Part shown: positions 1 through 64,000 of the stretch, piece by piece
Layout of the letters: each line of letters begins with the position of its first letter
Position numbering within the stretch: position 1 is the stretch's first letter
Source of the DNA: Flavivirga amylovorans
GTDB taxonomy: Bacteria; Bacteroidota; Bacteroidia; Flavobacteriales; Flavobacteriaceae
NCBI RefSeq assembly: GCF_030540875.1
Contig: NZ_JAUOEM010000004.1
Span: 62,001-126,000, forward strand
Direction of reading: 5' to 3'
Length of the DNA stretch: 64,000 bases
Translations under genes and position numbers: made by a program
Notes under the pieces: generated by a model
Seen by the model: the letters and a program-made list of their open reading frames with translations, nothing else
Database searches by the model: none
Told to the model about the DNA's origin: nothing

Positions 1-730
1 CACTAAAATAATATTGCCATCTTAAATCCAGCATTAAATCGGAGAGCTTATTAAGCTTATATCGTGCTCCAACACTAGAAACCATAGACCATGCGCTACC
101 TGAAGATGCGTCTACCGATCCTGCTTCCCAAAGTGAATAAAAATTGCTAGGTTCAAGAACATTTCCATTTAAAAGCGGGTTGGGGTTTTCGTAAGTCGTA
201 CTAACTTCAGGAGTAAATGATGTATAATGAACTCCTAAACTAACAAAAGGAGCAATTCTATAACTAAAGGCTTGAAAGGAACGAATGCTAAAAGGGTAGA
301 ACTCAAGTTGAGTTCCTATATCTAAGTTTTTAGAAACACCTTTATGACCTCTTAATTGATCGGCCAAAACGCTTGTTTTGCTAGGATCAACAAACTCACC
401 TAGATGTTCCAGATTGGTTTTATTATATGATATCTCGTTTCGTAATTTAAAATGGTCATTAAAATAAGTGTCCGTAGTGTAACAATTACAATCTGCTCTG
501 TAAGAGAAATTTAAATAATGTACAATGCCTATTCCGAACCCAGAGTTTCCAAAATTCGTTTTTGAATCTTCACGACTTCCGTAGTCAGATCTAAGTTGTA
601 ATGGACCAGTTATGACTCCAATTTCATGAGAAAAGCCAAGTTGAGCACTGGCTGTTTGAAAAATAACGAATAAGCAAAAAACAGAAGCTAAATGTTTCAT
701 GTTAAGCATAGTAATTTTTTTGTTTTTCAT
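1..730 (-). CDS. Exported beta-barrel-like protein (partial, 3' end outside window)
   Basis: The reading frame runs open from the window edge to a start on the minus strand. Three in-frame ATGs are possible, at 730, 709 and 700. The one at 730 gives a positively charged N-terminus before a hydrophobic stretch (LASVFCLFVIFQTASAQ) that looks like a cleavable signal peptide. The mature part has many aromatic residues alternating with polar ones and ends in YKLNKLSDLMLDLRWQYYFS, typical of an outer-membrane beta-barrel. It resembles small flavobacterial outer-membrane proteins of unknown role (possibly the THC0290_0291 group, from memory). A strong promoter lies directly upstream. The C-terminus is missing only because the window ends. 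Confidence 0.75.
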   Translation of the reverse strand, partial: MKNKKITMLNMKHLASVFCLFVIFQTASAQLGFSHEIGVITGPLQLRSDYGSREDSKTNFGNSGFGIGIVHYLNFSYRADCNCYTTDTYFNDHFKLRNEISYNKTNLEHLGEFVDPSKTSVLADQLRGHKGVSKNLDIGTQLEFYPFSIRSFQAFSYRIAPFVSLGVHYTSFTPEVSTTYENPNPLLNGNVLEPSNFYSLWEAGSVDASSGSAWSMVSSVGARYKLNKLSDLMLDLRWQYYFS

Positions 731-746
731 GAGGCATAATCGAAAG

Positions 747-777
747 CAAATATAGAAAAACTCGTTGAAATAACAAA
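747..777 (-). promoter_or_regulatory. Bacteroidota-type promoter for the 1-730 gene
   Basis: On the minus strand a TTTG (774-777) is followed after 19 bases by TATATTTG (747-754). This fits the flavobacterial consensus TTTG-N17-23-TAnnTTTG. The -7 box lies about 17 bases upstream of the chosen ATG. Confidence 0.7.
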
Positions 778-803
778 TTTTATCGTTGAAATAACAAATT
801 TTA
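762..803. repeat. Exact 21-bp tandem duplication over a -33 region
   Basis: Positions 762-782 and 783-803 are identical 21-base units, each containing GTTGAAATAACAAATTTT. The unit nearer the gene carries the TTTG -33 element of the minus-strand promoter. The second unit supplies another TTTG 21 bases further upstream. Confidence 0.9.
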
Positions 804-1086
804 ATAAATACTTCCAAATAAATTAAAAGTTATTTATTGAAATTTTATGGAAAATTAATACTTAATTTATTGATAACTAACTACTTGATGTTTTAATTAT
901 TATCATAAAGGTCTATATTACAGTTTTATATGTCTTTATTCTATGTTGTTAAAATTGAACTTATATCGCTTGTTAAAAAAAATATCAGGGAAAAATAATC
1001 AAAACAACAATCAATTCCTTCTATAACGTGTAGAAATTATTTATTGCGAATTTTTAAAAAAAAGAATGTATTTTTTTAAGATAACG
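804..1086. other. AT-rich intergenic stretch between divergent genes
   Basis: This stretch separates the exported protein gene from gdhA. It is very AT-rich. I see no ORF of useful length, no tRNA-like fold and no strong hairpin. Confidence 0.5.
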
Positions 1087-1094
1087 TATATTTG
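1087..1094 (+). promoter_or_regulatory. -7 box of the gdhA promoter
   Basis: TATATTTG matches the TAnnTTTG -7 consensus of Bacteroidota and lies 46 bases upstream of the gdhA ATG. No clear TTG is found at the usual -33 distance, so only this half is supported. Confidence 0.55.
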
Positions 1095-1140
1095 CACCCA
1101 AAAATCATCTATTTAATAATAACAATACAATTTTTTGTGT

Positions 1141-2484
1141 ATGAAAAGTAATATTGAATCATTTTTAGACTTAGTAAAAGAAAGAAATGGTCATGAACCA
1201 GAATTTTTACAAGCTGTAGAGGAAGTAGCTGAAACTGTTATACCATATATTATTGAAAATGATATATATTATGGTAAAAATATTCTTTTAAGAATGGTTG
1301 AGCCAGAACGCGTTATAACATTTAGGGTTTGTTGGGTTGATGATCAAGGTGAAATACGAGTAAATAGAGGGTATAGGATTCAAATGAATTCTGCTATCGG
1401 TCCATATAAAGGAGGTTTGCGTTTTCATCCAACAGTTAATATGAGTATTTTGAAATTTTTAGCATTTGAACAAGTGTTTAAAAATAGTCTTACTACGTTA
1501 CCTATGGGAGGTGGAAAAGGAGGAAGTGATTTTGATCCTAAAGGAAAGAGCGATAATGAAATTATGCGTTTTTGTCATGCATTTATGAGTGAGTTATTCA
1601 GACATATTGGTCATAACACAGATGTGCCTGCAGGAGATATTGGTGTTGGAGCAAGAGAAATTGGTTTCCTTTTTGGAATGTATAAAAAAATAAGTAATGG
1701 TTTTACAGGCGTTTTAACAGGTAAAGGCATGTCTTGGGGAGGGTCGTTAATTAGACCAGAAGCAACAGGTTATGGAACTGTTTATTTTGCACAAAAAATG
1801 TTGGAGAATAAAGGAGACAACTTTGAAGGAAAAAATGTTGTGATATCTGGATCTGGAAATGTGGCACAATATGCAGCAGAGAAAGTAATACAATTGGGGG
1901 GTAAAGTTCTAACACTTTCGGACTCTTCAGGTTATATCTATGATGCAGAAGGAATAAATATCGAAAAACTAGCTTTCGTGATGCAATTAAAAAATGAAAA
2001 ACGAGCTAGAATTAGTGAATATTTAGAAGCATACCCTAATGCAGAGTTTATTAAAGGAAAAACACCTTGGGACATTAAATGTGATATAGCATTACCTTGT
2101 GCTACTCAAAATGAACTTAATGAGGAGGATGCGAATATCCTTTTAAATAATGGCTGTATTTGTGTGAGTGAAGGTGCTAACATGCCTTCTACTAAGGATG
2201 CTATTACTGCATTTCATAAAGCTAAGATATTGTTTGCTCCAGGAAAAGCATCAAATGCAGGTGGAGTAGCTACGTCTGGTTTAGAAATGACTCAAAATTC
2301 ATTAAGATTTAATTGGACTAGAGAAGAGGTAGATTTAAAATTAAAAGATATTATGTCTAACATTCACGATGCTTGTATTGAATATGGTAAAGACGAAGAT
2401 GGATATATAGATTACGTTAAAGGAGCCAACATTGCTGGATTTGTTAAAGTAGCTGATGCTATGTTAGCACAGGGTATTGTGTAA
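1141..2484 (+). CDS. gdhA: NADP-type glutamate dehydrogenase
   Basis: The product makes L-glutamate from 2-oxoglutarate and ammonium in the cytoplasm. The 447-residue length is exactly that of the hexameric bacterial NADP-dependent family. The substrate-binding segment GPYKGGLRFHP and the catalytic-lysine motif PMGGGKGGSDFDPKGKS (Lys126) are intact. A dinucleotide-binding GSGNVAQYA motif and the C-terminal SNAGGVATSGLEM segment are also present. I chose the ATG at 1141; an in-frame TTG at 1135 would add only two residues. The gene is monocistronic, with its own -7 box and a strong terminator behind it. Confidence 0.97.
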   Translation: MKSNIESFLDLVKERNGHEPEFLQAVEEVAETVIPYIIENDIYYGKNILLRMVEPERVITFRVCWVDDQGEIRVNRGYRIQMNSAIGPYKGGLRFHPTVNMSILKFLAFEQVFKNSLTTLPMGGGKGGSDFDPKGKSDNEIMRFCHAFMSELFRHIGHNTDVPAGDIGVGAREIGFLFGMYKKISNGFTGVLTGKGMSWGGSLIRPEATGYGTVYFAQKMLENKGDNFEGKNVVISGSGNVAQYAAEKVIQLGGKVLTLSDSSGYIYDAEGINIEKLAFVMQLKNEKRARISEYLEAYPNAEFIKGKTPWDIKCDIALPCATQNELNEEDANILLNNGCICVSEGANMPSTKDAITAFHKAKILFAPGKASNAGGVATSGLEMTQNSLRFNWTREEVDLKLKDIMSNIHDACIEYGKDEDGYIDYVKGANIAGFVKVADAMLAQGIV

Positions 2485-2507
2485 TTAATTTCAGAAAATA
2501 AAATACT

Positions 2508-2539
2508 AAAAAAGCTTCTCATGAATGAGGAGCTTTTTT
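2508..2539 (+). terminator. Rho-independent terminator after gdhA
   Basis: The arms AAAAAAGCTTCTC (2508-2520) and GAGGAGCTTTTTT (2527-2539) pair along their length with one G-U wobble around a 6-base loop. A T-run closes the structure 24 bases after the gdhA stop. Confidence 0.85.
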
Positions 2540-2582
2540 ATTTAAAATATATTATTTTAAAGTAAAACTCGTTAGTTATAAA

Positions 2583-2590
2583 TATATTTG
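2583..2590 (+). promoter_or_regulatory. -7 box upstream of the porZ-recO operon
   Basis: TATATTTG matches the -7 consensus and lies 18 bases before the ATG of the PorZ-like gene. A matching -33 TTG is not evident. Confidence 0.5.
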
Positions 2591-2608
2591 AATATCTAAT
2601 AGGTATAT

Positions 2609-4945
2609 ATGTTTAAAAGATTTGTCGTTTTTGTAATTTTTTTATCTCCATTACTGCAGTTTTCTCAAGATTTTTCTGCATTATGGCAGGGACATTTTTC
2701 ATATAATAGTATAAAGGATATAACACAGGGCAATAATAAAATTTATGCAGCGTCTGAAAATGCTATTTTTAGTCTAGACATACAGACAAATGAAATTGAA
2801 GAACTTACAACTGTTAATGGATTGTCGGGAGAAACAATTTCAACGATTTATTATAGTGAGGTATATGAATTGTTAGTTGTTGGATATGAGAATGGTTTAA
2901 TAGAAGTGGCCTTCGATAATGATGATGACATTCTTTCTGTCGTTGATATTATTGATAAGGTTACTATTCCCGCAACAAATAAAAGAATAAACCATATTAA
3001 TGCCTATCAAAATGTTATATACATTTCGACTAACTATGGGATTTCAGTTTTTGATTTAGAAAGATTAGAGTTTGGAGATACCTATTTCATTGGTAATGGA
3101 GGGAATCAAGTACAAGTTAATCAAACAGCTATTTTTGATGATTATATTTATGCCGCTTGTCAGGATGGATCTGGTATTAGAAAGGCTCTAGTGTCTGGTC
3201 CAAACCTCATTGATTTTCAAAACTGGCAATTAACTAATTCAGGTAATTGGTTGTCAATAGAGTCTCAGGTAGATAAATTATATGCCATAGGGACTAATAG
3301 GAGAATTTATCAAATAGTTAATGATGTTTTGACTGAAATGTTTTTATATGCTGATACTCCACTGGATATGAGATCGGTTGATACAAACTTAATAGTAACT
3401 ACGCAAAACAATGTATTTGTTTATGATACTAGTTTTAATGAAGTATCTCAAGCTTCCATAGACCCTACTTTTGATACTCAATATAATGTTGCTATAGTAA
3501 GCTTAGATGATATTTATATCGGTACTAAAGATTTTGGGATTTTAAAAACATCTTTGGTAAATCCAATAGCTTTTGAAGAGTTACATCCAGATGGCCCTTT
3601 ATTAAATATTCCTTTTTCTCTGGAAGCAGAACCAAATGGCTTGTGGGTTACTTTTGGTGAATATACTTCGAGATTTAACCCATTTCCATTAAATAATAGA
3701 GGGTTTAGCCATTTAAAAGATGAAACATGGATTAATACTCAGTATAGCGAAGTATTGGAGGCTAATTGTTTAAATAAAATTACCATCAATCCACTTAATA
3801 CAGATCAAGTGTTTATAAGTTCATTTAATAAAGGTTTATTAGAAGTTAATGAAAATATTCCTACGGAGCTTTACGATGAAACAAATAGTTTACTTGAATC
3901 AATGGCCACAACCAGAGTTGATATAAGAATTGGAACTTCTGAATTTGACAGAAATGGATTATTATGGGTGTTAAATAGTAGAGTAAATGAACCTTTAAAA
4001 ACATTTAACCCTAGCGGAAATGTATGGAATTCTTATAGTTTTAACGATATTATTTCTGACGGGATTGATGGTAATTTGGGTTTTTCAGATATTGAAATAG
4101 CTGAAGATGAAACAAAATGGATTAGTAGCTCCAATTTCGGGCTTATTGGATTTAGAGAAAATGGAGGAAGTCCGTTGTTAAAAAGTGTTAGTAAAGAAGA
4201 TGAAAATATGCCAACAGCTTGGGCAACTGCTTTGGCATTAGATAAACGGAATCAACTGTGGATAGGTACTTTAGGGGGATTACGTGTTTTGTATAATACT
4301 TCAAATTTTTTTGCTGATGAAAATATTCGTGTAGAAGAAATTATTATTGAAGAAGATGGTATTGCAAAAGAGCTATTATTTCAGCAACATATAACAGATA
4401 TTGAAGTAGATGGGTCTAATAATAAATGGATAGGAACTGCGGATTCTGGTCTATTTTATTTTTCTTCAGATGGACAGAAAACAATATTTCATTTTACTAA
4501 AGATAATTCTGCATTACCTTCAAATATTATTAATGATGTATCGATAAATGATACAAATGGTATTGTATACATTGCTACAAGTCGAGGTTTAGTATCCTTC
4601 CGTGCAGGAGGATCAAGTGCTTTTGAAGATTTAGAAAATGCTTTTGTTTATCCAAACCCAGTAAGGCCAGGATTTAATATAGTAGATGACAAAGTTAAGA
4701 TTAAAGACATCTCAGAAAATGTAAATATCAAAATAACAGATATCGAAGGTAATTTAGTCGCTGAAGCTCAATCGAGAACGAATCAAAGATATAGAGGCTT
4801 TAACCTTGAAATAGATGGAGGAACCGCTTTTTGGAATGGAAAGAATATGGCAAATAATGTTGTTGCTTCTGGAGTTTACTTAATCATGCTTTCCGATTTA
4901 GATTCGTTTGAAACCAAGGTTTTAAAATTAATGGTTGTTAGATAA
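2609..4945 (+). CDS. porZ: PorZ-like T9SS beta-propeller protein
   Basis: A 778-residue exported protein with an N-terminal signal peptide ending near FSQDFS. It is followed by repeated propeller blades (for example KIYAASENAIFSLD, VIYISTNYGISVFD, NKWIGTADSGLFYF, IVYIATSRGLVSF). From about residue 675 a type IX-style C-terminal domain begins (FVYPNPVRPGFN) and ends in VLKLMVVR. Length, architecture and position directly upstream of recO fit PorZ. In Porphyromonas gingivalis PorZ is a surface component of the attachment complex that delivers anionic LPS to T9SS cargo. The stop overlaps the recO start by one base. Assignment is by architecture and synteny; another two-component-type propeller protein is the alternative. 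Confidence 0.82.
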   Translation: MFKRFVVFVIFLSPLLQFSQDFSALWQGHFSYNSIKDITQGNNKIYAASENAIFSLDIQTNEIEELTTVNGLSGETISTIYYSEVYELLVVGYENGLIEVAFDNDDDILSVVDIIDKVTIPATNKRINHINAYQNVIYISTNYGISVFDLERLEFGDTYFIGNGGNQVQVNQTAIFDDYIYAACQDGSGIRKALVSGPNLIDFQNWQLTNSGNWLSIESQVDKLYAIGTNRRIYQIVNDVLTEMFLYADTPLDMRSVDTNLIVTTQNNVFVYDTSFNEVSQASIDPTFDTQYNVAIVSLDDIYIGTKDFGILKTSLVNPIAFEELHPDGPLLNIPFSLEAEPNGLWVTFGEYTSRFNPFPLNNRGFSHLKDETWINTQYSEVLEANCLNKITINPLNTDQVFISSFNKGLLEVNENIPTELYDETNSLLESMATTRVDIRIGTSEFDRNGLLWVLNSRVNEPLKTFNPSGNVWNSYSFNDIISDGIDGNLGFSDIEIAEDETKWISSSNFGLIGFRENGGSPLLKSVSKEDENMPTAWATALALDKRNQLWIGTLGGLRVLYNTSNFFADENIRVEEIIIEEDGIAKELLFQQHITDIEVDGSNNKWIGTADSGLFYFSSDGQKTIFHFTKDNSALPSNIINDVSINDTNGIVYIATSRGLVSFRAGGSSAFEDLENAFVYPNPVRPGFNIVDDKVKIKDISENVNIKITDIEGNLVAEAQSRTNQRYRGFNLEIDGGTAFWNGKNMANNVVASGVYLIMLSDLDSFETKVLKLMVVR

Positions 4946-5664
4946 TGTTAATTACTACAAATGCCATCGTTTTATCTAAATTAAAATATAGAGATAACGA
5001 CTTAATAGTTAGGTGTTATACAGAGCAATTAGGAGTTGTTAGCTTCTTATTAAGAGGTGTTTTAAAAAGTAAAAAAGGGAGTTCTAAAGCAGCTTATTTT
5101 CAGTTGCTCTCACAATTACAACTGGTTCTTTTATATAAGAATAATAGATCATTACAAACTATAAAAGAAACGAAACTGAATTCTATTTATACAAGTTTGC
5201 ATTCTAATGTTTTAAAGAGTTCTATTGTTATGTTTTTATCCGAAGTGTTATCAAATACACTAAAGGAAGAGGAAAAAAACGAAGCACTTTACAGTTATAT
5301 TGAAACAACACTACTATGGCTTGATACACACTCTGAATATTCAAATTTTCATTTGTTATTCTTACTTAATTTAACAAGATATTTGGGGTTTTACCCAGAC
5401 ACAAAAAATATAGATTACCCTTCTTTTAACTTGAATGAAGGTAAGTTTCAAATAAAATCACAAGATAGATATTCTATATCTGGAGAAAATTTAACACTTC
5501 TAAAACAGCTATTAGGCACAACATTTGATGCATTGTCTACAGTACAAATTAATGCCAGGCAAAGACAATCATTTTTAAGTATGATATTGCTATATTTTGA
5601 ATTACATTTGGGTAGTTTTAATATACCTAAATCATTACAGATATTTAATCAGGTTTTTAATTAA
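4945..5664 (+). CDS. recO: DNA repair protein RecO
   Basis: A 239-residue protein beginning with the family's OB-fold segment (TNAIVLSKLKYRDNDLIVRCYTEQLG, quoted in part as VLSKLKYRDNDLIVRCYT). The helical C-terminal domain lacks the zinc-binding cysteines found in some RecO proteins. RecO works with RecR to load RecA onto SSB-coated single-stranded DNA. Its ATG overlaps the last base of the upstream stop (TAATG), which indicates translational coupling to porZ. The TonB receptor begins 5 bases downstream. Confidence 0.93.
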   Translation: MLITTNAIVLSKLKYRDNDLIVRCYTEQLGVVSFLLRGVLKSKKGSSKAAYFQLLSQLQLVLLYKNNRSLQTIKETKLNSIYTSLHSNVLKSSIVMFLSEVLSNTLKEEEKNEALYSYIETTLLWLDTHSEYSNFHLLFLLNLTRYLGFYPDTKNIDYPSFNLNEGKFQIKSQDRYSISGENLTLLKQLLGTTFDALSTVQINARQRQSFLSMILLYFELHLGSFNIPKSLQIFNQVFN

Positions 5665-5669
5665 AAAGC

Positions 5670-8081
5670 ATGAAGTTTTTTTATTCCTTTTTCTTCTTTT
5701 TACTTGTATCTATATCTTCTCAGGCACAGAACATAAAGGTATTTAGTGAACTTACAAAAGAACCTGTTTTTGGCGTAGCTATTTATAATGTGGATAAATC
5801 AGAAAGTGTGGTTACCAATTTTAGAGGCGAAGCAGATTTAAGTAAATTTTCAGATACAGAAATAATTTACTTTAAACATTTATCCCATATTTTAAAAAAA
5901 ATAACAAAACTTCAGTTAGGGAATTCGAACAAGGTTTATTTAATTTCCAACACACAAGGTTTAGAAGAGATTGTTATTTCGGCTTCTAAGTTTGAACAAA
6001 GTAAACGAGATATTCCACAAAAAATAGTTAGTGTTAGTAGCTCAAGTATCCAATTTTCAAATCCGCAAACAAGTGCCGATTTGTTGGAAAATACAGGGAA
6101 AGTTTATATTCAAAAAAGTCAGTTAGGAGGAGGAAGTCCTATGATTAGAGGTTTTGCTACGAATAGATTATTAATTACTGTTGATGGTGTAAGAATGAAT
6201 AATGCTATTTTTAGAGGTGGTAATTTGCAAAATGTTATTGCTATTGATCCGTTTTCTGTTCAAAGTACAGAAGTTACTTTAGGGTCAGGTTCTGTAATTT
6301 ATGGAAGTGATGCTATTGGCGGTGTCATGAGTTTTTATACTCAAAAACCGGAATTATCTTATTCCGATTCGTTATTATTCAAATCAAACCTTATTACAAG
6401 ATATTCATCCGCTAGTGATGAAAAAACGGGACATTTTGATTTCAATTTAGGATTTAAAAAATGGGCCTTTGTAACTAATGGAAGTTATACAAATTTTGGA
6501 GATTTAAAAATGGGTAAAAATGGGCCTGATGATTATTTAAGACCTGAATTTGTATTAACTACAGATACAGGGGATATTATTATGGAAAATAATGATCCGC
6601 GAGTTCAAAAATTTTCGGGGTATGATCAATTAAACATGATGCAAAAAGTTCGCTATGAACCTTATAAAAATCTAAGTTTTGATTTAGGCTTATATTATAC
6701 TAAAACATCAAATATTCCAAGGTACGATCGTTTAATAAGATATAGAAATAATACCTTGCGTTCAGCTGAATGGAATTATGGTCCACAACAATGGTTTATG
6801 TCTAATTTACAGGTCACTAAATTAAGTAGTAATTCTAATTTACATGATAAAATTAAAGTCACTTTGGCATATCAAAATTTTCAGGAAAGTAGATTAGACA
6901 GAGATTTTCAATCTGAAACAAGACATGTTAGAGAAGAAGCCGTAGATGCCTATTCTTTTAATTTAGACTTAGAAAAAACATTGAGTCAAAAAACACAATT
7001 TTTTTATGGACTAGAATATGTTTATAATAAAGTGATGTCGCACGGAAAAGAGGAAAATATATCTAATGGTTTTAGTTCTCCATCCATTTCCAGATATCCA
7101 AACGGCGCTAGTTGGCAATCGGCAGCTATATATTCCAGTATTAAATATAAACCCAATACGAAGTTTGTTTTTCAATCTGGTTTACGTTTTAATCATGTTG
7201 TTTCTAAAGCCAACTTTAAAGAAAACAATGTTTTTTTAAACCTGCCTTTCGAATCATCTAAAAATGAAGCAGGCGCACTTACTGGAACTGCAGGTATAAG
7301 ATGGTCACCAAATAGAACCATACAATGGAAGTTGAACGCATCCTCTGCTTTTAGAGCACCTAATGTTGATGATATAGGCAAGGTGTTTGACTCCGAGCCA
7401 GGTTCAGTAGTAGTGCCTAACGAAAGTTTAAGACCAGAGTATGCTTATGGAGGTGAACTAGGATTAAAGCTAGATTTTAATGAAAAAGTAGTATTGGATA
7501 TTAGCTCATATTATACGTATTTAGACAACGCATTAGTGCGTAGAGATTATAATCTAAATGGTAATACAGAAATTGTTTACGATGGCGAGTTAAGTAATGT
7601 ACAAGCCATACAAAATGCTTCTAAAGCATGGATTTATGGCTTTGAGATTGGTTTAAAAGCGGCCATTACCAATCGCATTGATTTGACATCCCAGTATAGT
7701 GCTATTGGTGGCACTGAAGAAGAAGGGGATATAGAAGTCCCTATTCGTCATGTAGCACCTAGTTTTGGAAACACACATTTAATTTGGACATCTAAAGGGT
7801 TAAAATTAGATGTATTCGCAAATTATAATAGTGAACTTTCTTTTAATCAATTGGCACCCTCTGAAGTTGAGAAAGACTATATCTATGCACTTGATGCTAA
7901 CGGTAATCCGTATAGCCCGTCTTGGCATACATTCAATTTTAGAGCGCAATGTAAAATAAGTAATTCAACTACGGTTACTGCTAGTTTAGAAAACATCACA
8001 GACCAACGTTATAAAACATATTCTTCAGGAATTGCCGCGGCAGGGAGAAACCTTATTGTGTCTTTAAAATATAGCCTATAA
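5670..8081 (+). CDS. TonB-dependent outer-membrane receptor
   Basis: An 803-residue outer-membrane receptor. A signal peptide (ending SSQAQN) and a short carboxypeptidase-regulatory-like region come first. The TonB-box-like EEIVISASKFEQ at about residue 100 and the plug domain (about 110-225, with MIRGFATNRLLITVDGVRMN) follow. A large beta-barrel ends in LIVSLKYSL. The plug and FRAPNVDDIGKVFDSEPG segment resemble the haem/haemoglobin and transferrin receptor branch, so an iron-source ligand is plausible but not shown. It starts 5 bases after recO and is probably the last gene of the porZ-recO operon, ahead of a shared terminator. Confidence 0.9.
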   Translation: MKFFYSFFFFLLVSISSQAQNIKVFSELTKEPVFGVAIYNVDKSESVVTNFRGEADLSKFSDTEIIYFKHLSHILKKITKLQLGNSNKVYLISNTQGLEEIVISASKFEQSKRDIPQKIVSVSSSSIQFSNPQTSADLLENTGKVYIQKSQLGGGSPMIRGFATNRLLITVDGVRMNNAIFRGGNLQNVIAIDPFSVQSTEVTLGSGSVIYGSDAIGGVMSFYTQKPELSYSDSLLFKSNLITRYSSASDEKTGHFDFNLGFKKWAFVTNGSYTNFGDLKMGKNGPDDYLRPEFVLTTDTGDIIMENNDPRVQKFSGYDQLNMMQKVRYEPYKNLSFDLGLYYTKTSNIPRYDRLIRYRNNTLRSAEWNYGPQQWFMSNLQVTKLSSNSNLHDKIKVTLAYQNFQESRLDRDFQSETRHVREEAVDAYSFNLDLEKTLSQKTQFFYGLEYVYNKVMSHGKEENISNGFSSPSISRYPNGASWQSAAIYSSIKYKPNTKFVFQSGLRFNHVVSKANFKENNVFLNLPFESSKNEAGALTGTAGIRWSPNRTIQWKLNASSAFRAPNVDDIGKVFDSEPGSVVVPNESLRPEYAYGGELGLKLDFNEKVVLDISSYYTYLDNALVRRDYNLNGNTEIVYDGELSNVQAIQNASKAWIYGFEIGLKAAITNRIDLTSQYSAIGGTEEEGDIEVPIRHVAPSFGNTHLIWTSKGLKLDVFANYNSELSFNQLAPSEVEKDYIYALDANGNPYSPSWHTFNFRAQCKISNSTTVTASLENITDQRYKTYSSGIAAAGRNLIVSLKYSL

Positions 8082-8083
8082 AA

Positions 8084-8115
8084 AAACACCACGAACAAAT
8101 GATGCAGTGGTGTTT
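8084..8115. terminator. Bidirectional terminator between convergent genes
   Basis: AAACACCAC (8084-8092) and GTGGTGTTT (8107-8115) form a perfect 9-bp stem flanked by A and T runs. It serves both the plus-strand receptor gene and the minus-strand secreted protein gene that converge here. Confidence 0.8.
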
Positions 8116-8137
8116 GATATTATTTTCTAGTCTTTTT

Positions 8138-10669
8138 TTATTTTTTTACCGCCTTTTTAGTAATTATTGCACCATTAGACAATGTGACTTTAGCGATATA
8201 AATGGAACTGTTTAAATTAGAAAGCCTGTAAGTCTCAGAACTTTTTTGCCCTTCAAAATTATATAATTGCCTTCCCAAAAGATCAAATACGGCTACTGTT
8301 TTAATGTTTAAGCTATTTGAGGTCTTAAATTGAACATGATCATTATCTAATTCAATAATACTTAGACTGTTTTTGTCTACAGCAATATTATCTATAGATA
8401 ATGAGTTGGCATTAAATACAATTTCAAAGCGGTCATTAAATTCGCCAACTTCTGATGTAAAAGTGTAATCAGATGCAGATAAATCGTGTAACTTATTAAG
8501 TAAATTATCTTTTAGGTAAACGGTATTATTAGTTAAAAAATCACCTTGTAAATGGTCTATTGATAATTTAAACAAAGTAGCTACTCCAACATTTGATTTA
8601 AAGCCTAATTGAATCGTTTCGTTTATGTCAAGGCTATTTGCGGCTTTACCCTGAATTCCAAATTTCTTGTTAGAGTCTTCTATATTTGTATATAAAATAG
8701 CTCCTGTCACTATTGCTGCATTTTTTTGAGTATCAAAATAAGACCCATCGTCAGCATCAGTTGCACTATCTACATAAGCTATAGCTGTTTGATTAAATAT
8801 GCCATTATCTGAAATTAAATTAAGCCATAATTTATTTGCTTGAGTTTTAGAATTCTTTTTTGAACTAGAACCTTTAAAGAATAGACTGTTATCTGTAGCT
8901 CCTGTAGTTCGCATACTATTATTAAACGTAATATTGCCTTGTGCAATGGTATGTCCATCACCATTAATACTTGTAGATACAGGGGTTGCTGAATCTGAAT
9001 AACTAACAAAAAAAGCTTGTCCAGAAGGAATCTTTCTGTTTGTAGGGGAAATGCCATCTCCACCTGCAATTTGAGTGACACCATTAATTATGGCAAAATC
9101 AGAGTCTGAAAAGTTGAGTTGTTGATTGCCGTTTGCAATTGCAGATGGAGGCGTATTTTGAGACCAAAGATAAATAGCTCCTACAATAGGTCGAGGTGGA
9201 AAAGTATTTGTTTCATCTATCACCGTGTTTGCGGCAAGAAATAAATCAACATCAATAGCCGATGGGTAAGGGTTTCCTATGAAATTCCAATTATTATCAT
9301 TAGTTTCTGAGTCATTTCTATAAATAGGAATATTATAAATACCATTATGAAAATCTCCTGTAAAAGTAAATCTAAAAGTTTTATTTGAAGCTCCCGGCGC
9401 AACATTATAAGCAAATTGAGTCAAGGTGGTAGCATAACCTACTCCTGATTGCATTACTCCGCTAATTGATTGCCAATCATCTCCATTATCATCAATGTCA
9501 TCTTGTACACCATTACCAAAACCATCATCACAAACTAGAATATTATTGTTCCCTGTTTCGGCACAATGATCTAAAAAAGTTTGTCCATTAAATATAAAAC
9601 GCCTATTTGGATGCGAACCAGTTATAGCATTACTAATTGTTTCTCCAGAAACAGGTGAACTCCAGTAAGTATATTCATACCAAGCGTCCATGGGAGCAGT
9701 TATTTTATCTACTGTCATCGATCCGTTATTTGTTACAACACCAGAATCGTTGTTTTGAACTAATGATCCGTAAGGTTGGACATCAATAGAACTACCTATA
9801 TCAACAGTTATATCATTCTGAATTTCAATATATGTATTGTCGTTTATTGTTAATGTAGAATTATTATTTACAGTTAAGCTACAAGCGCTAAAGTTTGCTG
9901 TACTTGTATTATAGTTACCATTAATAATGGCTTCAGTAGTAATGTCAGGACCAGTAATATTATCCCAAGCAGAACCATCCCAAGTTACAGGTGCTCCACA
10001 AGGAATAAGGGTTCCCCAAATCTCAATATTATCAATAGCTATATCTTCATCTCCGGAATCTAGGTTAAAAACGATTTCAATATCTAATAAAGACCCTGTT
10101 CCAGCTATATTTTGAGTGAATTGAGTAAATGTATTTGTTATTGCCGTTCCATCACCTGTACCATCGTAATCAGTATCTATTAAAGGTTCAGTATTAAATA
10201 CTGTACCATCATTTTCTATCCATAATAAATCTGAAAAAGTACCAGTATTATCTATGTCGTAATTGAAATGAACAAAATCAGAATCGTCCCAATCTTCGTT
10301 TGCACCATCGTCATCTTCAGCCAAATGTACTCTGAATTCAAGACTAGTATAACCGCTAATATTCACATTATTCATTAAAAATCTTACAGGTAATGTAGCT
10401 CCTTCTCCGTCAATGTCTTGCGCTGCAAAATAGTAAGAACCTTGAATGTTTGAAAAAACTACTCCGTTTATTGTTGAACCGTCTGTTCTGATAAAATAAT
10501 CTCTACCAGTACTTATGGCTTGATCTGTAAATTCTGTAATATCAGTTGAATAACCTCCAGGTGTTTCAAAAGTAATTTCAGCCAATTTTGTTTGCCCAAA
10601 CCCAATAGAGGATATAAATAAGCAACTAATTAATAAAGCAAGGGATTTCAATGGCGTAGTTTTTTTCAT
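8138..10669 (-). CDS. Large secreted protein with T9SS type A sorting tail
   Basis: An 843-residue exported protein with signal peptide MKKTTPLKSLALLISCLFISSIGFGQ. Residues of about 30-220 form a beta-rich, Asp-rich domain (LEFRVHLAEDDDGANEDWDD, DIAIDNIEIWG) that looks like an all-beta binding module. A central region carries YWSSPVSGE, FIGNPYPSAIDVDLF and IPSGQAFFVSYS. The last 80 residues form a Por-type sorting domain (VFDLLGRQLYNFEG, ending IITKKAVKK). No catalytic domain is recognised. The C-terminal half resembles that of the 1302-residue protein at 42.4-46.3 kb. It is monocistronic and probably anchored to or released from the cell surface. Confidence 0.85.
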   Translation of the reverse strand: MKKTTPLKSLALLISCLFISSIGFGQTKLAEITFETPGGYSTDITEFTDQAISTGRDYFIRTDGSTINGVVFSNIQGSYYFAAQDIDGEGATLPVRFLMNNVNISGYTSLEFRVHLAEDDDGANEDWDDSDFVHFNYDIDNTGTFSDLLWIENDGTVFNTEPLIDTDYDGTGDGTAITNTFTQFTQNIAGTGSLLDIEIVFNLDSGDEDIAIDNIEIWGTLIPCGAPVTWDGSAWDNITGPDITTEAIINGNYNTSTANFSACSLTVNNNSTLTINDNTYIEIQNDITVDIGSSIDVQPYGSLVQNNDSGVVTNNGSMTVDKITAPMDAWYEYTYWSSPVSGETISNAITGSHPNRRFIFNGQTFLDHCAETGNNNILVCDDGFGNGVQDDIDDNGDDWQSISGVMQSGVGYATTLTQFAYNVAPGASNKTFRFTFTGDFHNGIYNIPIYRNDSETNDNNWNFIGNPYPSAIDVDLFLAANTVIDETNTFPPRPIVGAIYLWSQNTPPSAIANGNQQLNFSDSDFAIINGVTQIAGGDGISPTNRKIPSGQAFFVSYSDSATPVSTSINGDGHTIAQGNITFNNSMRTTGATDNSLFFKGSSSKKNSKTQANKLWLNLISDNGIFNQTAIAYVDSATDADDGSYFDTQKNAAIVTGAILYTNIEDSNKKFGIQGKAANSLDINETIQLGFKSNVGVATLFKLSIDHLQGDFLTNNTVYLKDNLLNKLHDLSASDYTFTSEVGEFNDRFEIVFNANSLSIDNIAVDKNSLSIIELDNDHVQFKTSNSLNIKTVAVFDLLGRQLYNFEGQKSSETYRLSNLNSSIYIAKVTLSNGAIITKKAVKK

Positions 10670-10743
10670 GATGTTAAGTTTAAAATCTATACTTAAACTA
10701 CGTTAAGTACAGCGGATTTGGTTTTTATAAATTTTTATTCTTA

Positions 10744-10770
10744 TTGTTAATTTATCTATTGTTATTTTTG
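10744..10770 (+). promoter_or_regulatory. Possible recX promoter, very close to the start codon
   Basis: TATTTTTG (10763-10770) matches TAnnTTTG, with TTG at 10744-10746 sixteen bases upstream. The box ends only 5 bases before the recX ATG, implying a leaderless or nearly leaderless message. Confidence 0.45.
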
Positions 10771-10775
10771 AAACC

Positions 10776-11252
10776 ATGCAGCTATCAAAAAAAACATATA
10801 CGGTACAAGAAGCCACTAAAAAACTAGAGCATTATTGTGCGTATCAAGAACGTTGTCATCAAGAAGTTAGACAAAAACTAACTAACATGCATATGATTCC
10901 TGAGGCTATCGATATGATAATCGTTCACCTTTTGGAACATAACTTTCTTAATGAAGAACGTTTTGCCAAAGCATTCGTAAGTGGTAAGCTTAAAATTAAG
11001 CATTGGGGGCGACGTCGTTTAACTTATGAACTTAAGAAAAAAGACGTGGTCAAAGTTAATATAAATCAAGCACTTAGCGAAATAGGAAATGAGGAGTATA
11101 TCGAGGTTTTCAACGATTTAGCCGAAAAAAAGGCAAATTCTATTAAAGAAACTAACAAGTTTAAGAGAAGAAAGAAATTAATTGATTTTCTAATATATAA
11201 AGGATGGGAGTCTGATTTAGTGTATGAAAAAGCAAATGAACTTATACAATAA
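10776..11252 (+). CDS. recX: Regulatory protein RecX
   Basis: A 158-residue, highly basic helical protein with the RecX three-helix repeats. Examples are LEHYCAYQERCHQEVRQKL, FLNEERFAKAFVSGKLKIKHWGRRR (quoted in part as NEERFAKAFVSGKLKIKHWG) and LIYKGWESDLVYEKANELI. RecX binds RecA filaments and limits recombinase activity. recA is not adjacent. The length is usual for the family. Its 3' end overlaps the convergent JmjC/cupin gene by 11 bases. Confidence 0.92.
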   Translation: MQLSKKTYTVQEATKKLEHYCAYQERCHQEVRQKLTNMHMIPEAIDMIIVHLLEHNFLNEERFAKAFVSGKLKIKHWGRRRLTYELKKKDVVKVNINQALSEIGNEEYIEVFNDLAEKKANSIKETNKFKRRKKLIDFLIYKGWESDLVYEKANELIQ

Positions 11253-12114
11253 GATTACTGTTTTCATGTGTTCTTATTATGGCCTGCTCATTTTTCCAAT
11301 CAATCCATTTTTGGCCTCTTAAACGTCTCATCATATTGTCATAATTACGCATAATCAATAAGTTATATATCGCTCTGCTAAAGTTTTTAGGGTTTCTGGC
11401 AATAGCTCTTAAGCTCATGGAAAAACCAGCTGTTATATAACGCATATAATGCCAATATCCTTCTGGCATGTATAAAAGTTCACCATGTTTTAATTCGGTT
11501 TTATATCCCTTAGCTTTTTTTAGCATGGGCCATTTTTTAAAATCTGGGTTTTTAAAATCTATGTCTTCTCTGGTGATTAATGAATGTGGAATTTTATACA
11601 GGTACTGACTTTGTTTTTGGTTAAACATAATAACCTGTTTGGCGCCTTCAAAATGAAAATGGAAAATGTTGGCCAAATCAATATCATAATGCATAAAAGT
11701 ATGAGAATTACGTCCTCCAAAAAACAACATTGGGATACCTTTCATGAGTCGTAACCCGAAATCTGGAAACGTAAAATCTTTTTGTAACTCTGGTATTTCT
11801 TTTAAGGCATTCCAAAGAAAAATACGGTATTTTGTAGGTTCACTTTTTAGTAGATCGATATAAGCGCTCATTTTCATCTTTGCATGTGGCTCGTTAAATC
11901 CATCTTTATAATCTACCGGTCTGTCATCGTAAAGTGGAATAATAATATTGCCAGCAATGGCTTTCATATAATCCAAATTCCATTTGGTATATGCGGGCCA
12001 GTCCTTTATAAATTGCTCAATAACAATAGGTTTTTGCGGATTAAAATAATGTTTTAAAAAGTCCGCTTTAGTAATGGTTTTTACACGAGGAATGTCTTGC
12101 AGATTAAGTGCCAA
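11242..12114 (-). CDS. JmjC/cupin_8-type oxygenase-like protein
   Basis: A 290-residue cytoplasmic protein with the fold signature of cupin_8/JmjC hydroxylases. The N-terminal FLKHYFNPQKPIVIEQFIKDWPA precedes the core TFMHYDIDLANIFHFHFEGA, which supplies a HxD metal-binding pair. A later LLYMPEGYWHYMRYI supplies the distal His. Such proteins are Fe(II)/2-oxoglutarate-dependent hydroxylases acting on proteins or small molecules. The substrate here is unknown. Its C-terminus overlaps convergent recX by 11 bases. It stands alone, with a long spacer carrying a repeat upstream. Confidence 0.82.
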   Translation of the reverse strand: MALNLQDIPRVKTITKADFLKHYFNPQKPIVIEQFIKDWPAYTKWNLDYMKAIAGNIIIPLYDDRPVDYKDGFNEPHAKMKMSAYIDLLKSEPTKYRIFLWNALKEIPELQKDFTFPDFGLRLMKGIPMLFFGGRNSHTFMHYDIDLANIFHFHFEGAKQVIMFNQKQSQYLYKIPHSLITREDIDFKNPDFKKWPMLKKAKGYKTELKHGELLYMPEGYWHYMRYITAGFSMSLRAIARNPKNFSRAIYNLLIMRNYDNMMRRLRGQKWIDWKNEQAIIRTHENSNLIV

Positions 12115-12278
12115 TACTTAAATAGTTTAGTTCTCAAAGTTAAAAAAACGTTACGAAATCAAAAATAGTATGTCGAGTGCTGTTTCTAATTTGTTGAAAT
12201 ATGATATTTTAAGTAACGTCAGTTCGGTATATTAAAAACTGATAATCAAAGACTTAAAAGGTTTTAAAGAAGAAATCA

Positions 12279-12360
12279 TGTCATTTCCGACGAGGAACGA
12301 GGAGGAATCTCATCATGATGAGATGTCTCGTCACTCATGCTTCGCTCTGTCGACATGACA
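12279..12360. repeat. Palindromic interspersed repeat element
   Basis: An 82-base element with terminal TGTCAT (12279-12284) and ATGACA (12355-12360). At its centre is an 18-base perfect palindrome, ATCTCATCATGATGAGAT (12307-12324). It carries the GACGAGGAACGAGGAG and CATGCTTCGCTCTGTCGA segments that I know from scattered repeats in other flavobacterial genomes. It lies in the 348-base gap between bioB and the JmjC gene; the rest of that gap holds nothing recognisable. Confidence 0.8.
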
Positions 12361-12462
12361 AACAGGTATATTTCATTGGATTATTAAGATGTCTTCAACA
12401 AAGCTTACGTCGAAATCACCTTTAGTTTAGCCTAAAGATAAATAATAGCTTTAAAAATATAA

Positions 12463-13557
12463 TTACTTTAAAGTTTTAGCTTTTTCTTTAGCAATTTCGT
12501 TACGCTCAATAGTATGTTCTGGTCGTGTCCATTTTGGTTTTTCACCTAAAGCTTCATATTGAGAATCTGTAGCTTCTACCGTTTGTGGTTGTACCTTTTT
12601 AGTAAATGGTTTTTGAGGAATCATACCCAGTAATTCAAACATTTTCATGTCTTCATTCACATCAGGATTTGGTGTTGTTAATAGTTTGTCTCCGGCAAAA
12701 ATAGAATTAGCACCAGCAAAGAAGCACATGGCTTGCCCTTCTCTAGACATCTGTGTTCTACCTGCGCTTAAACGTACTTGTGTTTCTGGCATAACTATTC
12801 GTGTTGTAGCAACCATACGAATCATGTCCCAGATTTCAACTGGTTTCTCGTCCTCTAATGGCGTACCTTCAACAGCTACTAAAGCGTTAATAGGAGTTGA
12901 TTCTGGTTGCGGATTTAAGGTCGATAAAGCGACTAGCATACCAGCACGATCTTCTATATTTTCACCCATACCAATAATACCGCCGCTACAAACAGTAACG
13001 TTTGTTTTACGTACATTATCAATGGTGTCTAATCGGTCTTGATACCCTCTTGTGGATATGACTTCTTTATAATATTCCTCTGAGGAATCTAAATTATGAT
13101 TATAAGCATATAAACCGGCTTCGGCAAGTCGTTGTGCTTGGTTTTTAGTAATCATTCCAAGGGTGCAACATACTTCCATATCCAATTTATTAATGGTTCG
13201 TACCATTTCTAAAACTTCATCAAACTCATCACCATCTTTTACATTACGCCATGCAGCACCCATACATACACGAGAACTTCCAGTAGCTTTTGCACGTAAA
13301 GCTTGTGCTTTTACCTGTTGTACGGACATTAAATCATTCCCTTCAATATCGGTATGATAGCGAGCTGCTTGTGGACAATAACCGCAATCTTCTGAGCATC
13401 CTCCAGTTTTTATTGATAGTAAAGTAGATACTTGTACGACATTTGGGTCATGGTGCAAACGATGAACGGTAGCTGCTTCGTAAAGCAATTCCATTAAAGG
13501 TTTGTTATAAATTTTTATGATGTCTTCTTTTGTCCAGTTGTGTCGTATCTCGCTCAT
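12463..13557 (-). CDS. bioB: Biotin synthase
   Basis: A 364-residue radical-SAM enzyme inserting sulfur into dethiobiotin. The [4Fe-4S]/SAM motif CSEDCGYC gives Cys54, Cys58 and Cys61. Other BioB signatures are GSSRVCMGAAWR, YNHNLDSSEEYY, the VCSGGIIGMGE block, and RLSAGR with the Arg ligand of the second cluster. The C-terminus extends about 40 residues beyond the core in a charged tail (RNEIAKEKAKTLK). It is separated from the bioF-bioD-bioA run by about 4 kb and has its own promoter region. Confidence 0.97.
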   Translation of the reverse strand: MSEIRHNWTKEDIIKIYNKPLMELLYEAATVHRLHHDPNVVQVSTLLSIKTGGCSEDCGYCPQAARYHTDIEGNDLMSVQQVKAQALRAKATGSSRVCMGAAWRNVKDGDEFDEVLEMVRTINKLDMEVCCTLGMITKNQAQRLAEAGLYAYNHNLDSSEEYYKEVISTRGYQDRLDTIDNVRKTNVTVCSGGIIGMGENIEDRAGMLVALSTLNPQPESTPINALVAVEGTPLEDEKPVEIWDMIRMVATTRIVMPETQVRLSAGRTQMSREGQAMCFFAGANSIFAGDKLLTTPNPDVNEDMKMFELLGMIPQKPFTKKVQPQTVEATDSQYEALGEKPKWTRPEHTIERNEIAKEKAKTLK

Positions 13558-13579
13558 AAATCAAGTTAATAATCTGTAT

Positions 13580-13618
13580 CAAAAATACTAATTAAATAGA
13601 ATATACGTTCAATATTCT
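13580..13618 (-). promoter_or_regulatory. bioB promoter with overlapping palindrome
   Basis: On the minus strand TATTTTTG (13580-13587) fits the -7 consensus, with TTG at 13610-13612 after a 22-base spacer. The inverted repeat AGAATAT-N7-ATATTCT (13598-13618) overlaps the -33 side. It could be an operator for a biotin-responsive repressor, but no regulator is identified here. Confidence 0.4.
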
Positions 13619-13675
13619 TTTAATTAATATACTCTAATTCTGGAGGCCTATTTTTTAAAAATTTTTAAAAAAACC

Positions 13676-15088
13676 TTATTTTCCTTCTTCAGTAGAGCTT
13701 GAAGTGTCTTCGCCAGTCTCTTTCCCTTTTAAATATTCAGGTAATTGCATTCCAGCCATATTGAACATATCCTGTAATGGTGGTACCGATTTATACATAC
13801 CAGAGAGGAAGTTAGCTGTTGAAGATTTTCCATCTTCCCCGCTACCGCCATTTTCCCATACAGTTACTTTATCGATCTTAATGTTTTTAATGGCTTCTGC
13901 TTGTGTTTTAACCAGCTCAGGTAATTTATCTGCAATTAATAATAGTACGGCATCTTTAGAATTATTACCGGCCGCTTTTACAATTTGGTCTAAACCAGCC
14001 GCTTGTTTTGTTAAGACTTCATACAGACCTTCTGCTTCTGCTTGTGCTTTAAAAAGAATCGCATCGGCTTCACCTTTGGCACGTCTTCTAATTTTTTCAG
14101 CTTCTGCTTCGGCATCAATTTCAACTTTCTTTTTATCAATTTCTGCAGGAACAATAATATCCGCCATTTGAGAGGAACGTTCTCTTTCTGCTCTCGCTGT
14201 TTCAGCTTCTTTTTCAGCAGCATAAGATTCTTCCAATGCTTTTGCACTTTGTACTTTCTCTGAAGCAATCGCAACACGTTCTGCTTCTGCCTCTCTTTGA
14301 CGACGTAACGAATCTGAATTAGCCACAGCAATTTTTGCGGTATTTTCACCTTCTACAGCTTGGGCATTAGCAGCGGCAACTTGAGTTCTTTCATCCTGTA
14401 CTGCATTGGCTTCACCAATAGATCCATCTCTTGTTTTTTCTGCAACCGATTTACGAGCTGCATTAATAGCGTGTGCTGCAGCTTCTTTTCCTAATGCTTC
14501 TATATAACCAGATTCATCAACAATATCAGTAATGTTTACGTTGATTAGTTTTAAACCAACTTTCTTTAATTCGGATTCTACAGACTGTGAAATATTTGCC
14601 AAAAATTTATCTCTATCTGAATTAATTTCTTCAATATCCATGGAAGCTACAACTAAACGTAATTGACCAAAAATAATTTCTTGAGCTAGTTCTTGAATTT
14701 CGTTTTGACCTAATCCTAATAAACGTTCCGCAGCATTTTGCATAATACCTGGTTCGGTAGAAACACCAATGGTGAAACGAGAGGGTACATTTACGCGGAT
14801 ATTTTGTTTAGAGAGGGCATTTACCAGATTTACTTCAATTGATATTGGTGTTAAATCAAGAAATTCATAATCTTGAATCACAGGTAAAATAAATGCAGCA
14901 CCACCGTGAATACATTTGGCTGATTGCCCGCCGCCTACTTTTCCGTAGACTACTAAAATCCTATCCGAAGGACAACGTTTATAGCGTTTGATTAGAATTA
15001 TTAAAAAAAGGAATATAAATAATACTCCAAAAATAAGAGTCATTGGGAGCCCTAAATTAGGCCCTTCCTGAATTATCAGTAATTTCAT
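13676..15088 (-). CDS. Flotillin-like SPFH membrane protein
   Basis: A 470-residue protein with one N-terminal membrane segment (GLPMTLIFGVLFIFLFLIIL). An SPFH/band-7 domain follows (about 40-220, with VNVPSRFTIGVSTEP and AERLLGLGQNEI). A long Ala/Glu/Lys/Arg-rich coiled coil (about 230-370) comes next, then a short tail. This is flotillin (YqiK/FloA-type) architecture; such proteins organise membrane domains. The start lies inside the preceding NfeD-like gene (32-base overlap), the usual pairing of SPFH and NfeD proteins. The high Ala/Glu content explains long spurious ORFs on both strands here. Confidence 0.92.
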   Translation of the reverse strand: MKLLIIQEGPNLGLPMTLIFGVLFIFLFLIILIKRYKRCPSDRILVVYGKVGGGQSAKCIHGGAAFILPVIQDYEFLDLTPISIEVNLVNALSKQNIRVNVPSRFTIGVSTEPGIMQNAAERLLGLGQNEIQELAQEIIFGQLRLVVASMDIEEINSDRDKFLANISQSVESELKKVGLKLINVNITDIVDESGYIEALGKEAAAHAINAARKSVAEKTRDGSIGEANAVQDERTQVAAANAQAVEGENTAKIAVANSDSLRRQREAEAERVAIASEKVQSAKALEESYAAEKEAETARAERERSSQMADIIVPAEIDKKKVEIDAEAEAEKIRRRAKGEADAILFKAQAEAEGLYEVLTKQAAGLDQIVKAAGNNSKDAVLLLIADKLPELVKTQAEAIKNIKIDKVTVWENGGSGEDGKSSTANFLSGMYKSVPPLQDMFNMAGMQLPEYLKGKETGEDTSSSTEEGK

Positions 15089-15689
15089 AAGTGTGTTGTT
15101 TTAAAGGTTCTATTGGTTTTCTTGTTTGGTCGACGATTAAGATACCATTTGAGGTAACGTCGACTACTTTTATTATTGTTCCAGATTTTAATTCTACTAG
15201 TGAATCTGTAAGAGCATCCAGTTCGCGCATAGTTCCCTGAACGCTAACACTTACTTTTCCCATTTTAGATCGATCGGCTCCAATGGTAAGATATACTTCA
15301 CCAATGGCATCAATCGCATTTTTATAGTTTAAAGTGCCACTGTCTGTTAATTTACCCATAAAATAGAACATTGCGGCCATAATAATCATCATTACTAATC
15401 CACAGAATATAGAAATGATAATCGTTATAGGCATAGATAACCCAGCATCTATACATGCGATGCCACTCCATCCAAAAATGGTAAAAAATCCAACTAAGTT
15501 TTTAAAAGTGATAAATTGAAATCCTATTCCTGTGTCTCCATCAATTTCAGAATCTATATCTCCAGCTCCGTCAGCATCACCGCCCGTAAAAGATAATATC
15601 ATTACGATTGTAAAAATAAGTGAGCCAATAATAGCTATTAGCCAATATATTTTTGGAAATAATTCTAAGTTAAAAAACCACTCTGTCAT
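15057..15689 (-). CDS. NfeD-like membrane protein with OB-fold domain
   Basis: A 210-residue inner-membrane protein. Hydrophobic segments occur at about residues 14-34, 65-85 and 88-112 (MPITIIISIFCGLVMMIIMA). A soluble C-terminal beta-rich domain (about 125-200: GEVYLTIGADRSKMGKVSVS, IIKVVDVTSNGILIVDQ) has the OB-fold look of NfeD/YqiJ proteins. It is transcribed just before and overlaps the flotillin gene, and NfeD proteins are known partners of SPFH proteins. A GDADGAGDIDSEIDGDTG acidic loop lies between the first two membrane segments. Confidence 0.82.
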   Translation of the reverse strand: MTEWFFNLELFPKIYWLIAIIGSLIFTIVMILSFTGGDADGAGDIDSEIDGDTGIGFQFITFKNLVGFFTIFGWSGIACIDAGLSMPITIIISIFCGLVMMIIMAAMFYFMGKLTDSGTLNYKNAIDAIGEVYLTIGADRSKMGKVSVSVQGTMRELDALTDSLVELKSGTIIKVVDVTSNGILIVDQTRKPIEPLKQHTYEITDNSGRA

Positions 15690-15720
15690 AGTTTTGAGAA
15701 TTAAAAATTAGTGATTTAAA

Positions 15721-15746
15721 TGTAAGATTATTTGAATAAGCTTACA
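15721..15746 (-). terminator. Stem-loop after the beta-ketoacyl synthase gene
   Basis: TGTAAG-A-TTATT and AATAA-G-CTTACA form a 26-base inverted repeat with one mismatch and a 2-base centre. It begins 3 bases after the synthase stop on the minus strand. No clean T-run follows, so it may end transcription only partly. Confidence 0.4.
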
Positions 15747-15748
15747 AT

Positions 15749-16936
15749 TTATTTTGAAAGTAAAATTGAAACTGCATTTCCTCCAAAACCAACAGCATTT
15801 ACAAGAATATTTTTTATTCTTTTTGGTGATTCTTGATTTTCTAAATAAGGAATACCAATAAATTTTTGATTTTGTAACATTAAAACTGCAAATTCAATAT
15901 TCAGAGCCCCGGAAGCTCCAAAGGTGTGACCTATCTTCCATTTATTTGTAGTCAAAGCAGGTGTTTTGTTACAAAATATCTTTTCTATTGCTTTATATTC
16001 TGAAAGGTCTCCTTTTATAGTTCCTGGTGCATGCATGACAATAATATCAATATCATCAGGATTTAAATCGCCTAGAGCCATTTGCATCGATTTTTGAAAA
16101 CATTGGGCATCACTTGAAATAGAAATATTATGTTCTAAAATTTCTGTGGCGTAACCAATTCCTTTTATAATAGCTAAGGCGTTCTCTTTTTCACCTGTTT
16201 CTAAACAAGCCATAGAAGCGCCTTCTCCTAAAACCATGGTGTTTTGTTTTTTCTTAAGATCTAAAGCTAGGCAAGGAAAAGATGCTTCGCTGTGCTCTGA
16301 ATGACAGGGATCACTTAACTTGTTTTTCGAATATATTTTAAGCGCTCTCATCTGTGCAATGGTAAACGATGTAAGAGGGGCTTCGCTTCCTCCAACTAAA
16401 AATTTATCACACATACCAGAATGAATCCATGCAATACCATTAAGCATGGCGTGTAATGCAGTCGAACAGGTTATAGAATGACTAATTTCTGGGCCTTGTG
16501 TTTGTAGATCGTGAGCGACCCAAGATGAAATATTACCTAATGTTGTTGTAGGAGAACATAATGTTTTGGCTTTGTTTTTTTCAAGATAATCTTTGTGATA
16601 GGTTTCAAAAAGTTCTGTTGCCCCACGAGAAGACCCAATATTAATTCCAAAATTGTCTGAACCATTCCAGTTAGCTTGTTTTATAGCTTGTCGAGATGCA
16701 TAAATAGCAAATAAAACAGTGTCATCAAGAGATTTGTATTTGGAATCTGATTGACGTAATAATTCAATATGTTCTTTAGCGTCTTTAGGAATTTCAGCAA
16801 CTAAAGCATTTTCATTGTCAAATGATTTTTCCGAAAGGCAATGCGTATCGTTTTGGTAGCTTTTCCATGCATCATCTAAAGATTTTCCTAATGGAGAAAT
16901 AGATGAAATAGCGGTTATGGAGATTGGTTTTTGCAA
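15749..16936 (-). CDS. Beta-ketoacyl synthase near biotin genes
   Basis: A 395-residue thiolase-fold condensing enzyme of the KAS I/II (FabB/FabF) type. The full catalytic triad is visible: Cys157 (SITCSTALHA), His302 (VMHAPGTIKGD) and His337 (KIGHTFGASGA). The start is a TTG at 16936; no in-frame ATG is available and MQKPISITAISSISPLG matches a normal N-terminus. A -7 box lies just upstream. The position close to bioA-bioD-bioF suggests a part in making the pimeloyl chain, but this is inference. Residues 211-220 (CHSEHSEASF) look like translation of an inserted palindromic repeat. Confidence 0.85.
   Translation of the reverse strand: MQKPISITAISSISPLGKSLDDAWKSYQNDTHCLSEKSFDNENALVAEIPKDAKEHIELLRQSDSKYKSLDDTVLFAIYASRQAIKQANWNGSDNFGINIGSSRGATELFETYHKDYLEKNKAKTLCSPTTTLGNISSWVAHDLQTQGPEISHSITCSTALHAMLNGIAWIHSGMCDKFLVGGSEAPLTSFTIAQMRALKIYSKNKLSDPCHSEHSEASFPCLALDLKKKQNTMVLGEGASMACLETGEKENALAIIKGIGYATEILEHNISISSDAQCFQKSMQMALGDLNPDDIDIIVMHAPGTIKGDLSEYKAIEKIFCNKTPALTTNKWKIGHTFGASGALNIEFAVLMLQNQKFIGIPYLENQESPKRIKNILVNAVGFGGNAVSILLSK
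16277..16310 (-). repeat. Repeat-derived segment inside the KAS gene
   Basis: The minus strand reads CTGTCATTCAGAGCACAG then CGAAGCATCTTTTCC, the hallmark sequence of scattered GTCATT-type repeats. It is translated in frame as CHSEHSEASF. The reading frame continues correctly on both sides. Confidence 0.65.
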
Positions 16937-16952
16937 GATTTTAGACTTTAGA

Positions 16953-16960
16953 CAAAAGTA
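16953..16960 (-). promoter_or_regulatory. -7 box of the beta-ketoacyl synthase gene
   Basis: Read on the minus strand this is TACTTTTG, a match to TAnnTTTG, 16 bases upstream of the TTG start. A -33 TTG is not evident. Confidence 0.4.
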
Positions 16961-17072
16961 AGTCTTATTGTATTTATTTCACATGGTTTTATCAAATGAA
17001 AATAAAATAATTTAAAAGTATGTAACAAGTTATTCTGTTATGATACTTATGTTTATGTAAAAACGCTTTTCT

Positions 17073-17504
17073 ATGGAAGACATAAAAAGAAAGAGTTGGT
17101 TTGGTAGAAATTGGCCATGGGTATTACCAGTGGGCGGATGTTTAACAATTATTATATTGTTTGCATTGGGAGCGGGAGCCATATTTTTTGGTGTTTCTAA
17201 AATATTTAAATCATCGGCTCCTTATACTTATGCCGTTGAGAGGGCTTTTGAAAATGAGGATGTTATTGATTTTTTAGGAGAGCCACTTGAAACGGATGGT
17301 ATTATAAGCGGAAATATTTCGTTAAAGAATGATGAAGGAGAGGCTGATTTTGAAATTCCTATAGCTGGTAAGAATGGAGACGGAAGCATTATAGTTGTTG
17401 CTAATAAAATAAATGATGAATGGGTTTATGAAAAATTGTATGTTTTAATAAAAGAAACGAAAGAGGAGATTAATTTGTTGGACAAAGGTTTAGAAGGTAT
17501 TTAA
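17073..17504 (+). CDS. Coa1/TIM21-family membrane protein
   Basis: A 143-residue protein with a charged N-terminus (MEDIKRKSWFGRNWPW), one membrane helix (VLPVGGCLTIIILFALGAGA) and a periplasmic domain. The pattern IISGNISLKNDEGEADFEIP, followed by GSIIVVANKINDEWVYEKL, matches the bacterial Coa1 (cytochrome oxidase assembly factor 1) family. In bacteria the function is unproven. It is the only plus-strand gene inside the biotin region and converges on bioA with a 6-base gap. Confidence 0.75.
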   Translation: MEDIKRKSWFGRNWPWVLPVGGCLTIIILFALGAGAIFFGVSKIFKSSAPYTYAVERAFENEDVIDFLGEPLETDGIISGNISLKNDEGEADFEIPIAGKNGDGSIIVVANKINDEWVYEKLYVLIKETKEEINLLDKGLEGI

Positions 17505-17510
17505 CTATGA

Positions 17511-18776
17511 TTAAACAATTTCTAAAACATCTTCAATGACTTGATAGATTTTCTGTAGTTGTTCTTTAGTAATTGTATAAGGTGCTTGAATATAGATAGT
17601 GCTTCCTAAAGGACGCAGAAATACCCCATGATCTAAAAAGAATTTAAATAATTTGTCTCGTAAATTGCCATAACGTGTCATTTCTATGTTTAAATCCAAG
17701 GCAAAAATAATCCCTGTTTGTCGTGTGGATTTTACTTTAGGATGTGTTTTTATACGTTTGTTAAATGCTTTATGTGACGCAATAACTGCTTTTATATTTT
17801 GTTGAATGACTTCAGATTGTAATAATTCTATGCTTGCTAAAGCGGCTGTACAAGCCAATGGGTTTGCCGAATATGTGTGTCCATGAAACAGACCCTTACT
17901 AATGTCGTTACTGTAGAAGGCTTCGTAGATTTTTTCAGAACATGTAGTAAGCGCCATTGGCAATAAACCCCCAGTTAAGGCTTTACTTAAACACATAATG
18001 TCTGGTTTTGTGTCTATATGAAGCGAAGCGAAATAGTCTCCTGTTTTTCCAAAACCGGTCATAACTTCGTCAGCAACAGTAACAATACCGTGTTTTTTAC
18101 AAAGTTCTAAAATAGCATTTAAGCCTTCTGAGTTGTACATTTTCATGGCTGCTGCACCTTGTACTAGAGGTTCGTATACAAAACCCGCCACTTTATTGGT
18201 TTCTACTATGGCGTTTAAAGTGTTTAAAATAGCCTCGTTGTTTTCTCCGTTTGGGGTTGGAATGCGTTTAACTTCTAAAAAGAAATCTTCAAAGGGTCCG
18301 TTGTAAACCGATAATCCAGACACGCTCATAGCACCAAAGGTGTCTCCATGGAACCCGTCTTCAAAAGCAATAAGTGTATTGCGTTTTTCTCCTTTGTTAA
18401 AATGAAATTGCAAAGCCATTTTTATACCAATTTCAACAGAGGTTGAACCATTATCACTAAAGAAAATTTTATTCTGATTGTCTGGTAGAATTTTAATAAG
18501 TGCTTCAGATAGTTTTATAGCAGGTTCATGAGTAAAGCCACTAAAAACCACTTGATCTAATTGCTGCATTTGAGTAGCAACACAACTGGTGATATATTCG
18601 TTACAATGCCCATACATACATGTGTACCATGAAGCAATGGCATCAATATATTCGTTGCCATTTTCATCATATAAAACACAGTCTTTTGCTTTGGTTATAG
18701 CAATAGTTTCTGGATGCAATTTGTGCTGTGTTAGGGGATGCCAGAGGTGTTTTTTATCGCGGTCTTGTAGAGTCAT
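17511..18776 (-). CDS. bioA: Adenosylmethionine-8-amino-7-oxononanoate transaminase
   Basis: A PLP class III aminotransferase converting 7-keto-8-aminopelargonate to 7,8-diaminopelargonate with SAM as donor. Motifs are HLWHPLTQH at the N-terminus, DEVMTGFGKTG, the PLP lysine in CLSKALTGG, and LFHGHTYSANPLA. I chose the ATG at 18776 (MTLQDRDKKHLWHPL, 421 residues). An upstream in-frame ATG at 18809 would add 11 residues encoded by a palindromic repeat that fills the bioD-bioA gap. It belongs to the bioF-DUF2007-bioD-bioA run. Confidence 0.96.
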   Translation of the reverse strand: MTLQDRDKKHLWHPLTQHKLHPETIAITKAKDCVLYDENGNEYIDAIASWYTCMYGHCNEYITSCVATQMQQLDQVVFSGFTHEPAIKLSEALIKILPDNQNKIFFSDNGSTSVEIGIKMALQFHFNKGEKRNTLIAFEDGFHGDTFGAMSVSGLSVYNGPFEDFFLEVKRIPTPNGENNEAILNTLNAIVETNKVAGFVYEPLVQGAAAMKMYNSEGLNAILELCKKHGIVTVADEVMTGFGKTGDYFASLHIDTKPDIMCLSKALTGGLLPMALTTCSEKIYEAFYSNDISKGLFHGHTYSANPLACTAALASIELLQSEVIQQNIKAVIASHKAFNKRIKTHPKVKSTRQTGIIFALDLNIEMTRYGNLRDKLFKFFLDHGVFLRPLGSTIYIQAPYTITKEQLQKIYQVIEDVLEIV

Positions 18777-18783
18777 AGGTATC

Positions 18784-18858
18784 GTCATTTCTGCGAGAGC
18801 AGTATCCATTATTTTATTTTTATTTTCAATATATAAGATTCGCCTTCGCGGGAATGAC
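18784..18858. repeat. Palindromic repeat filling the bioD-bioA spacer
   Basis: GTCATT (18784-18789) and AATGAC (18853-18858) bound the element. Inside are CTGCGAGAGCAG and CGCCTTCGCG mini-hairpins, the form of GTCATTCC-type scattered repeats. It begins 2 bases after the bioD stop (on the minus strand) and ends 7 bases before the preferred bioA ATG. Confidence 0.7.
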
Positions 18859-18860
18859 AG

Positions 18861-19469
18861 TTACAATCTGCTTTTAAATAATTCAGCATAGTCACTCACC
18901 ACATTTTTATCAAAATAAGGTTCTTCATTAATACGGCCAATAACGGGAACCTTTGTCATTTTATTAATAATATCTTCGGTGGTTTTATGTTCATTGCCAC
19001 TAAAAATAACAGAGATGTCGAATCCTTTTTCTTTTAAAGCGTTTACTGTTAATAACGTATGATTAATACTGCCAAGATAATGCCTGGAAACAACAATCAC
19101 TTTATAGTCGGGCTTAATAAGATCTAAAATCGTTTGGGTATCATTTATAGGTACTAATAAACCACCTGCGCCTTCAATGATTAAATGATTTTTTGTTTTA
19201 GGAGCATTTATTTGTTTTATGTCTATTGAAACTCCATCAATATCTGCTGCTGCATGCGGACTCATGGGCGTTTCTAAGGCATAGCTATTTGGGTGAATTT
19301 TAGACTTGGTATTGCTAATAAGTTTTTTAACGGTATGTTTATCGTCATGGTCTAGTTCACCTGCTTGAATTGGTTTCCAATAGTCTGCTTGCAACGCTTC
19401 AGTGACTATCGCTGAGGCAATCGTTTTACCAACGTCTGTAGATATTCCTGTGATGAAATATGTCTTCAT
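18861..19469 (-). CDS. bioD: Dethiobiotin synthetase
   Basis: A 202-residue ATP-dependent carboxylase closing the ureido ring of dethiobiotin. The P-loop GISTDVGKT sits at residues 6-14, WKPIQAG carries the substrate-contacting lysine, and IEGAGGLLVPIND is the conserved BioD block. The start ATG at 19469 overlaps the upstream TGA as ATGA, so translation is probably coupled. A longer ORF reaching 19493 is less likely. Confidence 0.96.
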   Translation of the reverse strand: MKTYFITGISTDVGKTIASAIVTEALQADYWKPIQAGELDHDDKHTVKKLISNTKSKIHPNSYALETPMSPHAAADIDGVSIDIKQINAPKTKNHLIIEGAGGLLVPINDTQTILDLIKPDYKVIVVSRHYLGSINHTLLTVNALKEKGFDISVIFSGNEHKTTEDIINKMTKVPVIGRINEEPYFDKNVVSDYAELFKSRL

Positions 19470-19879
19470 TTTAAATCGAATTCTGTTTTGCAATCTTCAC
19501 ATTTATACTTGTGTTTTGTATAAAAAGGAAGTGAAGAAAATAAAAAACCAAAAATAAACCAGAATAATGATTTAGCATCTTTTATTGTAGAAAATAATTC
19601 TACTTTTTCACTTTTACAATTAGGACAGTTTATAGTATGACCTTCATCATCAATAGAGTACTTCTCAATAGAATCCAATATATGTTGTGCTTTTAATGCC
19701 TGGCGAGATAACACTTTTAATTTCACACCTCCAATAGCATTACTTACTAAAGGATCTGTATCTATAGTTAGATTGTCTGATAAAAAAACTTCAATACCTT
19801 CTGCTTCTAGCCGTCCTTTAATAATTTGGGCTTCAGATGAATATTGAAACCTAGCTATTGTTTTAAATCTATCACCCAT
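19466..19879 (-). CDS. DUF2007-type protein with zinc ribbon
   Basis: A 137-residue protein. The N-terminal half (FKTIARFQYSSEAQIIKGRL, VFLSDNLTIDTDP, VKLKVLSRQ) matches the DUF2007 'putative signal-transducing' ferredoxin-like fold. The C-terminal half has CPNCKSEKVE and CEDC, probably a zinc ribbon, with a short hydrophobic FWFIFGFLFSSLPFY between the two cysteine pairs. It overlaps bioF by 8 bases and bioD by 4, so it is embedded in the biotin operon. Its role in biotin synthesis is unknown. Confidence 0.8.
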   Translation of the reverse strand: MGDRFKTIARFQYSSEAQIIKGRLEAEGIEVFLSDNLTIDTDPLVSNAIGGVKLKVLSRQALKAQHILDSIEKYSIDDEGHTINCPNCKSEKVELFSTIKDAKSLFWFIFGFLFSSLPFYTKHKYKCEDCKTEFDLK

Positions 19880-21020
19880 ATGTATGTAGAGTAGCTAGTA
19901 ATTTTAATACGTTCGATATGTCTTCTTCAGAATTAAACGCGTGTAAACAAAAACGTAATCGCTCTTGCTCTTTTGGAACCGTTGGTGATAATATGGGTTT
20001 TATATTAAAACCTTTTTCCTGAAACTTTTGGGCGATTAATTTCACAGTGTCATTTCCAGAAATAATACAGCAGTGTATGGCGGAATCACTTTCTATAAAA
20101 TAGTTTTGAAGGCCATTTTCAATAATCTCACTTTTAAAATGAGCAATGTTTTTATGAAGCTGTTTTCTGTTTTCGGTTAAAACTAATTCGTGATAAGCAG
20201 CATGAATATTAGCTAAGGTATGAGGTGTTAGAGCTGTGGTATAGATAAAGCTTCGAGCAAAATTCACCAAATATTGTTTTAAAGCATCACTTCCTATAAT
20301 GGCAGCACCATGCGTCCCAATAGCCTTTCCGAATGTAATGATTCTAGCAAAAACATCCTCCTCTAATTCTAAATGTTGAACTAAACCGATGCCGCGTTCT
20401 CCAAAAACACCAACAGCATGTGCTTCGTCTATAATAAAATAAGCATTATGATCTTTACATAGTTGCGCCATCCCTTTTAGGTCTGGAGAATCACCATCCA
20501 TTGAAAAAATAGATTCTGTAACAATGTATATGTTAGTTTCTTGTGAGACCTCTCGATTGCGCTCGAGGAGATACTCTAAGTCCTGTAAACTATTATGCTT
20601 AAACTTATAAGCTTTTGCATTAGAGAGTTTAATGCCATCACGAATAGATGCGTGGATATATTCATCATATAAAATAATATCGCCTCGTTGTGGAATACAT
20701 GAAAAGATCCCCACATTGGCATCGTAACCTGAATTAAAAATTAAAGCAGATTCGCTATTATGAAAATCAGATAATAAGGATTCTATAATATTGAAAAGCG
20801 GATGGTTTCCTGAAAGTAGCCGTGAGCCTGTTGCCCCATTATGGGTTATGTTGTGTCCAACTAAAAATTCATGAGTCCTATTAAAAATGATTTCAGACTT
20901 AGAAAAACCCAAATAATCATTAGATGAAAAATCTATTAAATTATTTTGTATTCCCAATTGACGTAACGCATTATTCGCTTTACGTTCTTCTAGTCTTTTT
21001 TGTAGTTTTTTAGGAAACAT
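19872..21020 (-). CDS. bioF: 8-amino-7-oxononanoate synthase
   Basis: A PLP-dependent alpha-oxoamine synthase joining pimeloyl thioester and alanine, the first step of ring assembly in biotin synthesis. Motifs are IDFSSNDYLGFSKS, GATGSRLLSGNHPL, YIVTESIFSMDGDSPDL, DEAHAVGVFGERG, and the PLP lysine in ITFGKAIGTHGAA. I prefer the ATG at 21020 (MFPKKLQKRLEERKA, 382 residues) over an ATG five codons upstream. It is the first gene of the bioF-DUF2007-bioD-bioA run. Confidence 0.95.
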   Translation of the reverse strand: MFPKKLQKRLEERKANNALRQLGIQNNLIDFSSNDYLGFSKSEIIFNRTHEFLVGHNITHNGATGSRLLSGNHPLFNIIESLLSDFHNSESALIFNSGYDANVGIFSCIPQRGDIILYDEYIHASIRDGIKLSNAKAYKFKHNSLQDLEYLLERNREVSQETNIYIVTESIFSMDGDSPDLKGMAQLCKDHNAYFIIDEAHAVGVFGERGIGLVQHLELEEDVFARIITFGKAIGTHGAAIIGSDALKQYLVNFARSFIYTTALTPHTLANIHAAYHELVLTENRKQLHKNIAHFKSEIIENGLQNYFIESDSAIHCCIISGNDTVKLIAQKFQEKGFNIKPILSPTVPKEQERLRFCLHAFNSEEDISNVLKLLATLHTYG

Positions 21021-21072
21021 GGGGTAAAGATACAAAGACCTATTAGCTTATAGAAATATCTTTTTTTTGATA

Positions 21073-21108
21073 AAAAATTATTGTTTATCAATAATTTTTA
21101 TATATTTG
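21073..21108 (+). promoter_or_regulatory. Promoter with 11-bp palindromic operator
   Basis: TATATTTG (21101-21108) is a perfect -7 box, with TTG at 21081-21083 and a 17-base spacer. A perfect inverted repeat, AAAAATTATTG (21073-21083) and CAATAATTTTT (21089-21099), spans from the -33 box to just before the -7 box. This is an excellent position for repression, perhaps by the HTH protein encoded third in the operon. Confidence 0.65.
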
Positions 21109-21163
21109 TTATCGTTAAACAATAATTTAAAATGAAAACAAAACAAATTTTAGCTATATAATT

Positions 21164-21688
21164 ATGAGAGATAATACTAATATTTTGATGATCGTTACTT
21201 GGGTTGTTTTACTGTCTTCAGCTTCTATTTTACTGAATGATATTAGAGAGTTTGATTTTAATCAATTTAAAGAGTTTCAGAGTTGGGCAAAATCTGCAAA
21301 CAAAAACGAATCTTGGTTTACTTCAAAAAATTCGATACAATGGAGTTATTACTTTATTAGTGCTTGTTTGTTTTTATGTAGAGCTTATCTTATTTATGGA
21401 TTTTCTTATTTTTTATCGATTCTAAAAGAGGTGGAAAACGGAAATTATTTTAGCATCAATATTATTAAGTATTTTAAGAAGTTAGGAAGTATTTTTATTT
21501 GGTATACAATTAACGTTTTGGTGTTAAGATTTCTTTTAGCGTCTATAGGTAAATCTACTTTCAACTTTTTTAATGAACTAAAAACAGAATTCACTTTTTT
21601 AATTCCAGCAGGCTTAGCTTTTTATATTCTTGCAGAAATATTTAAGCGTGCTAAGGAAATACAAGAAGAAAACGATTTAACAATTTAA
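21164..21688 (+). CDS. DUF2975 membrane protein 1
   Basis: A 174-residue, four-helix membrane protein (segments near 5-25, 65-90, 108-128 and 140-160) ending IFKRAKEIQEENDLTI. The helix layout and the conserved tail 'A.EIQEENDLTI' followed by an HTH gene are those of DUF2975 proteins. A 9-codon ORF (21132-21161, MKTKQILAI) precedes it in another frame and may be a leader. The next gene encodes a second, diverged member of the same family. Confidence 0.75.
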   Translation: MRDNTNILMIVTWVVLLSSASILLNDIREFDFNQFKEFQSWAKSANKNESWFTSKNSIQWSYYFISACLFLCRAYLIYGFSYFLSILKEVENGNYFSINIIKYFKKLGSIFIWYTINVLVLRFLLASIGKSTFNFFNELKTEFTFLIPAGLAFYILAEIFKRAKEIQEENDLTI

Positions 21689-21692
21689 AAAA

Positions 21693-22220
21693 ATGAAAAA
21701 AATAGCTTATACATCATCAAAAGTTCTCTTTTATATATATTCAGCTTTATATCTTTTTATAATGATATTTTCAATACTCTCATATTTTGAATATAAATTT
21801 GGCATACAGATTCCGTTTATTGAAGTTATAGAAAATCGCCCCAAAATTAAGGTTCCCATACTAGGTTTACGGATAAATATTCCATTAAATTATTCCATTC
21901 TTATTATGTGGTCTGCCATGTCATATTATGCTATCTATTTTTACTCATTTAAAGAGTTTTTAAAAGTATTTGTCAAAAAAAACATGTTTGAAACAAAATC
22001 TTTAAAACGATTGCAATTCTTTTTAATATTAAATGTTATTCCTCTTATTTATATTATAATATTGACTGTTTCATTTTTAATAAGCGGAAGCGCTTTTCGT
22101 CTTGAAGATGATTATTTTATAGTATTAGCTCATTTAGTAATAGCTTTTTTAATATATCTATATCTAGATGTTTTGAAAAAGGGTAAGCATATACAAGAAG
22201 AAAACGAACTAACCATATAA
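21693..22220 (+). CDS. DUF2975 membrane protein 2
   Basis: A 175-residue membrane protein with four hydrophobic segments (near 8-30, 65-85, 108-130 and 143-160). Its tail GKHIQEENELTI nearly repeats that of the preceding gene. The two probably arose by duplication or form a hetero-oligomer. It begins 4 bases after the upstream stop and is followed 2 bases later by the HTH regulator, so the three genes are one transcription unit. Confidence 0.75.
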   Translation: MKKIAYTSSKVLFYIYSALYLFIMIFSILSYFEYKFGIQIPFIEVIENRPKIKVPILGLRINIPLNYSILIMWSAMSYYAIYFYSFKEFLKVFVKKNMFETKSLKRLQFFLILNVIPLIYIIILTVSFLISGSAFRLEDDYFIVLAHLVIAFLIYLYLDVLKKGKHIQEENELTI

Positions 22221-22222
22221 CT

Positions 22223-22429
22223 ATGCCAATTATTGTAAATCTTGATAGGATACTTGCCGAGCGTAAAATGAAAAGCAAAGAGTTGGCCGAAATAATTGGT
22301 ATAACCACAGCAAACCTTTCCATTTTAAAATCTGGTAAAGCAAAAGCAGTACGTTTTTCTACATTGGAGGCTATTTGTAAAGCATTAGATTGTCAACCTG
22401 CTGATATATTAGAGTATGTAGAGGGATGA
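22223..22429 (+). CDS. Small Cro/CI-type HTH regulator
   Basis: A 68-residue protein consisting of one XRE/Cro helix-turn-helix (LAEIIGITTANLSILKSGKA, then FSTLEAICKALDCQPADILEY). This matches the YozG-like regulators that regularly follow DUF2975 genes. As the last gene of the cassette it is a candidate for binding the palindrome in the promoter at 21073-21099. The palindrome binding is inference. Confidence 0.88.
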   Translation: MPIIVNLDRILAERKMKSKELAEIIGITTANLSILKSGKAKAVRFSTLEAICKALDCQPADILEYVEG

Positions 22430-22480
22430 TTTGACTTTAAACATGTATTTTTGAAATACAAATTCAATTCTTAATCTATT

Positions 22481-22939
22481 ATGAAAACGTTTTTCTTTCT
22501 TTTATTGCTTACTATTTCCTGTATCGGTTTTGCACAGAATAATCATATTGTAAAAACTGAAGATGGAAGGCGTGTCTTGCTTAAAGCTGATTTTACTTGG
22601 GAGTATATTGATGCAGAAAAGTCTGAAGATGTTACAAATAATACTACTGTAACAGATGATTTAAATTCAAAAGAAAATGAAGGATGTAACTTAACTGAGG
22701 ATTTTGTTGAGCCTAAGTTGAATAAAAAAATTCAAGCCCAATTAAAAAAGGGGAGAGCAACAATTGCTCATGTGAAAAAGAAAGTTGCTAAAGATTATAA
22801 ATGTGAGGTTTCAGATGTTTTACTAATATCGGTTTCAGAACAAAAGTCGAAAGCTGTTTATCATTTTTGTGCTAATGGTACTAAAACGGCTTACAAACGT
22901 ATCGGTAATTCTATCGTAAAGAAGGATACGTTTTTTTAA
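22481..22939 (+). CDS. Exported DUF3157-like protein
   Basis: A 152-residue exported protein with a signal peptide (MKTFFFLLLLTISCIGFAQ). Next comes VKTEDGRRVLLKADFTWEYI, a segment like that of DUF3157 proteins. A low-complexity linker follows, then a basic C-terminal domain with three cysteines. Function is unknown. A TATTTTTG box at 22446-22453 could be its -7 element. It ends one base before the convergent neighbour ends. Confidence 0.65.
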   Translation: MKTFFFLLLLTISCIGFAQNNHIVKTEDGRRVLLKADFTWEYIDAEKSEDVTNNTTVTDDLNSKENEGCNLTEDFVEPKLNKKIQAQLKKGRATIAHVKKKVAKDYKCEVSDVLLISVSEQKSKAVYHFCANGTKTAYKRIGNSIVKKDTFF

Positions 22940-23488
22940 TTAATCTAAATATACCATTTTACCTGTTTCTTTAGATGCTTTTTTGTCTATCCATCTATAA
23001 TTGTTAGGAACAGTTGCGTCTAATATACTAATTTGGAGAAGTTCCGAAATTTCATAACCAATTAAAAATGCTTCTGTATAGTCATATTTTTCATAAAGTT
23101 CCCAATGCTTGTTTCTATCATACCATAGATTAACTTCAAATATTTTTTCTCCATCTTCGAGAGGTTGATGAAATATAGAAACATACTCATAATTAGATAT
23201 TGTTATCCATTGTCCCAATCTGATAGGACCTATTTCAAAGGTTTGTCTAAACTTTGATTTTTTAGTATCTATATATACGCTCTTATGAAAAGAAAAAGCA
23301 ATGCCGATCCCCATTAAATAAATAACAGATTCTAGACTATGACCAATATCTGTTATATTGTTATCATTCCAATTAGCCATGTATAATATGTAAGCCAGAA
23401 GCCCTATTGCTGTAGTGAAAAAAAGAGAGGCAATAATGCGCTGCCATAAAGGGCGTCCCTTTTCGGATACAATTATATGCTTATTCAT
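22940..23488 (-). CDS. Hypothetical two-helix membrane protein
   Basis: A 182-residue protein with two membrane helices (about 17-38 and 50-68) and a C-terminal cytoplasmic or periplasmic beta-rich domain (KFRQTFEIGPIRLGQWITIS, EKIFEVNLWYDRNKHWELY). The layout resembles PH-like membrane proteins, but I do not recognise a family. Its stop abuts the convergent DUF3157-like gene without a gap. Confidence 0.7.
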   Translation of the reverse strand: MNKHIIVSEKGRPLWQRIIASLFFTTAIGLLAYILYMANWNDNNITDIGHSLESVIYLMGIGIAFSFHKSVYIDTKKSKFRQTFEIGPIRLGQWITISNYEYVSIFHQPLEDGEKIFEVNLWYDRNKHWELYEKYDYTEAFLIGYEISELLQISILDATVPNNYRWIDKKASKETGKMVYLD

Positions 23489-23570
23489 AAACCAAATATA
23501 AGAAAAGACGCCATGTTTATTATGTATTATAGTATTTTAAAAAACATTGAAATCCTGTATATTTACTATT

Positions 23571-24827
23571 ATGTATGCTTTAGTAGATTGTAATAATTTT
23601 TATGCGTCTTGCGAACGTACTTTTAACCCTAATTTACGCAACAAACCCATTGCTATTTTAAGTAATAATGATGGTTGTGTTATTTCGCGCAGTGATGAAG
23701 CTAAAGCATTAAACCTTCCTATGGGGGCTCCTATTTTTAAATGGGAAGCCTTTTGTAAGGCTAATAATATTCTTGTGTATTCTTCTAATTATCCATTGTA
23801 TGGGGATATGAGTAGTCGCGTTATGACCATATTAGAGGGGTTTACTCCAGATGTTGAGGTGTACAGTATTGATGAGGCCTTTGTGCAATTTAAAGGTTTT
23901 GAAGATTACAATTTTGAAGATTACGGAAACCAAATAAGGCAGCGCATTTTAAAATGGACTGGTATTCCTACTTGTGTGGGGATTGCTCCAACAAAAGCTT
24001 TGAGCAAGGTGGCTAATAAAATAGCTCGTAAATTTCCAAACGAAACCAATGGTGTTTATGTAATTGATTCTGAAGAGAAAAAAATGAAAGCTTTAAAATG
24101 GATAAAATTAGAAGCTGTTTGGGGGATTGGGCGTGGATTGCAAAAGCGATTAAAAATAAAAGGATGCAATACAGCTTTGGATTTTGTCGAATTGCCAGAT
24201 GAATGGGTGCGTAAGAATTTCTCAATTACTGAATGGAAGCTAAAGAAAGATTTAGAAGGCGTTTCTAAGTTGACATTGGATGAATTCCAAACGAAAAGAG
24301 CGATTGCAACAACCAGAAGTTTTGAATATACCTTCTCTGATATTGAGAATATTAAAGAACGAATCTCAACATTCGCAACAAGTTGTGCTGAAAAATTACG
24401 TAAGCAAGGTTCTAGTTGTCATATTATCTATGTTATTTTAAGTAGTGACAGACATAAAAAAGGAACGGAGCAACATAGGGCAAGTAAAGCTGTAAATTTA
24501 CCATACCCAACTAATTCATCTTTAATTATTAGTAATTGTGCTTTAGATAGTGTAGTTTCAATTTTTAAAGAAGGCGTGAAGTATAAACGAGCAGGTGTTA
24601 TTGTGACTGGTTTAGTTCCAACAAGTAACCATCAATTAGATATGTTTGAAAGTGAAAATCCAAAACATAAACCATTGATGGATACTATAGATATATTGAA
24701 TACTAAATATGAAAATTATAAAGTAAAGCTAGGAAACCAGGACTTAAAACGAACTTGGAAAATGCGTCAAGAGCGATTATCTCCAAGGTATACAACTAAT
24801 ATTAATGATATTATAAAAGTAACATGA
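23571..24827 (+). CDS. umuC: Y-family DNA polymerase UmuC
   Basis: A 418-residue translesion polymerase subunit. Motifs are YALVDCNNFYASCERTF with the metal-binding Asp, the catalytic SIDEAF, CVGIAPTKALSKVANKIA, and the HhH segment EAVWGIGRGLQKRLKIKG. The C-terminal part (SPRYTTNINDIIKV) is the UmuC extension absent from DinB. The ATG at 23571 gives the standard N-terminus; a TTG eight codons upstream is less likely. It overlaps umuD as ATGA. umuC precedes umuD here, the reverse of the enterobacterial order. Confidence 0.95.
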   Translation: MYALVDCNNFYASCERTFNPNLRNKPIAILSNNDGCVISRSDEAKALNLPMGAPIFKWEAFCKANNILVYSSNYPLYGDMSSRVMTILEGFTPDVEVYSIDEAFVQFKGFEDYNFEDYGNQIRQRILKWTGIPTCVGIAPTKALSKVANKIARKFPNETNGVYVIDSEEKKMKALKWIKLEAVWGIGRGLQKRLKIKGCNTALDFVELPDEWVRKNFSITEWKLKKDLEGVSKLTLDEFQTKRAIATTRSFEYTFSDIENIKERISTFATSCAEKLRKQGSSCHIIYVILSSDRHKKGTEQHRASKAVNLPYPTNSSLIISNCALDSVVSIFKEGVKYKRAGVIVTGLVPTSNHQLDMFESENPKHKPLMDTIDILNTKYENYKVKLGNQDLKRTWKMRQERLSPRYTTNINDIIKVT

Positions 24828-25264
24828 TACGACACAAATCACAACCTCTAACGTTTTTTACTCCAAAAGCAACAAATAATTCAGGAGCTCCTTTTTTCGA
24901 TACAGGAATTTCGGCAGGATTTCCTTCGCCTGCTGAGGATTTTAAGGAACAGCGTTTGTCTTTAGATAAAGAGCTTATAAAAAATAAGGAGGCTACTTTT
25001 TTTGCTCGAGTAAGTGGACAGTCTATGATTGGAGCTGGATTGGATGATAATGATTTGTTAGTCATAGATAGAAGCTTAGAGCCTACAAATAATAAAATAG
25101 CCGTTTGTTTTTTGGATGGAGAGTTTACGGTAAAGCGCTTAAAAGTAGATAAAGATGAAGTATGGTTGCAGCCAGAAAATCCTAACTATCCGATAATCAA
25201 AATTACTAGTGATAACGATTTTGTTATATGGGGTATTGTTACTAGTGTTATTAAGAAAGTATAG
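24824..25264 (+). CDS. umuD: UmuD-like S24 self-cleaving protein
   Basis: A 146-residue LexA/UmuD-type serine protease. The self-cleavage region is AGFPSPAEDFKEQRLSLDKE, with Ala-Gly in place of the Cys-Gly of Escherichia coli UmuD. The nucleophile Ser sits in SGQSMIGAG and the general-base Lys in DGEFTVKRL. It lacks an N-terminal DNA-binding domain, so it is UmuD and not LexA. It starts within the umuC stop (ATGA), meaning tight coupling. The product should assemble with UmuC as polymerase V. Confidence 0.94.
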   Translation: MIRHKSQPLTFFTPKATNNSGAPFFDTGISAGFPSPAEDFKEQRLSLDKELIKNKEATFFARVSGQSMIGAGLDDNDLLVIDRSLEPTNNKIAVCFLDGEFTVKRLKVDKDEVWLQPENPNYPIIKITSDNDFVIWGIVTSVIKKV

Positions 25265-25270
25265 TTTGTA

Positions 25271-25825
25271 ATGACCCAAATTGTTTATAAACGTGCAGAA
25301 ACTGAAGAAGAACTACAACAAATTTTAGATTTACAAAGTATCAATGTTAAGATATTATTGTCTAATGAAATTATGAAAGCAGAAGGGTTTGTTTCTGTAA
25401 AGCATACTTATGATGTTTTAAAACGAATGAATGATGCTTGTCCACATATTATTGCTACATATAAAGGAAACGTTGTAGGTTATGCTTTATGTATGCTCAA
25501 TGCTTTTAGAAATGATGTCCCTGCGCTTATACCTATGTTTGAGTATATGGATGGTATTATTGCTTCTAAAAATCTATCTGAGCTTCGCTATCTAATTGTG
25601 GGACAAATTTGTATAGATAAAGCGTATAGAAAGCAAGGAATTTTTAAAGGACTTTACCATTATTTTAAGGATGAGTTAAAGTCAGATTTTGATGCAGTAA
25701 TTACAGAGGTTAATTCTAAAAACAACCGTTCATCTGGCGCACATCGAGCAGTCGGGTTTGAGATTTTAGATGTTCATACTGAAGCAGGTGAAGAGTGGGA
25801 GTTAATGATCTGGAAATGGGTATAA
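25271..25825 (+). CDS. GNAT-family N-acetyltransferase
   Basis: A 184-residue acetyltransferase with the acetyl-CoA-binding motif A in QICIDKAYRKQGIFKGLYHY. A motif-B-like VNSKNNRSSGAHRAVGFEIL is also present. The substrate is unknown. It starts 6 bases after umuD and shares the plus-strand unit umuC-umuD, ending at a strong terminator. A functional link with DNA repair is not shown. Confidence 0.85.
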   Translation: MTQIVYKRAETEEELQQILDLQSINVKILLSNEIMKAEGFVSVKHTYDVLKRMNDACPHIIATYKGNVVGYALCMLNAFRNDVPALIPMFEYMDGIIASKNLSELRYLIVGQICIDKAYRKQGIFKGLYHYFKDELKSDFDAVITEVNSKNNRSSGAHRAVGFEILDVHTEAGEEWELMIWKWV

Positions 25826-25826
25826 A

Positions 25827-25857
25827 AAAAACGTGAAGCTATTAACTTCACGTTTTT
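25827..25857. terminator. Terminator between the GNAT gene and atpC
   Basis: AAAAACGTGAAG (25827-25838) and CTTCACGTTTTT (25846-25857) form a perfect 12-bp stem with a 7-base loop and A/T runs at both ends. It can serve both convergent units. Confidence 0.88.
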
Positions 25858-25879
25858 AATATATTTTATAAAAATAAAT

Positions 25880-26158
25880 TTAGTCTGCTAAAACAATAAC
25901 TTTATTGTCTTTCATCTCTATAGTTCCAGAATTTATCTTTAATAAAGTTGTGTCTTTTTCTCCTTTAGTAAATTTATCCTGAACAACTTCAGCTAATTCA
26001 ATATTTCCTGAAATTTTTACAACACCTTCTTTTAATAAAGATACAATAGGTGCGTGATTGTTTAACATTTCGAAATCTCCATTAACTCCAGGGACAGCAA
26101 CACTAGTTACTTCTCCGCTAAATAAGGTTGCTTCAGGTGATACAATTTCTAAATACAT
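25880..26158 (-). CDS. atpC: ATP synthase F1 epsilon subunit
   Basis: A 92-residue protein comprising only the N-terminal beta-sandwich of epsilon (MYLEIVSPEATLFSGEVTSV, VPGVNGDFEMLNNHAPIVSL). The helical C-terminal domain of the longer bacterial form is missing, which is usual in Bacteroidota. It is transcribed with atpD, away from the other ATP synthase genes, as is typical of this phylum. Confidence 0.94.
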   Translation of the reverse strand: MYLEIVSPEATLFSGEVTSVAVPGVNGDFEMLNNHAPIVSLLKEGVVKISGNIELAEVVQDKFTKGEKDTTLLKINSGTIEMKDNKVIVLAD

Positions 26159-26175
26159 ACAAACTTGTTTTAGTA

Positions 26176-26247
26176 CCCTGAACTTGTTTCAGGGTCTTTT
26201 AATTTCTATTCAAAGTTCAAAATTTAAGATGCTGAAATAAATTCAGC
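26176..26247. repeat. Palindromic repeat in the atpD-atpC spacer
   Basis: Two hairpins, CCCTGAACTTGTTTCAGGG (26176-26194) and GCTGAAATAAATTCAGC (26231-26247), lie in the 100-base gap between atpD and atpC. The first closely matches the repeat inside ileS at 48682-48698. The element would be transcribed in the atpDC message. Confidence 0.75.
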
Positions 26248-26258
26248 ACTTGCTTAGG

Positions 26259-27770
<1,512 letters not shown>

Positions 27771-27827
27771 TTATGTATTTAATATTATGCGATTTAATTG
27801 TATGAAAACACTTTTAGTTTTCGCGTG

Positions 27828-27835
27828 CAAAGATA
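27828..27835 (-). promoter_or_regulatory. -7 box of the atpD-atpC operon
   Basis: Read on the minus strand this is TATCTTTG, a perfect TAnnTTTG match, followed by GCACGC. A TTG at -33 is not evident in the AT-rich upstream stretch. Confidence 0.5.
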
Positions 27836-27885
27836 TATTTTTTAATTTAAAATAAAAGTTGTTTTTAGAGCTTTTTTATAATAAA

Positions 27886-27912
27886 AAAACACCTCCTGCC
27901 AGAAGGTGTTTT
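27886..27912 (-). terminator. Terminator after the GDSL lipoprotein gene
   Basis: AAAACACCTCCT (27886-27897) and AGAAGGTGTTTT (27901-27912) pair with one mismatch around a 3-base loop. On the minus strand a long T-run follows. It lies 23 bases beyond the stop of the SGNH-hydrolase gene. Confidence 0.8.
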
Positions 27913-27934
27913 ATAATAATATTTTAATCTTAAA

Positions 27935-29443
27935 TTATTGTAACGCAGGAGAGTAATTTGTTGGGTAATCATTTGCGTTGGCAACGTTCCCAGATTCAAT
28001 AAAATTTGAACCAAATTGAGTATCAATAGCTTCTAAAAATTTATTAGCCATAAGAGCATAGCCTCTGCCTGTTAAATGAACACCATCCAAGCCTACAGCA
28101 CCACCGGTTACTAAATCTGCATTGAGATTAAAACCATCAAAATCAATGCCCGTACTTGCTAGTTCGCTAAGAATACCGTTTAAATCAACTAAAGCAATAT
28201 TATCATTCGAATTTGCTACATCAGAAATAGTGGTATTATAGGCATCAGTTGCTACTTTAATGTCTTCTTGCTCTTCTGGAGTTAATACCCACTTGTCTGC
28301 TAATGGAACAGCGACGCCATTAACAGTCTGTGCATTTCCAGGAATGGCCTCTGTTCCTATAAATGCCGATGCAGGTAACACAAATAAATCTTCAGCAGTC
28401 GCTTGTCTCATGCTTACTAACTCTTCGTTTATTCCTGTTAAGTCTGTTAAGCTTTCATCCATAATTACAACAGCATTATTTGCAGAAGCTTCAAAGGTTA
28501 TTGTTCTTTTTGCAATTTCAATATCTGCTAATTCTTGAGTTAAAGGTGTATTTGCAACTAGAAAAGCAAATGCTCCTTGAATACCAGCGTTATATGCACC
28601 ATAAGCCGCCGCACTGTTTAAAAACGCTGCTGTTTCTGTGTCTAAAGGAATAGGGTTATGAGGTACTGTAGTAAAATGTGGTAAATCCGTAATAAATGGT
28701 ACGTTAGTTACAACACCTTTAGCCCCTCCCGAAGTTAATCCAGTAATAAGCGCATTAAGTGCATCATTAAAAGTGGCACTATCTGTAATTAGATTAGAAC
28801 CATCTCCTCCAGACAGGGCATAGCCCAATACATCATTACCCCCAACTTCAGATAAGGTAAAAAATGTAGGGTTTTGCGCCATAGCATCCGCTAAAACTGT
28901 AGCTGTTGGCGCTGATGCTATACGTGCGTAGTAAGGATTTAATCTGGCATAACCAGGAGCTACAAGATGCCAGCTTTTTGCACCAGGGATACCAAAATTT
29001 TTAAAGTCGCTACCAATGCTTACACCAGCTTCTGTAGTAATAGGAGGAACAGAAGCTCCTAATCCATTTAAAAAAGCATCTAGCGATTGCGGTCCTGGAA
29101 TGTCGCTATTAAAAACGAACCTATAACCTCGTACTACGTTACCACCTGCTAAAATACCTCCTGTATTGTCACTCATTAAAGGTTGTGTAAAAGCACCTCC
29201 ACCTGCTTTTGCAAATTCTTTTGATAAAATGTTAGGAAATGAATTTTCCTGTGACGCTTTAAATAAACCACCATCTGTAAAACCAGATGTAAATGAAGCG
29301 CCTACAGCTACGTAATTCGAGAAATCTGCTGTACCTGCTGTTAATTCTGGTAATATGACTTCTTCTGGTAATATCTTGTCGTCTTCGTCGCAAGCAAAAA
29401 ATCCTAAAGCAAGGACAAAAAGGTATATATATCTAATATTCAT
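27935..29443 (-). CDS. GDSL/SGNH-hydrolase lipoprotein
   Basis: A 502-residue lipoprotein (lipobox LGFFAC, then acidic DEDD, which suggests surface export). Catalytic blocks are VGASFTSGF with the nucleophile Ser (block I), SEVGGNDVLGYA (block III, Gly-x-Asn-Asp), and LDGVHLTGRGYALMANKF with the Asp-x-x-His dyad (block V). It is probably an esterase or lipase at the outer membrane. It follows the TonB receptor gene by 10 bases, so it may release the ligand that the receptor takes up. Confidence 0.88.
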   Translation of the reverse strand: MNIRYIYLFVLALGFFACDEDDKILPEEVILPELTAGTADFSNYVAVGASFTSGFTDGGLFKASQENSFPNILSKEFAKAGGGAFTQPLMSDNTGGILAGGNVVRGYRFVFNSDIPGPQSLDAFLNGLGASVPPITTEAGVSIGSDFKNFGIPGAKSWHLVAPGYARLNPYYARIASAPTATVLADAMAQNPTFFTLSEVGGNDVLGYALSGGDGSNLITDSATFNDALNALITGLTSGGAKGVVTNVPFITDLPHFTTVPHNPIPLDTETAAFLNSAAAYGAYNAGIQGAFAFLVANTPLTQELADIEIAKRTITFEASANNAVVIMDESLTDLTGINEELVSMRQATAEDLFVLPASAFIGTEAIPGNAQTVNGVAVPLADKWVLTPEEQEDIKVATDAYNTTISDVANSNDNIALVDLNGILSELASTGIDFDGFNLNADLVTGGAVGLDGVHLTGRGYALMANKFLEAIDTQFGSNFIESGNVANANDYPTNYSPALQ

Positions 29444-29453
29444 AATGATCTTT

Positions 29454-32285
29454 TTATAAGTTATTAATTGTCCATGAAAGGTAAAATTGAGACCCTATTA
29501 GTCCTGTTCCTACGGCTGTAAAATATTCATCTCCTAAAAGATTAGAGGCACCTGCTTTAAATGTCGATTTTAAAGATGGTACGCGTAAGTTTATTTGTGC
29601 ATCTAAAACATGGTAAGCAGGAACTTCTGCTGTGGCAAAAGAAGCTTCCCAAACATAATCATCACTCCATCTCCAAGCTACATTAAAACCGAAGTTTTTA
29701 AATAGATTAGTATTTCCAAAAGACGCTTTTACTTTGTGCTCTGGTGTGTTAAAGTTTGTTTGAAAATCTGGATTGGCTTCACGATCAAAATCTAATTTGG
29801 CATAGGTGTAATTCATACCTAAATCATAGTTTCCAAATACCTTAGTCGTCACCCCTAATGCTGCACCATAAGAATTAACATCTGCTGTTGTATTTGTATA
29901 GGCTCTATAAGCTTGAAAGTCGCTATTAGCTACTGCAACTATAGCTAAAGGAGTTCCACCAGGAGCAGTTTGAGATAATTGAACATCTCCATAATATGGG
30001 TTAACGACATCTACTGTGGTAATAAAATCTTGATATTGGTTTAAGTAAGCACTAAAATCAATAATAACCTTATCTAGTTTTCCACGATAACCTACTTCAT
30101 ACGAACTAACCTGCTCAGGTTTTACAATACCAGGATTAGCTATTTTTAGATCTGCAGGATTCTGTGAAGCAGCAAAAGCCGCAACCGAAGTTCTTGTAAA
30201 GGAGTTATTATAAGCTCCAGTACCATCATAATCAAAGCTATTACCAATAATGCTTTGTCCAGTGGTAGAAATATCATCACCACTAACTGTTCTTAAATCT
30301 CTTTCGGGGTTATCTGGTGCACTACCTAATAAAATAATACTTCCTACATTGAAACCAATATACAGAGCTTGTGTATCGGGATTTCTAAAACCTGTTTGAA
30401 AAGAGGCTCTTAAATTATGATTATTGTCTTCTCCTAAATTATAACCAAGAGATAGCCTTGGCGAGAAAAATGCATCAAAGAGTTCTGATTTATCGTAACG
30501 AATAGAAGCCGTTAACTTTAAACGCTCATCTTCTAAAAACTTCTTTTGAATTTGTGTGTATAGACCAACTTCAGAATATGGAATCTCTCCTAATTTATCG
30601 GTGTAAATGGAACCAAACGAGTTTAAGACATATCTTCTATAGGAACCACCTACTTGAATATCGGCAAAATCGGTTAAATGACTGAAGTTATAGTTGGCAT
30701 CTGAATGATAGATTTTAGATTCATCTCTAAATTTACTACCAGTTAATACATCTGGATCGTTTATCACCGTATTGAAAGCGCTTTGAAACTGAGGTGTACC
30801 AGGTTCAAACCTTCCAGTATCTGCCACTTGTCTTGCATTAGCATGTGCTTGGTTGGCATTTAACCCCGCTAATGTACCTTCTATAAAAGCACCGGTGTAT
30901 TCACCAAACCAAACGTCATCGGCTTTCCATTGTCTGTTTATATTTACACCAGTAAATACCATATCGTAAGAATCACCAGCATTGTCGGCAGTAACATATC
31001 CCCTCAGGAAAAAATTATCATTTTTTATTTCTAGTTTATGCTGCTGTAAAAAGAAGTTCTTTATGGAGTACCTGTTAGAACCTTGATATACAGTGGATCC
31101 AGAACCTATTTTTCCAACGTATTGAATTTCAAAATCGTTTTCCCAAGGTCGGTAGTACAATCCCCAATCGGTTTTAATACTTTTAGCATCATAATCTGTT
31201 AAATCGGCTTCATCATAACCTGTTCTACTAACGTTAACTGAAGGCACTAAATTAGCCAAGTTGGGATTAGGGAGTCTTCCTAGTGCAGCTAGTCTATCTG
31301 CTACTGTCTTAATATTAATGGTAGCAATATCACCATATACATTAACACCATCATAGTCTATATCATTTTCTCTGGTGCTGTTACCTTCTACAAAGGTAGT
31401 CGTTCGATCTTTCCCTCTAGTATCGTTTGCTACCCAATCTGTCCCTTGTAAATAGCTAAAGTTAACCTTTGCAGCGAACTTTTCACTGAATTTGTGAGCA
31501 ACACGAATGCCATAATCTTTATAATCATTATCACCTGCAGCTATTTGAGAGGTAATACCTTGTTTATAGTAAGCACTAATGCCATGATGATCAAAAGGAC
31601 TTTTACTTCTCATAAATAATATTCCATTAAAGGCATTAGCACCATAAAGGGCAGAGGCCGCTCCCGGTAGGAGTTCTACACTTTGTACATCTGTTTCTAT
31701 CATTCCTAATAGGTTTCCTAAAGGAAAGTTAAGAGCAGGTGCAGCATTGTCCATACCATCTACCAATTGCATAAAACGAGTATTTGCGAATGTGGCAAAA
31801 CCTCTGGTATTAATAGATTTAAAGGTTAAACTATTTGTGTTAATATCAACGCCCTTTAGATTTTCTAATCCGTCGTAAAAATCGGAAGAAGCTGTATTTT
31901 TGATTGCTTTTAATCCAAAGCGTTCGACTGTTACTGGCGATTCAAAAATTCGTTCTGGTGTTCTTGATGCCGAAATTACAACTTCATCTAAGGATGTTCC
32001 TTCTTTAAGAATAATGGTTAACTTTTGGTTACTTGACGTTACTACTTCGGTAGCGGTTTCAAAACCAACACTACTAGCTTGAATGCTAAACGGAGGGTTT
32101 TGATTAACAGTAAGAGAGAAATTACCATCAAAGTCTGTTACGACTCCTGTTGAAGTACCAACAATAATAATATTAGCGCCTGGGATGGGCTGATTATTAT
32201 CATCAACAACAAAGCCGGAAATAGTTGTTTGCGAATAAGATAAACCGCAAAACAACAACAGTAAAATTGAGAAAATTGTCTTCAT
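29454..32285 (-). CDS. TonB-dependent receptor with CarboxypepD_reg domain
   Basis: A 943-residue receptor. The signal peptide ends LSYSQ. A carboxypeptidase-regulatory-like domain follows (TISGFVVDDNNQPIPGANII, VVTDFDGNFSL), then TonB box LDEVVISASRTPERIFES, the plug (about 115-230, SINTRGFATFANTRFMQLVD) and the barrel, ending QFYLSWTINNL. It is not a SusC, since it lacks the longer SusC plug signature and a SusD partner. It is co-transcribed with the GDSL lipoprotein, a pairing I have seen described in flavobacteria. A lipid-like or ester ligand is a guess. Confidence 0.9.
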   Translation of the reverse strand: MKTIFSILLLLFCGLSYSQTTISGFVVDDNNQPIPGANIIIVGTSTGVVTDFDGNFSLTVNQNPPFSIQASSVGFETATEVVTSSNQKLTIILKEGTSLDEVVISASRTPERIFESPVTVERFGLKAIKNTASSDFYDGLENLKGVDINTNSLTFKSINTRGFATFANTRFMQLVDGMDNAAPALNFPLGNLLGMIETDVQSVELLPGAASALYGANAFNGILFMRSKSPFDHHGISAYYKQGITSQIAAGDNDYKDYGIRVAHKFSEKFAAKVNFSYLQGTDWVANDTRGKDRTTTFVEGNSTRENDIDYDGVNVYGDIATINIKTVADRLAALGRLPNPNLANLVPSVNVSRTGYDEADLTDYDAKSIKTDWGLYYRPWENDFEIQYVGKIGSGSTVYQGSNRYSIKNFFLQQHKLEIKNDNFFLRGYVTADNAGDSYDMVFTGVNINRQWKADDVWFGEYTGAFIEGTLAGLNANQAHANARQVADTGRFEPGTPQFQSAFNTVINDPDVLTGSKFRDESKIYHSDANYNFSHLTDFADIQVGGSYRRYVLNSFGSIYTDKLGEIPYSEVGLYTQIQKKFLEDERLKLTASIRYDKSELFDAFFSPRLSLGYNLGEDNNHNLRASFQTGFRNPDTQALYIGFNVGSIILLGSAPDNPERDLRTVSGDDISTTGQSIIGNSFDYDGTGAYNNSFTRTSVAAFAASQNPADLKIANPGIVKPEQVSSYEVGYRGKLDKVIIDFSAYLNQYQDFITTVDVVNPYYGDVQLSQTAPGGTPLAIVAVANSDFQAYRAYTNTTADVNSYGAALGVTTKVFGNYDLGMNYTYAKLDFDREANPDFQTNFNTPEHKVKASFGNTNLFKNFGFNVAWRWSDDYVWEASFATAEVPAYHVLDAQINLRVPSLKSTFKAGASNLLGDEYFTAVGTGLIGSQFYLSWTINNL

Positions 32286-32445
32286 TTAGTAAGAATTAGT
32301 TTATATTTTTGATAAGCAATATAAAGATATTAAATATTACTTCAACATAAAAATAGAAAAAAATTATGCATGCATAGTATTTTTTAACAAAAAAACATGT
32401 GAAGAACTGGTTTTTTTGTAAAAAAAGTGAAGGTTTATTGAACAT

Positions 32446-32480
32446 TATCACTATGCCTTAGATTTTAAGACATAGTGATA
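32446..32480. terminator. Stem-loop just downstream of glmS
   Basis: TATCACTATG (32446-32455) and CATAGTGATA (32471-32480) form a perfect 10-bp outer stem. An inner CTTA/TAAG stem follows after one mismatch. It starts 17 bases after the glmS stop on the minus strand. No T-run follows, so it may be an mRNA-protecting or processing structure. Confidence 0.5.
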
Positions 32481-32497
32481 TAATATTTATGTAGTAA

Positions 32498-34345
32498 TTA
32501 TTCTACAGTAACAGATTTAGCCAAGTTTCGAGGCTGATCTACATTTTTACCTAACATTACAGCAATGTGATACGATAATAATTGGAGAGGTATAGTCGTT
32601 AATAACGGAGACAGTGATTCTAAAGTTTCTGGTACTTCAATAACATGATCTGCCAATTCTTTAACTTGAACATCTCCTTCGGTTACAATACCTATAATTT
32701 TTCCTTTACGGGATTTTATTTCTTGAATATTACTTACTACTTTTTCGTAATGCCCTTTTTTTGTTGCAATAACTACAATAGGCATATTTTCATCAATTAA
32801 AGCAATAGGCCCGTGTTTCATCTCTGCAGCAGGATAACCTTCAGCATGAATATAGGATATTTCTTTTAACTTTAAAGCACCTTCAAGTGCTACAGGGAAG
32901 TTATATCCTCTTCCTAAGTATAAGAAGTTACTAACATCTTTATAGATTTCAGCTATTTTTTGAATATGAGCATCAGATTTTAAAGATTCTTCTACTTTTT
33001 TAGGAATCATTTCTAATTCCAGCAAATGATGACGGAAATCTGAACTACTAATGGTTCCTTTTGCTCTTGCCAATCGCAATGCTATTAAGGTTAAAACCGT
33101 AATTTGAGTTGTAAAAGCTTTTGTTGAAGCAACACCAATTTCTGGACCTGCATGTGTATAAGCTCCTGCATGAGTCTCTCTGGCAATAGATGAACCTACA
33201 ACATTACATACTCCAAATACAAAAGCACCTTTAGATTTTGCTAATTTAATAGCTGCTAATGTATCGGCAGTTTCACCAGATTGAGAAATTGCTATAAGAA
33301 CATCTTTCTCTGTAATAATTGGGTTTCGATATCTAAATTCAGAAGCATATTCTACTTCAACAGGAACCCTTGCTAAATCTTCAAATATGTACTCAGCTAC
33401 TAAACCTGCATGCCAAGAAGTACCACAAGCTACAATTATAATACGATCGGCATTTAAGAATTTTTTCATATTATCCTCAATACCTGCCATCTTTATAATA
33501 GCCTCTTGTCTAAGAAGTCTACCTCTATAAGTATCGGTAATTGCTTTAGGTTGTTCGTGAATTTCTTTTAACATGAAATGATCGAAACCGCCTTTTTCTA
33601 TTTCCTCTAAATTAATTTTAAGCTTTTGAATATAAGGATCAACTAAAGAATCATCTTTAATTTTTCTAATTTTTATGCCTTTATGAAATCTAATAATAGC
33701 CATTTCTTCATCTTCTAAATAAATGGCATTTTTAGTATATTCTAAAAAAGGAGACGCATCACTTGCAATAAAAAACTCGTCTTCACCAACACCAATAGCT
33801 AAAGGACTCCCTAAACGGGCAATAACAACTTCTTCGGGCTTGTTTTTATCGAAAACAGCAATAGCATATGCACCTATTACTTGGTTTAATGCAATTTGTA
33901 CAGCTTTACCAAGTTTTACATTTTCCTGTTTTTTTACATCTTCAATCAAATTAATTAAGACTTCTGTATCTGTATCTGATTGGAAAGTATAACCTCTTGA
34001 TATTAATTCTTGTTTGAGTGATTCATAATTTTCAATAATACCATTATGAATAATAACTAAATCTCCAGAATTTGAAACATGAGGATGTGAGTTAACATCG
34101 TTTGGAACACCATGTGTTGCCCAACGTGTATGTCCAATACCCACAGATCCGTGCTTAGTGATTTCTTTTTCAGAACGTGCTTCTAAATCAACCACTTTTC
34201 CCTTAGTTTTAGAAACTTTTAGGTCAGTGCCGTCAAATAATGCAATACCAGCACTATCGTAACCTCTATACTCTAAACGTTTAAGACCTTCTATTATAAT
34301 TGGATAAGCTTCTCTGGGGCCTATATATCCTACAATTCCACACAT
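32498..34345 (-). CDS. glmS: Glutamine--fructose-6-phosphate aminotransferase
   Basis: A 615-residue enzyme making glucosamine-6-phosphate for peptidoglycan and LPS. The N-terminal glutaminase domain begins MCGIVGYIG with the nucleophilic Cys2 and includes GHTRWATHG and HNGIIENY. Two SIS sugar-isomerase domains follow (CGTSWHAG, SQSGETADTL, GRGYNFPVALEGALKLKEI). The C-terminal tail ends NLAKSVTVE. Length and motifs are normal. It heads a minus-strand group with the DUF4270 and GT5-like genes upstream. Confidence 0.98.
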   Translation of the reverse strand: MCGIVGYIGPREAYPIIIEGLKRLEYRGYDSAGIALFDGTDLKVSKTKGKVVDLEARSEKEITKHGSVGIGHTRWATHGVPNDVNSHPHVSNSGDLVIIHNGIIENYESLKQELISRGYTFQSDTDTEVLINLIEDVKKQENVKLGKAVQIALNQVIGAYAIAVFDKNKPEEVVIARLGSPLAIGVGEDEFFIASDASPFLEYTKNAIYLEDEEMAIIRFHKGIKIRKIKDDSLVDPYIQKLKINLEEIEKGGFDHFMLKEIHEQPKAITDTYRGRLLRQEAIIKMAGIEDNMKKFLNADRIIIVACGTSWHAGLVAEYIFEDLARVPVEVEYASEFRYRNPIITEKDVLIAISQSGETADTLAAIKLAKSKGAFVFGVCNVVGSSIARETHAGAYTHAGPEIGVASTKAFTTQITVLTLIALRLARAKGTISSSDFRHHLLELEMIPKKVEESLKSDAHIQKIAEIYKDVSNFLYLGRGYNFPVALEGALKLKEISYIHAEGYPAAEMKHGPIALIDENMPIVVIATKKGHYEKVVSNIQEIKSRKGKIIGIVTEGDVQVKELADHVIEVPETLESLSPLLTTIPLQLLSYHIAVMLGKNVDQPRNLAKSVTVE

Positions 34346-34481
34346 AAGTAATTTTTTTGTTTTGCTTTAGCTCGAGCAAATATGTAAAATAAATTTCAAA
34401 CAAGGATTATTTATTATATATAAGGAATAGTTTATACGATGAAATTCACCTTATTAAAGACTTTCTCTATATATTTAAAGA

Positions 34482-36152
34482 CTAATTGTTTTCGGGTTCT
34501 GTAAAAAATACGCTTAACTTCATTCTTTTTGATGAATCAACACCATTTCTAACTCTATTTCCATGTAAAATAGTTCCTCTTGGCGATAAAATTGCCGCAG
34601 CAGGGATAGCAGTAACATCATCATTGTTGCTATTTAATATTTCAGCATTGTTTAGATAATTAACATTAGTGGATAATACCAGACCTATTTTTGTGTTAGT
34701 AGAGTCTTTCAATAAGATATTATTTAAATGCCGTGTAAGACGTATTTTGTATTTCTTTTGATCTGGATCACGCTGTCCTAAATGGAATATTATAGAATTT
34801 AACGGATCTGAAGGATTTGAAGTAGCTTGATCAGCTCCATAATCAGCAAGAATAATATTGTTTTTAATATCATAAGCATAAATTCTATCATACCTATGAA
34901 GACCTTCATTATCAGAAGAAATATCTTCGTGTATAATTAATTGAGCTTCATTAATGATTTTTTTTAATACAAAATCACCTGTTCTTTTATCTTTGATGAA
35001 ATCACCGTTATCATCTGTTTTTCTAAAATCATTTATAAAATCATCATAAGCATCAGGGTCGTTACCGAATAAATCTACAATAGCCATGGATCCTTCTGCT
35101 CCTTTTAAGTAAAGTGTTTCGTCTCCTAAATCAGGATCTCCATCAACAAATGTTGTATTGTAATTGTTAATAAAGGTATTAAGTCTATTGCCTCCACTAA
35201 AATTAAGGGAATATGTAGCTTGTGTTCTGGAATTTTCTTCTCCTGTTGAATAGTGTATAGCTATGTTAGCATCTGCAGAAGCGAAATTTAGTAAGAACAT
35301 GTTTCCGTTGCCGCTTACAGCTTCCGCTTTAAAATATAGACCTCTAAAATAATCATAAAAATTACTAACATTACTTAGTTCTGGTTGGCCTTCAATATCT
35401 ATAATTGTAGTTTTCCAAAAATTCTTAGTGTCATCGGTATCATCAAGATGCGTTCTAAATGCTGGGACAGTTCTTGAAGTAACAGCATCGTCACCGTCTC
35501 CAATAGTTGTTTTTATGGCATCAGCACTAGGAGAAAACATAGTATCCTTTAATATTTCTCCTTTATGATCATCAAAGTTTATAGTGTTATTTTCTATAAG
35601 AGCAAAATTATCAGTTAGGTTTATACCACTGTTGCCATTAGAGAAATAATTTTGAGGACTATTTGCTGAGTTTGGATTAAAACTTCTTAAAAAATAATTA
35701 TTACGATAAATAGACAGTTTAATTTCTGCTTCAGGATCTCCATATAGAGAGTCTTTAATAGAATATGTGCTATTACCATTAGTATCTACACCAATAACCT
35801 TACTAAAATAAGGAATACTTAAAATAACAGAATCAATAACAGGATTAACCCCAAAAGAAGGGCTTAATGAAGTCGGAGTTACTTGAGTAACGACACTTGC
35901 AGTGGTTTGTCCAAATTCAGGATCATTATAAAACCCAAGCAAATTAGAGTTTAAATTGTTGATCTGTAATGTGTTAAGTTTTTTGTTATATGCAGTTATA
36001 GGAAGGATCGTATCACCAATACCAAAGTTAGCATTTCCTTTTCCTAAAACATCACTTTCTAAAACACTAAACTCTTCATCGCAAGCGATAAAAGACAAAG
36101 CAATTAATAGAAAAATTACGGGAAATTTAAGGGCTTTAATCGTCTTTTTCAT
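34482..36152 (-). CDS. DUF4270 lipoprotein
   Basis: A 556-residue lipoprotein with signal and lipobox (LIALSFIAC, then DEEF). It carries the DUF4270 pattern: LPITAYNKKLNTLQINNLNS, LGFYNDPEFGQTTASVVTQV, VIDSVILSIPYF, and a C-terminal GTILHGN segment. The family is specific to Bacteroidota, predicted to be outer-membrane or surface associated, and has no assigned function. It starts 24 bases after the GT5-like gene ends and the two are likely co-transcribed. Confidence 0.85.
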   Translation of the reverse strand: MKKTIKALKFPVIFLLIALSFIACDEEFSVLESDVLGKGNANFGIGDTILPITAYNKKLNTLQINNLNSNLLGFYNDPEFGQTTASVVTQVTPTSLSPSFGVNPVIDSVILSIPYFSKVIGVDTNGNSTYSIKDSLYGDPEAEIKLSIYRNNYFLRSFNPNSANSPQNYFSNGNSGINLTDNFALIENNTINFDDHKGEILKDTMFSPSADAIKTTIGDGDDAVTSRTVPAFRTHLDDTDDTKNFWKTTIIDIEGQPELSNVSNFYDYFRGLYFKAEAVSGNGNMFLLNFASADANIAIHYSTGEENSRTQATYSLNFSGGNRLNTFINNYNTTFVDGDPDLGDETLYLKGAEGSMAIVDLFGNDPDAYDDFINDFRKTDDNGDFIKDKRTGDFVLKKIINEAQLIIHEDISSDNEGLHRYDRIYAYDIKNNIILADYGADQATSNPSDPLNSIIFHLGQRDPDQKKYKIRLTRHLNNILLKDSTNTKIGLVLSTNVNYLNNAEILNSNNDDVTAIPAAAILSPRGTILHGNRVRNGVDSSKRMKLSVFFTEPENN

Positions 36153-36176
36153 ATATACTAAATGAATATAATTAGG

Positions 36177-36986
36177 TTAACTTAAAACGTTAGTATTTAA
36201 AAATGTTGTATAAGCTTCACCAAATTCATCTTTGTTTTTGTATTCTAATACAGGTTTATTAGATGCTTCTAAATATGATTTTAAATCTTCAGGAATACTT
36301 TCAGATCCTTCAATTAATGCATCCGAGTAGTCAACAGCAACTTTCATTAAGTTATTATATGTTGGCTCTTCAAGTACATTAACAGCACCTTCATTAATAT
36401 TGTCAAATTTAATCTTATTAAGCATATCTTTATTTAATGAATTGTTAAAACTTTGATTATAAATTGAAGTAACAATTTTGCTTTCATTAAATAAAGGTTC
36501 ATCTTTATAGTATTCTTTTAGATATAACGGCAGTAATGATGCCAACCATCCGTGTACGTGAATAACATCTGGAGACCAATTTAATTTCTTTACGGTTTCA
36601 ATAACACCTTTGGCAAAGAAAATAGCACGTTCGTCATTGTCTGAAAACAATTTACCATCTTCATCGGTCAACGTTGCTTTTCTTTTAAAGTATTCATCAT
36701 TATCAATAAAGTATACTTGTATACGTTCTTTAGGAATAGATGCTACTTTAATAATAAGAGGCATATCTAAATCATTTATCACCAAGTTTATACCAGATAA
36801 TCTAATAACTTCATGTAATTGGTGCCTGCGTTCATTAATGTTGCCGTATCGAGGCATGAAAATTCTTATTTGACCTCCTTGCTGATTCACCAATCTTGGT
36901 GCTTCAAATGACATGGACGAAATTTCGGTTTCTGGCAAATAAGGAACTACTTCAGATGATACGTACAATATCCTCTTATCTTTCAT
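36177..36986 (-). CDS. Short glycogen-synthase-like protein (GT5 N-domain only)
   Basis: A 269-residue protein matching only the N-terminal Rossmann domain of glycogen/starch synthase. RILYVSSEVVPYLPETEI, QGGQIRIFMPRYGNINERRH, VYFIDNDEYFKRK and WSPDVIHVHGWLASLLPLYL are present. The ADP-glucose-binding KxGGL motif expected near residue 18 is replaced (LPETEISSMSFEAPR). The whole C-terminal catalytic domain is absent. The frame is intact, so it is probably a regulatory or structural pseudoenzyme. It diverges from panC. Confidence 0.82.
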   Translation of the reverse strand: MKDKRILYVSSEVVPYLPETEISSMSFEAPRLVNQQGGQIRIFMPRYGNINERRHQLHEVIRLSGINLVINDLDMPLIIKVASIPKERIQVYFIDNDEYFKRKATLTDEDGKLFSDNDERAIFFAKGVIETVKKLNWSPDVIHVHGWLASLLPLYLKEYYKDEPLFNESKIVTSIYNQSFNNSLNKDMLNKIKFDNINEGAVNVLEEPTYNNLMKVAVDYSDALIEGSESIPEDLKSYLEASNKPVLEYKNKDEFGEAYTTFLNTNVLS

Positions 36987-37114
36987 ATGTTTGTTTTTGT
37001 TGACTTTTTACAGTCTGGTATAACTAGCAATTAAGTGTCTTTTTTTTAAGAATTTTTTTCTAAAGCTTGTTTTTTTGATAGTATAGCTTTTAGAAATTCA
37101 AAATAAAAAACACG

Positions 37115-37122
37115 CAAAAGTA
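37115..37122 (-). promoter_or_regulatory. -7 box for the GT5-like/DUF4270 unit
   Basis: Read on the minus strand this is TACTTTTG, matching TAnnTTTG. It lies in the divergent spacer about 130 bases before the GT5-like ATG, so a long leader would be implied. Confidence 0.4.
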
Positions 37123-37153
37123 CAAAATTTTATGCAAATTGGTTGTAAAATCT

Positions 37154-37161
37154 TAAGTTTG
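37154..37161 (+). promoter_or_regulatory. -7 box of the panC operon
   Basis: TAAGTTTG matches TAnnTTTG and is followed by GCACGC, the same downstream context seen at the atpD -7 box. It lies 24 bases before the panC start. Confidence 0.55.
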
Positions 37162-37185
37162 CACGCGTTAATTTTTTATTAAAAA

Positions 37186-38037
37186 GTGGAATTTTACTCA
37201 GAAAAACAACAAATTACGGCAGCTATTGATGCTTTAAAGACAAAAGGACTAACATTAGGGTTGGTTCCTACAATGGGTGCTTTGCATGAAGGGCATTTAC
37301 AATTAGTTAAAAAAGCTTTGGATAATAATGATAAAGTGATTGTTAGTATTTTTGTAAATCCTACTCAATTTGATAACAAAGAAGACCTAGAAAAATATCC
37401 AAGAACACTTGAGCGCGATATGGATTTACTAAAAACGGTTAGTAAAAACAACATCATAGTTTATGCGCCTACGGTAGATGATATTTATGAAGGGAAAACG
37501 GTGTCTCAAAATTTTGATTTTGATGGTTTAGAGTTTGAAATGGAAGGTAAATTTCGCAATGGACATTTTGATGGTGTTGGCACAATTGTAAAACGTTTTT
37601 TCGACATAGTAAAACCCCATAATGCCTATTTTGGAGAGAAAGATTTTCAACAATTACAGATTATAAAAAAACTAGTGGATAAATTTCATATTCCAGTTAA
37701 TGTAGTTGGATGTAAAATTCATCGTGAACCTAGTGGTTTAGCGATGAGTTCTCGAAATACACGACTAAAACCTGAGTATAAAGAAGCGGCCCCTTTTATT
37801 TATAAAACTTTAATTGCAGCTAAAAAGCATTTTGGCACAAATAGTGCTAATGAAGTGGTGAAATGGGTTGCAAATCGGTTTTCTATGCATAATTTGTTAG
37901 AACTGGAATATATTATAATTGCTGATGCTGAAACGTTAAAACCAGTTAAGCGAAAATCAAGCAAAAAATCATATAGAGCATTTATAGCTGTATATGCAGA
38001 TGATATTAGACTTATTGATAATATCGCGTTAAATTAA
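37186..38037 (+). CDS. panC: Pantothenate synthetase
   Basis: A 283-residue enzyme joining pantoate and beta-alanine. The ATP-binding [15 protein letters not shown] carries the HxGH motif. [36 protein letters not shown] and [11 protein letters not shown] are the other family blocks. The start is GTG at 37186; it gives the expected N-terminus and no ATG lies nearby. panD follows after 13 bases, so two adjacent genes of the pantothenate/CoA pathway form an operon. Confidence 0.97.
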
Positions 38038-38050
38038 TTATCTTTGCCAC

Positions 38051-38401
38051 ATGCAAATTCAAGTAGTAAAATCTAAGATTCATAGAGTAAAATGCACAGG
38101 TGCTGAACTCAATTATATAGGTAGTATCACTATTGATGAAGATCTAATGGGGGCTGCCAATATTATACAAGGTGAAAAAGTTCAAATTGTTAATAATGAT
38201 AATGGCGAACGTTTAGAAACATATTGTATACCAGGACCACGTGGGAGTGGTGAAATTACACTTAATGGAGCAGCCGCTAGAAAAGTTTCGGTTGGAGATA
38301 CGTTAATTTTAATTACTTATGCTTTTATGGATATTGAAGAAGCTAAAAGTTTTAAGCCGTCTTTAGTATTCCCTGATGAAGCTACCAACTTATTAAAATA
38401 G
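38051..38401 (+). CDS. panD: Aspartate 1-decarboxylase
   Basis: A 116-residue pyruvoyl enzyme making beta-alanine, the second substrate of PanC. The self-processing site is Gly24-Ser25 in [14 protein letters not shown]. The conserved [20 protein letters not shown] segment (quoted in part as [19 protein letters not shown]) and [13 protein letters not shown] are present. Length is normal. It lies between panC and a UPF0104 membrane protein with short spacers. Confidence 0.97.
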
Positions 38402-38406
38402 AGGTT

Positions 38407-39366
38407 TTGAACCACAAGATAAAAAGAATACTAAAAATTACGCTCCCATTACTACTGGGAGTTTTTTTGGTCTGGTATTCATTGTCTAAAGTGTCTGTTG
38501 AAGAATTATTAGTTTATGCCAAAAACGCAGACTACACCTGGATAATTTCGGGTATGTTTTTAGGGCTTTTAAGTCATTTGTCTCGTGCATACCGTTGGCG
38601 TTTTCAACTAGAACCAATGGGCTATAATATTAAATTAGGGAATAGTGTAATGGCTGTATTTGCTACCTATTTAATAAATTATACGATACCTAGAGCAGGA
38701 GAAGTTGCTAGAGCTTCTATACTTACTAATTACGAAGATGTCCCTTTTGAAAAAGGTTTTGGGACTATTGTTGCCGAACGTATCGCAGATATGATAGTTA
38801 TGTTGGGTATAATCACTATGACGCTTTTCCTTCAATTTGAGTTTATATACGGCTTTTTAGTTGAAAAATTTAATCCTATAAAAATTATAATTGCGTTGGC
38901 TATTGGACTTTTGTTATTATTTTTCTTTTTAAGATATATAAAAAATAGTGAGTCTAAAATAGCTTTAAAAATTAGAACATTTATTAATGGATTAGTAGAA
39001 GGTGCCCTTAGCATTTTTAAAATGAAAAAAAAATGGGCATTTATTTTTCATACACTTTTTATTTGGGGCATGTATGTGCTTATGTTTTATGTAACATCTT
39101 TTTCTATAGGAGATCTACATGGTATTTCAATGGGAGCCATTCTAATAGGTTTTATTTCTGCAAGCTTTAGTATTGCAGCTACAAATGGAGGTATAGGGTC
39201 TTATCCTTTAGCTATTTATGCGGCTTTTTCAATATTTGGAATTGCTGAAGAGCCAAGTATCGCTTTTGGTTGGATTATGTGGGCATCGCAAACCCTCATG
39301 ATTATTGTTTTTGGAGGACTGTCATTAATTTATCTGCCTATTTACAATAGAGTAAAGTCTAAATAG
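38407..39366 (+). CDS. UPF0104/YbhN-type flippase-like membrane protein
   Basis: A 319-residue integral membrane protein with about eight helices. It matches the lysylphosphatidylglycerol synthase transmembrane (UPF0104) family: SHLSRAYRWRFQLEPMGY, LINYTIPRAGEVARASIL, and FGTIVAERIADMIVML. The start is a TTG at 38407, five bases after the panD stop, because the first in-frame ATG falls inside the membrane domain. It is conserved after panD in related genomes as far as I recall. No lysyl-transfer domain is present, so the role is probably lipid handling or unknown. Confidence 0.85.
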   Translation: MNHKIKRILKITLPLLLGVFLVWYSLSKVSVEELLVYAKNADYTWIISGMFLGLLSHLSRAYRWRFQLEPMGYNIKLGNSVMAVFATYLINYTIPRAGEVARASILTNYEDVPFEKGFGTIVAERIADMIVMLGIITMTLFLQFEFIYGFLVEKFNPIKIIIALAIGLLLLFFFLRYIKNSESKIALKIRTFINGLVEGALSIFKMKKKWAFIFHTLFIWGMYVLMFYVTSFSIGDLHGISMGAILIGFISASFSIAATNGGIGSYPLAIYAAFSIFGIAEEPSIAFGWIMWASQTLMIIVFGGLSLIYLPIYNRVKSK

Positions 39367-39442
39367 ATTTCGATTGCGGTCTGTTTGAATTGTTATGCCT
39401 TATTTATTACCTTGCCAATATTAAAACTCAAATCATTTAAAA

Positions 39443-40591
39443 ATGAAAAAAGCAGTTGTTTTCTTTTTATTACTTTTTGTTTCTTTAAACCTAGGAGCGC
39501 AAGTTAAATACGAAACCTTTCAATCTTATAAATTAGGAGAAGATCGTCAATTAAAAATTCAGTTACCAAGGGGTTATAAAACTAATACAGATAAAACCTA
39601 TCCGTTATTTGTAGTGCTAGATGGGGATTATATGTTTGAAGCTGTTGCTGGTAATGTAGATTATTACTCCTATTGGGAAGATATGCCAGAGTCCATTATT
39701 GTGGGGATTAATCAGGTTGATAAACGATTTGACGATTGTTTGTATTCAGAGCAAAATTCCTTACCAATTGAAACAGGAGCCGCTTTTTATGAGTTTATAG
39801 GCTTAGAACTTATTCCATATATAGAAAAAAAATATAGGACAGCTAATTTTAGAATAGCAGTCGGACATGGAGAAACAGCTAATTTTATTAATTATTACTT
39901 ACTAAAATCTCAACCTCTATTTCAAGCTTATATTGCAATTAGTCCAGAATTAGCTCCAAATATGCTAGACTATCTTCCAGAACGTTTAAGTAAATTGGAG
40001 TCTAAAACATACTATTACTTAGCAAATACTAAAAATGATCTTGGTTCTATAAAGAAGATGACTGATGTACTCAATAAAGATCTTTCAGCTATAGAAAATG
40101 AGAATTTACTTTATAGTTTTAATAGTTTCGAAACACCTTCTCATTATTCAGTTCCTTTATATGCGTTGCCAAATGCCTTTGAAAATATTTTTAAAGTCTT
40201 TCAGCCTATTAGTAAAAAAGAATATAAAGAAACCATCCTTGAATTAGAAACATCTCCAGTAGACTATTTGGTTGAGAAATATCAAACAATTAATGATTTG
40301 CTTGGAATAAAAAAGAAAGTTCTAATTAATGATTTTAAAGCAATTTCGGCAGCTATTGAAAAAACAGAACAGTTTGAATATTATGAAGCGTTAGGTAAAA
40401 TGGCTCGGGATCAATATCCAGATACGCTTTTAGGAGGTTATTATTTAGCTCGTTTTTATGAGGAAATGGGAGAGCCAAAAAAAGCTATGCGTACGTATCA
40501 AACAGCTTATACCTTAAAAGAAATTGCGGGTATTTCAAAAGATTTACTAATTGAGAAAATAGATTTAATTAAAGAAGATTTTGGTTATTAA
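39443..40591 (+). CDS. Esterase-D-like alpha/beta-hydrolase protein
   Basis: A 382-residue exported protein with a signal peptide ending NLGAQ. The esterase (PF00756-type) fold follows: GEDRQLKIQLPRGYKTN, YPLFVVLDGDYMFEAVAGN, IVGINQVDKRFDDC. At the nucleophile elbow, where GxSxG is expected, the sequence reads AVGHGETANF, so Gly replaces Ser. A possible His lies in ETPSHYSVPLY. The last 80 residues form TPR-like helices (GGYYLARFYEEMGEPKKAMR). It may be an inactive or altered member. Confidence 0.8.
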   Translation: MKKAVVFFLLLFVSLNLGAQVKYETFQSYKLGEDRQLKIQLPRGYKTNTDKTYPLFVVLDGDYMFEAVAGNVDYYSYWEDMPESIIVGINQVDKRFDDCLYSEQNSLPIETGAAFYEFIGLELIPYIEKKYRTANFRIAVGHGETANFINYYLLKSQPLFQAYIAISPELAPNMLDYLPERLSKLESKTYYYLANTKNDLGSIKKMTDVLNKDLSAIENENLLYSFNSFETPSHYSVPLYALPNAFENIFKVFQPISKKEYKETILELETSPVDYLVEKYQTINDLLGIKKKVLINDFKAISAAIEKTEQFEYYEALGKMARDQYPDTLLGGYYLARFYEEMGEPKKAMRTYQTAYTLKEIAGISKDLLIEKIDLIKEDFGY

Positions 40592-40654
40592 CATTAGATA
40601 ACTTTTAGAATAGTTCATTTTGCTCATACGTAATTTTAAAATTCAAGTGATATA

Positions 40655-42013
40655 ATGGCAAAAGTAAAAACGACTTTTTTTTGTCAAAACTGTGGTACTC
40701 AATATGCAAAATGGCAAGGACAATGCAATGCCTGCAAAGAGTGGAATACCATTGTTGAAGAAGTTATTCAAAAGCCAGAAAAGAATGATTGGAAAACCCC
40801 AACATCTACAACAAAGAAAGCATCTGTTCCATTACGTATAAAGGATATAGATGTTTCTAAAGAACCAAGACTAAATACCTACGATGGGGAATTTAATCGC
40901 GTACTAGGTGGAGGCATAGTACCTGGGTCTTTAACGTTGTTGGGAGGAGAACCAGGCATTGGTAAGAGTACGCTCTTACTTCAAATTTCGTTAAAATTAC
41001 CATATAAAACCTTATATGTTTCTGGTGAAGAAAGTCAGAAACAAATAAAAATGCGTGCTGAACGTGTTAACCCAAATAATAATAACTGTTATATTCTAAC
41101 AGAAACCAAAACGCAAAATATATTCAAACAAATCGCTGCGCTTCAACCAGATATTGTTATAATTGACTCTATACAGACTTTGCATAGTGATTATATTGAA
41201 TCTTCTTCAGGAAGTATTTCACAGATTAAAGAATGTACCACAGAGCTTATAAAATTTGCAAAAGAAACAGCTACCCCTGTTTTATTGATTGGACATATTA
41301 CTAAGGATGGGCATATTGCAGGCCCAAAAATATTGGAACACATGGTAGATACCGTGTTGCAATTTGAGGGAGATCGTAATCATGTATTTAGAATTTTAAG
41401 AGCTCATAAAAACCGTTTTGGTTCTACCAATGAACTGGGTATATATGAAATGCAAGGTTCTGGGCTTCGAGAGGTGACCAATCCGTCGGAGATTTTAATT
41501 TCTAAAAAAGATGAAGAATTATCTGGAAATGCCATAGCAGCAACCTTAGAAGGCATGCGGCCATTAATGATAGAAGTACAGGCTTTAGTAAGTACAGCAG
41601 TTTATGGAACGCCTCAACGTAGTGCTACGGGGTTTAATGCTAAGCGCCTTAATATGTTATTAGCAGTTTTAGAAAAACGTGCTGGATTCCGGTTAGGGGC
41701 AAAAGATGTGTTTTTAAATATAACCGGAGGCATTACGGTTGATGACCCTGCTATTGATTTGGCTGTTGTGGCTGCTATATTGTCCTCTAATGAAGATACG
41801 GCACTACAAAAAGATTTTTGTTTTGCTGCAGAGGTTGGCCTCTCTGGAGAGATTCGTCCTGTACAGCGTGTAGAACAGCGTATTTTAGAAGCCGAAAAAT
41901 TGGGATTCTCCTCTATTTTTGTGTCAAAATACAATAAAATTTCACTGAAAAACACCGTGATTAAAATTCAACTTATCTCTAAAATTGAAGATTTAGTTGG
42001 TATTCTTATTTGA
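40655..42013 (+). CDS. radA: DNA repair protein RadA
   Basis: A 452-residue RecA-related branch-migration ATPase. The N-terminal zinc finger CQNCGTQYAKWQGQCNAC is followed by Walker A GGEPGIGKSTLL, the RadA-specific KNRFGSTNELGIYEM motif and a C-terminal Lon-protease-like domain (VDDPAIDLAVVAAILSSNED, GLSGEIRPV). Length is normal. It processes recombination intermediates. It is probably monocistronic. Confidence 0.97.
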   Translation: MAKVKTTFFCQNCGTQYAKWQGQCNACKEWNTIVEEVIQKPEKNDWKTPTSTTKKASVPLRIKDIDVSKEPRLNTYDGEFNRVLGGGIVPGSLTLLGGEPGIGKSTLLLQISLKLPYKTLYVSGEESQKQIKMRAERVNPNNNNCYILTETKTQNIFKQIAALQPDIVIIDSIQTLHSDYIESSSGSISQIKECTTELIKFAKETATPVLLIGHITKDGHIAGPKILEHMVDTVLQFEGDRNHVFRILRAHKNRFGSTNELGIYEMQGSGLREVTNPSEILISKKDEELSGNAIAATLEGMRPLMIEVQALVSTAVYGTPQRSATGFNAKRLNMLLAVLEKRAGFRLGAKDVFLNITGGITVDDPAIDLAVVAAILSSNEDTALQKDFCFAAEVGLSGEIRPVQRVEQRILEAEKLGFSSIFVSKYNKISLKNTVIKIQLISKIEDLVGILI

Positions 42014-42372
42014 TTTTTAGCAATTTTAATCCCCTTAAAAGCATAAAATATACGCTTCATCGAACATTTAATGTATTTTATCTGATTTTTTTTAGTTTTT
42101 GTCGATTTTTTGAATTAATATTGTAGGGTATTTAACACTAAATCATAAAATTAATGATTTCTAACCAGTGATTTTGTAATTGAAGCATTTTTCCCTCAAC
42201 AGTAATTTTAATTTTATTACAAATAACTGTGCAATACTTTAATGACTGTATACCAATTAGTATGCATTTCGTCGATGTTATTGTATTTGATAGAAAAATT
42301 TTAAATTTTAACGAGAAAAATATATAACTATTTGATTGTAAGATAATTTAGATCTACCCAAATCTATTAATT
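42014..42372. other. AT-rich spacer between radA and the large secreted protein gene
   Basis: No gene is visible. ATAAAATA (42043-42050) and TATTTTAT (42074-42081), followed by a T-run, could form a weak terminator for radA. The sequence TAGTTTTTG near 42092 resembles a -7 box but has one base too many. No clear promoter for the downstream gene was found. Confidence 0.45.
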
Positions 42373-45300
42373 ATGAAAACAAAACTACTTTTCAGCCTGT
42401 TTATGGCTTTATTTGTGTATAATTATTCTTTTGCACAAGATTCGGATGGAGACGGTATAGATGATTCTGTTGATATAGATGATGATAATGATGGTATTAT
42501 AGATACTTACGAATGTTCAGCATCTATTCAATTTAACAATGCATCATTACTAACAGCTACAGATTTGTATGATGTTAAGGCTGGAGAAAAGGTAGTGTAC
42601 TCAAATGCTCTTTTTTATCAAAATAAATACTACGACATTATTTTAACCATAATAAACATTAATGGTTCGTATACAGTAGATTGTAATAACGAATTGAGGG
42701 TGAGTACATTTGATTCCAGTAGTGATGATTATGTATCATATTCATTTGATCTGGTTGAAGCTGGAAGTGCAACACCTTTAAATCCTATTGGTACACCAGC
42801 AGTTTTATACGACATTATTTTAGAGTTAAGAGATATAGATACATCATATGGCTCAGATTTTACAGAAATAGCAGGATTTAATCCTTCAACAGTAACATCA
42901 ACAGTAACCCCATATTTAAGTGCTACAACAAATTTAGAACAAGCAGGTTTTGCAAACGGACCCGACCCTTTGGGTTATAACCTATATCGTTTAGACCCGA
43001 CCATAGTAGCTCCAAATTCAGATTGGGAGTATGAACCAGATGATGGAGGAACACATGGAGATGATCCAGATTTCTATTTATACATGGAGTTTGATAAATT
43101 TTCTCATGTAGATTTATTATATGGAGCAACAGGAACAGATACTTTTACTTGGATAAGATTAACAAACTTTGGAGTAAGTTCTAAATGCGATTTTGATGAT
43201 GATCTTCTTTTAGATACAGTTGATATTGATAGTGATAATGACGGTATTCCAGATAATGTGGAAGCACAGCCTACAATTGGATATATCCCACCAAGTAATG
43301 TGAGTAGTAGTATTACAGATGCTAATAATAATGGTTTAGATGATGTTTATGAGTCTGCTATGGGAGGTACCGATTTAAACCAATTAGAAGATACAGACGG
43401 TGATGGATTAAAAGATTATTTAGATAGCGATACCGATAATGATGGCACACCGGATATTCAAGAAAATGGTCAGGCAAATACACTTAACAGCATCGACATT
43501 GATAATGATGGCCTAGATGATAACTTTGATTCGGTAACTGGTTTTCTGGATGTTAATGATGAAGTAACTACAGGAGATGTTACCGATCTTACAAATTCTT
43601 TTGGTGATGTTGATAGCGATGCCACTTTAGGAGGGGATTTAGATTATAGAGATTTATTTGATATTAACCCGCCAACAATTGCTTCTATAGATTTTGATGG
43701 GATAGATGATTATTTATCCAGAACATCATTTATAGATGGGTTAGATAATGTAACAATAATGGCTTGGATAAAATCTGATTCCGGAAACGCTACTAATATG
43801 ACTATTCTGGGAGAAGATACAGGTTGTAAATTATGGTTACAAAATGGAAATACGCCATCATTTACTACTAAAACGGTTGGAAACTCACAAGAGACTATAA
43901 GTTGTAGTGCTATTAATTTTGATGAATGGCATCATTTAGCCGCAACGTATACTAGTTCTACAGGATTGATGCAGTTATTTGTTGATGGAACATTATTAAG
44001 TTCCACAAATGTTGCAAGTACAGGAGCTGCTATTGAGAATACTGAAGACGCTAACGGAAATTTTGAAATTGGTAGATTTTCCAATGATGTCATAGTTGAT
44101 AAAGAATACTTTAAAGGAGACATTGATGAGGTAAGAGTCTTTGACGTTGTGTTAACTTCCGAACAATTAAAAAAGATGGTGTATCAAGAAATTGAAAATA
44201 ATTCAGGGAATACTATAGGATCTATTGTGGGAAAAGATATTGAGGACACATCTACAAGTAATACTGTACCTTGGACAAATTTGATAGCCTATTACCCAAT
44301 GACGAATATTAAAAAAGGGACGACTTCAGATTATTCAAGTTATGATAAAGAATTATATATAAATTATATTACTACCATTCAAGATCAAACAGCTCCAATG
44401 CCTTATGTTTCTTCAAATAACGGTAGTTGGACAACACAATCAACATGGCAACATGGAGATGTTTGGGATATTGAAAATACAGCTAATAATAAAGATTGGT
44501 GTATTATAAAAATAGCAAGTAATGTATCGGCATGTCACCCAATTAAAACGGCAGGCTTAATAATTGATACAGGGAATACTTTTACGGTTCACAGTGAGAA
44601 TCTTATTGAAAACTCTTGGTATTTAGAATTAAACGGGACTTTGGATTTGGAAGATGATTGCCAATTAATTCAGACGGAGCATAGTGATTTGGTGACCTCA
44701 GCTACGGGTAAAATTTTAAGACGCCAAGAAGGAACCTCCAATGTATATAGGTATAACTATTGGTCGTCCCCAGTAGGTGCGGTAGGTGCCACAAGCTTAA
44801 TAGATAACAATGGCTCCACAAATAACCCTAACAATACCCCGTTCAGTTTAAACACGATAAAAGATGAATCTGGAGTTAATTTTTCTTTTACGACGTCTTA
44901 TGACGAAGTAGGAAAGATAAGTACCTATTGGTTGTATACTTTTAAAAATGGATTGACCTATTGGGATTGGGCATCACTTTCACCAAATACAGGACTGGAA
45001 GTCGGTGTAGGCTATACGCAAAAAGGAACAGGCAATGCTGGATTGGAGCAACAATATATATTTGAAGGAAAGCCAAATAATGGCACGATACTGGTAAATG
45101 CAATCGATGTAGGAGGTCCGGGATCAGTAACATCGGTATCAAAAACCGAATACCTACTAGGAAACCCGTATCCATCGGCATTGGATATCCATAAATTCAT
45201 AGACGATAATGCAGGTGTTATAGATGGCACCTTACAATTATGGCAACAATGGGCAGGAGATTCACATGTTTTAAATGAGTACAAAGGAGGCTACGCGCAG

Positions 45301-46281
45301 GTAAACAAGCTAGGATCTGTAAGAGCCTATCAGTTTGTTGGAATAGAAGGTGCTCACAATGGGGAACAAGATGGAACAATAACACCATCAAGGTATCTTC
45401 CCGTAGGACAAGGATTTATTACAGAAATTATAGCAGATGGGACCGTGGAATTTAATAACAGTCAGCGGGTATTTATAAAAGAATCTGATGCAGACGGTAC
45501 GTATAATAATGGGTCTTCATTTTTAAAATCAAGTACAAAATCTAAGAAAAGTAGCAGCTCAATAGAGAGCAAAGAAACTGGTGATAGCAATGTGATGCAA
45601 AAAATCCGATTAGAGTTTAATTCAACATCTGGACCAGCAACAAGAAGAGAGCTCCTTCTAGGTTTTAGCGACACCACCACAGACGGATTCGATTATGGGT
45701 ACGATACAGAATGCGATGAATCTACAAATAATGATTTTAATTTAAGTTTAGAAGGCAAGAATATGAATATGCAAGCATATAGTGCCATTACTCCTGATAA
45801 AGTAGTGCCGTTAAACTTTAAATCATCAGGAGATAATTCCTTTGAAATACGAATAACCGAAACAGAGAACATAGCAGACCAAGATATCTATTTAAGAGAT
45901 AACCTAACGGGCGTTTATTTTGAATTAACGACTAAAGAAGTATACAGTTTTAGTTCAGAACAAGGGAAGTTTAATAACAGGTTTGAGATCGTTTTTCAAA
46001 ATGAAGCTAACACCTTGAGTGCAGAAGAAGCGACATTTACCGAGAATTATGTTTATTATCAAAACAGAACAAATACACTGTATGCTAAAAAGCTAACAAG
46101 TGGAGTTAAAAAGTTGGCATTAATTAGCATGAGAGGACAGACCGTTTTAGAAGTTGAAAACGTCTCGACAGATCGATTAGAAAATGGATTTAAATTTAAC
46201 AATATATCAACAGGAGCCTATATTGTATGCTTGAGAACAGAAACGAATGAGGTATTAACCAAAAAAATTGTTTTTAATTAG
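42373..46281 (+). CDS. Large LamG-domain secreted protein with T9SS tail
   Basis: A 1302-residue exported protein, signal peptide ending YNYSFAQ. Calcium-binding thrombospondin type-3-like repeats come first (DSDGDGIDDSVDIDDDNDG at 23-41; more at about 275-390, such as DTDGDGLKDYLDSDTDNDG). A LamG/concanavalin-like domain spans about 437-620 (SIDFDGIDDYLSR, NVTIMAWIKSD, FDEWHHLAATYTSS). From about 790 it carries a module with YWSSPVGAVG, LGNPYPSALDIHKF and LPVGQGFITEI, shared with the 8-10.7 kb protein. It ends in a Por-type sorting domain (VLTKKIVFN). It is probably a surface adhesin or polymer-binding protein; no enzyme domain was seen. Confidence 0.85.
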   Translation: MKTKLLFSLFMALFVYNYSFAQDSDGDGIDDSVDIDDDNDGIIDTYECSASIQFNNASLLTATDLYDVKAGEKVVYSNALFYQNKYYDIILTIININGSYTVDCNNELRVSTFDSSSDDYVSYSFDLVEAGSATPLNPIGTPAVLYDIILELRDIDTSYGSDFTEIAGFNPSTVTSTVTPYLSATTNLEQAGFANGPDPLGYNLYRLDPTIVAPNSDWEYEPDDGGTHGDDPDFYLYMEFDKFSHVDLLYGATGTDTFTWIRLTNFGVSSKCDFDDDLLLDTVDIDSDNDGIPDNVEAQPTIGYIPPSNVSSSITDANNNGLDDVYESAMGGTDLNQLEDTDGDGLKDYLDSDTDNDGTPDIQENGQANTLNSIDIDNDGLDDNFDSVTGFLDVNDEVTTGDVTDLTNSFGDVDSDATLGGDLDYRDLFDINPPTIASIDFDGIDDYLSRTSFIDGLDNVTIMAWIKSDSGNATNMTILGEDTGCKLWLQNGNTPSFTTKTVGNSQETISCSAINFDEWHHLAATYTSSTGLMQLFVDGTLLSSTNVASTGAAIENTEDANGNFEIGRFSNDVIVDKEYFKGDIDEVRVFDVVLTSEQLKKMVYQEIENNSGNTIGSIVGKDIEDTSTSNTVPWTNLIAYYPMTNIKKGTTSDYSSYDKELYINYITTIQDQTAPMPYVSSNNGSWTTQSTWQHGDVWDIENTANNKDWCIIKIASNVSACHPIKTAGLIIDTGNTFTVHSENLIENSWYLELNGTLDLEDDCQLIQTEHSDLVTSATGKILRRQEGTSNVYRYNYWSSPVGAVGATSLIDNNGSTNNPNNTPFSLNTIKDESGVNFSFTTSYDEVGKISTYWLYTFKNGLTYWDWASLSPNTGLEVGVGYTQKGTGNAGLEQQYIFEGKPNNGTILVNAIDVGGPGSVTSVSKTEYLLGNPYPSALDIHKFIDDNAGVIDGTLQLWQQWAGDSHVLNEYKGGYAQVNKLGSVRAYQFVGIEGAHNGEQDGTITPSRYLPVGQGFITEIIADGTVEFNNSQRVFIKESDADGTYNNGSSFLKSSTKSKKSSSSIESKETGDSNVMQKIRLEFNSTSGPATRRELLLGFSDTTTDGFDYGYDTECDESTNNDFNLSLEGKNMNMQAYSAITPDKVVPLNFKSSGDNSFEIRITETENIADQDIYLRDNLTGVYFELTTKEVYSFSSEQGKFNNRFEIVFQNEANTLSAEEATFTENYVYYQNRTNTLYAKKLTSGVKKLALISMRGQTVLEVENVSTDRLENGFKFNNISTGAYIVCLRTETNEVLTKKIVFN

Positions 46282-46304
46282 TTTAGTTTTTTTATAAGAG
46301 TAAT

Positions 46305-46336
46305 AAAAGAGTCAAAATATTTATTTTGGCTCTTTT
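46305..46336 (+). terminator. Terminator after the large secreted protein gene
   Basis: AAAAGAGTCAAAATA (46305-46319) and TATTTTGGCTCTTTT (46322-46336) pair with one G-U wobble, followed by more T. The innermost pairs must open to form the loop. Confidence 0.75.
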
Positions 46337-46460
46337 TGTTTATAAAGAATTTCAAGACATTTTTACAGCAGATAAAAGTAATGAGTTATTAACAGTTAAA
46401 ATGTTAAAGACTGGTGAGTAATTTAAAGAGGAAAGGCTTATATGTCAGTGTTTAATGATT

Positions 46461-46468
46461 TAACTTTG
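46461..46468 (+). promoter_or_regulatory. -7 box before a small membrane-protein ORF
   Basis: TAACTTTG matches TAnnTTTG and lies 23 bases upstream of the ATG at 46492. No -33 TTG is evident. Confidence 0.4.
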
Positions 46469-46491
46469 TCTTCATTAACAGCACTTAAACA

Positions 46492-46668
46492 ATGGAAAAT
46501 ATAATTTTGACTTTTTGTCTAACATTTATAGTCGTTATTTTGATTTATTGGGTAATGCCAATAAAAAAAATGAAAGCTGTAAACGAGGCACTAAAAACTT
46601 TACTTCAAGTACTTCCAATTTCAAAAACAGTAGAAGCCATTTTAAAGAAGAATAACCTTTCAAAATAG
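46492..46668 (+). CDS. Small single-helix membrane protein (58 residues)
   Basis: An ATG-initiated 58-codon ORF. One strongly hydrophobic helix (ILTFCLTFIVVILIYWV) is followed by an amphipathic, basic tail (KKMKAVNEALKTLLQVLP, ending AILKKNNLSK). A consensus -7 box stands upstream and the ORF fits between the previous terminator and ileS. Composition and topology look like a real small membrane protein, not chance. No family is recognised. A minus-strand ORF over the same bases is judged its shadow. Confidence 0.6.
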   Translation: MENIILTFCLTFIVVILIYWVMPIKKMKAVNEALKTLLQVLPISKTVEAILKKNNLSK

Positions 46669-46782
46669 AAATAGTAACATAAGAATATTGAGATAAGATT
46701 TTTCGATTATCAAAAATCATTTTTAATCTTACTTTTTTCTCAAAATTCCTTAAATTCGCTTCCTTATTAGAATAAAGCGTAA

Positions 46783-49700
46783 ATGAGCACTAAATTTCCT
46801 GAATATAAAGGACTTGACTTACCAAATGTAGCAAAAGAGATACTACAATATTGGCAAGAAAATAACATCTTTGAGAAAAGTGTTTCTACCAGAGAAGGTA
46901 AGGAACCTTATGTATTTTATGAAGGGCCACCGTCTGCAAATGGACTTCCTGGAGTACACCACGTTTTAGCACGTGCTATTAAAGATATTTTTCCACGTTA
47001 TAAAACCATGAAAGGCTACCAAGTAAAGCGTAAAGCAGGTTGGGATACTCATGGCTTACCTATTGAGTTAGGTGTTGAAAAAGAATTAGGTATTACCAAG
47101 GAAGATATAGGGAAAACAATTTCGGTAGAAGATTATAATGCAGCATGTCGTAAAGCCGTAATGCGTTATACAGACGTATGGAATGACCTAACACAAAAAA
47201 TGGGCTATTGGGTAGATATGGACGACCCGTATATTACCTACGATCCTAAATACATGGAGAGTGTTTGGTGGTTGCTAAAGCAAATTTATAATAAAACCTT
47301 GCTTTACAAAGGCTATACCATACAGCCTTATTCACCAAAAGCAGGTACAGGGTTAAGCTCACATGAATTAAACCAACCAGGAACGTATCAAGATGTAACC
47401 GATACCACAGTAGTTGCTCAATTTAAAGCAAATCAAGATTCGTTACCAGACTTTTTACAAAATGAAGGTGATATTTATTTTATGGCTTGGACAACCACAC
47501 CATGGACATTACCAAGTAATACAGCATTAACCGTTGGGCCAAAAATTGATTATGTATTAGTTGAAACATATAATCAATATACGTTCGAACCCATCAATGT
47601 TGTTTTAGCTAAGAAACTAGTTAACTATCAGTTTTCTGGAAAATTTAATCAAGTTGAAGATAAATCTGAATTATTAAACTATAAATCGGGAGATAAAAAA
47701 ATTCCTTTTTATGTTGTTAAAGAATTTGTAGGGAAAGATTTAGTAGGTATTACTTACGAACAGTTGTTGCCTTATGCATTGCCAAATGATAATCCGGAAA
47801 ATGCTTTTAGAATCATTTCTGGAGATTTCGTAACAACAGAAGATGGTACAGGAATTGTACATACAGCACCTACTTTTGGAGCCGATGATGCCTTGGTAGC
47901 AAAACAAGCGACACCAGAAGTACCACCTATGCTGGTAAAAGATGAACATGATAATTTGGTGCCGCTTGTAGATTTGCAAGGACGTTTTAGACCAGAAATG
48001 GGAGAATACGCAGGTAAGTATGTGAAGAATGAGTACTATAATGATGGCGAAGCACCAGAACGTTCTATTGACGTAGAGATTGCCATTAAATTAAAAGAAG
48101 AAAATAAAGCCTTTAAGGTTGAGAAATATAAGCACAGCTATCCAAACTGTTGGAGAACAGATAAACCCATTCTATATTATCCTTTAGATTCTTGGTTTAT
48201 TAAAGTAACCGATATTAAAGATCGTATGCACGAACTTAATAACTCCATCAATTGGAAACCAAAAAGTACTGGTGAAGGACGATTTGGAAATTGGTTAGCG
48301 AATGCAAACGATTGGAATTTATCACGCTCACGTTATTGGGGAATTCCATTACCAATTTGGAGAACTGAAGATGGGAAAGAAGAAATTTGTATTGGATCTG
48401 TAGAGGAGTTAAAATCTGAAATGGGTAAAGCTGTTTCAGCAGGTGTTTTAGCAAAAGATATTTTTGAAGATTTTGAAATTGGAAATAATTCTGAAGAAAA
48501 TTATGCCAAGATAGATTTACATAAAAACATTGTTGACGACATCGTATTGGTATCTGCATCAGGTCAAAAAATGTTCAGAGAAAGCGATTTAATTGACGTG
48601 TGGTTTGATTCTGGTTCTATGCCTTATGCACAATGGCATTATCCATTTGAAAATAGAGAGTTTATAGATGGCTCTCGTCAACCTGAACTTGTTCCAGGTT
48701 CTCATGACGAGGCTCCGAAACAAGTTCGGAACGACAAGAAAGTTTTTCCTGCCGATTTTATAGCAGAAGGTGTCGATCAAACAAGAGGGTGGTTCTATAC
48801 GTTACATGCTATTGGAACGATGGTTTTTGATTCTGTAGCCTATAAAAATGTAGTATCCAATGGATTGGTGTTAGACAAGAACGGACAGAAAATGTCGAAG
48901 CGCTTAGGGAATGCTGTAGATCCTTTTGAAACTTTAGGTAATTATGGAGCCGATGCTACGCGTTGGTACATGATTAGTAACGCAAACCCTTGGGATAATT
49001 TAAAATTCGATATAGAAGGAGTAGAAGAGGTGAAACGTAAGTTTTTCGGAACACTTTACAATACCTATTCTTTCTTTACTTTATATACTAATTTAGATAA
49101 CTTTAATTATTCTGAAGCAGACATAGTTTTAGAAGAGCGACCGGAAATTGATCGTTGGATTTTGTCCGAGTTGCATACATTGATAAAGAAAGTGGATGCT
49201 TTTTATGCTGATTATGAACCTACAAAAGCAGCACGTGCTATCTCAGATTTTACTCAAGATTATGTAAGCAACTGGTTCGTTCGTTTAAGCAGAAGGCGTT
49301 TTTGGAAAGGTGATTACGAGCAAGATAAAATTTCGGCATACCAAACGCTTTATACGTGTATGATAACGATTGCAAAACTAGGAGCGCCAATTGCACCGTT
49401 TTTTATGGATAGATTGTATTTAGATTTAAATTCAGTGACCCAAAAAGAATCATTTGAGAGTGTGCATTTAGCGAACTTCCCTGTTTATGATGAAGCCTTT
49501 ATTGATAAAAGTTTAGAACGAAAAATGGAAAGCGCTCAAACAATATCATCATTAGTTTTATCGTTAAGAGCTAAGGAGAAAATAAAAGTACGTCAGCCAC
49601 TTCAAAAAATAATGATTCCAGTTGATAATGATCAACAAAAAGAAGAAATATTGGCTGTTTCAGAGTTAATAAAACATGAAGTAAATGTTAAAAGTGTAGA

Positions 49701-50250
49701 GCTTTTAGAAGAAGCTTCAGATATTTTAGTAAAGCAAATAAAGCCCAATTTTAAAGCGCTTGGGCCACGTTTTGGTAAGGAAATGAAACTAATAGCCAAC
49801 ACGATAAAAGCATTCAATGCTGATGATATAAAAAAAATTGAACAAAATGGTGTTTTAGATGTTGAAATTAATGGAAAAAATATTACTTTAGAGCTTGAAG
49901 ATGTAGAGATTACATCTCAAGATATTGAAGGTTGGTTAGTTGCAAATGAAGGATCATTAACTGTAGCTTTAGATGTTACGATATCTGATGATTTGCGAAA
50001 AGAAGGTATTGCGAGAGAACTTATTAATCGCATACAAAATTTACGTAAAGATTCAGGATTTGAAGTAACAGATAGAATTGATGTGAGACTTCAAAAAGAT
50101 GATTATGTTGTAAATGCTGTTAATGCAAATATGGTCTATATTAAAACGGAAACGTTAACCAATGAACTTGAAATTATTGATAAATTAGATAATGGTATCG
50201 AAATTGTTTTTGATGATGTAAATACCAAATTGTTTATACAAAAACATTAA
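46783..50250 (+). CDS. ileS: Isoleucyl-tRNA synthetase with in-frame repeat insertion
   Basis: A 1155-residue class I synthetase. The HIGH-like motif is ANGLPGVHHVLARA, the editing domain has WTTTPWTLPSNTAL and GTGIVHTAPTFGADD, and the second signature is KMSKRLGNAVDPF. Length and lack of a C-terminal zinc finger fit the type-2 (eukaryote-like) enzyme common in Bacteroidota. Residues 632-651 (RQPELVPGSHDEAPKQVRND) lie between FENREFIDGS and KKVFPADFIAEGVDQTRGWF. They look like translation of a palindromic repeat inserted in frame, just before a conserved catalytic-domain block. The frame is otherwise intact, so the enzyme is presumably active. Confidence 0.96.
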   Translation: MSTKFPEYKGLDLPNVAKEILQYWQENNIFEKSVSTREGKEPYVFYEGPPSANGLPGVHHVLARAIKDIFPRYKTMKGYQVKRKAGWDTHGLPIELGVEKELGITKEDIGKTISVEDYNAACRKAVMRYTDVWNDLTQKMGYWVDMDDPYITYDPKYMESVWWLLKQIYNKTLLYKGYTIQPYSPKAGTGLSSHELNQPGTYQDVTDTTVVAQFKANQDSLPDFLQNEGDIYFMAWTTTPWTLPSNTALTVGPKIDYVLVETYNQYTFEPINVVLAKKLVNYQFSGKFNQVEDKSELLNYKSGDKKIPFYVVKEFVGKDLVGITYEQLLPYALPNDNPENAFRIISGDFVTTEDGTGIVHTAPTFGADDALVAKQATPEVPPMLVKDEHDNLVPLVDLQGRFRPEMGEYAGKYVKNEYYNDGEAPERSIDVEIAIKLKEENKAFKVEKYKHSYPNCWRTDKPILYYPLDSWFIKVTDIKDRMHELNNSINWKPKSTGEGRFGNWLANANDWNLSRSRYWGIPLPIWRTEDGKEEICIGSVEELKSEMGKAVSAGVLAKDIFEDFEIGNNSEENYAKIDLHKNIVDDIVLVSASGQKMFRESDLIDVWFDSGSMPYAQWHYPFENREFIDGSRQPELVPGSHDEAPKQVRNDKKVFPADFIAEGVDQTRGWFYTLHAIGTMVFDSVAYKNVVSNGLVLDKNGQKMSKRLGNAVDPFETLGNYGADATRWYMISNANPWDNLKFDIEGVEEVKRKFFGTLYNTYSFFTLYTNLDNFNYSEADIVLEERPEIDRWILSELHTLIKKVDAFYADYEPTKAARAISDFTQDYVSNWFVRLSRRRFWKGDYEQDKISAYQTLYTCMITIAKLGAPIAPFFMDRLYLDLNSVTQKESFESVHLANFPVYDEAFIDKSLERKMESAQTISSLVLSLRAKEKIKVRQPLQKIMIPVDNDQQKEEILAVSELIKHEVNVKSVELLEEASDILVKQIKPNFKALGPRFGKEMKLIANTIKAFNADDIKKIEQNGVLDVEINGKNITLELEDVEITSQDIEGWLVANEGSLTVALDVTISDDLRKEGIARELINRIQNLRKDSGFEVTDRIDVRLQKDDYVVNAVNANMVYIKTETLTNELEIIDKLDNGIEIVFDDVNTKLFIQKH
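48677..48735. repeat. Palindromic repeat inside ileS
   Basis: GTCAACCTGAACTTGTT (48677-48693) and AACAAGTTCGGAACGAC (48719-48735) are imperfect inverted copies (13 of 17 positions). Each arm contains its own mini-palindrome. The CCTGAACTTGTTCCAGG core (48682-48698) differs by one base from the copy in the atpD-atpC spacer. The element is translated in frame. Confidence 0.75.
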
Positions 50251-50254
50251 AATT

Positions 50255-50635
50255 ATGAGTACAGACGCAAACGTAAGATATTCTGATAAAGATTTAGCAG
50301 AGTTTAAAAAACTAATTACAGAGAAAATAGAGAAAGCACAGCATGACTTAGAGCTTATTAAAAGTGCGTATATGAACGACCATAATAATGGAACTGAAGA
50401 TACATCACCTACTTTTAAAGCATTTGATGAAGGAAGTGCTGTTATGAGTAAAGAATCTAATTCTCAATTGGCCATTAGGCAAGAAAAATTTATTCGCGAT
50501 CTTAAAAACGCATTGATTAGAATTGAAAATAAAACATATGGCATTTGCCGTGTAACGAAAAAACTAATTAATAAAGAGCGTTTAAAATTAGTACCTCACG
50601 CAACATTGAGTATAGAAGCTAAAAATATGCAATAA
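50255..50635 (+). CDS. DksA/TraR-like protein lacking zinc cysteines
   Basis: A 126-residue protein of the DksA/TraR type. A helical N-terminal part (DLAEFKKLITEKIEKAQHDL, HNNGTEDTSPTFKAFDEGS) is followed by IRIENKTYGICRVTKKLINK and the end LVPHATLSIEAKN. Only one of the usual four zinc-finger cysteines remains. Family members bind RNA polymerase and modulate the stringent response. It starts 4 bases after ileS and ends at a strong terminator, so the two are probably co-transcribed. Confidence 0.85.
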   Translation: MSTDANVRYSDKDLAEFKKLITEKIEKAQHDLELIKSAYMNDHNNGTEDTSPTFKAFDEGSAVMSKESNSQLAIRQEKFIRDLKNALIRIENKTYGICRVTKKLINKERLKLVPHATLSIEAKNMQ

Positions 50636-50651
50636 TTATAAATTAATTTAT

Positions 50652-50687
50652 AAAAAAGCGTCTCGGTTCTTAACGAGGCGCTTTTTT
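50652..50687 (+). terminator. Terminator after the DksA-like gene
   Basis: AAAAAAGCGTCTCG (50652-50665) and CGAGGCGCTTTTTT (50674-50687) pair over 14 positions with one G-U wobble and an 8-base loop. lspA starts only 14 bases further, so read-through may also feed lspA. Confidence 0.85.
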
Positions 50688-50701
50688 GTCTAAACATTAT
50701 T

Positions 50702-51358
50702 ATGTCCTTAAAAAAATCTACCCTCATCATTATCCTTATCCTACTTATTGATCAAATAAGTAAAATTTATATAAAGACCCATTTTAAACTCCAAGATAGT
50801 GTTGAAGTTTTTGGATGGTTTAAAATATTTTTTATCGAAAATGATGGCATGGCATGGGGGACAAAAATTAGCGATTTCACATCATTTATATCAGATAGAA
50901 CAGCAAAAGTAATATTAACATTATTTAGGGTTTTTGCCATTTTTGCTATTGGTTATTGGTTATATAATGCAACAAAAAACAAAAACCCTAGAGTTCTTAT
51001 ATTAGCTATAGCTTTAATATTTGCTGGTGCTTTAGGCAATATAATAGATTCTGTTTTTTATGGTGTTATATTTGATAGTAGCCGTAATCAAGTCGCTACA
51101 TTTTTACCAGAAGCTGGAGGTTACGATAGTTTGCTTCATGGTAAGGTTGTAGATATGCTATATTTGCCTTTATACAATGATTATTTACCTGATTGGGTTC
51201 CGTTTTACGGAGGTGAATTTTTTACGTTTTTTGAGCCTGTTTTCAATGTAGCAGATGTGGCAATAAGCGTAGGCTTTATCATGCTTATTGTTTTTTACAA
51301 GAAAGCATTTCCAAAGGATATCGAGAAAGTAAAGGTAAAGGAAGAAGTTGATAATTAA
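50702..51358 (+). CDS. lspA: Lipoprotein signal peptidase
   Basis: A 218-residue inner-membrane aspartyl protease that cleaves prolipoprotein signal peptides. Four membrane helices are visible. The catalytic aspartates are in GALGNIIDSVFYGVIFD and FNVADVAISVGF. The C-terminus is extended by a basic tail (KVKVKEEVDN). The window encodes several lipoproteins (SusD, DUF4270, GDSL) that would be its substrates. Order ileS-dksA-like-lspA is common in flavobacteria. Confidence 0.95.
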   Translation: MSLKKSTLIIILILLIDQISKIYIKTHFKLQDSVEVFGWFKIFFIENDGMAWGTKISDFTSFISDRTAKVILTLFRVFAIFAIGYWLYNATKNKNPRVLILAIALIFAGALGNIIDSVFYGVIFDSSRNQVATFLPEAGGYDSLLHGKVVDMLYLPLYNDYLPDWVPFYGGEFFTFFEPVFNVADVAISVGFIMLIVFYKKAFPKDIEKVKVKEEVDN

Positions 51359-51585
51359 GAAAATCTAATTGTAAATGACTAAAAAATATAGATTATTTTA
51401 GGGGTTGCACAATAATTAATAATTCAATTAGGATCATTTTCTTAAACATCTGTGATTTCAGTTTTAGGCTCAAAATGCACAATCCAATCTTAAGTTTGGT
51501 TTTCGTTATAAAATTTATCATAGAAGGTTGTCGTAAGCTACAGTTCTCTTTTTTGATCATATAAAGAATAACTCTTCAGGTATAT

Positions 51586-52484
51586 TATAGCTAAATCAAA
51601 ATAAAGCGTCATAAATCAGCGTATAAAAAAGTTCATCATGTGTATAATCAAATTTTCTTCTAATACTTTTTGCTTGCGCCCATTTCTTTTCAATTGGATT
51701 TAAATCTGGACTATATGGGGGCAGGAATACTGGAGTATGTCCAGCCTTCTCAATAGCTTTTAATGCATCATTTCTTTCATGGAATGCAGCATTATCCAAT
51801 ACGATAACTGCATTGTTTGGTATGTTCGGGAGCAGCTCTTGGGTTAACCAAGCATAAAAGACATCTGCATTTATATAACAATCGAATAAACAGACATTAA
51901 ACAGATTAAAGCCTACTATTGCTCCGATGGCATTTACCCAACCTCTAGCGTGCCAGTCCTTGCCAGCATAACACCTTTTCCCTTTTAAACTATAGCCATT
52001 ACTTCTTGGTGCGTCCATAGCAAACCCACTTTTATCGAGATAGACTATAGCTCGCTTTTCTATAAATTCATATCTAAATATCTTGAGCTGGAAAATAAAT
52101 CTTGATAACCAATCTGATTTAGGATGAAACAGCGTTTTTTTTATTACTAATATTTAAACGCTTTAAGGCATAAAATATAGCACTTTGACTAACTCCGAAG
52201 GTCTTTGCCCGCTCATATTGGTAATGGTCCGGGTTATCTTTTACATCTTTGGACAAAGCTTCCATATCTATTTTGGTAGAGGGCTTGTTTCGTTTGGTTT
52301 TGGGCTCAATACGTTTTTGCCACCTAAAAAGGGTTCTTATTGGAATAGAAAACCTTTCACTTAACTCTTGAAATGTTAGCCCCTCTTTTTGCTTTATCTT
52401 AAATACCTGTTGTCGGAAATCTAATGAATATGCCATACAGCAAGATACAAAAATAATATGACAAATTATAATGATTTAACTATA
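51586..52484 (-). mobile_element. IS630-type insertion sequence
   Basis: The ends TATAGCTAAATCA (51586-51598) and, on the other strand, TATAGTTAAATCA (52484-52472) begin 28-base imperfect inverted repeats (22 of 28 matching). Both begin with TA, the target duplicated by IS630/Tc1 elements. The interior is filled by one transposase region on the minus strand. The element is about 0.9 kb, somewhat short for the family. Confidence 0.82.
51596..52436 (-). pseudogene. IS630-family transposase in two frames
   Basis: The first frame (52436-52119, 105 residues) encodes the HTH part (FRQQVFKIKQKEGLTFQELS, RTLFRWQKRIEP). The second encodes the DDE domain: IVYLDKSGFAM, VIVLDNAAFH and LPPYSPDLNPIEKKWAQAK supply Asp, Asp and Glu. 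The frames meet at a run of eight A residues (plus-strand T at 52135-52142). A one-base change there joins KRLNISNKK directly to TLFHPKSDWLSRFIF. This may be programmed slippage or an inactivating indel. The DDE frame's first ATG, at 52018, would miss the first Asp. Confidence 0.8.
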
Positions 52485-52662
52485 TTTGATGAAGACCCAG
52501 ATGGCAAAGAAAATTATGGAAACGTTGCAAAAGCTTATAAAGTGTCTTTTTTACCAACTACGTTCTTAATAGACATTAACGATTATTATAGGATGTCAAC
52601 TACATGAAGATGCTTTAGATGCGAAACTTAAAGAGCTCTCTATGGTTATTAAAATAGCGTGA
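52485..52662 (+). pseudogene. Thioredoxin/TlpA-like gene remnant
   Basis: From the IS edge the plus strand reads FDEDPDGKENYGNVAKAYKV then SFLPTTFLID, the cis-Pro region of TlpA/ResA-type thioredoxins. A frameshift near 52590 breaks it, and the next frame continues LHEDALDAKLKELSMV to a stop at 52662, like a TlpA C-terminus. The CxxC half is missing and was not found on the other side of the IS. This is a decayed fragment. Confidence 0.65.
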
Positions 52663-52823
52663 GTTTAACATAATATTTTTTTAAACTATTGACTTTCAAC
52701 AAATTAAACCTATTTCAAGTTAAATATAGTCGAAATCTTTAAAAACAGATAGGCAGTTTCGTAAGTATAGCGAAATCTTAATTGACATAGTGTGTGATAA
52801 ACGATAAACTTATTCGACTAGAA

Positions 52824-52856
52824 AGACCTGTCAGGTTTTTAAAACCTGACAGGTCT
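52824..52856. repeat. Perfect palindrome, scattered-repeat type
   Basis: AGACCTGTCAGGTTTT (52824-52839) and AAAACCTGACAGGTCT (52841-52856) are exact inverted copies separated by one T. The ACCTGTCAGGT core is a repeat I have met in many Bacteroidota genomes. A terminator role is possible but there is no terminal T-run. Confidence 0.75.
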
Positions 52857-52902
52857 ACAATACTCTATGTGATATTTTATTTTGATTTAACTATATAAAA
52901 AA

Positions 52903-52937
52903 TACCCAGCCATTAATTTTAAAATAATGACTGGGTA
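52903..52937 (-). terminator. Terminator after the susCD pair
   Basis: TACCCAG-C-CATTA (52903-52915) and TAATG-A-CTGGGTA (52925-52937) pair with one mismatch. On the minus strand the stem is followed by TTTTTT. It lies 27 bases after the SusD stop. Confidence 0.8.
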
Positions 52938-52963
52938 ATAAACTAAAGTAAACTTTTTAAACT

Positions 52964-54445
52964 TTAATAATTAGGATTTTGTATTAGCACACCTTTAGAT
53001 AAGGTTACTTGTTGAACGGGTAACGGTACAACTTCATGAGTGCCTTCAATAAAACCCAATGGAGCTAATAACGTACTAGCTCTTCCTGTTCTAACCAAAT
53101 CGTGAAATCTAAATCCTTCTCCAGCTAATTCTACACGTCTTTCATGATAGATGGCATCCAGTAGTGGTTGACCAACAAGAGTTGGGTCTAAGTCTGGTAA
53201 AACTGTTGCTGGTTGTGTGCCCCTCGCTCTTCTTCGTACTCTATTTACATAGTCTATAGCAGTTGCAGGATCCGAATCATAAACAGCTTCTGCATACATT
53301 AAATAGACGTCAGAAAGTCTTATAAGACGCACGTTGTTCGAGCTGTTGCTATTACCTCCAATATCTGGTTTAGGGTAATTGGTAAATGGTTCCCAGGCGT
53401 ATTTCCTTACGTACCAATCTGTACCATAAGGTCTATCGCTAAAGAAAAGTGTAGCATCAAGTCTTGGGTCATTTGCTTCGTATTCATTTCTTAAATCCTC
53501 TTTAGCTTGTACAAATCCTCCACCTGTATTGTTGTTAGGGTTTACTCTTCGTGGAATTCCTGTTCCTAAAACGTTTGCATCTGTTACAAAGTTAATCTCA
53601 AAAATAGAACCAGAGTTCCACTCGCCTTCAGGCTGAAAAATAGTACTGTAATCTGATGTAAGCGAGTAGTTTAGTGCGAATAGTTGATCGCCAAAAGACC
53701 TAATTTGATCATTTTTATTTTGATACAATAATACACGCATCATAAGCCCAAGGGCAGCACCTTTATCTGCACGCCCTAAATAATCAGAATCTTTATTAAA
53801 TCTTGACGGTAAGTTATCTATAGCAAACTGTAAATCTCTTTCTATTAATTGATAAACGTCCTCTTTTGAAGCTCTTGGTTGGTTAAATTCTGATATTTCT
53901 AATGGTCTTTCAACTAAAGGTACGCCTCCAAAAGAATTTACTAAATCAAAATAATATAACGCACGTAAAAAACTTGCTTCTGCTAAAATTTCTTGTTGTC
54001 TATCATCATCATCATCAAACTCAATATTAGGCACATTTGCCAATACTAAATTAGCAAAAAGAATACCTTCATAATTTACACTCCATAATTCCTCAAAAAT
54101 GGGGTTAGAAGTTGTGAAGGCATACCGCTCTTTTTCTAGTAAAGGTGCATTATTAGTAGCGGTTCTTCCACCTTTTATAAAATCGTCTGTACCAATTTCC
54201 CCGAAAATAATATCGGTTCCCATAGTACCCCAAAAGTTGCTGCCATACAGTTCCCTCATAGAAGAATATGCAGAAACCAAAGCCTGTTCTGCCTGCTCAG
54301 GCGTTTTGTAAAAATCTTCCACAACAGGTTGCCCAAAATTCTTTGGATCTAGGTCATCATCACATGAAAATGTGAGTGTAAGCAATATAGCACAAAAGAA
54401 ATATTTTACTTTTTCTATGTTTTTAATATATTTTTTCATTTTCAT
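52964..54445 (-). CDS. SusD/RagB-family nutrient-binding lipoprotein
   Basis: A 493-residue lipoprotein (start ATG at 54445 or 54439; MKKYIKNIEKVKYFFCAIL). Lipobox LLTLTFSC is followed by acidic DDD, a surface export signal. SusD features are FYKTPEQAEQALVSAYSSMR, EASFLRALYYFDLVNSFGGV, and the C-terminal RLSDVYLMYAEAV and YHERRVELAGEGFRFHDLVR. It forms the lid of the SusC pore and binds glycan or peptide ligands. It follows the SusC stop by 4 bases. Confidence 0.93.
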   Translation of the reverse strand: MKMKKYIKNIEKVKYFFCAILLTLTFSCDDDLDPKNFGQPVVEDFYKTPEQAEQALVSAYSSMRELYGSNFWGTMGTDIIFGEIGTDDFIKGGRTATNNAPLLEKERYAFTTSNPIFEELWSVNYEGILFANLVLANVPNIEFDDDDDRQQEILAEASFLRALYYFDLVNSFGGVPLVERPLEISEFNQPRASKEDVYQLIERDLQFAIDNLPSRFNKDSDYLGRADKGAALGLMMRVLLYQNKNDQIRSFGDQLFALNYSLTSDYSTIFQPEGEWNSGSIFEINFVTDANVLGTGIPRRVNPNNNTGGGFVQAKEDLRNEYEANDPRLDATLFFSDRPYGTDWYVRKYAWEPFTNYPKPDIGGNSNSSNNVRLIRLSDVYLMYAEAVYDSDPATAIDYVNRVRRRARGTQPATVLPDLDPTLVGQPLLDAIYHERRVELAGEGFRFHDLVRTGRASTLLAPLGFIEGTHEVVPLPVQQVTLSKGVLIQNPNY

Positions 54446-54449
54446 TTTT

Positions 54450-57400
54450 TTAAAAATTAACATCGATTCCAAAAGAAATAGTTCGTGAAGACGGGTACCT
54501 TCCTCTGTCAATACCTATATCTAAAGTAGTTCTGTTACCGTCTTGTGTTTGCGTATTGTCTATTCCTAATTCTGGATCTAAACCTTTATATTTTGTAAAG
54601 GTGATCAGGTTTTGACCCGCAACGTAAAGACGTGCAAAAGAAATAAACGTTTTATTTAAAACACTTTTAGGAATGGTATAACCCAATTGTATGTTTTTTA
54701 ATCTTAGGTAAGAACCGTCTTCTACAAACCTACTAGATGCTAAATTATTGTTAGGAAATCCGTCAAAAGTTGCTCTAGGTACTGTATTAGAAGTACCTTC
54801 TCCCGTCCATCTATTCAAAAATTCAGTGCTTAAATTAGAGTCTAGAAACCCTTCTAACATCCATCCTGTGGCATTAAAAATATCGTTTCCTTTTGAGCCT
54901 TGAAAAAATGCAGACAAGTCAAACTGCTTGTAAGCAAGATCTAAATTTATTCCGTATGTAAAATCAGGCAAAGGGGAACCGATAATTTTTCTGTCATCAT
55001 CATTAATTTCACCATTACCATCAATATCTCTATATCTTACGTCTCCCGGTTGGTTACCTGGTAAGCTTGCATTATTGTCAATTTCATCTTGATTTTGAAA
55101 GATGCCAATCATTTCTAACCCGTAAAAAGATGCTAATGAAAGCCCTACTTCTGTTCTGCTTAAATCTACAAACCCGTTACCAGCTCTTCCTGATGTAATT
55201 ACACTACCTTCGTCTGCTAAACTTTTAACTTCGTTTTCTATAAAAGAAATATTACCACCTATACTAAAATTAAAGTCTCCTATTTGCCTCTTAAAGTTGG
55301 CTACAAATTCGAAACCTCTATTTTCTATTTCACCAGCGTTAACGGTAGGATTACCAGAAAAACCACTAAGACGTTGTATTGGTGTTTCCAATAATAAATC
55401 AGAAGTATTTTTTATAAAGTAATCTGCTGAAAATGTAATAGAGTTTTTAAGAAATGCTAAATCAACACCAAGATTAGTAGTTGTAGTTGTTTCCCATTTC
55501 AAATCTGGGTTTCCGGGTCTGGTAGGACCTAAGCCTATAGCTGCGGACTCGGTATCTCCAAAAACATAGTTGTTATTTGTACTAATAGTACTAAATATTG
55601 CTGAATTAGGAATGTTCTGATTACCTGTTTCTCCCCAACCAACACGAAATTTTACTTGATTAACAGTTTCTAAATCGAAAAATTTTTCATTATTTAAATT
55701 CCACGCAAAAGCTAATGATGGGAAATAAGCAAAATTATTATTTGATCCAAAACGACTAGATCCGTCTGCCCTGTAAGTTGCTGTAAGCAAATAACGTTGA
55801 TCATAATTGTAATTTAATCTACCAAAGAAGGATAATAAATTAGATTGCGTTATTCTACCAGAATTTGATGCAGTATCTATAGCGCCAGAATCAAGCGTTG
55901 GGTTTTCTACTCCTTCGGGAATATTGCTTCTTGTGGCATTAACAGAATTAAATCTCGATTTTTGTGTTTCGTGCCCTAATAGCGCAGTAAGATCATGCTT
56001 CTCGTTAAATGTAGTTTGATAGTTTAGCGTATTAAACCATATTAATGTTCTGTTTTCAGATCTATTAAGCCTGTATATATTGGCGGGACGATTCTGTTCT
56101 GCTGATATAAAAAATTCCTCTTGAAAATTATCTACTTTTCCGTTGTTAATCTCTAAACCATAGTTAGAACTAAACGTTAATCCTTTTAAAAGATCTATAT
56201 TTATAAAAACATTACCTAAAAAACCTTCTCTAGATGATGGAGAAAGATTGTATATCGTAGATCCTACAGGATTAGGAATTTCATTAGAAAATAATGGTCT
56301 TGCAGGTGTGCCGTCTTCATTAAAAATAGGAGAGGCAGGATCTATGGCATAACCAGTAAATGCTGTTTTAAGATTTGAGTTAATACCGCCATCTAAAACA
56401 CCAACTGTTTTTGCTTTTGTATATTGAATGTTGTGCCCCAATTTAATTTTTGGTTTAATTTGGTAGGTATTATTTATTCTCAAATTAGTACGTTTAAATG
56501 AAGCATTTTTTACTATACCTTTTTGATCGAATTGACCGAAGGAGAAGTAGTAACTCGTTTTATCTGTACCTCCTGTAACAGATAACTGGTGGTTAGTGAC
56601 TTCACCTGTTCTGTAAACGGCATCTTTCCAATTAAAAGATTCTAACGAAGCAGGATCTGCTAAATCTGGATTAATAGCATTGCCATCGTTTGTCCTTCCT
56701 TCATTATTTAAAGTGGCCCATTGTTCAGCATTTAAAACATCCAGGTTATCTATTTTTCGCTCAAAACCGTAGTAATGGCTATAAGAAATTAGTGGTGCTT
56801 TATTTTTCTTTCCCTTTTTAGTGGTAACTAAAATTACCCCGTTTGCAGCCCTAGAACCATAAATTGCAGTTGCAGATGCATCTTTAAGTACTTCAACAGA
56901 TTCTGCGTCTGAAAAATTAATATTGGCGATGTTATTGATAGGAACACCATCCACGATATATAACGGATCTGCATTATTAACAGTACCAATTCCTCTAATT
57001 CTTACAGTAGGCGTAGAACCTGGCTGTCCAGAAGTTTTAGATACAGCTATACCTGCGGCTCTACCTTGTATGGCCTGAGCAAGTGAAGGTACTTGGGTTT
57101 TATCAATCTCATCAATATCTACAGAAGAAACAGACCCTGTAAGATCAGATTTTTTTACAGTTCCATATCCAACAACAACTACAGATTCCAGCTCGCTTAC
57201 ATTTTCCTTTAAAACAACATTTATAGTTCTTTGTTCCCCTACTGTTACTACTTTATTCACGAAACCTATATAAGAAAATTTTAAAACAGCATTTTTGTTG
57301 GACACTGAAATAGTATAGTTTCCATCAAAATCTGTGACCGAACCATTCGTTGTTCCTTGTTCAACAACATTAACACCTATTAGCGGATTTCCAAATTCGT

Positions 57401-57809
57401 CCTTTACCTCACCTTTAATTTGTATTTGTGTGGCTTTTGTTTCGGTGCTAATTCTATTTACCAAGATAATTTGTTTACCAACAGTTTTGTAGTCAATATT
57501 GGTATTTTCAAACAACTGCTTTAAAACATCAATCAATAAGGTTTTCTTTACATTTATAGATATTTGTTTTTCATGATTTAATTCAGCGTGATTGTATAAT
57601 ACATTAAACTCTGTTTGAGATTCAATGGCTCTAAACACTTCATGATAACTAACATTATTTAAATTTAATGTCACTTTTACATTTTGTGAATGACCGCTCG
57701 CTTGAATTTGAAAGAGAGAAATAAAAAAGAGATAAACTGTCAGTTTCATCTTCAGACTGATTTTATGGGGAATAAGACTTGATTTCCCAATTTGATTTAA
57801 GTTTTTCAT
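54450..57809 (-). CDS. SusC/RagA TonB-dependent transporter with STN domain
   Basis: A 1119-residue outer-membrane transporter. Domains in order: signal region, STN (about 50-115: ISINVKKTLLIDVLKQLFEN), carboxypeptidase-regulatory domain (GEVKDEFGNPLIGVNVVEQG, SVTDFDGNYTI), the SusC signature VVVGYGTVKKSDLTGSVSSV, plug (ADPLYIVDGVPINNI, SRAANGVILVTTKKGK) and barrel. The STN domain transmits ligand occupancy to the FecR anti-sigma encoded just upstream. It is the transporter half of a SusCD pair. Confidence 0.95.
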   Translation of the reverse strand: MKNLNQIGKSSLIPHKISLKMKLTVYLFFISLFQIQASGHSQNVKVTLNLNNVSYHEVFRAIESQTEFNVLYNHAELNHEKQISINVKKTLLIDVLKQLFENTNIDYKTVGKQIILVNRISTETKATQIQIKGEVKDEFGNPLIGVNVVEQGTTNGSVTDFDGNYTISVSNKNAVLKFSYIGFVNKVVTVGEQRTINVVLKENVSELESVVVVGYGTVKKSDLTGSVSSVDIDEIDKTQVPSLAQAIQGRAAGIAVSKTSGQPGSTPTVRIRGIGTVNNADPLYIVDGVPINNIANINFSDAESVEVLKDASATAIYGSRAANGVILVTTKKGKKNKAPLISYSHYYGFERKIDNLDVLNAEQWATLNNEGRTNDGNAINPDLADPASLESFNWKDAVYRTGEVTNHQLSVTGGTDKTSYYFSFGQFDQKGIVKNASFKRTNLRINNTYQIKPKIKLGHNIQYTKAKTVGVLDGGINSNLKTAFTGYAIDPASPIFNEDGTPARPLFSNEIPNPVGSTIYNLSPSSREGFLGNVFINIDLLKGLTFSSNYGLEINNGKVDNFQEEFFISAEQNRPANIYRLNRSENRTLIWFNTLNYQTTFNEKHDLTALLGHETQKSRFNSVNATRSNIPEGVENPTLDSGAIDTASNSGRITQSNLLSFFGRLNYNYDQRYLLTATYRADGSSRFGSNNNFAYFPSLAFAWNLNNEKFFDLETVNQVKFRVGWGETGNQNIPNSAIFSTISTNNNYVFGDTESAAIGLGPTRPGNPDLKWETTTTTNLGVDLAFLKNSITFSADYFIKNTSDLLLETPIQRLSGFSGNPTVNAGEIENRGFEFVANFKRQIGDFNFSIGGNISFIENEVKSLADEGSVITSGRAGNGFVDLSRTEVGLSLASFYGLEMIGIFQNQDEIDNNASLPGNQPGDVRYRDIDGNGEINDDDRKIIGSPLPDFTYGINLDLAYKQFDLSAFFQGSKGNDIFNATGWMLEGFLDSNLSTEFLNRWTGEGTSNTVPRATFDGFPNNNLASSRFVEDGSYLRLKNIQLGYTIPKSVLNKTFISFARLYVAGQNLITFTKYKGLDPELGIDNTQTQDGNRTTLDIGIDRGRYPSSRTISFGIDVNF

Positions 57810-57868
57810 ACTTTTGTAATGGATGTTTGATTTAATAATTTTTTAGATCATGCAATTCTTTAATAGAT

Positions 57869-57892
57869 CGGAAAATGTGCCAGCATTTTCCG
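57869..57892. other. Hairpin between fecR and susC
   Basis: CGGAAAATG (57869-57877) and CATTTTCCG (57884-57892) form a perfect 9-bp stem with a 6-base loop. In the minus-strand operon it sits between the anti-sigma and transporter genes with an A-run before and no T-run after. It may therefore adjust transcript stability or processing, not terminate. Confidence 0.6.
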
Positions 57893-57950
57893 GTTTTTTG
57901 TATGACCTCATTTGTTTAGTTAAGATGGTTCAATTCATTTTTTATTTAGT

Positions 57951-59150
57951 TTAGTGGTTAATTATTATGGTGTTTTCTCTAATTATGTATTCAAAAGAGA
58001 AATTTGTTTTAAAAGAATCTAAAACTTCCTTAATATTTTCTACTCTAAAAGTAGCCGTAAATATTTGTTCTGCTAGTTGTTCATTGTTATTAATAATTTC
58101 TACATTGTAGTGTTTTTCTAATCTTTTTATGATTTGATGAAATTTCAAATGTTCTATAACTAGTGTGCCATCAATCCAACTGGTATAAATAGAAGTATCT
58201 ACTTTTTCAATTGTTATTTTTTGATTAGACTTATTCCATTTCGCCTTTTTTCCGGGCTCAAGTAACCTTGCATTTACTTTGCTATATGATTCATTTTCTG
58301 CATAAAGCCCAACAGAACCTTCTACCAAAACAGTATTAATGTTTTTATCCTCAGGATAGGAAGACACGTTAAATTCTGTTCCTAAAACTCTAATATTTAA
58401 GTTGTTTGCATTCACTATAAATGGATGCTTTTGGTCTTTATTTACTTTGAAGTAAGCTTCACCCGTTAAAAATACTTCTCTGTTTTTACCGCTTAAAAAC
58501 TGTACTGGATATTTTAAAACTGTACCAGAATTTAAATGAATTAATGTGCCGTCCGATAAGGTCAGCTCAAAAGTTTTCCCGTAAGGAACAATCAATTCAT
58601 TATAAACAAGTGTTTTAGAAACTGTGGTATTCTTATTGTGATAATTTAGTTTTTTACCTTTTTGAGTGCCAACAATTGATCCATTATCATCAGTAATGTC
58701 TAATGATTCGTTTGAATTGATTATTTGTGTTTTTCCGTTAGATAATTTTAAAATGATATCTTCAGTACTTTGAGACGTTTGCTCATGAAGTGGGTTTTCA
58801 GTCAACTTTTCTTTTGAAAAGTAACCAGTACTTGTAAAGTAATATGTAGAGCCCAAAGTAATAACCAAAATAGCAGCGACTCTTAAAGCGGCTTTTAAAT
58901 AGTGGATCTTAGTGGATGGCTTTATTTGCTTTTGAATTTTTTTCCAATCACTTTTTTTTCCCTTATTTATTAACGTTATAGTTTCTTTCCTCGCTTTCTG
59001 ACTTTTAAAGTCTTGAAGCCTTTTAACTATTTCTTCTGAATGTTCAGAACTAAATACCTGCTCAATCTCATTTTTTTCAATCTTGTTATGATTTAATAAA
59101 GAAGAAACCGATTTTTTTGCTAGGCTAAAAATATTTTGTAAATTTTTCAT
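57951..59150 (-). CDS. FecR-family anti-sigma factor
   Basis: A 399-residue inner-membrane protein. The cytoplasmic N-terminal part is about 100 residues, the helix LRVAAILVITLGSTYYF is at about 105, and the periplasmic FecR domain follows (GKTFELTLSDGTLIHLNSGT, REVFLTGEAYFKVNKDQKHP, LGTEFNVSSYPEDKNINTVL). A C-terminal STN-interacting domain follows (LVIEHLKFHQIIKRLEKHYN). It holds the adjacent ECF sigma factor inactive until SusC signals. Confidence 0.92.
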   Translation of the reverse strand: MKNLQNIFSLAKKSVSSLLNHNKIEKNEIEQVFSSEHSEEIVKRLQDFKSQKARKETITLINKGKKSDWKKIQKQIKPSTKIHYLKAALRVAAILVITLGSTYYFTSTGYFSKEKLTENPLHEQTSQSTEDIILKLSNGKTQIINSNESLDITDDNGSIVGTQKGKKLNYHNKNTTVSKTLVYNELIVPYGKTFELTLSDGTLIHLNSGTVLKYPVQFLSGKNREVFLTGEAYFKVNKDQKHPFIVNANNLNIRVLGTEFNVSSYPEDKNINTVLVEGSVGLYAENESYSKVNARLLEPGKKAKWNKSNQKITIEKVDTSIYTSWIDGTLVIEHLKFHQIIKRLEKHYNVEIINNNEQLAEQIFTATFRVENIKEVLDSFKTNFSFEYIIRENTIIINH

Positions 59151-59273
59151 TGTCGGATATCAAAAAACTTAGAGGTTTTTTAATAAAACGACATAATAAA
59201 AGTGAAGAGTGTAAAAAAAAGCACTTTTTTTAACAAAAATTTAATAAAGTACGTTTTTTAGGTTTTTTTGAAC

Positions 59274-59825
59274 CTAAACAGTTAAAAGAGCCAATACAAA
59301 AACGTAACAATCTTTTAAGAGAGGCCTTAATTTTTTATATGCTATTCTTTTTTGCATTTTAACCGTATTAATTGAAATTCCTAATTCTTCAGAAATATGG
59401 CTATTTTGATGTCCCCTCATACTTAATTCTACTACTTCTCTACATTTTAGGGGTAACGTTTTTATGGCTTCATTAACCAACCTAGAGATTTCTTCTATCA
59501 ATACTTCTTTTTCAAAATAAGTGTCGGAAGCTATCATTTGAATGTCTAATGAAGTAGAATTATTTTTCATTTGACATTCTTTACTTTTTAAATAATCTAA
59601 ACTTTTATTTCTTACTGAAATGTATAAAAATGCTTTTATAGCATCATTTCCTTGCGAAAGGATATCATGATTCCACAAACGAATATACACCTCTTGTACT
59701 ATGCCTTTTGATTTTTCTAAGTTGTTTGTATACTTATTCGAAAAAAAACAAAGAGAAGCGTATAATGAATTATATACTTCATTATAAATTTTTGATATTT
59801 CTTTTTCCTTTTTTATTATGTTCAA
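59274..59825 (-). CDS. ECF sigma factor (SusC/FecR-linked)
   Basis: A 183-residue RNA polymerase sigma-70 family protein of the extracytoplasmic-function type. Region 2 includes SKGIVQEVYIRLWNHDIL and IKAFLYISVRNKSLDYLK. Region 4 includes LPLKCREVVELSMRGHQNS and ISEELGISINTVKMQKRIAY, the HTH. It is the first gene of the sigma-fecR-susC-susD locus and presumably activates susCD transcription on ligand sensing. Confidence 0.92.
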   Translation of the reverse strand: MNIIKKEKEISKIYNEVYNSLYASLCFFSNKYTNNLEKSKGIVQEVYIRLWNHDILSQGNDAIKAFLYISVRNKSLDYLKSKECQMKNNSTSLDIQMIASDTYFEKEVLIEEISRLVNEAIKTLPLKCREVVELSMRGHQNSHISEELGISINTVKMQKRIAYKKLRPLLKDCYVFVLALLTV

Positions 59826-60210
59826 ATTTATATCCGTTATAAAAAATTGATAAACTTTTTTGTTGAGGGTTTTTAAATCATATTAGCAAAGTATAAAAAA
59901 CTAAATATCAAAAGTACATAAAAAGCTAATTTTTACTTGATAAACTAAATAAAATCTAGCCAACTTCATATGATCTATTTTAGTATAAAAAAATCAGCTT
60001 TAAACTGAAATTTATGATGAGAGTGAAACTCAATGTTCGCAAAGATATTTTTTTTATTAATGAGATAAAAAGAACAATCAAATTAAAATAAAAAAGAGTT
60101 GACCCTATTACAAACTGCACATCGATTATGTTATAGATTACAAAGCGTGTATAAGGAAACATAGGTGTAAAATATCTTTTATGACTCCTACTCGAGAGGG
60201 TTTGTAATGA
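59826..60210. other. AT-rich spacer upstream of the ECF sigma gene
   Basis: No convincing gene. On the minus strand TATACTTTGC near 59887-59896 resembles a -7 box but the spacing differs by one base from TAnnTTTG. A 60-codon hydrophobic ORF on the minus strand (59980-60162) has no support. Confidence 0.45.
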
Positions 60211-60774
60211 TTAAAATTTAAAAATATGCTCGGGAGTTATGCAATAATCTAGCTTCACATCACCTTCAAAAATATCTGTAATTTTGTCTTCGGCTCCAAA
60301 AAAAGATAAGCCAATTTTAATCGTTTCGGGTTTACAATCGGTCAAAAAGCGATCATAAAACCCTTTGCCATAGCCAACTCTGTTCCCAGCTTTGTCAAAT
60401 CCTAAAAGAGGCATGAAAACAACATCAATTTTATCATCTGAAATGTTGATACCATCAAGAGGTTCAGGAATGTTATAGCTATTTTTCTTAATTTTTGTGT
60501 TATCGGTTAAAAGGAAATGAGTCATAAGACCCGTTTTGAAATTACTTTTGGAAATAACAATGTTTTTATCTTTTCCAGATAAGATATTAAGGATATAATC
60601 GGTATTAACTTCTTTTTGTTCTTCGATAGATAAGAACACATGATAAAAAGTATACTCCCAAATGGATAATTTTAAAAGCTGATTTGCTATAGAAATACTT
60701 AAATCTTCAATTTGAGAAAACGATAAATCATTTCGAAGTATTTTGTACTTTTTTCGTAGCTTAGATTTAATCAT
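60211..60774 (-). CDS. 5-formyltetrahydrofolate cyclo-ligase
   Basis: A 187-residue enzyme returning 5-formyl-THF to 5,10-methenyl-THF with ATP. The N-terminal basic KSKLRKKYKILRNDLSFSQI binds phosphate. The C-terminal signature is VVFMPLLGFDKAGNRVGYGK, followed by GFYDRFL. Length is normal. No clear operon partner is visible. Confidence 0.93.
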   Translation of the reverse strand: MIKSKLRKKYKILRNDLSFSQIEDLSISIANQLLKLSIWEYTFYHVFLSIEEQKEVNTDYILNILSGKDKNIVISKSNFKTGLMTHFLLTDNTKIKKNSYNIPEPLDGINISDDKIDVVFMPLLGFDKAGNRVGYGKGFYDRFLTDCKPETIKIGLSFFGAEDKITDIFEGDVKLDYCITPEHIFKF

Positions 60775-60876
60775 AGCAGACCTTTTGAGTTTTTAGTAAA
60801 CATTTATAAAGTTCCTTATAAAAGATAAAAAAGTAAATGATTTAATAGTATATTTTTAAATACATGTAATCGAAAA

Positions 60877-61290
60877 TCAAGCACTTTTATTAAAAATAAC
60901 TTCTAATTCATTAATAACAATAGGTTTCACAAGATAACCTTTAATACTATTTAAAGATTTTGCACGGTCAATATCTACTGGATTTATAGACGAGCTTACA
61001 ATATAAAGCGTAATCAATTTATTAAACCTGTTTTTTATTTTTGTAAACTGTTCAATAAATTCCCAGCCATCCATAATAGGCATATTTAAATCTATAAAAA
61101 TAATATCTGGAATTTTGCTGTCTTCTAAATTTTGAAGCAATGCTTCAAAGTAGTCTATGCTTTGTTTTCCGTTTTTAAAAATTATAAGATTTTTACAAAG
61201 CTTTTTTGTTTCAATAACACGCTTTACCAGATTTGTGTAGATGTCATCATCATCTATAATACAAGCAAGTTCGATTAGTTTGTTATTCAT
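60877..61290 (-). CDS. Single-domain response regulator
   Basis: A 137-residue CheY-like receiver. Acidic pocket residues are in ACIIDDDD, the phosphoacceptor Asp in IIFIDLNMPIMDGWEF, the Ser/Thr switch in LYIVSSSIN, and the lysine in KGYLVKPI. No output domain exists. The ATG at 61290 lies one base after the histidine-kinase stop; a longer ORF starting inside the kinase gene is unlikely. It is the cognate partner of that kinase. Confidence 0.92.
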   Translation of the reverse strand: MNNKLIELACIIDDDDIYTNLVKRVIETKKLCKNLIIFKNGKQSIDYFEALLQNLEDSKIPDIIFIDLNMPIMDGWEFIEQFTKIKNRFNKLITLYIVSSSINPVDIDRAKSLNSIKGYLVKPIVINELEVIFNKSA

Positions 61291-61291
61291 A

Positions 61292-62740
61292 TTAAAAAGT
61301 AATTTTAAAGGTTGTGAATTTTTCAACTTCACTAAAAACATTAATTTCACCATTTAATGCCTCAATTTGGTTTTTTGTTATAAATAACCCAATTCCGACG
61401 GCATCTTTATTGTAATGAAATGTCTTGTACATTCCAAAAAGTTTACCTCCGAATTTTTCTAGATCAATTCCGATACCATTATCGGTTATTTCTAAAACTG
61501 TTTTAGAATTTTCTATATAAGATCTTATTTTTATAACAGGATCTCGTTCTGGATGCTTGTATTTAATTGAGTTTGTTATTAAATTCAACAGAATACTTTC
61601 AAGATAGGCAGGAATATAATTGATAGTATCAATTTTTGAAAAATCGGAATCTATCATTGCTTTATTTTTTGTGATTATTTGCCCAATAGATGTTTTTATG
61701 TGTTTTAAAGATTCGCTAAACTTAATGGGAGATATACTCTTATTTGTACTAGTTTGAATCGTGACAACTTCATTTAAATGCTCTATAGTATCATTTAAAC
61801 TGGATGCTATGTCTTCTACAGTATTAATTAATTCTATTTTTTCTTCTTTAGATTCAGTAGCCTTTATTAATTCTACAACGAGTGATAAATTGCTAGTATG
61901 AGATCTTAAATTATGAGATACTATATGAGCAAAATTGAAGAGTCTTTTGTTTTGAGAAGCAATGATATTCGAAGTTCTTTGTAAACTCAATTCTTTTGCT
62001 TTTGTTTCATCAATATCTTGAAAAATACCACGCACACCAATGATTTTTTTCTTGTCATTAAATACAGGTTTTCCCTTAACTTTTGCCCAGAATTCGCGAT
62101 TGTTTTTGGTAAGCATTTTTATTTCTGTATTAAATGATTCTCCATTAATATAACACATTACAAAAAGTTTTTTAACTAGCTCAAAAGATTCTTTTGGGTA
62201 ATATGAAACGGATTTATTTATAGAAGGTATATAATCTTCAGGATATTCTAAGATTCTTCTTGTTTGCTGATCCCAATAACTTTTTCGTTTTATTAAATCC
62301 ACATACCAACTACCTGTTGATGTCATCTCAGCAGTTTCTTTATAATAAAACTGACTCTTTTTTACCTTTTTATTGGTTTTATATTTCCGTTTATTAAAAA
62401 AGAGAAACTTTGAATTTGCTTTATTGTTGTTAAAATTAATGTCATCGTGATTTGTTGTGCAAACAAACTCTTTATATTTTCCATTTTTAGACTCAATTAG
62501 CATGCTCTGTCTAAAGTCCAAATTACTTTTAATAAAACTAAAATAATTATTTCTAAATTGATTGCTGTCGTCTTTATGAATAAGATTACTTAAAAAGAAT
62601 TCTAAACTAATTTTTTTATTTTTTGTAGAGTACCCAAGATCGGATAAAAAAACTTTAGAACAATAAATGTTATTATTCTTCAACTCCAAATAACCAATAT
62701 TATTATCAATTGGTTTTGGGGGCATTTTAATTTGTACCAT
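61292..62740 (-). CDS. PAS-domain sensor histidine kinase
   Basis: A 482-residue, apparently soluble sensor kinase. An N-terminal PAS-like region (about 15-110) and a second PAS/PAC domain (about 135-245: GSWYVDLIKRKSYWDQQTRR, IIGVRGIFQDIDETKAKELS) precede the kinase. The H box is FAHIVSHNLRSHTSN. The N box is LLNLITNSIKY, G1 ITDNGIGID, F KLFGMYKTFH and G2 GIGLFITKNQIE. No membrane helix is seen, so an intracellular signal is likely. It is coupled with the single-domain receiver downstream. Confidence 0.93.
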   Translation of the reverse strand: MVQIKMPPKPIDNNIGYLELKNNNIYCSKVFLSDLGYSTKNKKISLEFFLSNLIHKDDSNQFRNNYFSFIKSNLDFRQSMLIESKNGKYKEFVCTTNHDDINFNNNKANSKFLFFNKRKYKTNKKVKKSQFYYKETAEMTSTGSWYVDLIKRKSYWDQQTRRILEYPEDYIPSINKSVSYYPKESFELVKKLFVMCYINGESFNTEIKMLTKNNREFWAKVKGKPVFNDKKKIIGVRGIFQDIDETKAKELSLQRTSNIIASQNKRLFNFAHIVSHNLRSHTSNLSLVVELIKATESKEEKIELINTVEDIASSLNDTIEHLNEVVTIQTSTNKSISPIKFSESLKHIKTSIGQIITKNKAMIDSDFSKIDTINYIPAYLESILLNLITNSIKYKHPERDPVIKIRSYIENSKTVLEITDNGIGIDLEKFGGKLFGMYKTFHYNKDAVGIGLFITKNQIEALNGEINVFSEVEKFTTFKITF

Positions 62741-62899
62741 GGTGTTAGAGAGACAGGTTTTAATTTTTTAATGAAGTAAACATAACATTAATTTAACAAA
62801 TAAACGATAAAAAATGCATTTAATCGATAAAAGTGATCATTTAAACGAATTATCCGACAAATGTAGTTGCTGTTTTATGGGCTGGTTAAGACTAATGTG

Positions 62900-63874
62900 T
62901 TAATCTTTAAGTTTGACGCTTATATGGAAAAGCGCATCACCTTGATACACAATAGGGGCTTCATTTACATTTATTATATAACCAGTGTTATCTGCCTTTA
63001 CAAAGTAATTAAACTTGCCATATGGATCTGTAATATTACCTAAAATATCGCCTTTCAGTACTTTAGAACTTATCTCTGCGGATGCCTTAAACATACCTGA
63101 ATATTTGGCACGTTTCCATTTGCTTTCATTTATAAAGATGCAATCTTTTTTAGGGGTTGAAACCTTAAATTTAGATCTGAGCATGTTTAAATGGTTTAAA
63201 ACACGTTTAGCACCATTAACGCCAGAATTAGTTATTAAATCATCTATGTGAAAAGACTTTCCGCCTTCAAAAAGAAGCATGGGCTTTTTTAACTTAACAC
63301 ACGTATGTCTAAAAGATTTGTTTAAATTTTTAGAATATAATACAAATGGAGCCCCAAATATTTCAGCTAGCTTATTAAGATGTTTGTCATTTTCTGCAAT
63401 ACGAATTTGTGGAGCATTAAATCTACCAGAACCTCCTGTATGAAAATCCATAATATAATCTACGTGAGGTACAATGTCGTGTATAAGTTTGTGAGCAACT
63501 CTGCTTGCTAAAGATCCATTTGAACTTCCAGGAAAAACACGATTTAAATCACGTCCATCAGGAAACTCTCGTTTTAAATTTATAAAACCAAAAATATTTA
63601 TAACAGGCATGCAAATAATAGTACCACATTTTGGTTTGTTGATGCCTTTAGCAATAAGTTGTCTAACAATTTCGACACCATTAACTTCGTCGCCATGTAT
63701 ACCAGCAGTAAACAATACTACGGGGCCTGGTTTTTTAGAGCGTTCAATAATTACGGGAACATTTACAGGTGTGGATGTGTGTAAATTAGCAACATCAAAA
63801 TTTGCTTCTATACGTTCTCCAGGGTTTATAGATGTACCAAGAATAGTTAATATGTCTTTTTGATTATCAGTCAT
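62900..63874 (-). CDS. Succinylglutamate desuccinylase/aspartoacylase-family protein
   Basis: A 324-residue zinc carboxypeptidase-fold protein. Zinc ligands lie in TAGIHGDEVNGVEIVRQL (His and Glu) and in VDYIMDFHTGGSGRFN (His). The catalytic-Glu region may be MLLFEGGKSF, and a C-terminal beta domain ends HISVKLKD. It starts 9 bases after the rimK stop. This fits a recurrent pairing of RimK-like ATP-grasp ligases with such peptidases, which may remove or edit added glutamates. Confidence 0.9.
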   Translation of the reverse strand: MTDNQKDILTILGTSINPGERIEANFDVANLHTSTPVNVPVIIERSKKPGPVVLFTAGIHGDEVNGVEIVRQLIAKGINKPKCGTIICMPVINIFGFINLKREFPDGRDLNRVFPGSSNGSLASRVAHKLIHDIVPHVDYIMDFHTGGSGRFNAPQIRIAENDKHLNKLAEIFGAPFVLYSKNLNKSFRHTCVKLKKPMLLFEGGKSFHIDDLITNSGVNGAKRVLNHLNMLRSKFKVSTPKKDCIFINESKWKRAKYSGMFKASAEISSKVLKGDILGNITDPYGKFNYFVKADNTGYIINVNEAPIVYQGDALFHISVKLKD

Positions 63875-63883
63875 TAATTTGGT

Positions 63884-64000
63884 TTAACTGTGTCTGTTTC
63901 TTTCTATATAAGTAATGATGCTTTTAGCAATGTTTTTGCCAGTACCGGTTTCGATACCTTCCAAGCCTGGAGTTGAGTTTACTTCTAAAAGCAGCGGCCC
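63884..64000 (-). CDS. rimK: RimK-type ATP-grasp ligase (partial, C-terminus)
   Basis: The last 38 codons of a frame that continues beyond the window. The sequence [20 protein letters not shown] matches the metal-binding C-terminal ATP-grasp motif of RimK, the ligase that adds glutamates to ribosomal protein S6. The stop at 63884-63886 is 9 bases before the aspartoacylase-family start, so the two form an operon. Confidence 0.88.

Follow-up and report, generated by a model that had tools for sequence, protein, structure and literature searches.

Short palindromic repeats (REPs) bearing a CGTC or TGTC tag were defined by Di Nocera, De Gregorio, and Rocco in 2013 in a survey that included the Bacteroidetes (PMC3733652). 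In that survey, the stem of the CGTC superfamily is 8 to 9 bp in length and opens with complementary A-T, and the loop measures 4 to 5 nt. The survey also describes REPs inside genes in several species and, in recB of X. campestris and X. oryzae, different REPs at approximately the same site. The classical precedent for palindromic repeats lying in frame within conserved genes is provided by the Rickettsia palindromic elements, or RPEs, of Ogata et al. (2000/2002; PMC10969869, PMC3733652), and RPE-4 and RPE-6 are themselves given as CGTC repeats in the 2013 survey. The RAYT-associated REPs are of the GTAG type, and TnpA-REP subclasses 2.4 and 2.6 occur in Bacteroidetes (PMC6006769).

The repeat described here lies in a 64-kb window (the whole stretch of DNA that was analyzed, 64,000 nt) of Flavivirga amylovorans, a genus missing from the survey of CGTC-tagged REPs as far as its available portions go. 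Its anatomy is close to that of the CGTC/TGTC-tagged repeats. The two have in common the CGTC/TGTC tag, A-T first stem pairs, a length of 20 to 40 nt, a mostly intergenic location with some intragenic copies, many copies per genome, dimers mainly of one orientation class, and the lack of a dedicated transposase, with none flanking a tyrosine transposase gene. The Flavivirga repeat departs from that description in that its stem has mismatched G.A-type positions and in that one loop is taken by different subtypes across genera. Like the RPEs, it is found in frame in conserved genes in a manner seemingly compatible with function, and in the Flavivirga case there are empty orthologues. Classical RPEs, however, are ~150 bp in length and belong to another phylum, whereas the Flavivirga repeat is 27 bp and adds eight to nine residues. 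With the RAYT-associated REPs it shares the form of a short palindrome dispersed in a bacterial genome, but it lacks the GTAG tag, and no covariance-model match was found within ~1.5 kb of the domain at any of the six Y1_Tnp loci of the genome. An association with a RAYT was rejected, as none of these loci is flanked by cognate REPs within that distance. A literature search, with subscription papers mostly outside its coverage, returned no intragenic REPs for the Flavobacteriaceae, an absence that constitutes weak evidence. Protein-coding repeats are already known from Rickettsia and several Proteobacteria, and what is new is the flavobacterial case and its unusually clear recurrence at the same site.

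The repeat in the synthase gene

The features surrounding the repeat are as follows, with positions numbered from the first nucleotide of the window.

15749 to 16936, minus strand: FabB/FabF-like β-ketoacyl synthase gene, 395 residues, TTG start (Pfam ketoacyl-synt N and C; TM ~0.85 with FabF folds)
16277 to 16330, minus strand: length-variable loop, approximately residues 203 to 220, which holds the repeat (alignments, gene tree, structure prediction)
16280 to 16306, minus strand: TGTC-tagged palindromic repeat (REP) TGTCATTCAGAGCACAGCGAAGCATCT, coding for CHSEHSEAS (genome counts and covariance model)
18836 to 18859, minus strand: REP-like copy of a different subtype, TGTCATTCCCGCGAAGGCGAATCT, in the intergenic region of bioD and bioA (covariance model 13.8 bits, weak)
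12320 to 12360, minus strand: REP-like palindrome TGTCATGTCGACAGAGCGAAGCATGAGTGACGAGACATCTC, in the intergenic region that separates bioB from the gene at 11242 to 12114 (sequence inspection only)

The synthase gene is bordered by bioA on one side and by a gene encoding an NfeD-like membrane protein on the other. Biotin genes surround it from 12463 to 21035 on the minus strand (bioB at 12463, bioA at 17511, bioD at 18861, and bioF at 19872), and given this placement the enzyme may supply pimelate for biotin rather than function in bulk fatty acid synthesis. Cys 157, His 302, and His 337 are invariant in an alignment of 38 orthologous proteins, and a comparison of close relatives gave a dN of ~0.03 versus a dS of ~0.4.

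A 27-nt copy of TGTCATTCNGARCNNNNYGAAGNATCT is positioned in frame between 16280 and 16306 and codes for Cys 211 to Ser 219. The minus strand in this region reads CTGTCATTCAGAGCACAGCGAAGCATCTTTTCC, and CHSEHSEASF corresponds to residues 211 to 220 of the open reading frame, which is unbroken across the insert. The last phenylalanine (TTT) and the letters downstream of it lie beyond the boundary of the repeat proper and are host sequence. A covariance model assigned 38.6 bits (E ~1e-5) to positions 16281 to 16305 on the minus strand, the sole significant place in the window; this copy was itself among the 53 sequences used to train the model, and the genome count presented below is independent of it. 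Because the window holds a single copy of this subtype, a direct-repeat search of the window alone recovered no family. An Rfam scan of 11000 to 21100 produced nothing above the gathering score of any family.

A structure predicted with AlphaFold2 and 38 natural orthologues (pTM 0.89) contains neither helix nor strand from residue 203 to residue 233, and residues 210 to 217, where the pLDDT of the loop is lowest, form one of two stretches with values below 50. The FabF sequences of solved structures display a 10-residue gap at the place of the repeat. On the basis of this model, the repeat-coded segment is in a predicted disordered surface loop. The earlier note, which proposed that a scattered repeat of the GTCATT type is read in frame as CHSEHSEASF within an otherwise intact gene and that its location on a FabF structure be checked for a surface loop, is borne out on each count: by the genomic copies described below, by the open frame, by the invariant catalytic residues and the dN and dS values, and by the predicted disorder together with the alignment gap.

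The repeat family in Flavivirga and its relatives

Copies were counted by pattern search, with the same pattern read backwards serving as the control. The 4.86-Mb genome of F. amylovorans contains 21 sites matching a 26-nt pattern with three or fewer mismatches, versus none for the backwards pattern. All 12 Flavivirga genomes have copies, from 8 to 106 each, and a stricter pattern is present in 26 of 296 Flavobacteriales genomes, the control yielding no matches in either set. This patchy spread is typical of mobile DNA. The copies lie mostly between genes, often as inverted pairs, and all 18 of the close pairs, separated by 7 to 40 nt, are in the +/- arrangement. Those inside long open reading frames number 4 of 21 in the F. 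amylovorans genome, 1 of 53 in the relative G001 (a count that left out its KAS, mfd, and icmF copies), and 1 of 49 in G004. The TGTC tag is found in most of the copies listed, the pattern itself having included the tag with two or fewer mismatches allowed.

The repeat is an imperfect palindrome in which the first pairs are A-T, the stem spans nine positions with two to three of them mismatched, and the loop consists of 3 nt. Among 53 distinct copies, 38 double-change cells were observed versus 13.6 upon shuffling and 0 to 5 in slid registers, and four of the six stem pairs change on both sides; the pattern used for this analysis left four stem pairs free and fixed the GTC. Compensated variants of the inner stem include GC/GC, AC/GT, and AT/AT, and those of the outer stem include ATTC/GAAT, ATGC/GCAT, and ACAC/GTGT. 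As a single strand, the 27 nt should fold only weakly, with a predicted energy near zero. This energy does not support a stable single-strand hairpin for the copy in the synthase gene, which is backed by the covariation within the family only.

Approximately 30% of the repeats at loci L247 to L326 in G001 and G004 are positioned just inside a GAGGCTGTCTAAAAA-like terminus; the arrangement suggests that some repeats are parts of larger MITE-like units containing inverted REP pairs. In another flavobacterial genome (G161, C1:1372963-1374418), about ten copies of the repeat occur in tandem with a spacing of ~146 to 177 nt.

The synthase loop in orthologues and the origin of the insert

The segment is an indel, missing from half of the orthologues in Flavivirga and from most outgroups. 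The loop is filled in F. amylovorans and in G001, G003, G007, G008, G009, and G017, and it is short in six Flavivirga species and most outgroups. Measured from KIY to SFPC, it contains 20 residues in G000, G001, G008, and G003, 28 in G007 and G009, and 9 to 14 in the six other Flavivirga species. A second REP, AGTACTGAGCGCAGTCGAAGTATC, interrupts the copy of F. jejuensis (G007) and adds a further eight residues. Beyond the genus, the same repeat subtype occupies the loop of Marixanthotalea and of Aestuariivivens marinum, that of Winogradskyella ursingii holds GTCATGCTGAGCCTGTCGAAGCATC of the ATGC/GCAT subtype, that of Tamlana agarivorans JW-26 is of the GTCACAC type, and that of Xanthomarina spongicola is a double palindrome. 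Most other genera have a short loop. Because relatives share the segment, its insertion is older than the species F. amylovorans. The indel among orthologues was anticipated in the earlier note, but the segment is not private to the species, given that the loop contains a REP in 5 of the 11 other Flavivirga genomes and in members of several additional genera. The outcome named in the note as a refutation, a segment shared by orthologues, is therefore seen in part.

A model designated R1, trained on genomic copies, was applied to 95 synthase loci of ~4 kb each. All of its matches within the gene with E values below 1, ten places in total, fall in this loop; one further strong match, in L014, is located in the flank outside of the gene. 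The copies from F. amylovorans and G001, and those similar to them, belong to the training set, and thus their scores are not independent, and the Marixanthotalea subtype sequence is identical to one of the training copies. The Winogradskyella, Aestuariivivens, G017, G003, and Xanthomarina sequences are from outside of the set. A gene tree computed with the loop left out requires at least 7 changes of state for the presence of a REP and 21 for long versus short loop; the tree was a quick one with many weak forks, and these counts are rough minima in which gain and loss are not told apart.

It is quite probable that a TGTC-tagged REP entered the synthase gene in frame at a length-tolerant surface loop and has been kept as a neutral or near-neutral predicted protein segment. 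The most likely account is that the loop is permissive and has tolerated a selfish REP following repeated insertion or replacement. REPs of this class would land in the genome, or take one another's place, randomly or with a weak preference, each acquisition being either an insertion or a putative REP-for-REP replacement by gene conversion. The repeat has stops in two of its six frames, the remaining four being stop-free, and net gains of 24 nt would leave the reading frame unbroken. Selection would purge insertions in folded parts or in stop-bearing frames, extra residues would pile up in tolerant loops, and permissive loops would therefore look like hot spots. Neutral retention would fit both a strongly constrained gene and the differences seen within the repeat codons, which are few and mostly alter amino acids. 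We infer the insertion itself, as neither a target duplication nor a transposase for it was found.

It is possible, but considerably less likely, that a single ancient REP insertion in a common ancestor of these genera was followed by many losses and by in-place drift or gene conversion with local REPs, without the loop being targeted repeatedly. This explanation has the same REP origin as recurrent insertion or replacement and differs from it in the number of insertions only. Flavivirga, Marixanthotalea, Aestuariivivens, and G017 have similar flanks, KLNND (K.KLNND), ahead of CHSE, and for this reason part of the recurrence may represent a single early insertion that was subsequently lost in some lineages. 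The genera between the carriers, however, mostly have a nine-residue loop without the flank. Likewise, the short Flavivirga loops keep a ...GAATCT... stretch that resembles the repeat's end and may have been left by a deletion. On the other side, the subtypes, whose stem differences are compensated, correspond to different REP classes, and in F. jejuensis one REP lies inside another.

We consider it unlikely that a dedicated nuclease-driven process writes and rewrites palindromic repeats into the same loops of conserved genes in the Flavobacteriaceae. The candidate would be endonuclease elements of the DUF559/Vsr-like kind that end in inverted hairpins; in three sister species, ileS contains such an element in frame where F. 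amylovorans has its REP dimer. Still less probable is selection of the peptide for enzyme function, as in acyl carrier protein docking or substrate gating. Indeed, the segment is kept in several species, and its 27 nt are identical in F. amylovorans and G001 despite a dS of ~0.4 over the rest of the gene, but the repeat holds just five synonymous sites, numbers too small for a selection test. Both differences from G008 within the repeat change amino acids, the peptides of the carriers differ widely, many orthologues do without the segment, and the loop is predicted to be disordered. Chance or convergent growth of a loop that merely resembles the repeat can be dismissed: the loop does vary in length in general, non-REP sequence included, but the control gave 0 versus 21 sites in the F. 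amylovorans genome and hundreds in the genus, the covariance-model matches are at one place only within the gene, and for carriers of this subtype the copy counts refute such an origin.

Inserts in other conserved genes

Four more genes of the same genome, namely mfd, icmF, a MenE-like gene, and ileS, have similar inserts that are absent from the outgroups. The in-frame repeats code for CDSEHSEES in mfd, for GHAELVEAS in the MenE-like ligase, and, on the opposite strand, for EEILRQAQND in icmF. An alignment of mfd orthologues reveals differing REP subtypes at one place in different Flavivirga species, and the inserts in icmF and the MenE-like gene are genus-wide and in varied states of decay. 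The MenE-like copies read GTCATGCGGAACTTGTCGAAGCATC in F. amylovorans, TGTCATGTCGAGCTTGCCGAAGCATC in G008, and TGTCATACTGAGGCTGTCGAAGGATC in G002, and they are unrecognizable in G003 and G009; in G025 to G030 the gene is 10 to 14 residues shorter. The insert in ileS lies within the window.

48670 to 48741, plus strand: ileS insert GSRQPELVPGSHDEAPKQVRNDKK, a pair of oppositely oriented CGTC/TGTC-type palindromes (~21 extra residues)

The earlier note named ileS as a second case. The extra residues are present, and 14 of 18 other ileS genes have nothing at the insert site (of the remaining four, three contain a DUF559 domain, which is larger, and the fourth has a different insert that is short), but the CGTC-type double palindrome is a related yet different repeat from that in the synthase gene. 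The ileS genes of G003, G008 (F. rizhaonensis), and G004 (L076, L077, L078) contain an in-frame DUF559 endonuclease domain of ~140 residues (PF04480, E 6e-33), which occupies the place of the F. amylovorans REP dimer and has inverted hairpin ends such as CTAAATCCTCCAAAGGAGGACTT. By its sequence, this insert resembles an endonuclease gene that resides, in frame, within an essential tRNA synthetase, with neither intein nor intron. Its plasmid relatives are distant, with identities below 60%.

Because the same loop holds different repeats in several related bacteria, the synthase loop is, on sequence grounds, a site at which selfish DNA is tolerated and has landed repeatedly. With this case, the known range of protein-coding palindromic repeats comes to include free-living marine Bacteroidota. 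It also provides a set of conserved enzymes (the synthase, IleRS, Mfd, IcmF, and the MenE-like protein) with filled, empty, and re-filled orthologues, which makes the spread of transposase-less CGTC repeats, and the repeated use of loops, testable both by comparison and at the bench.
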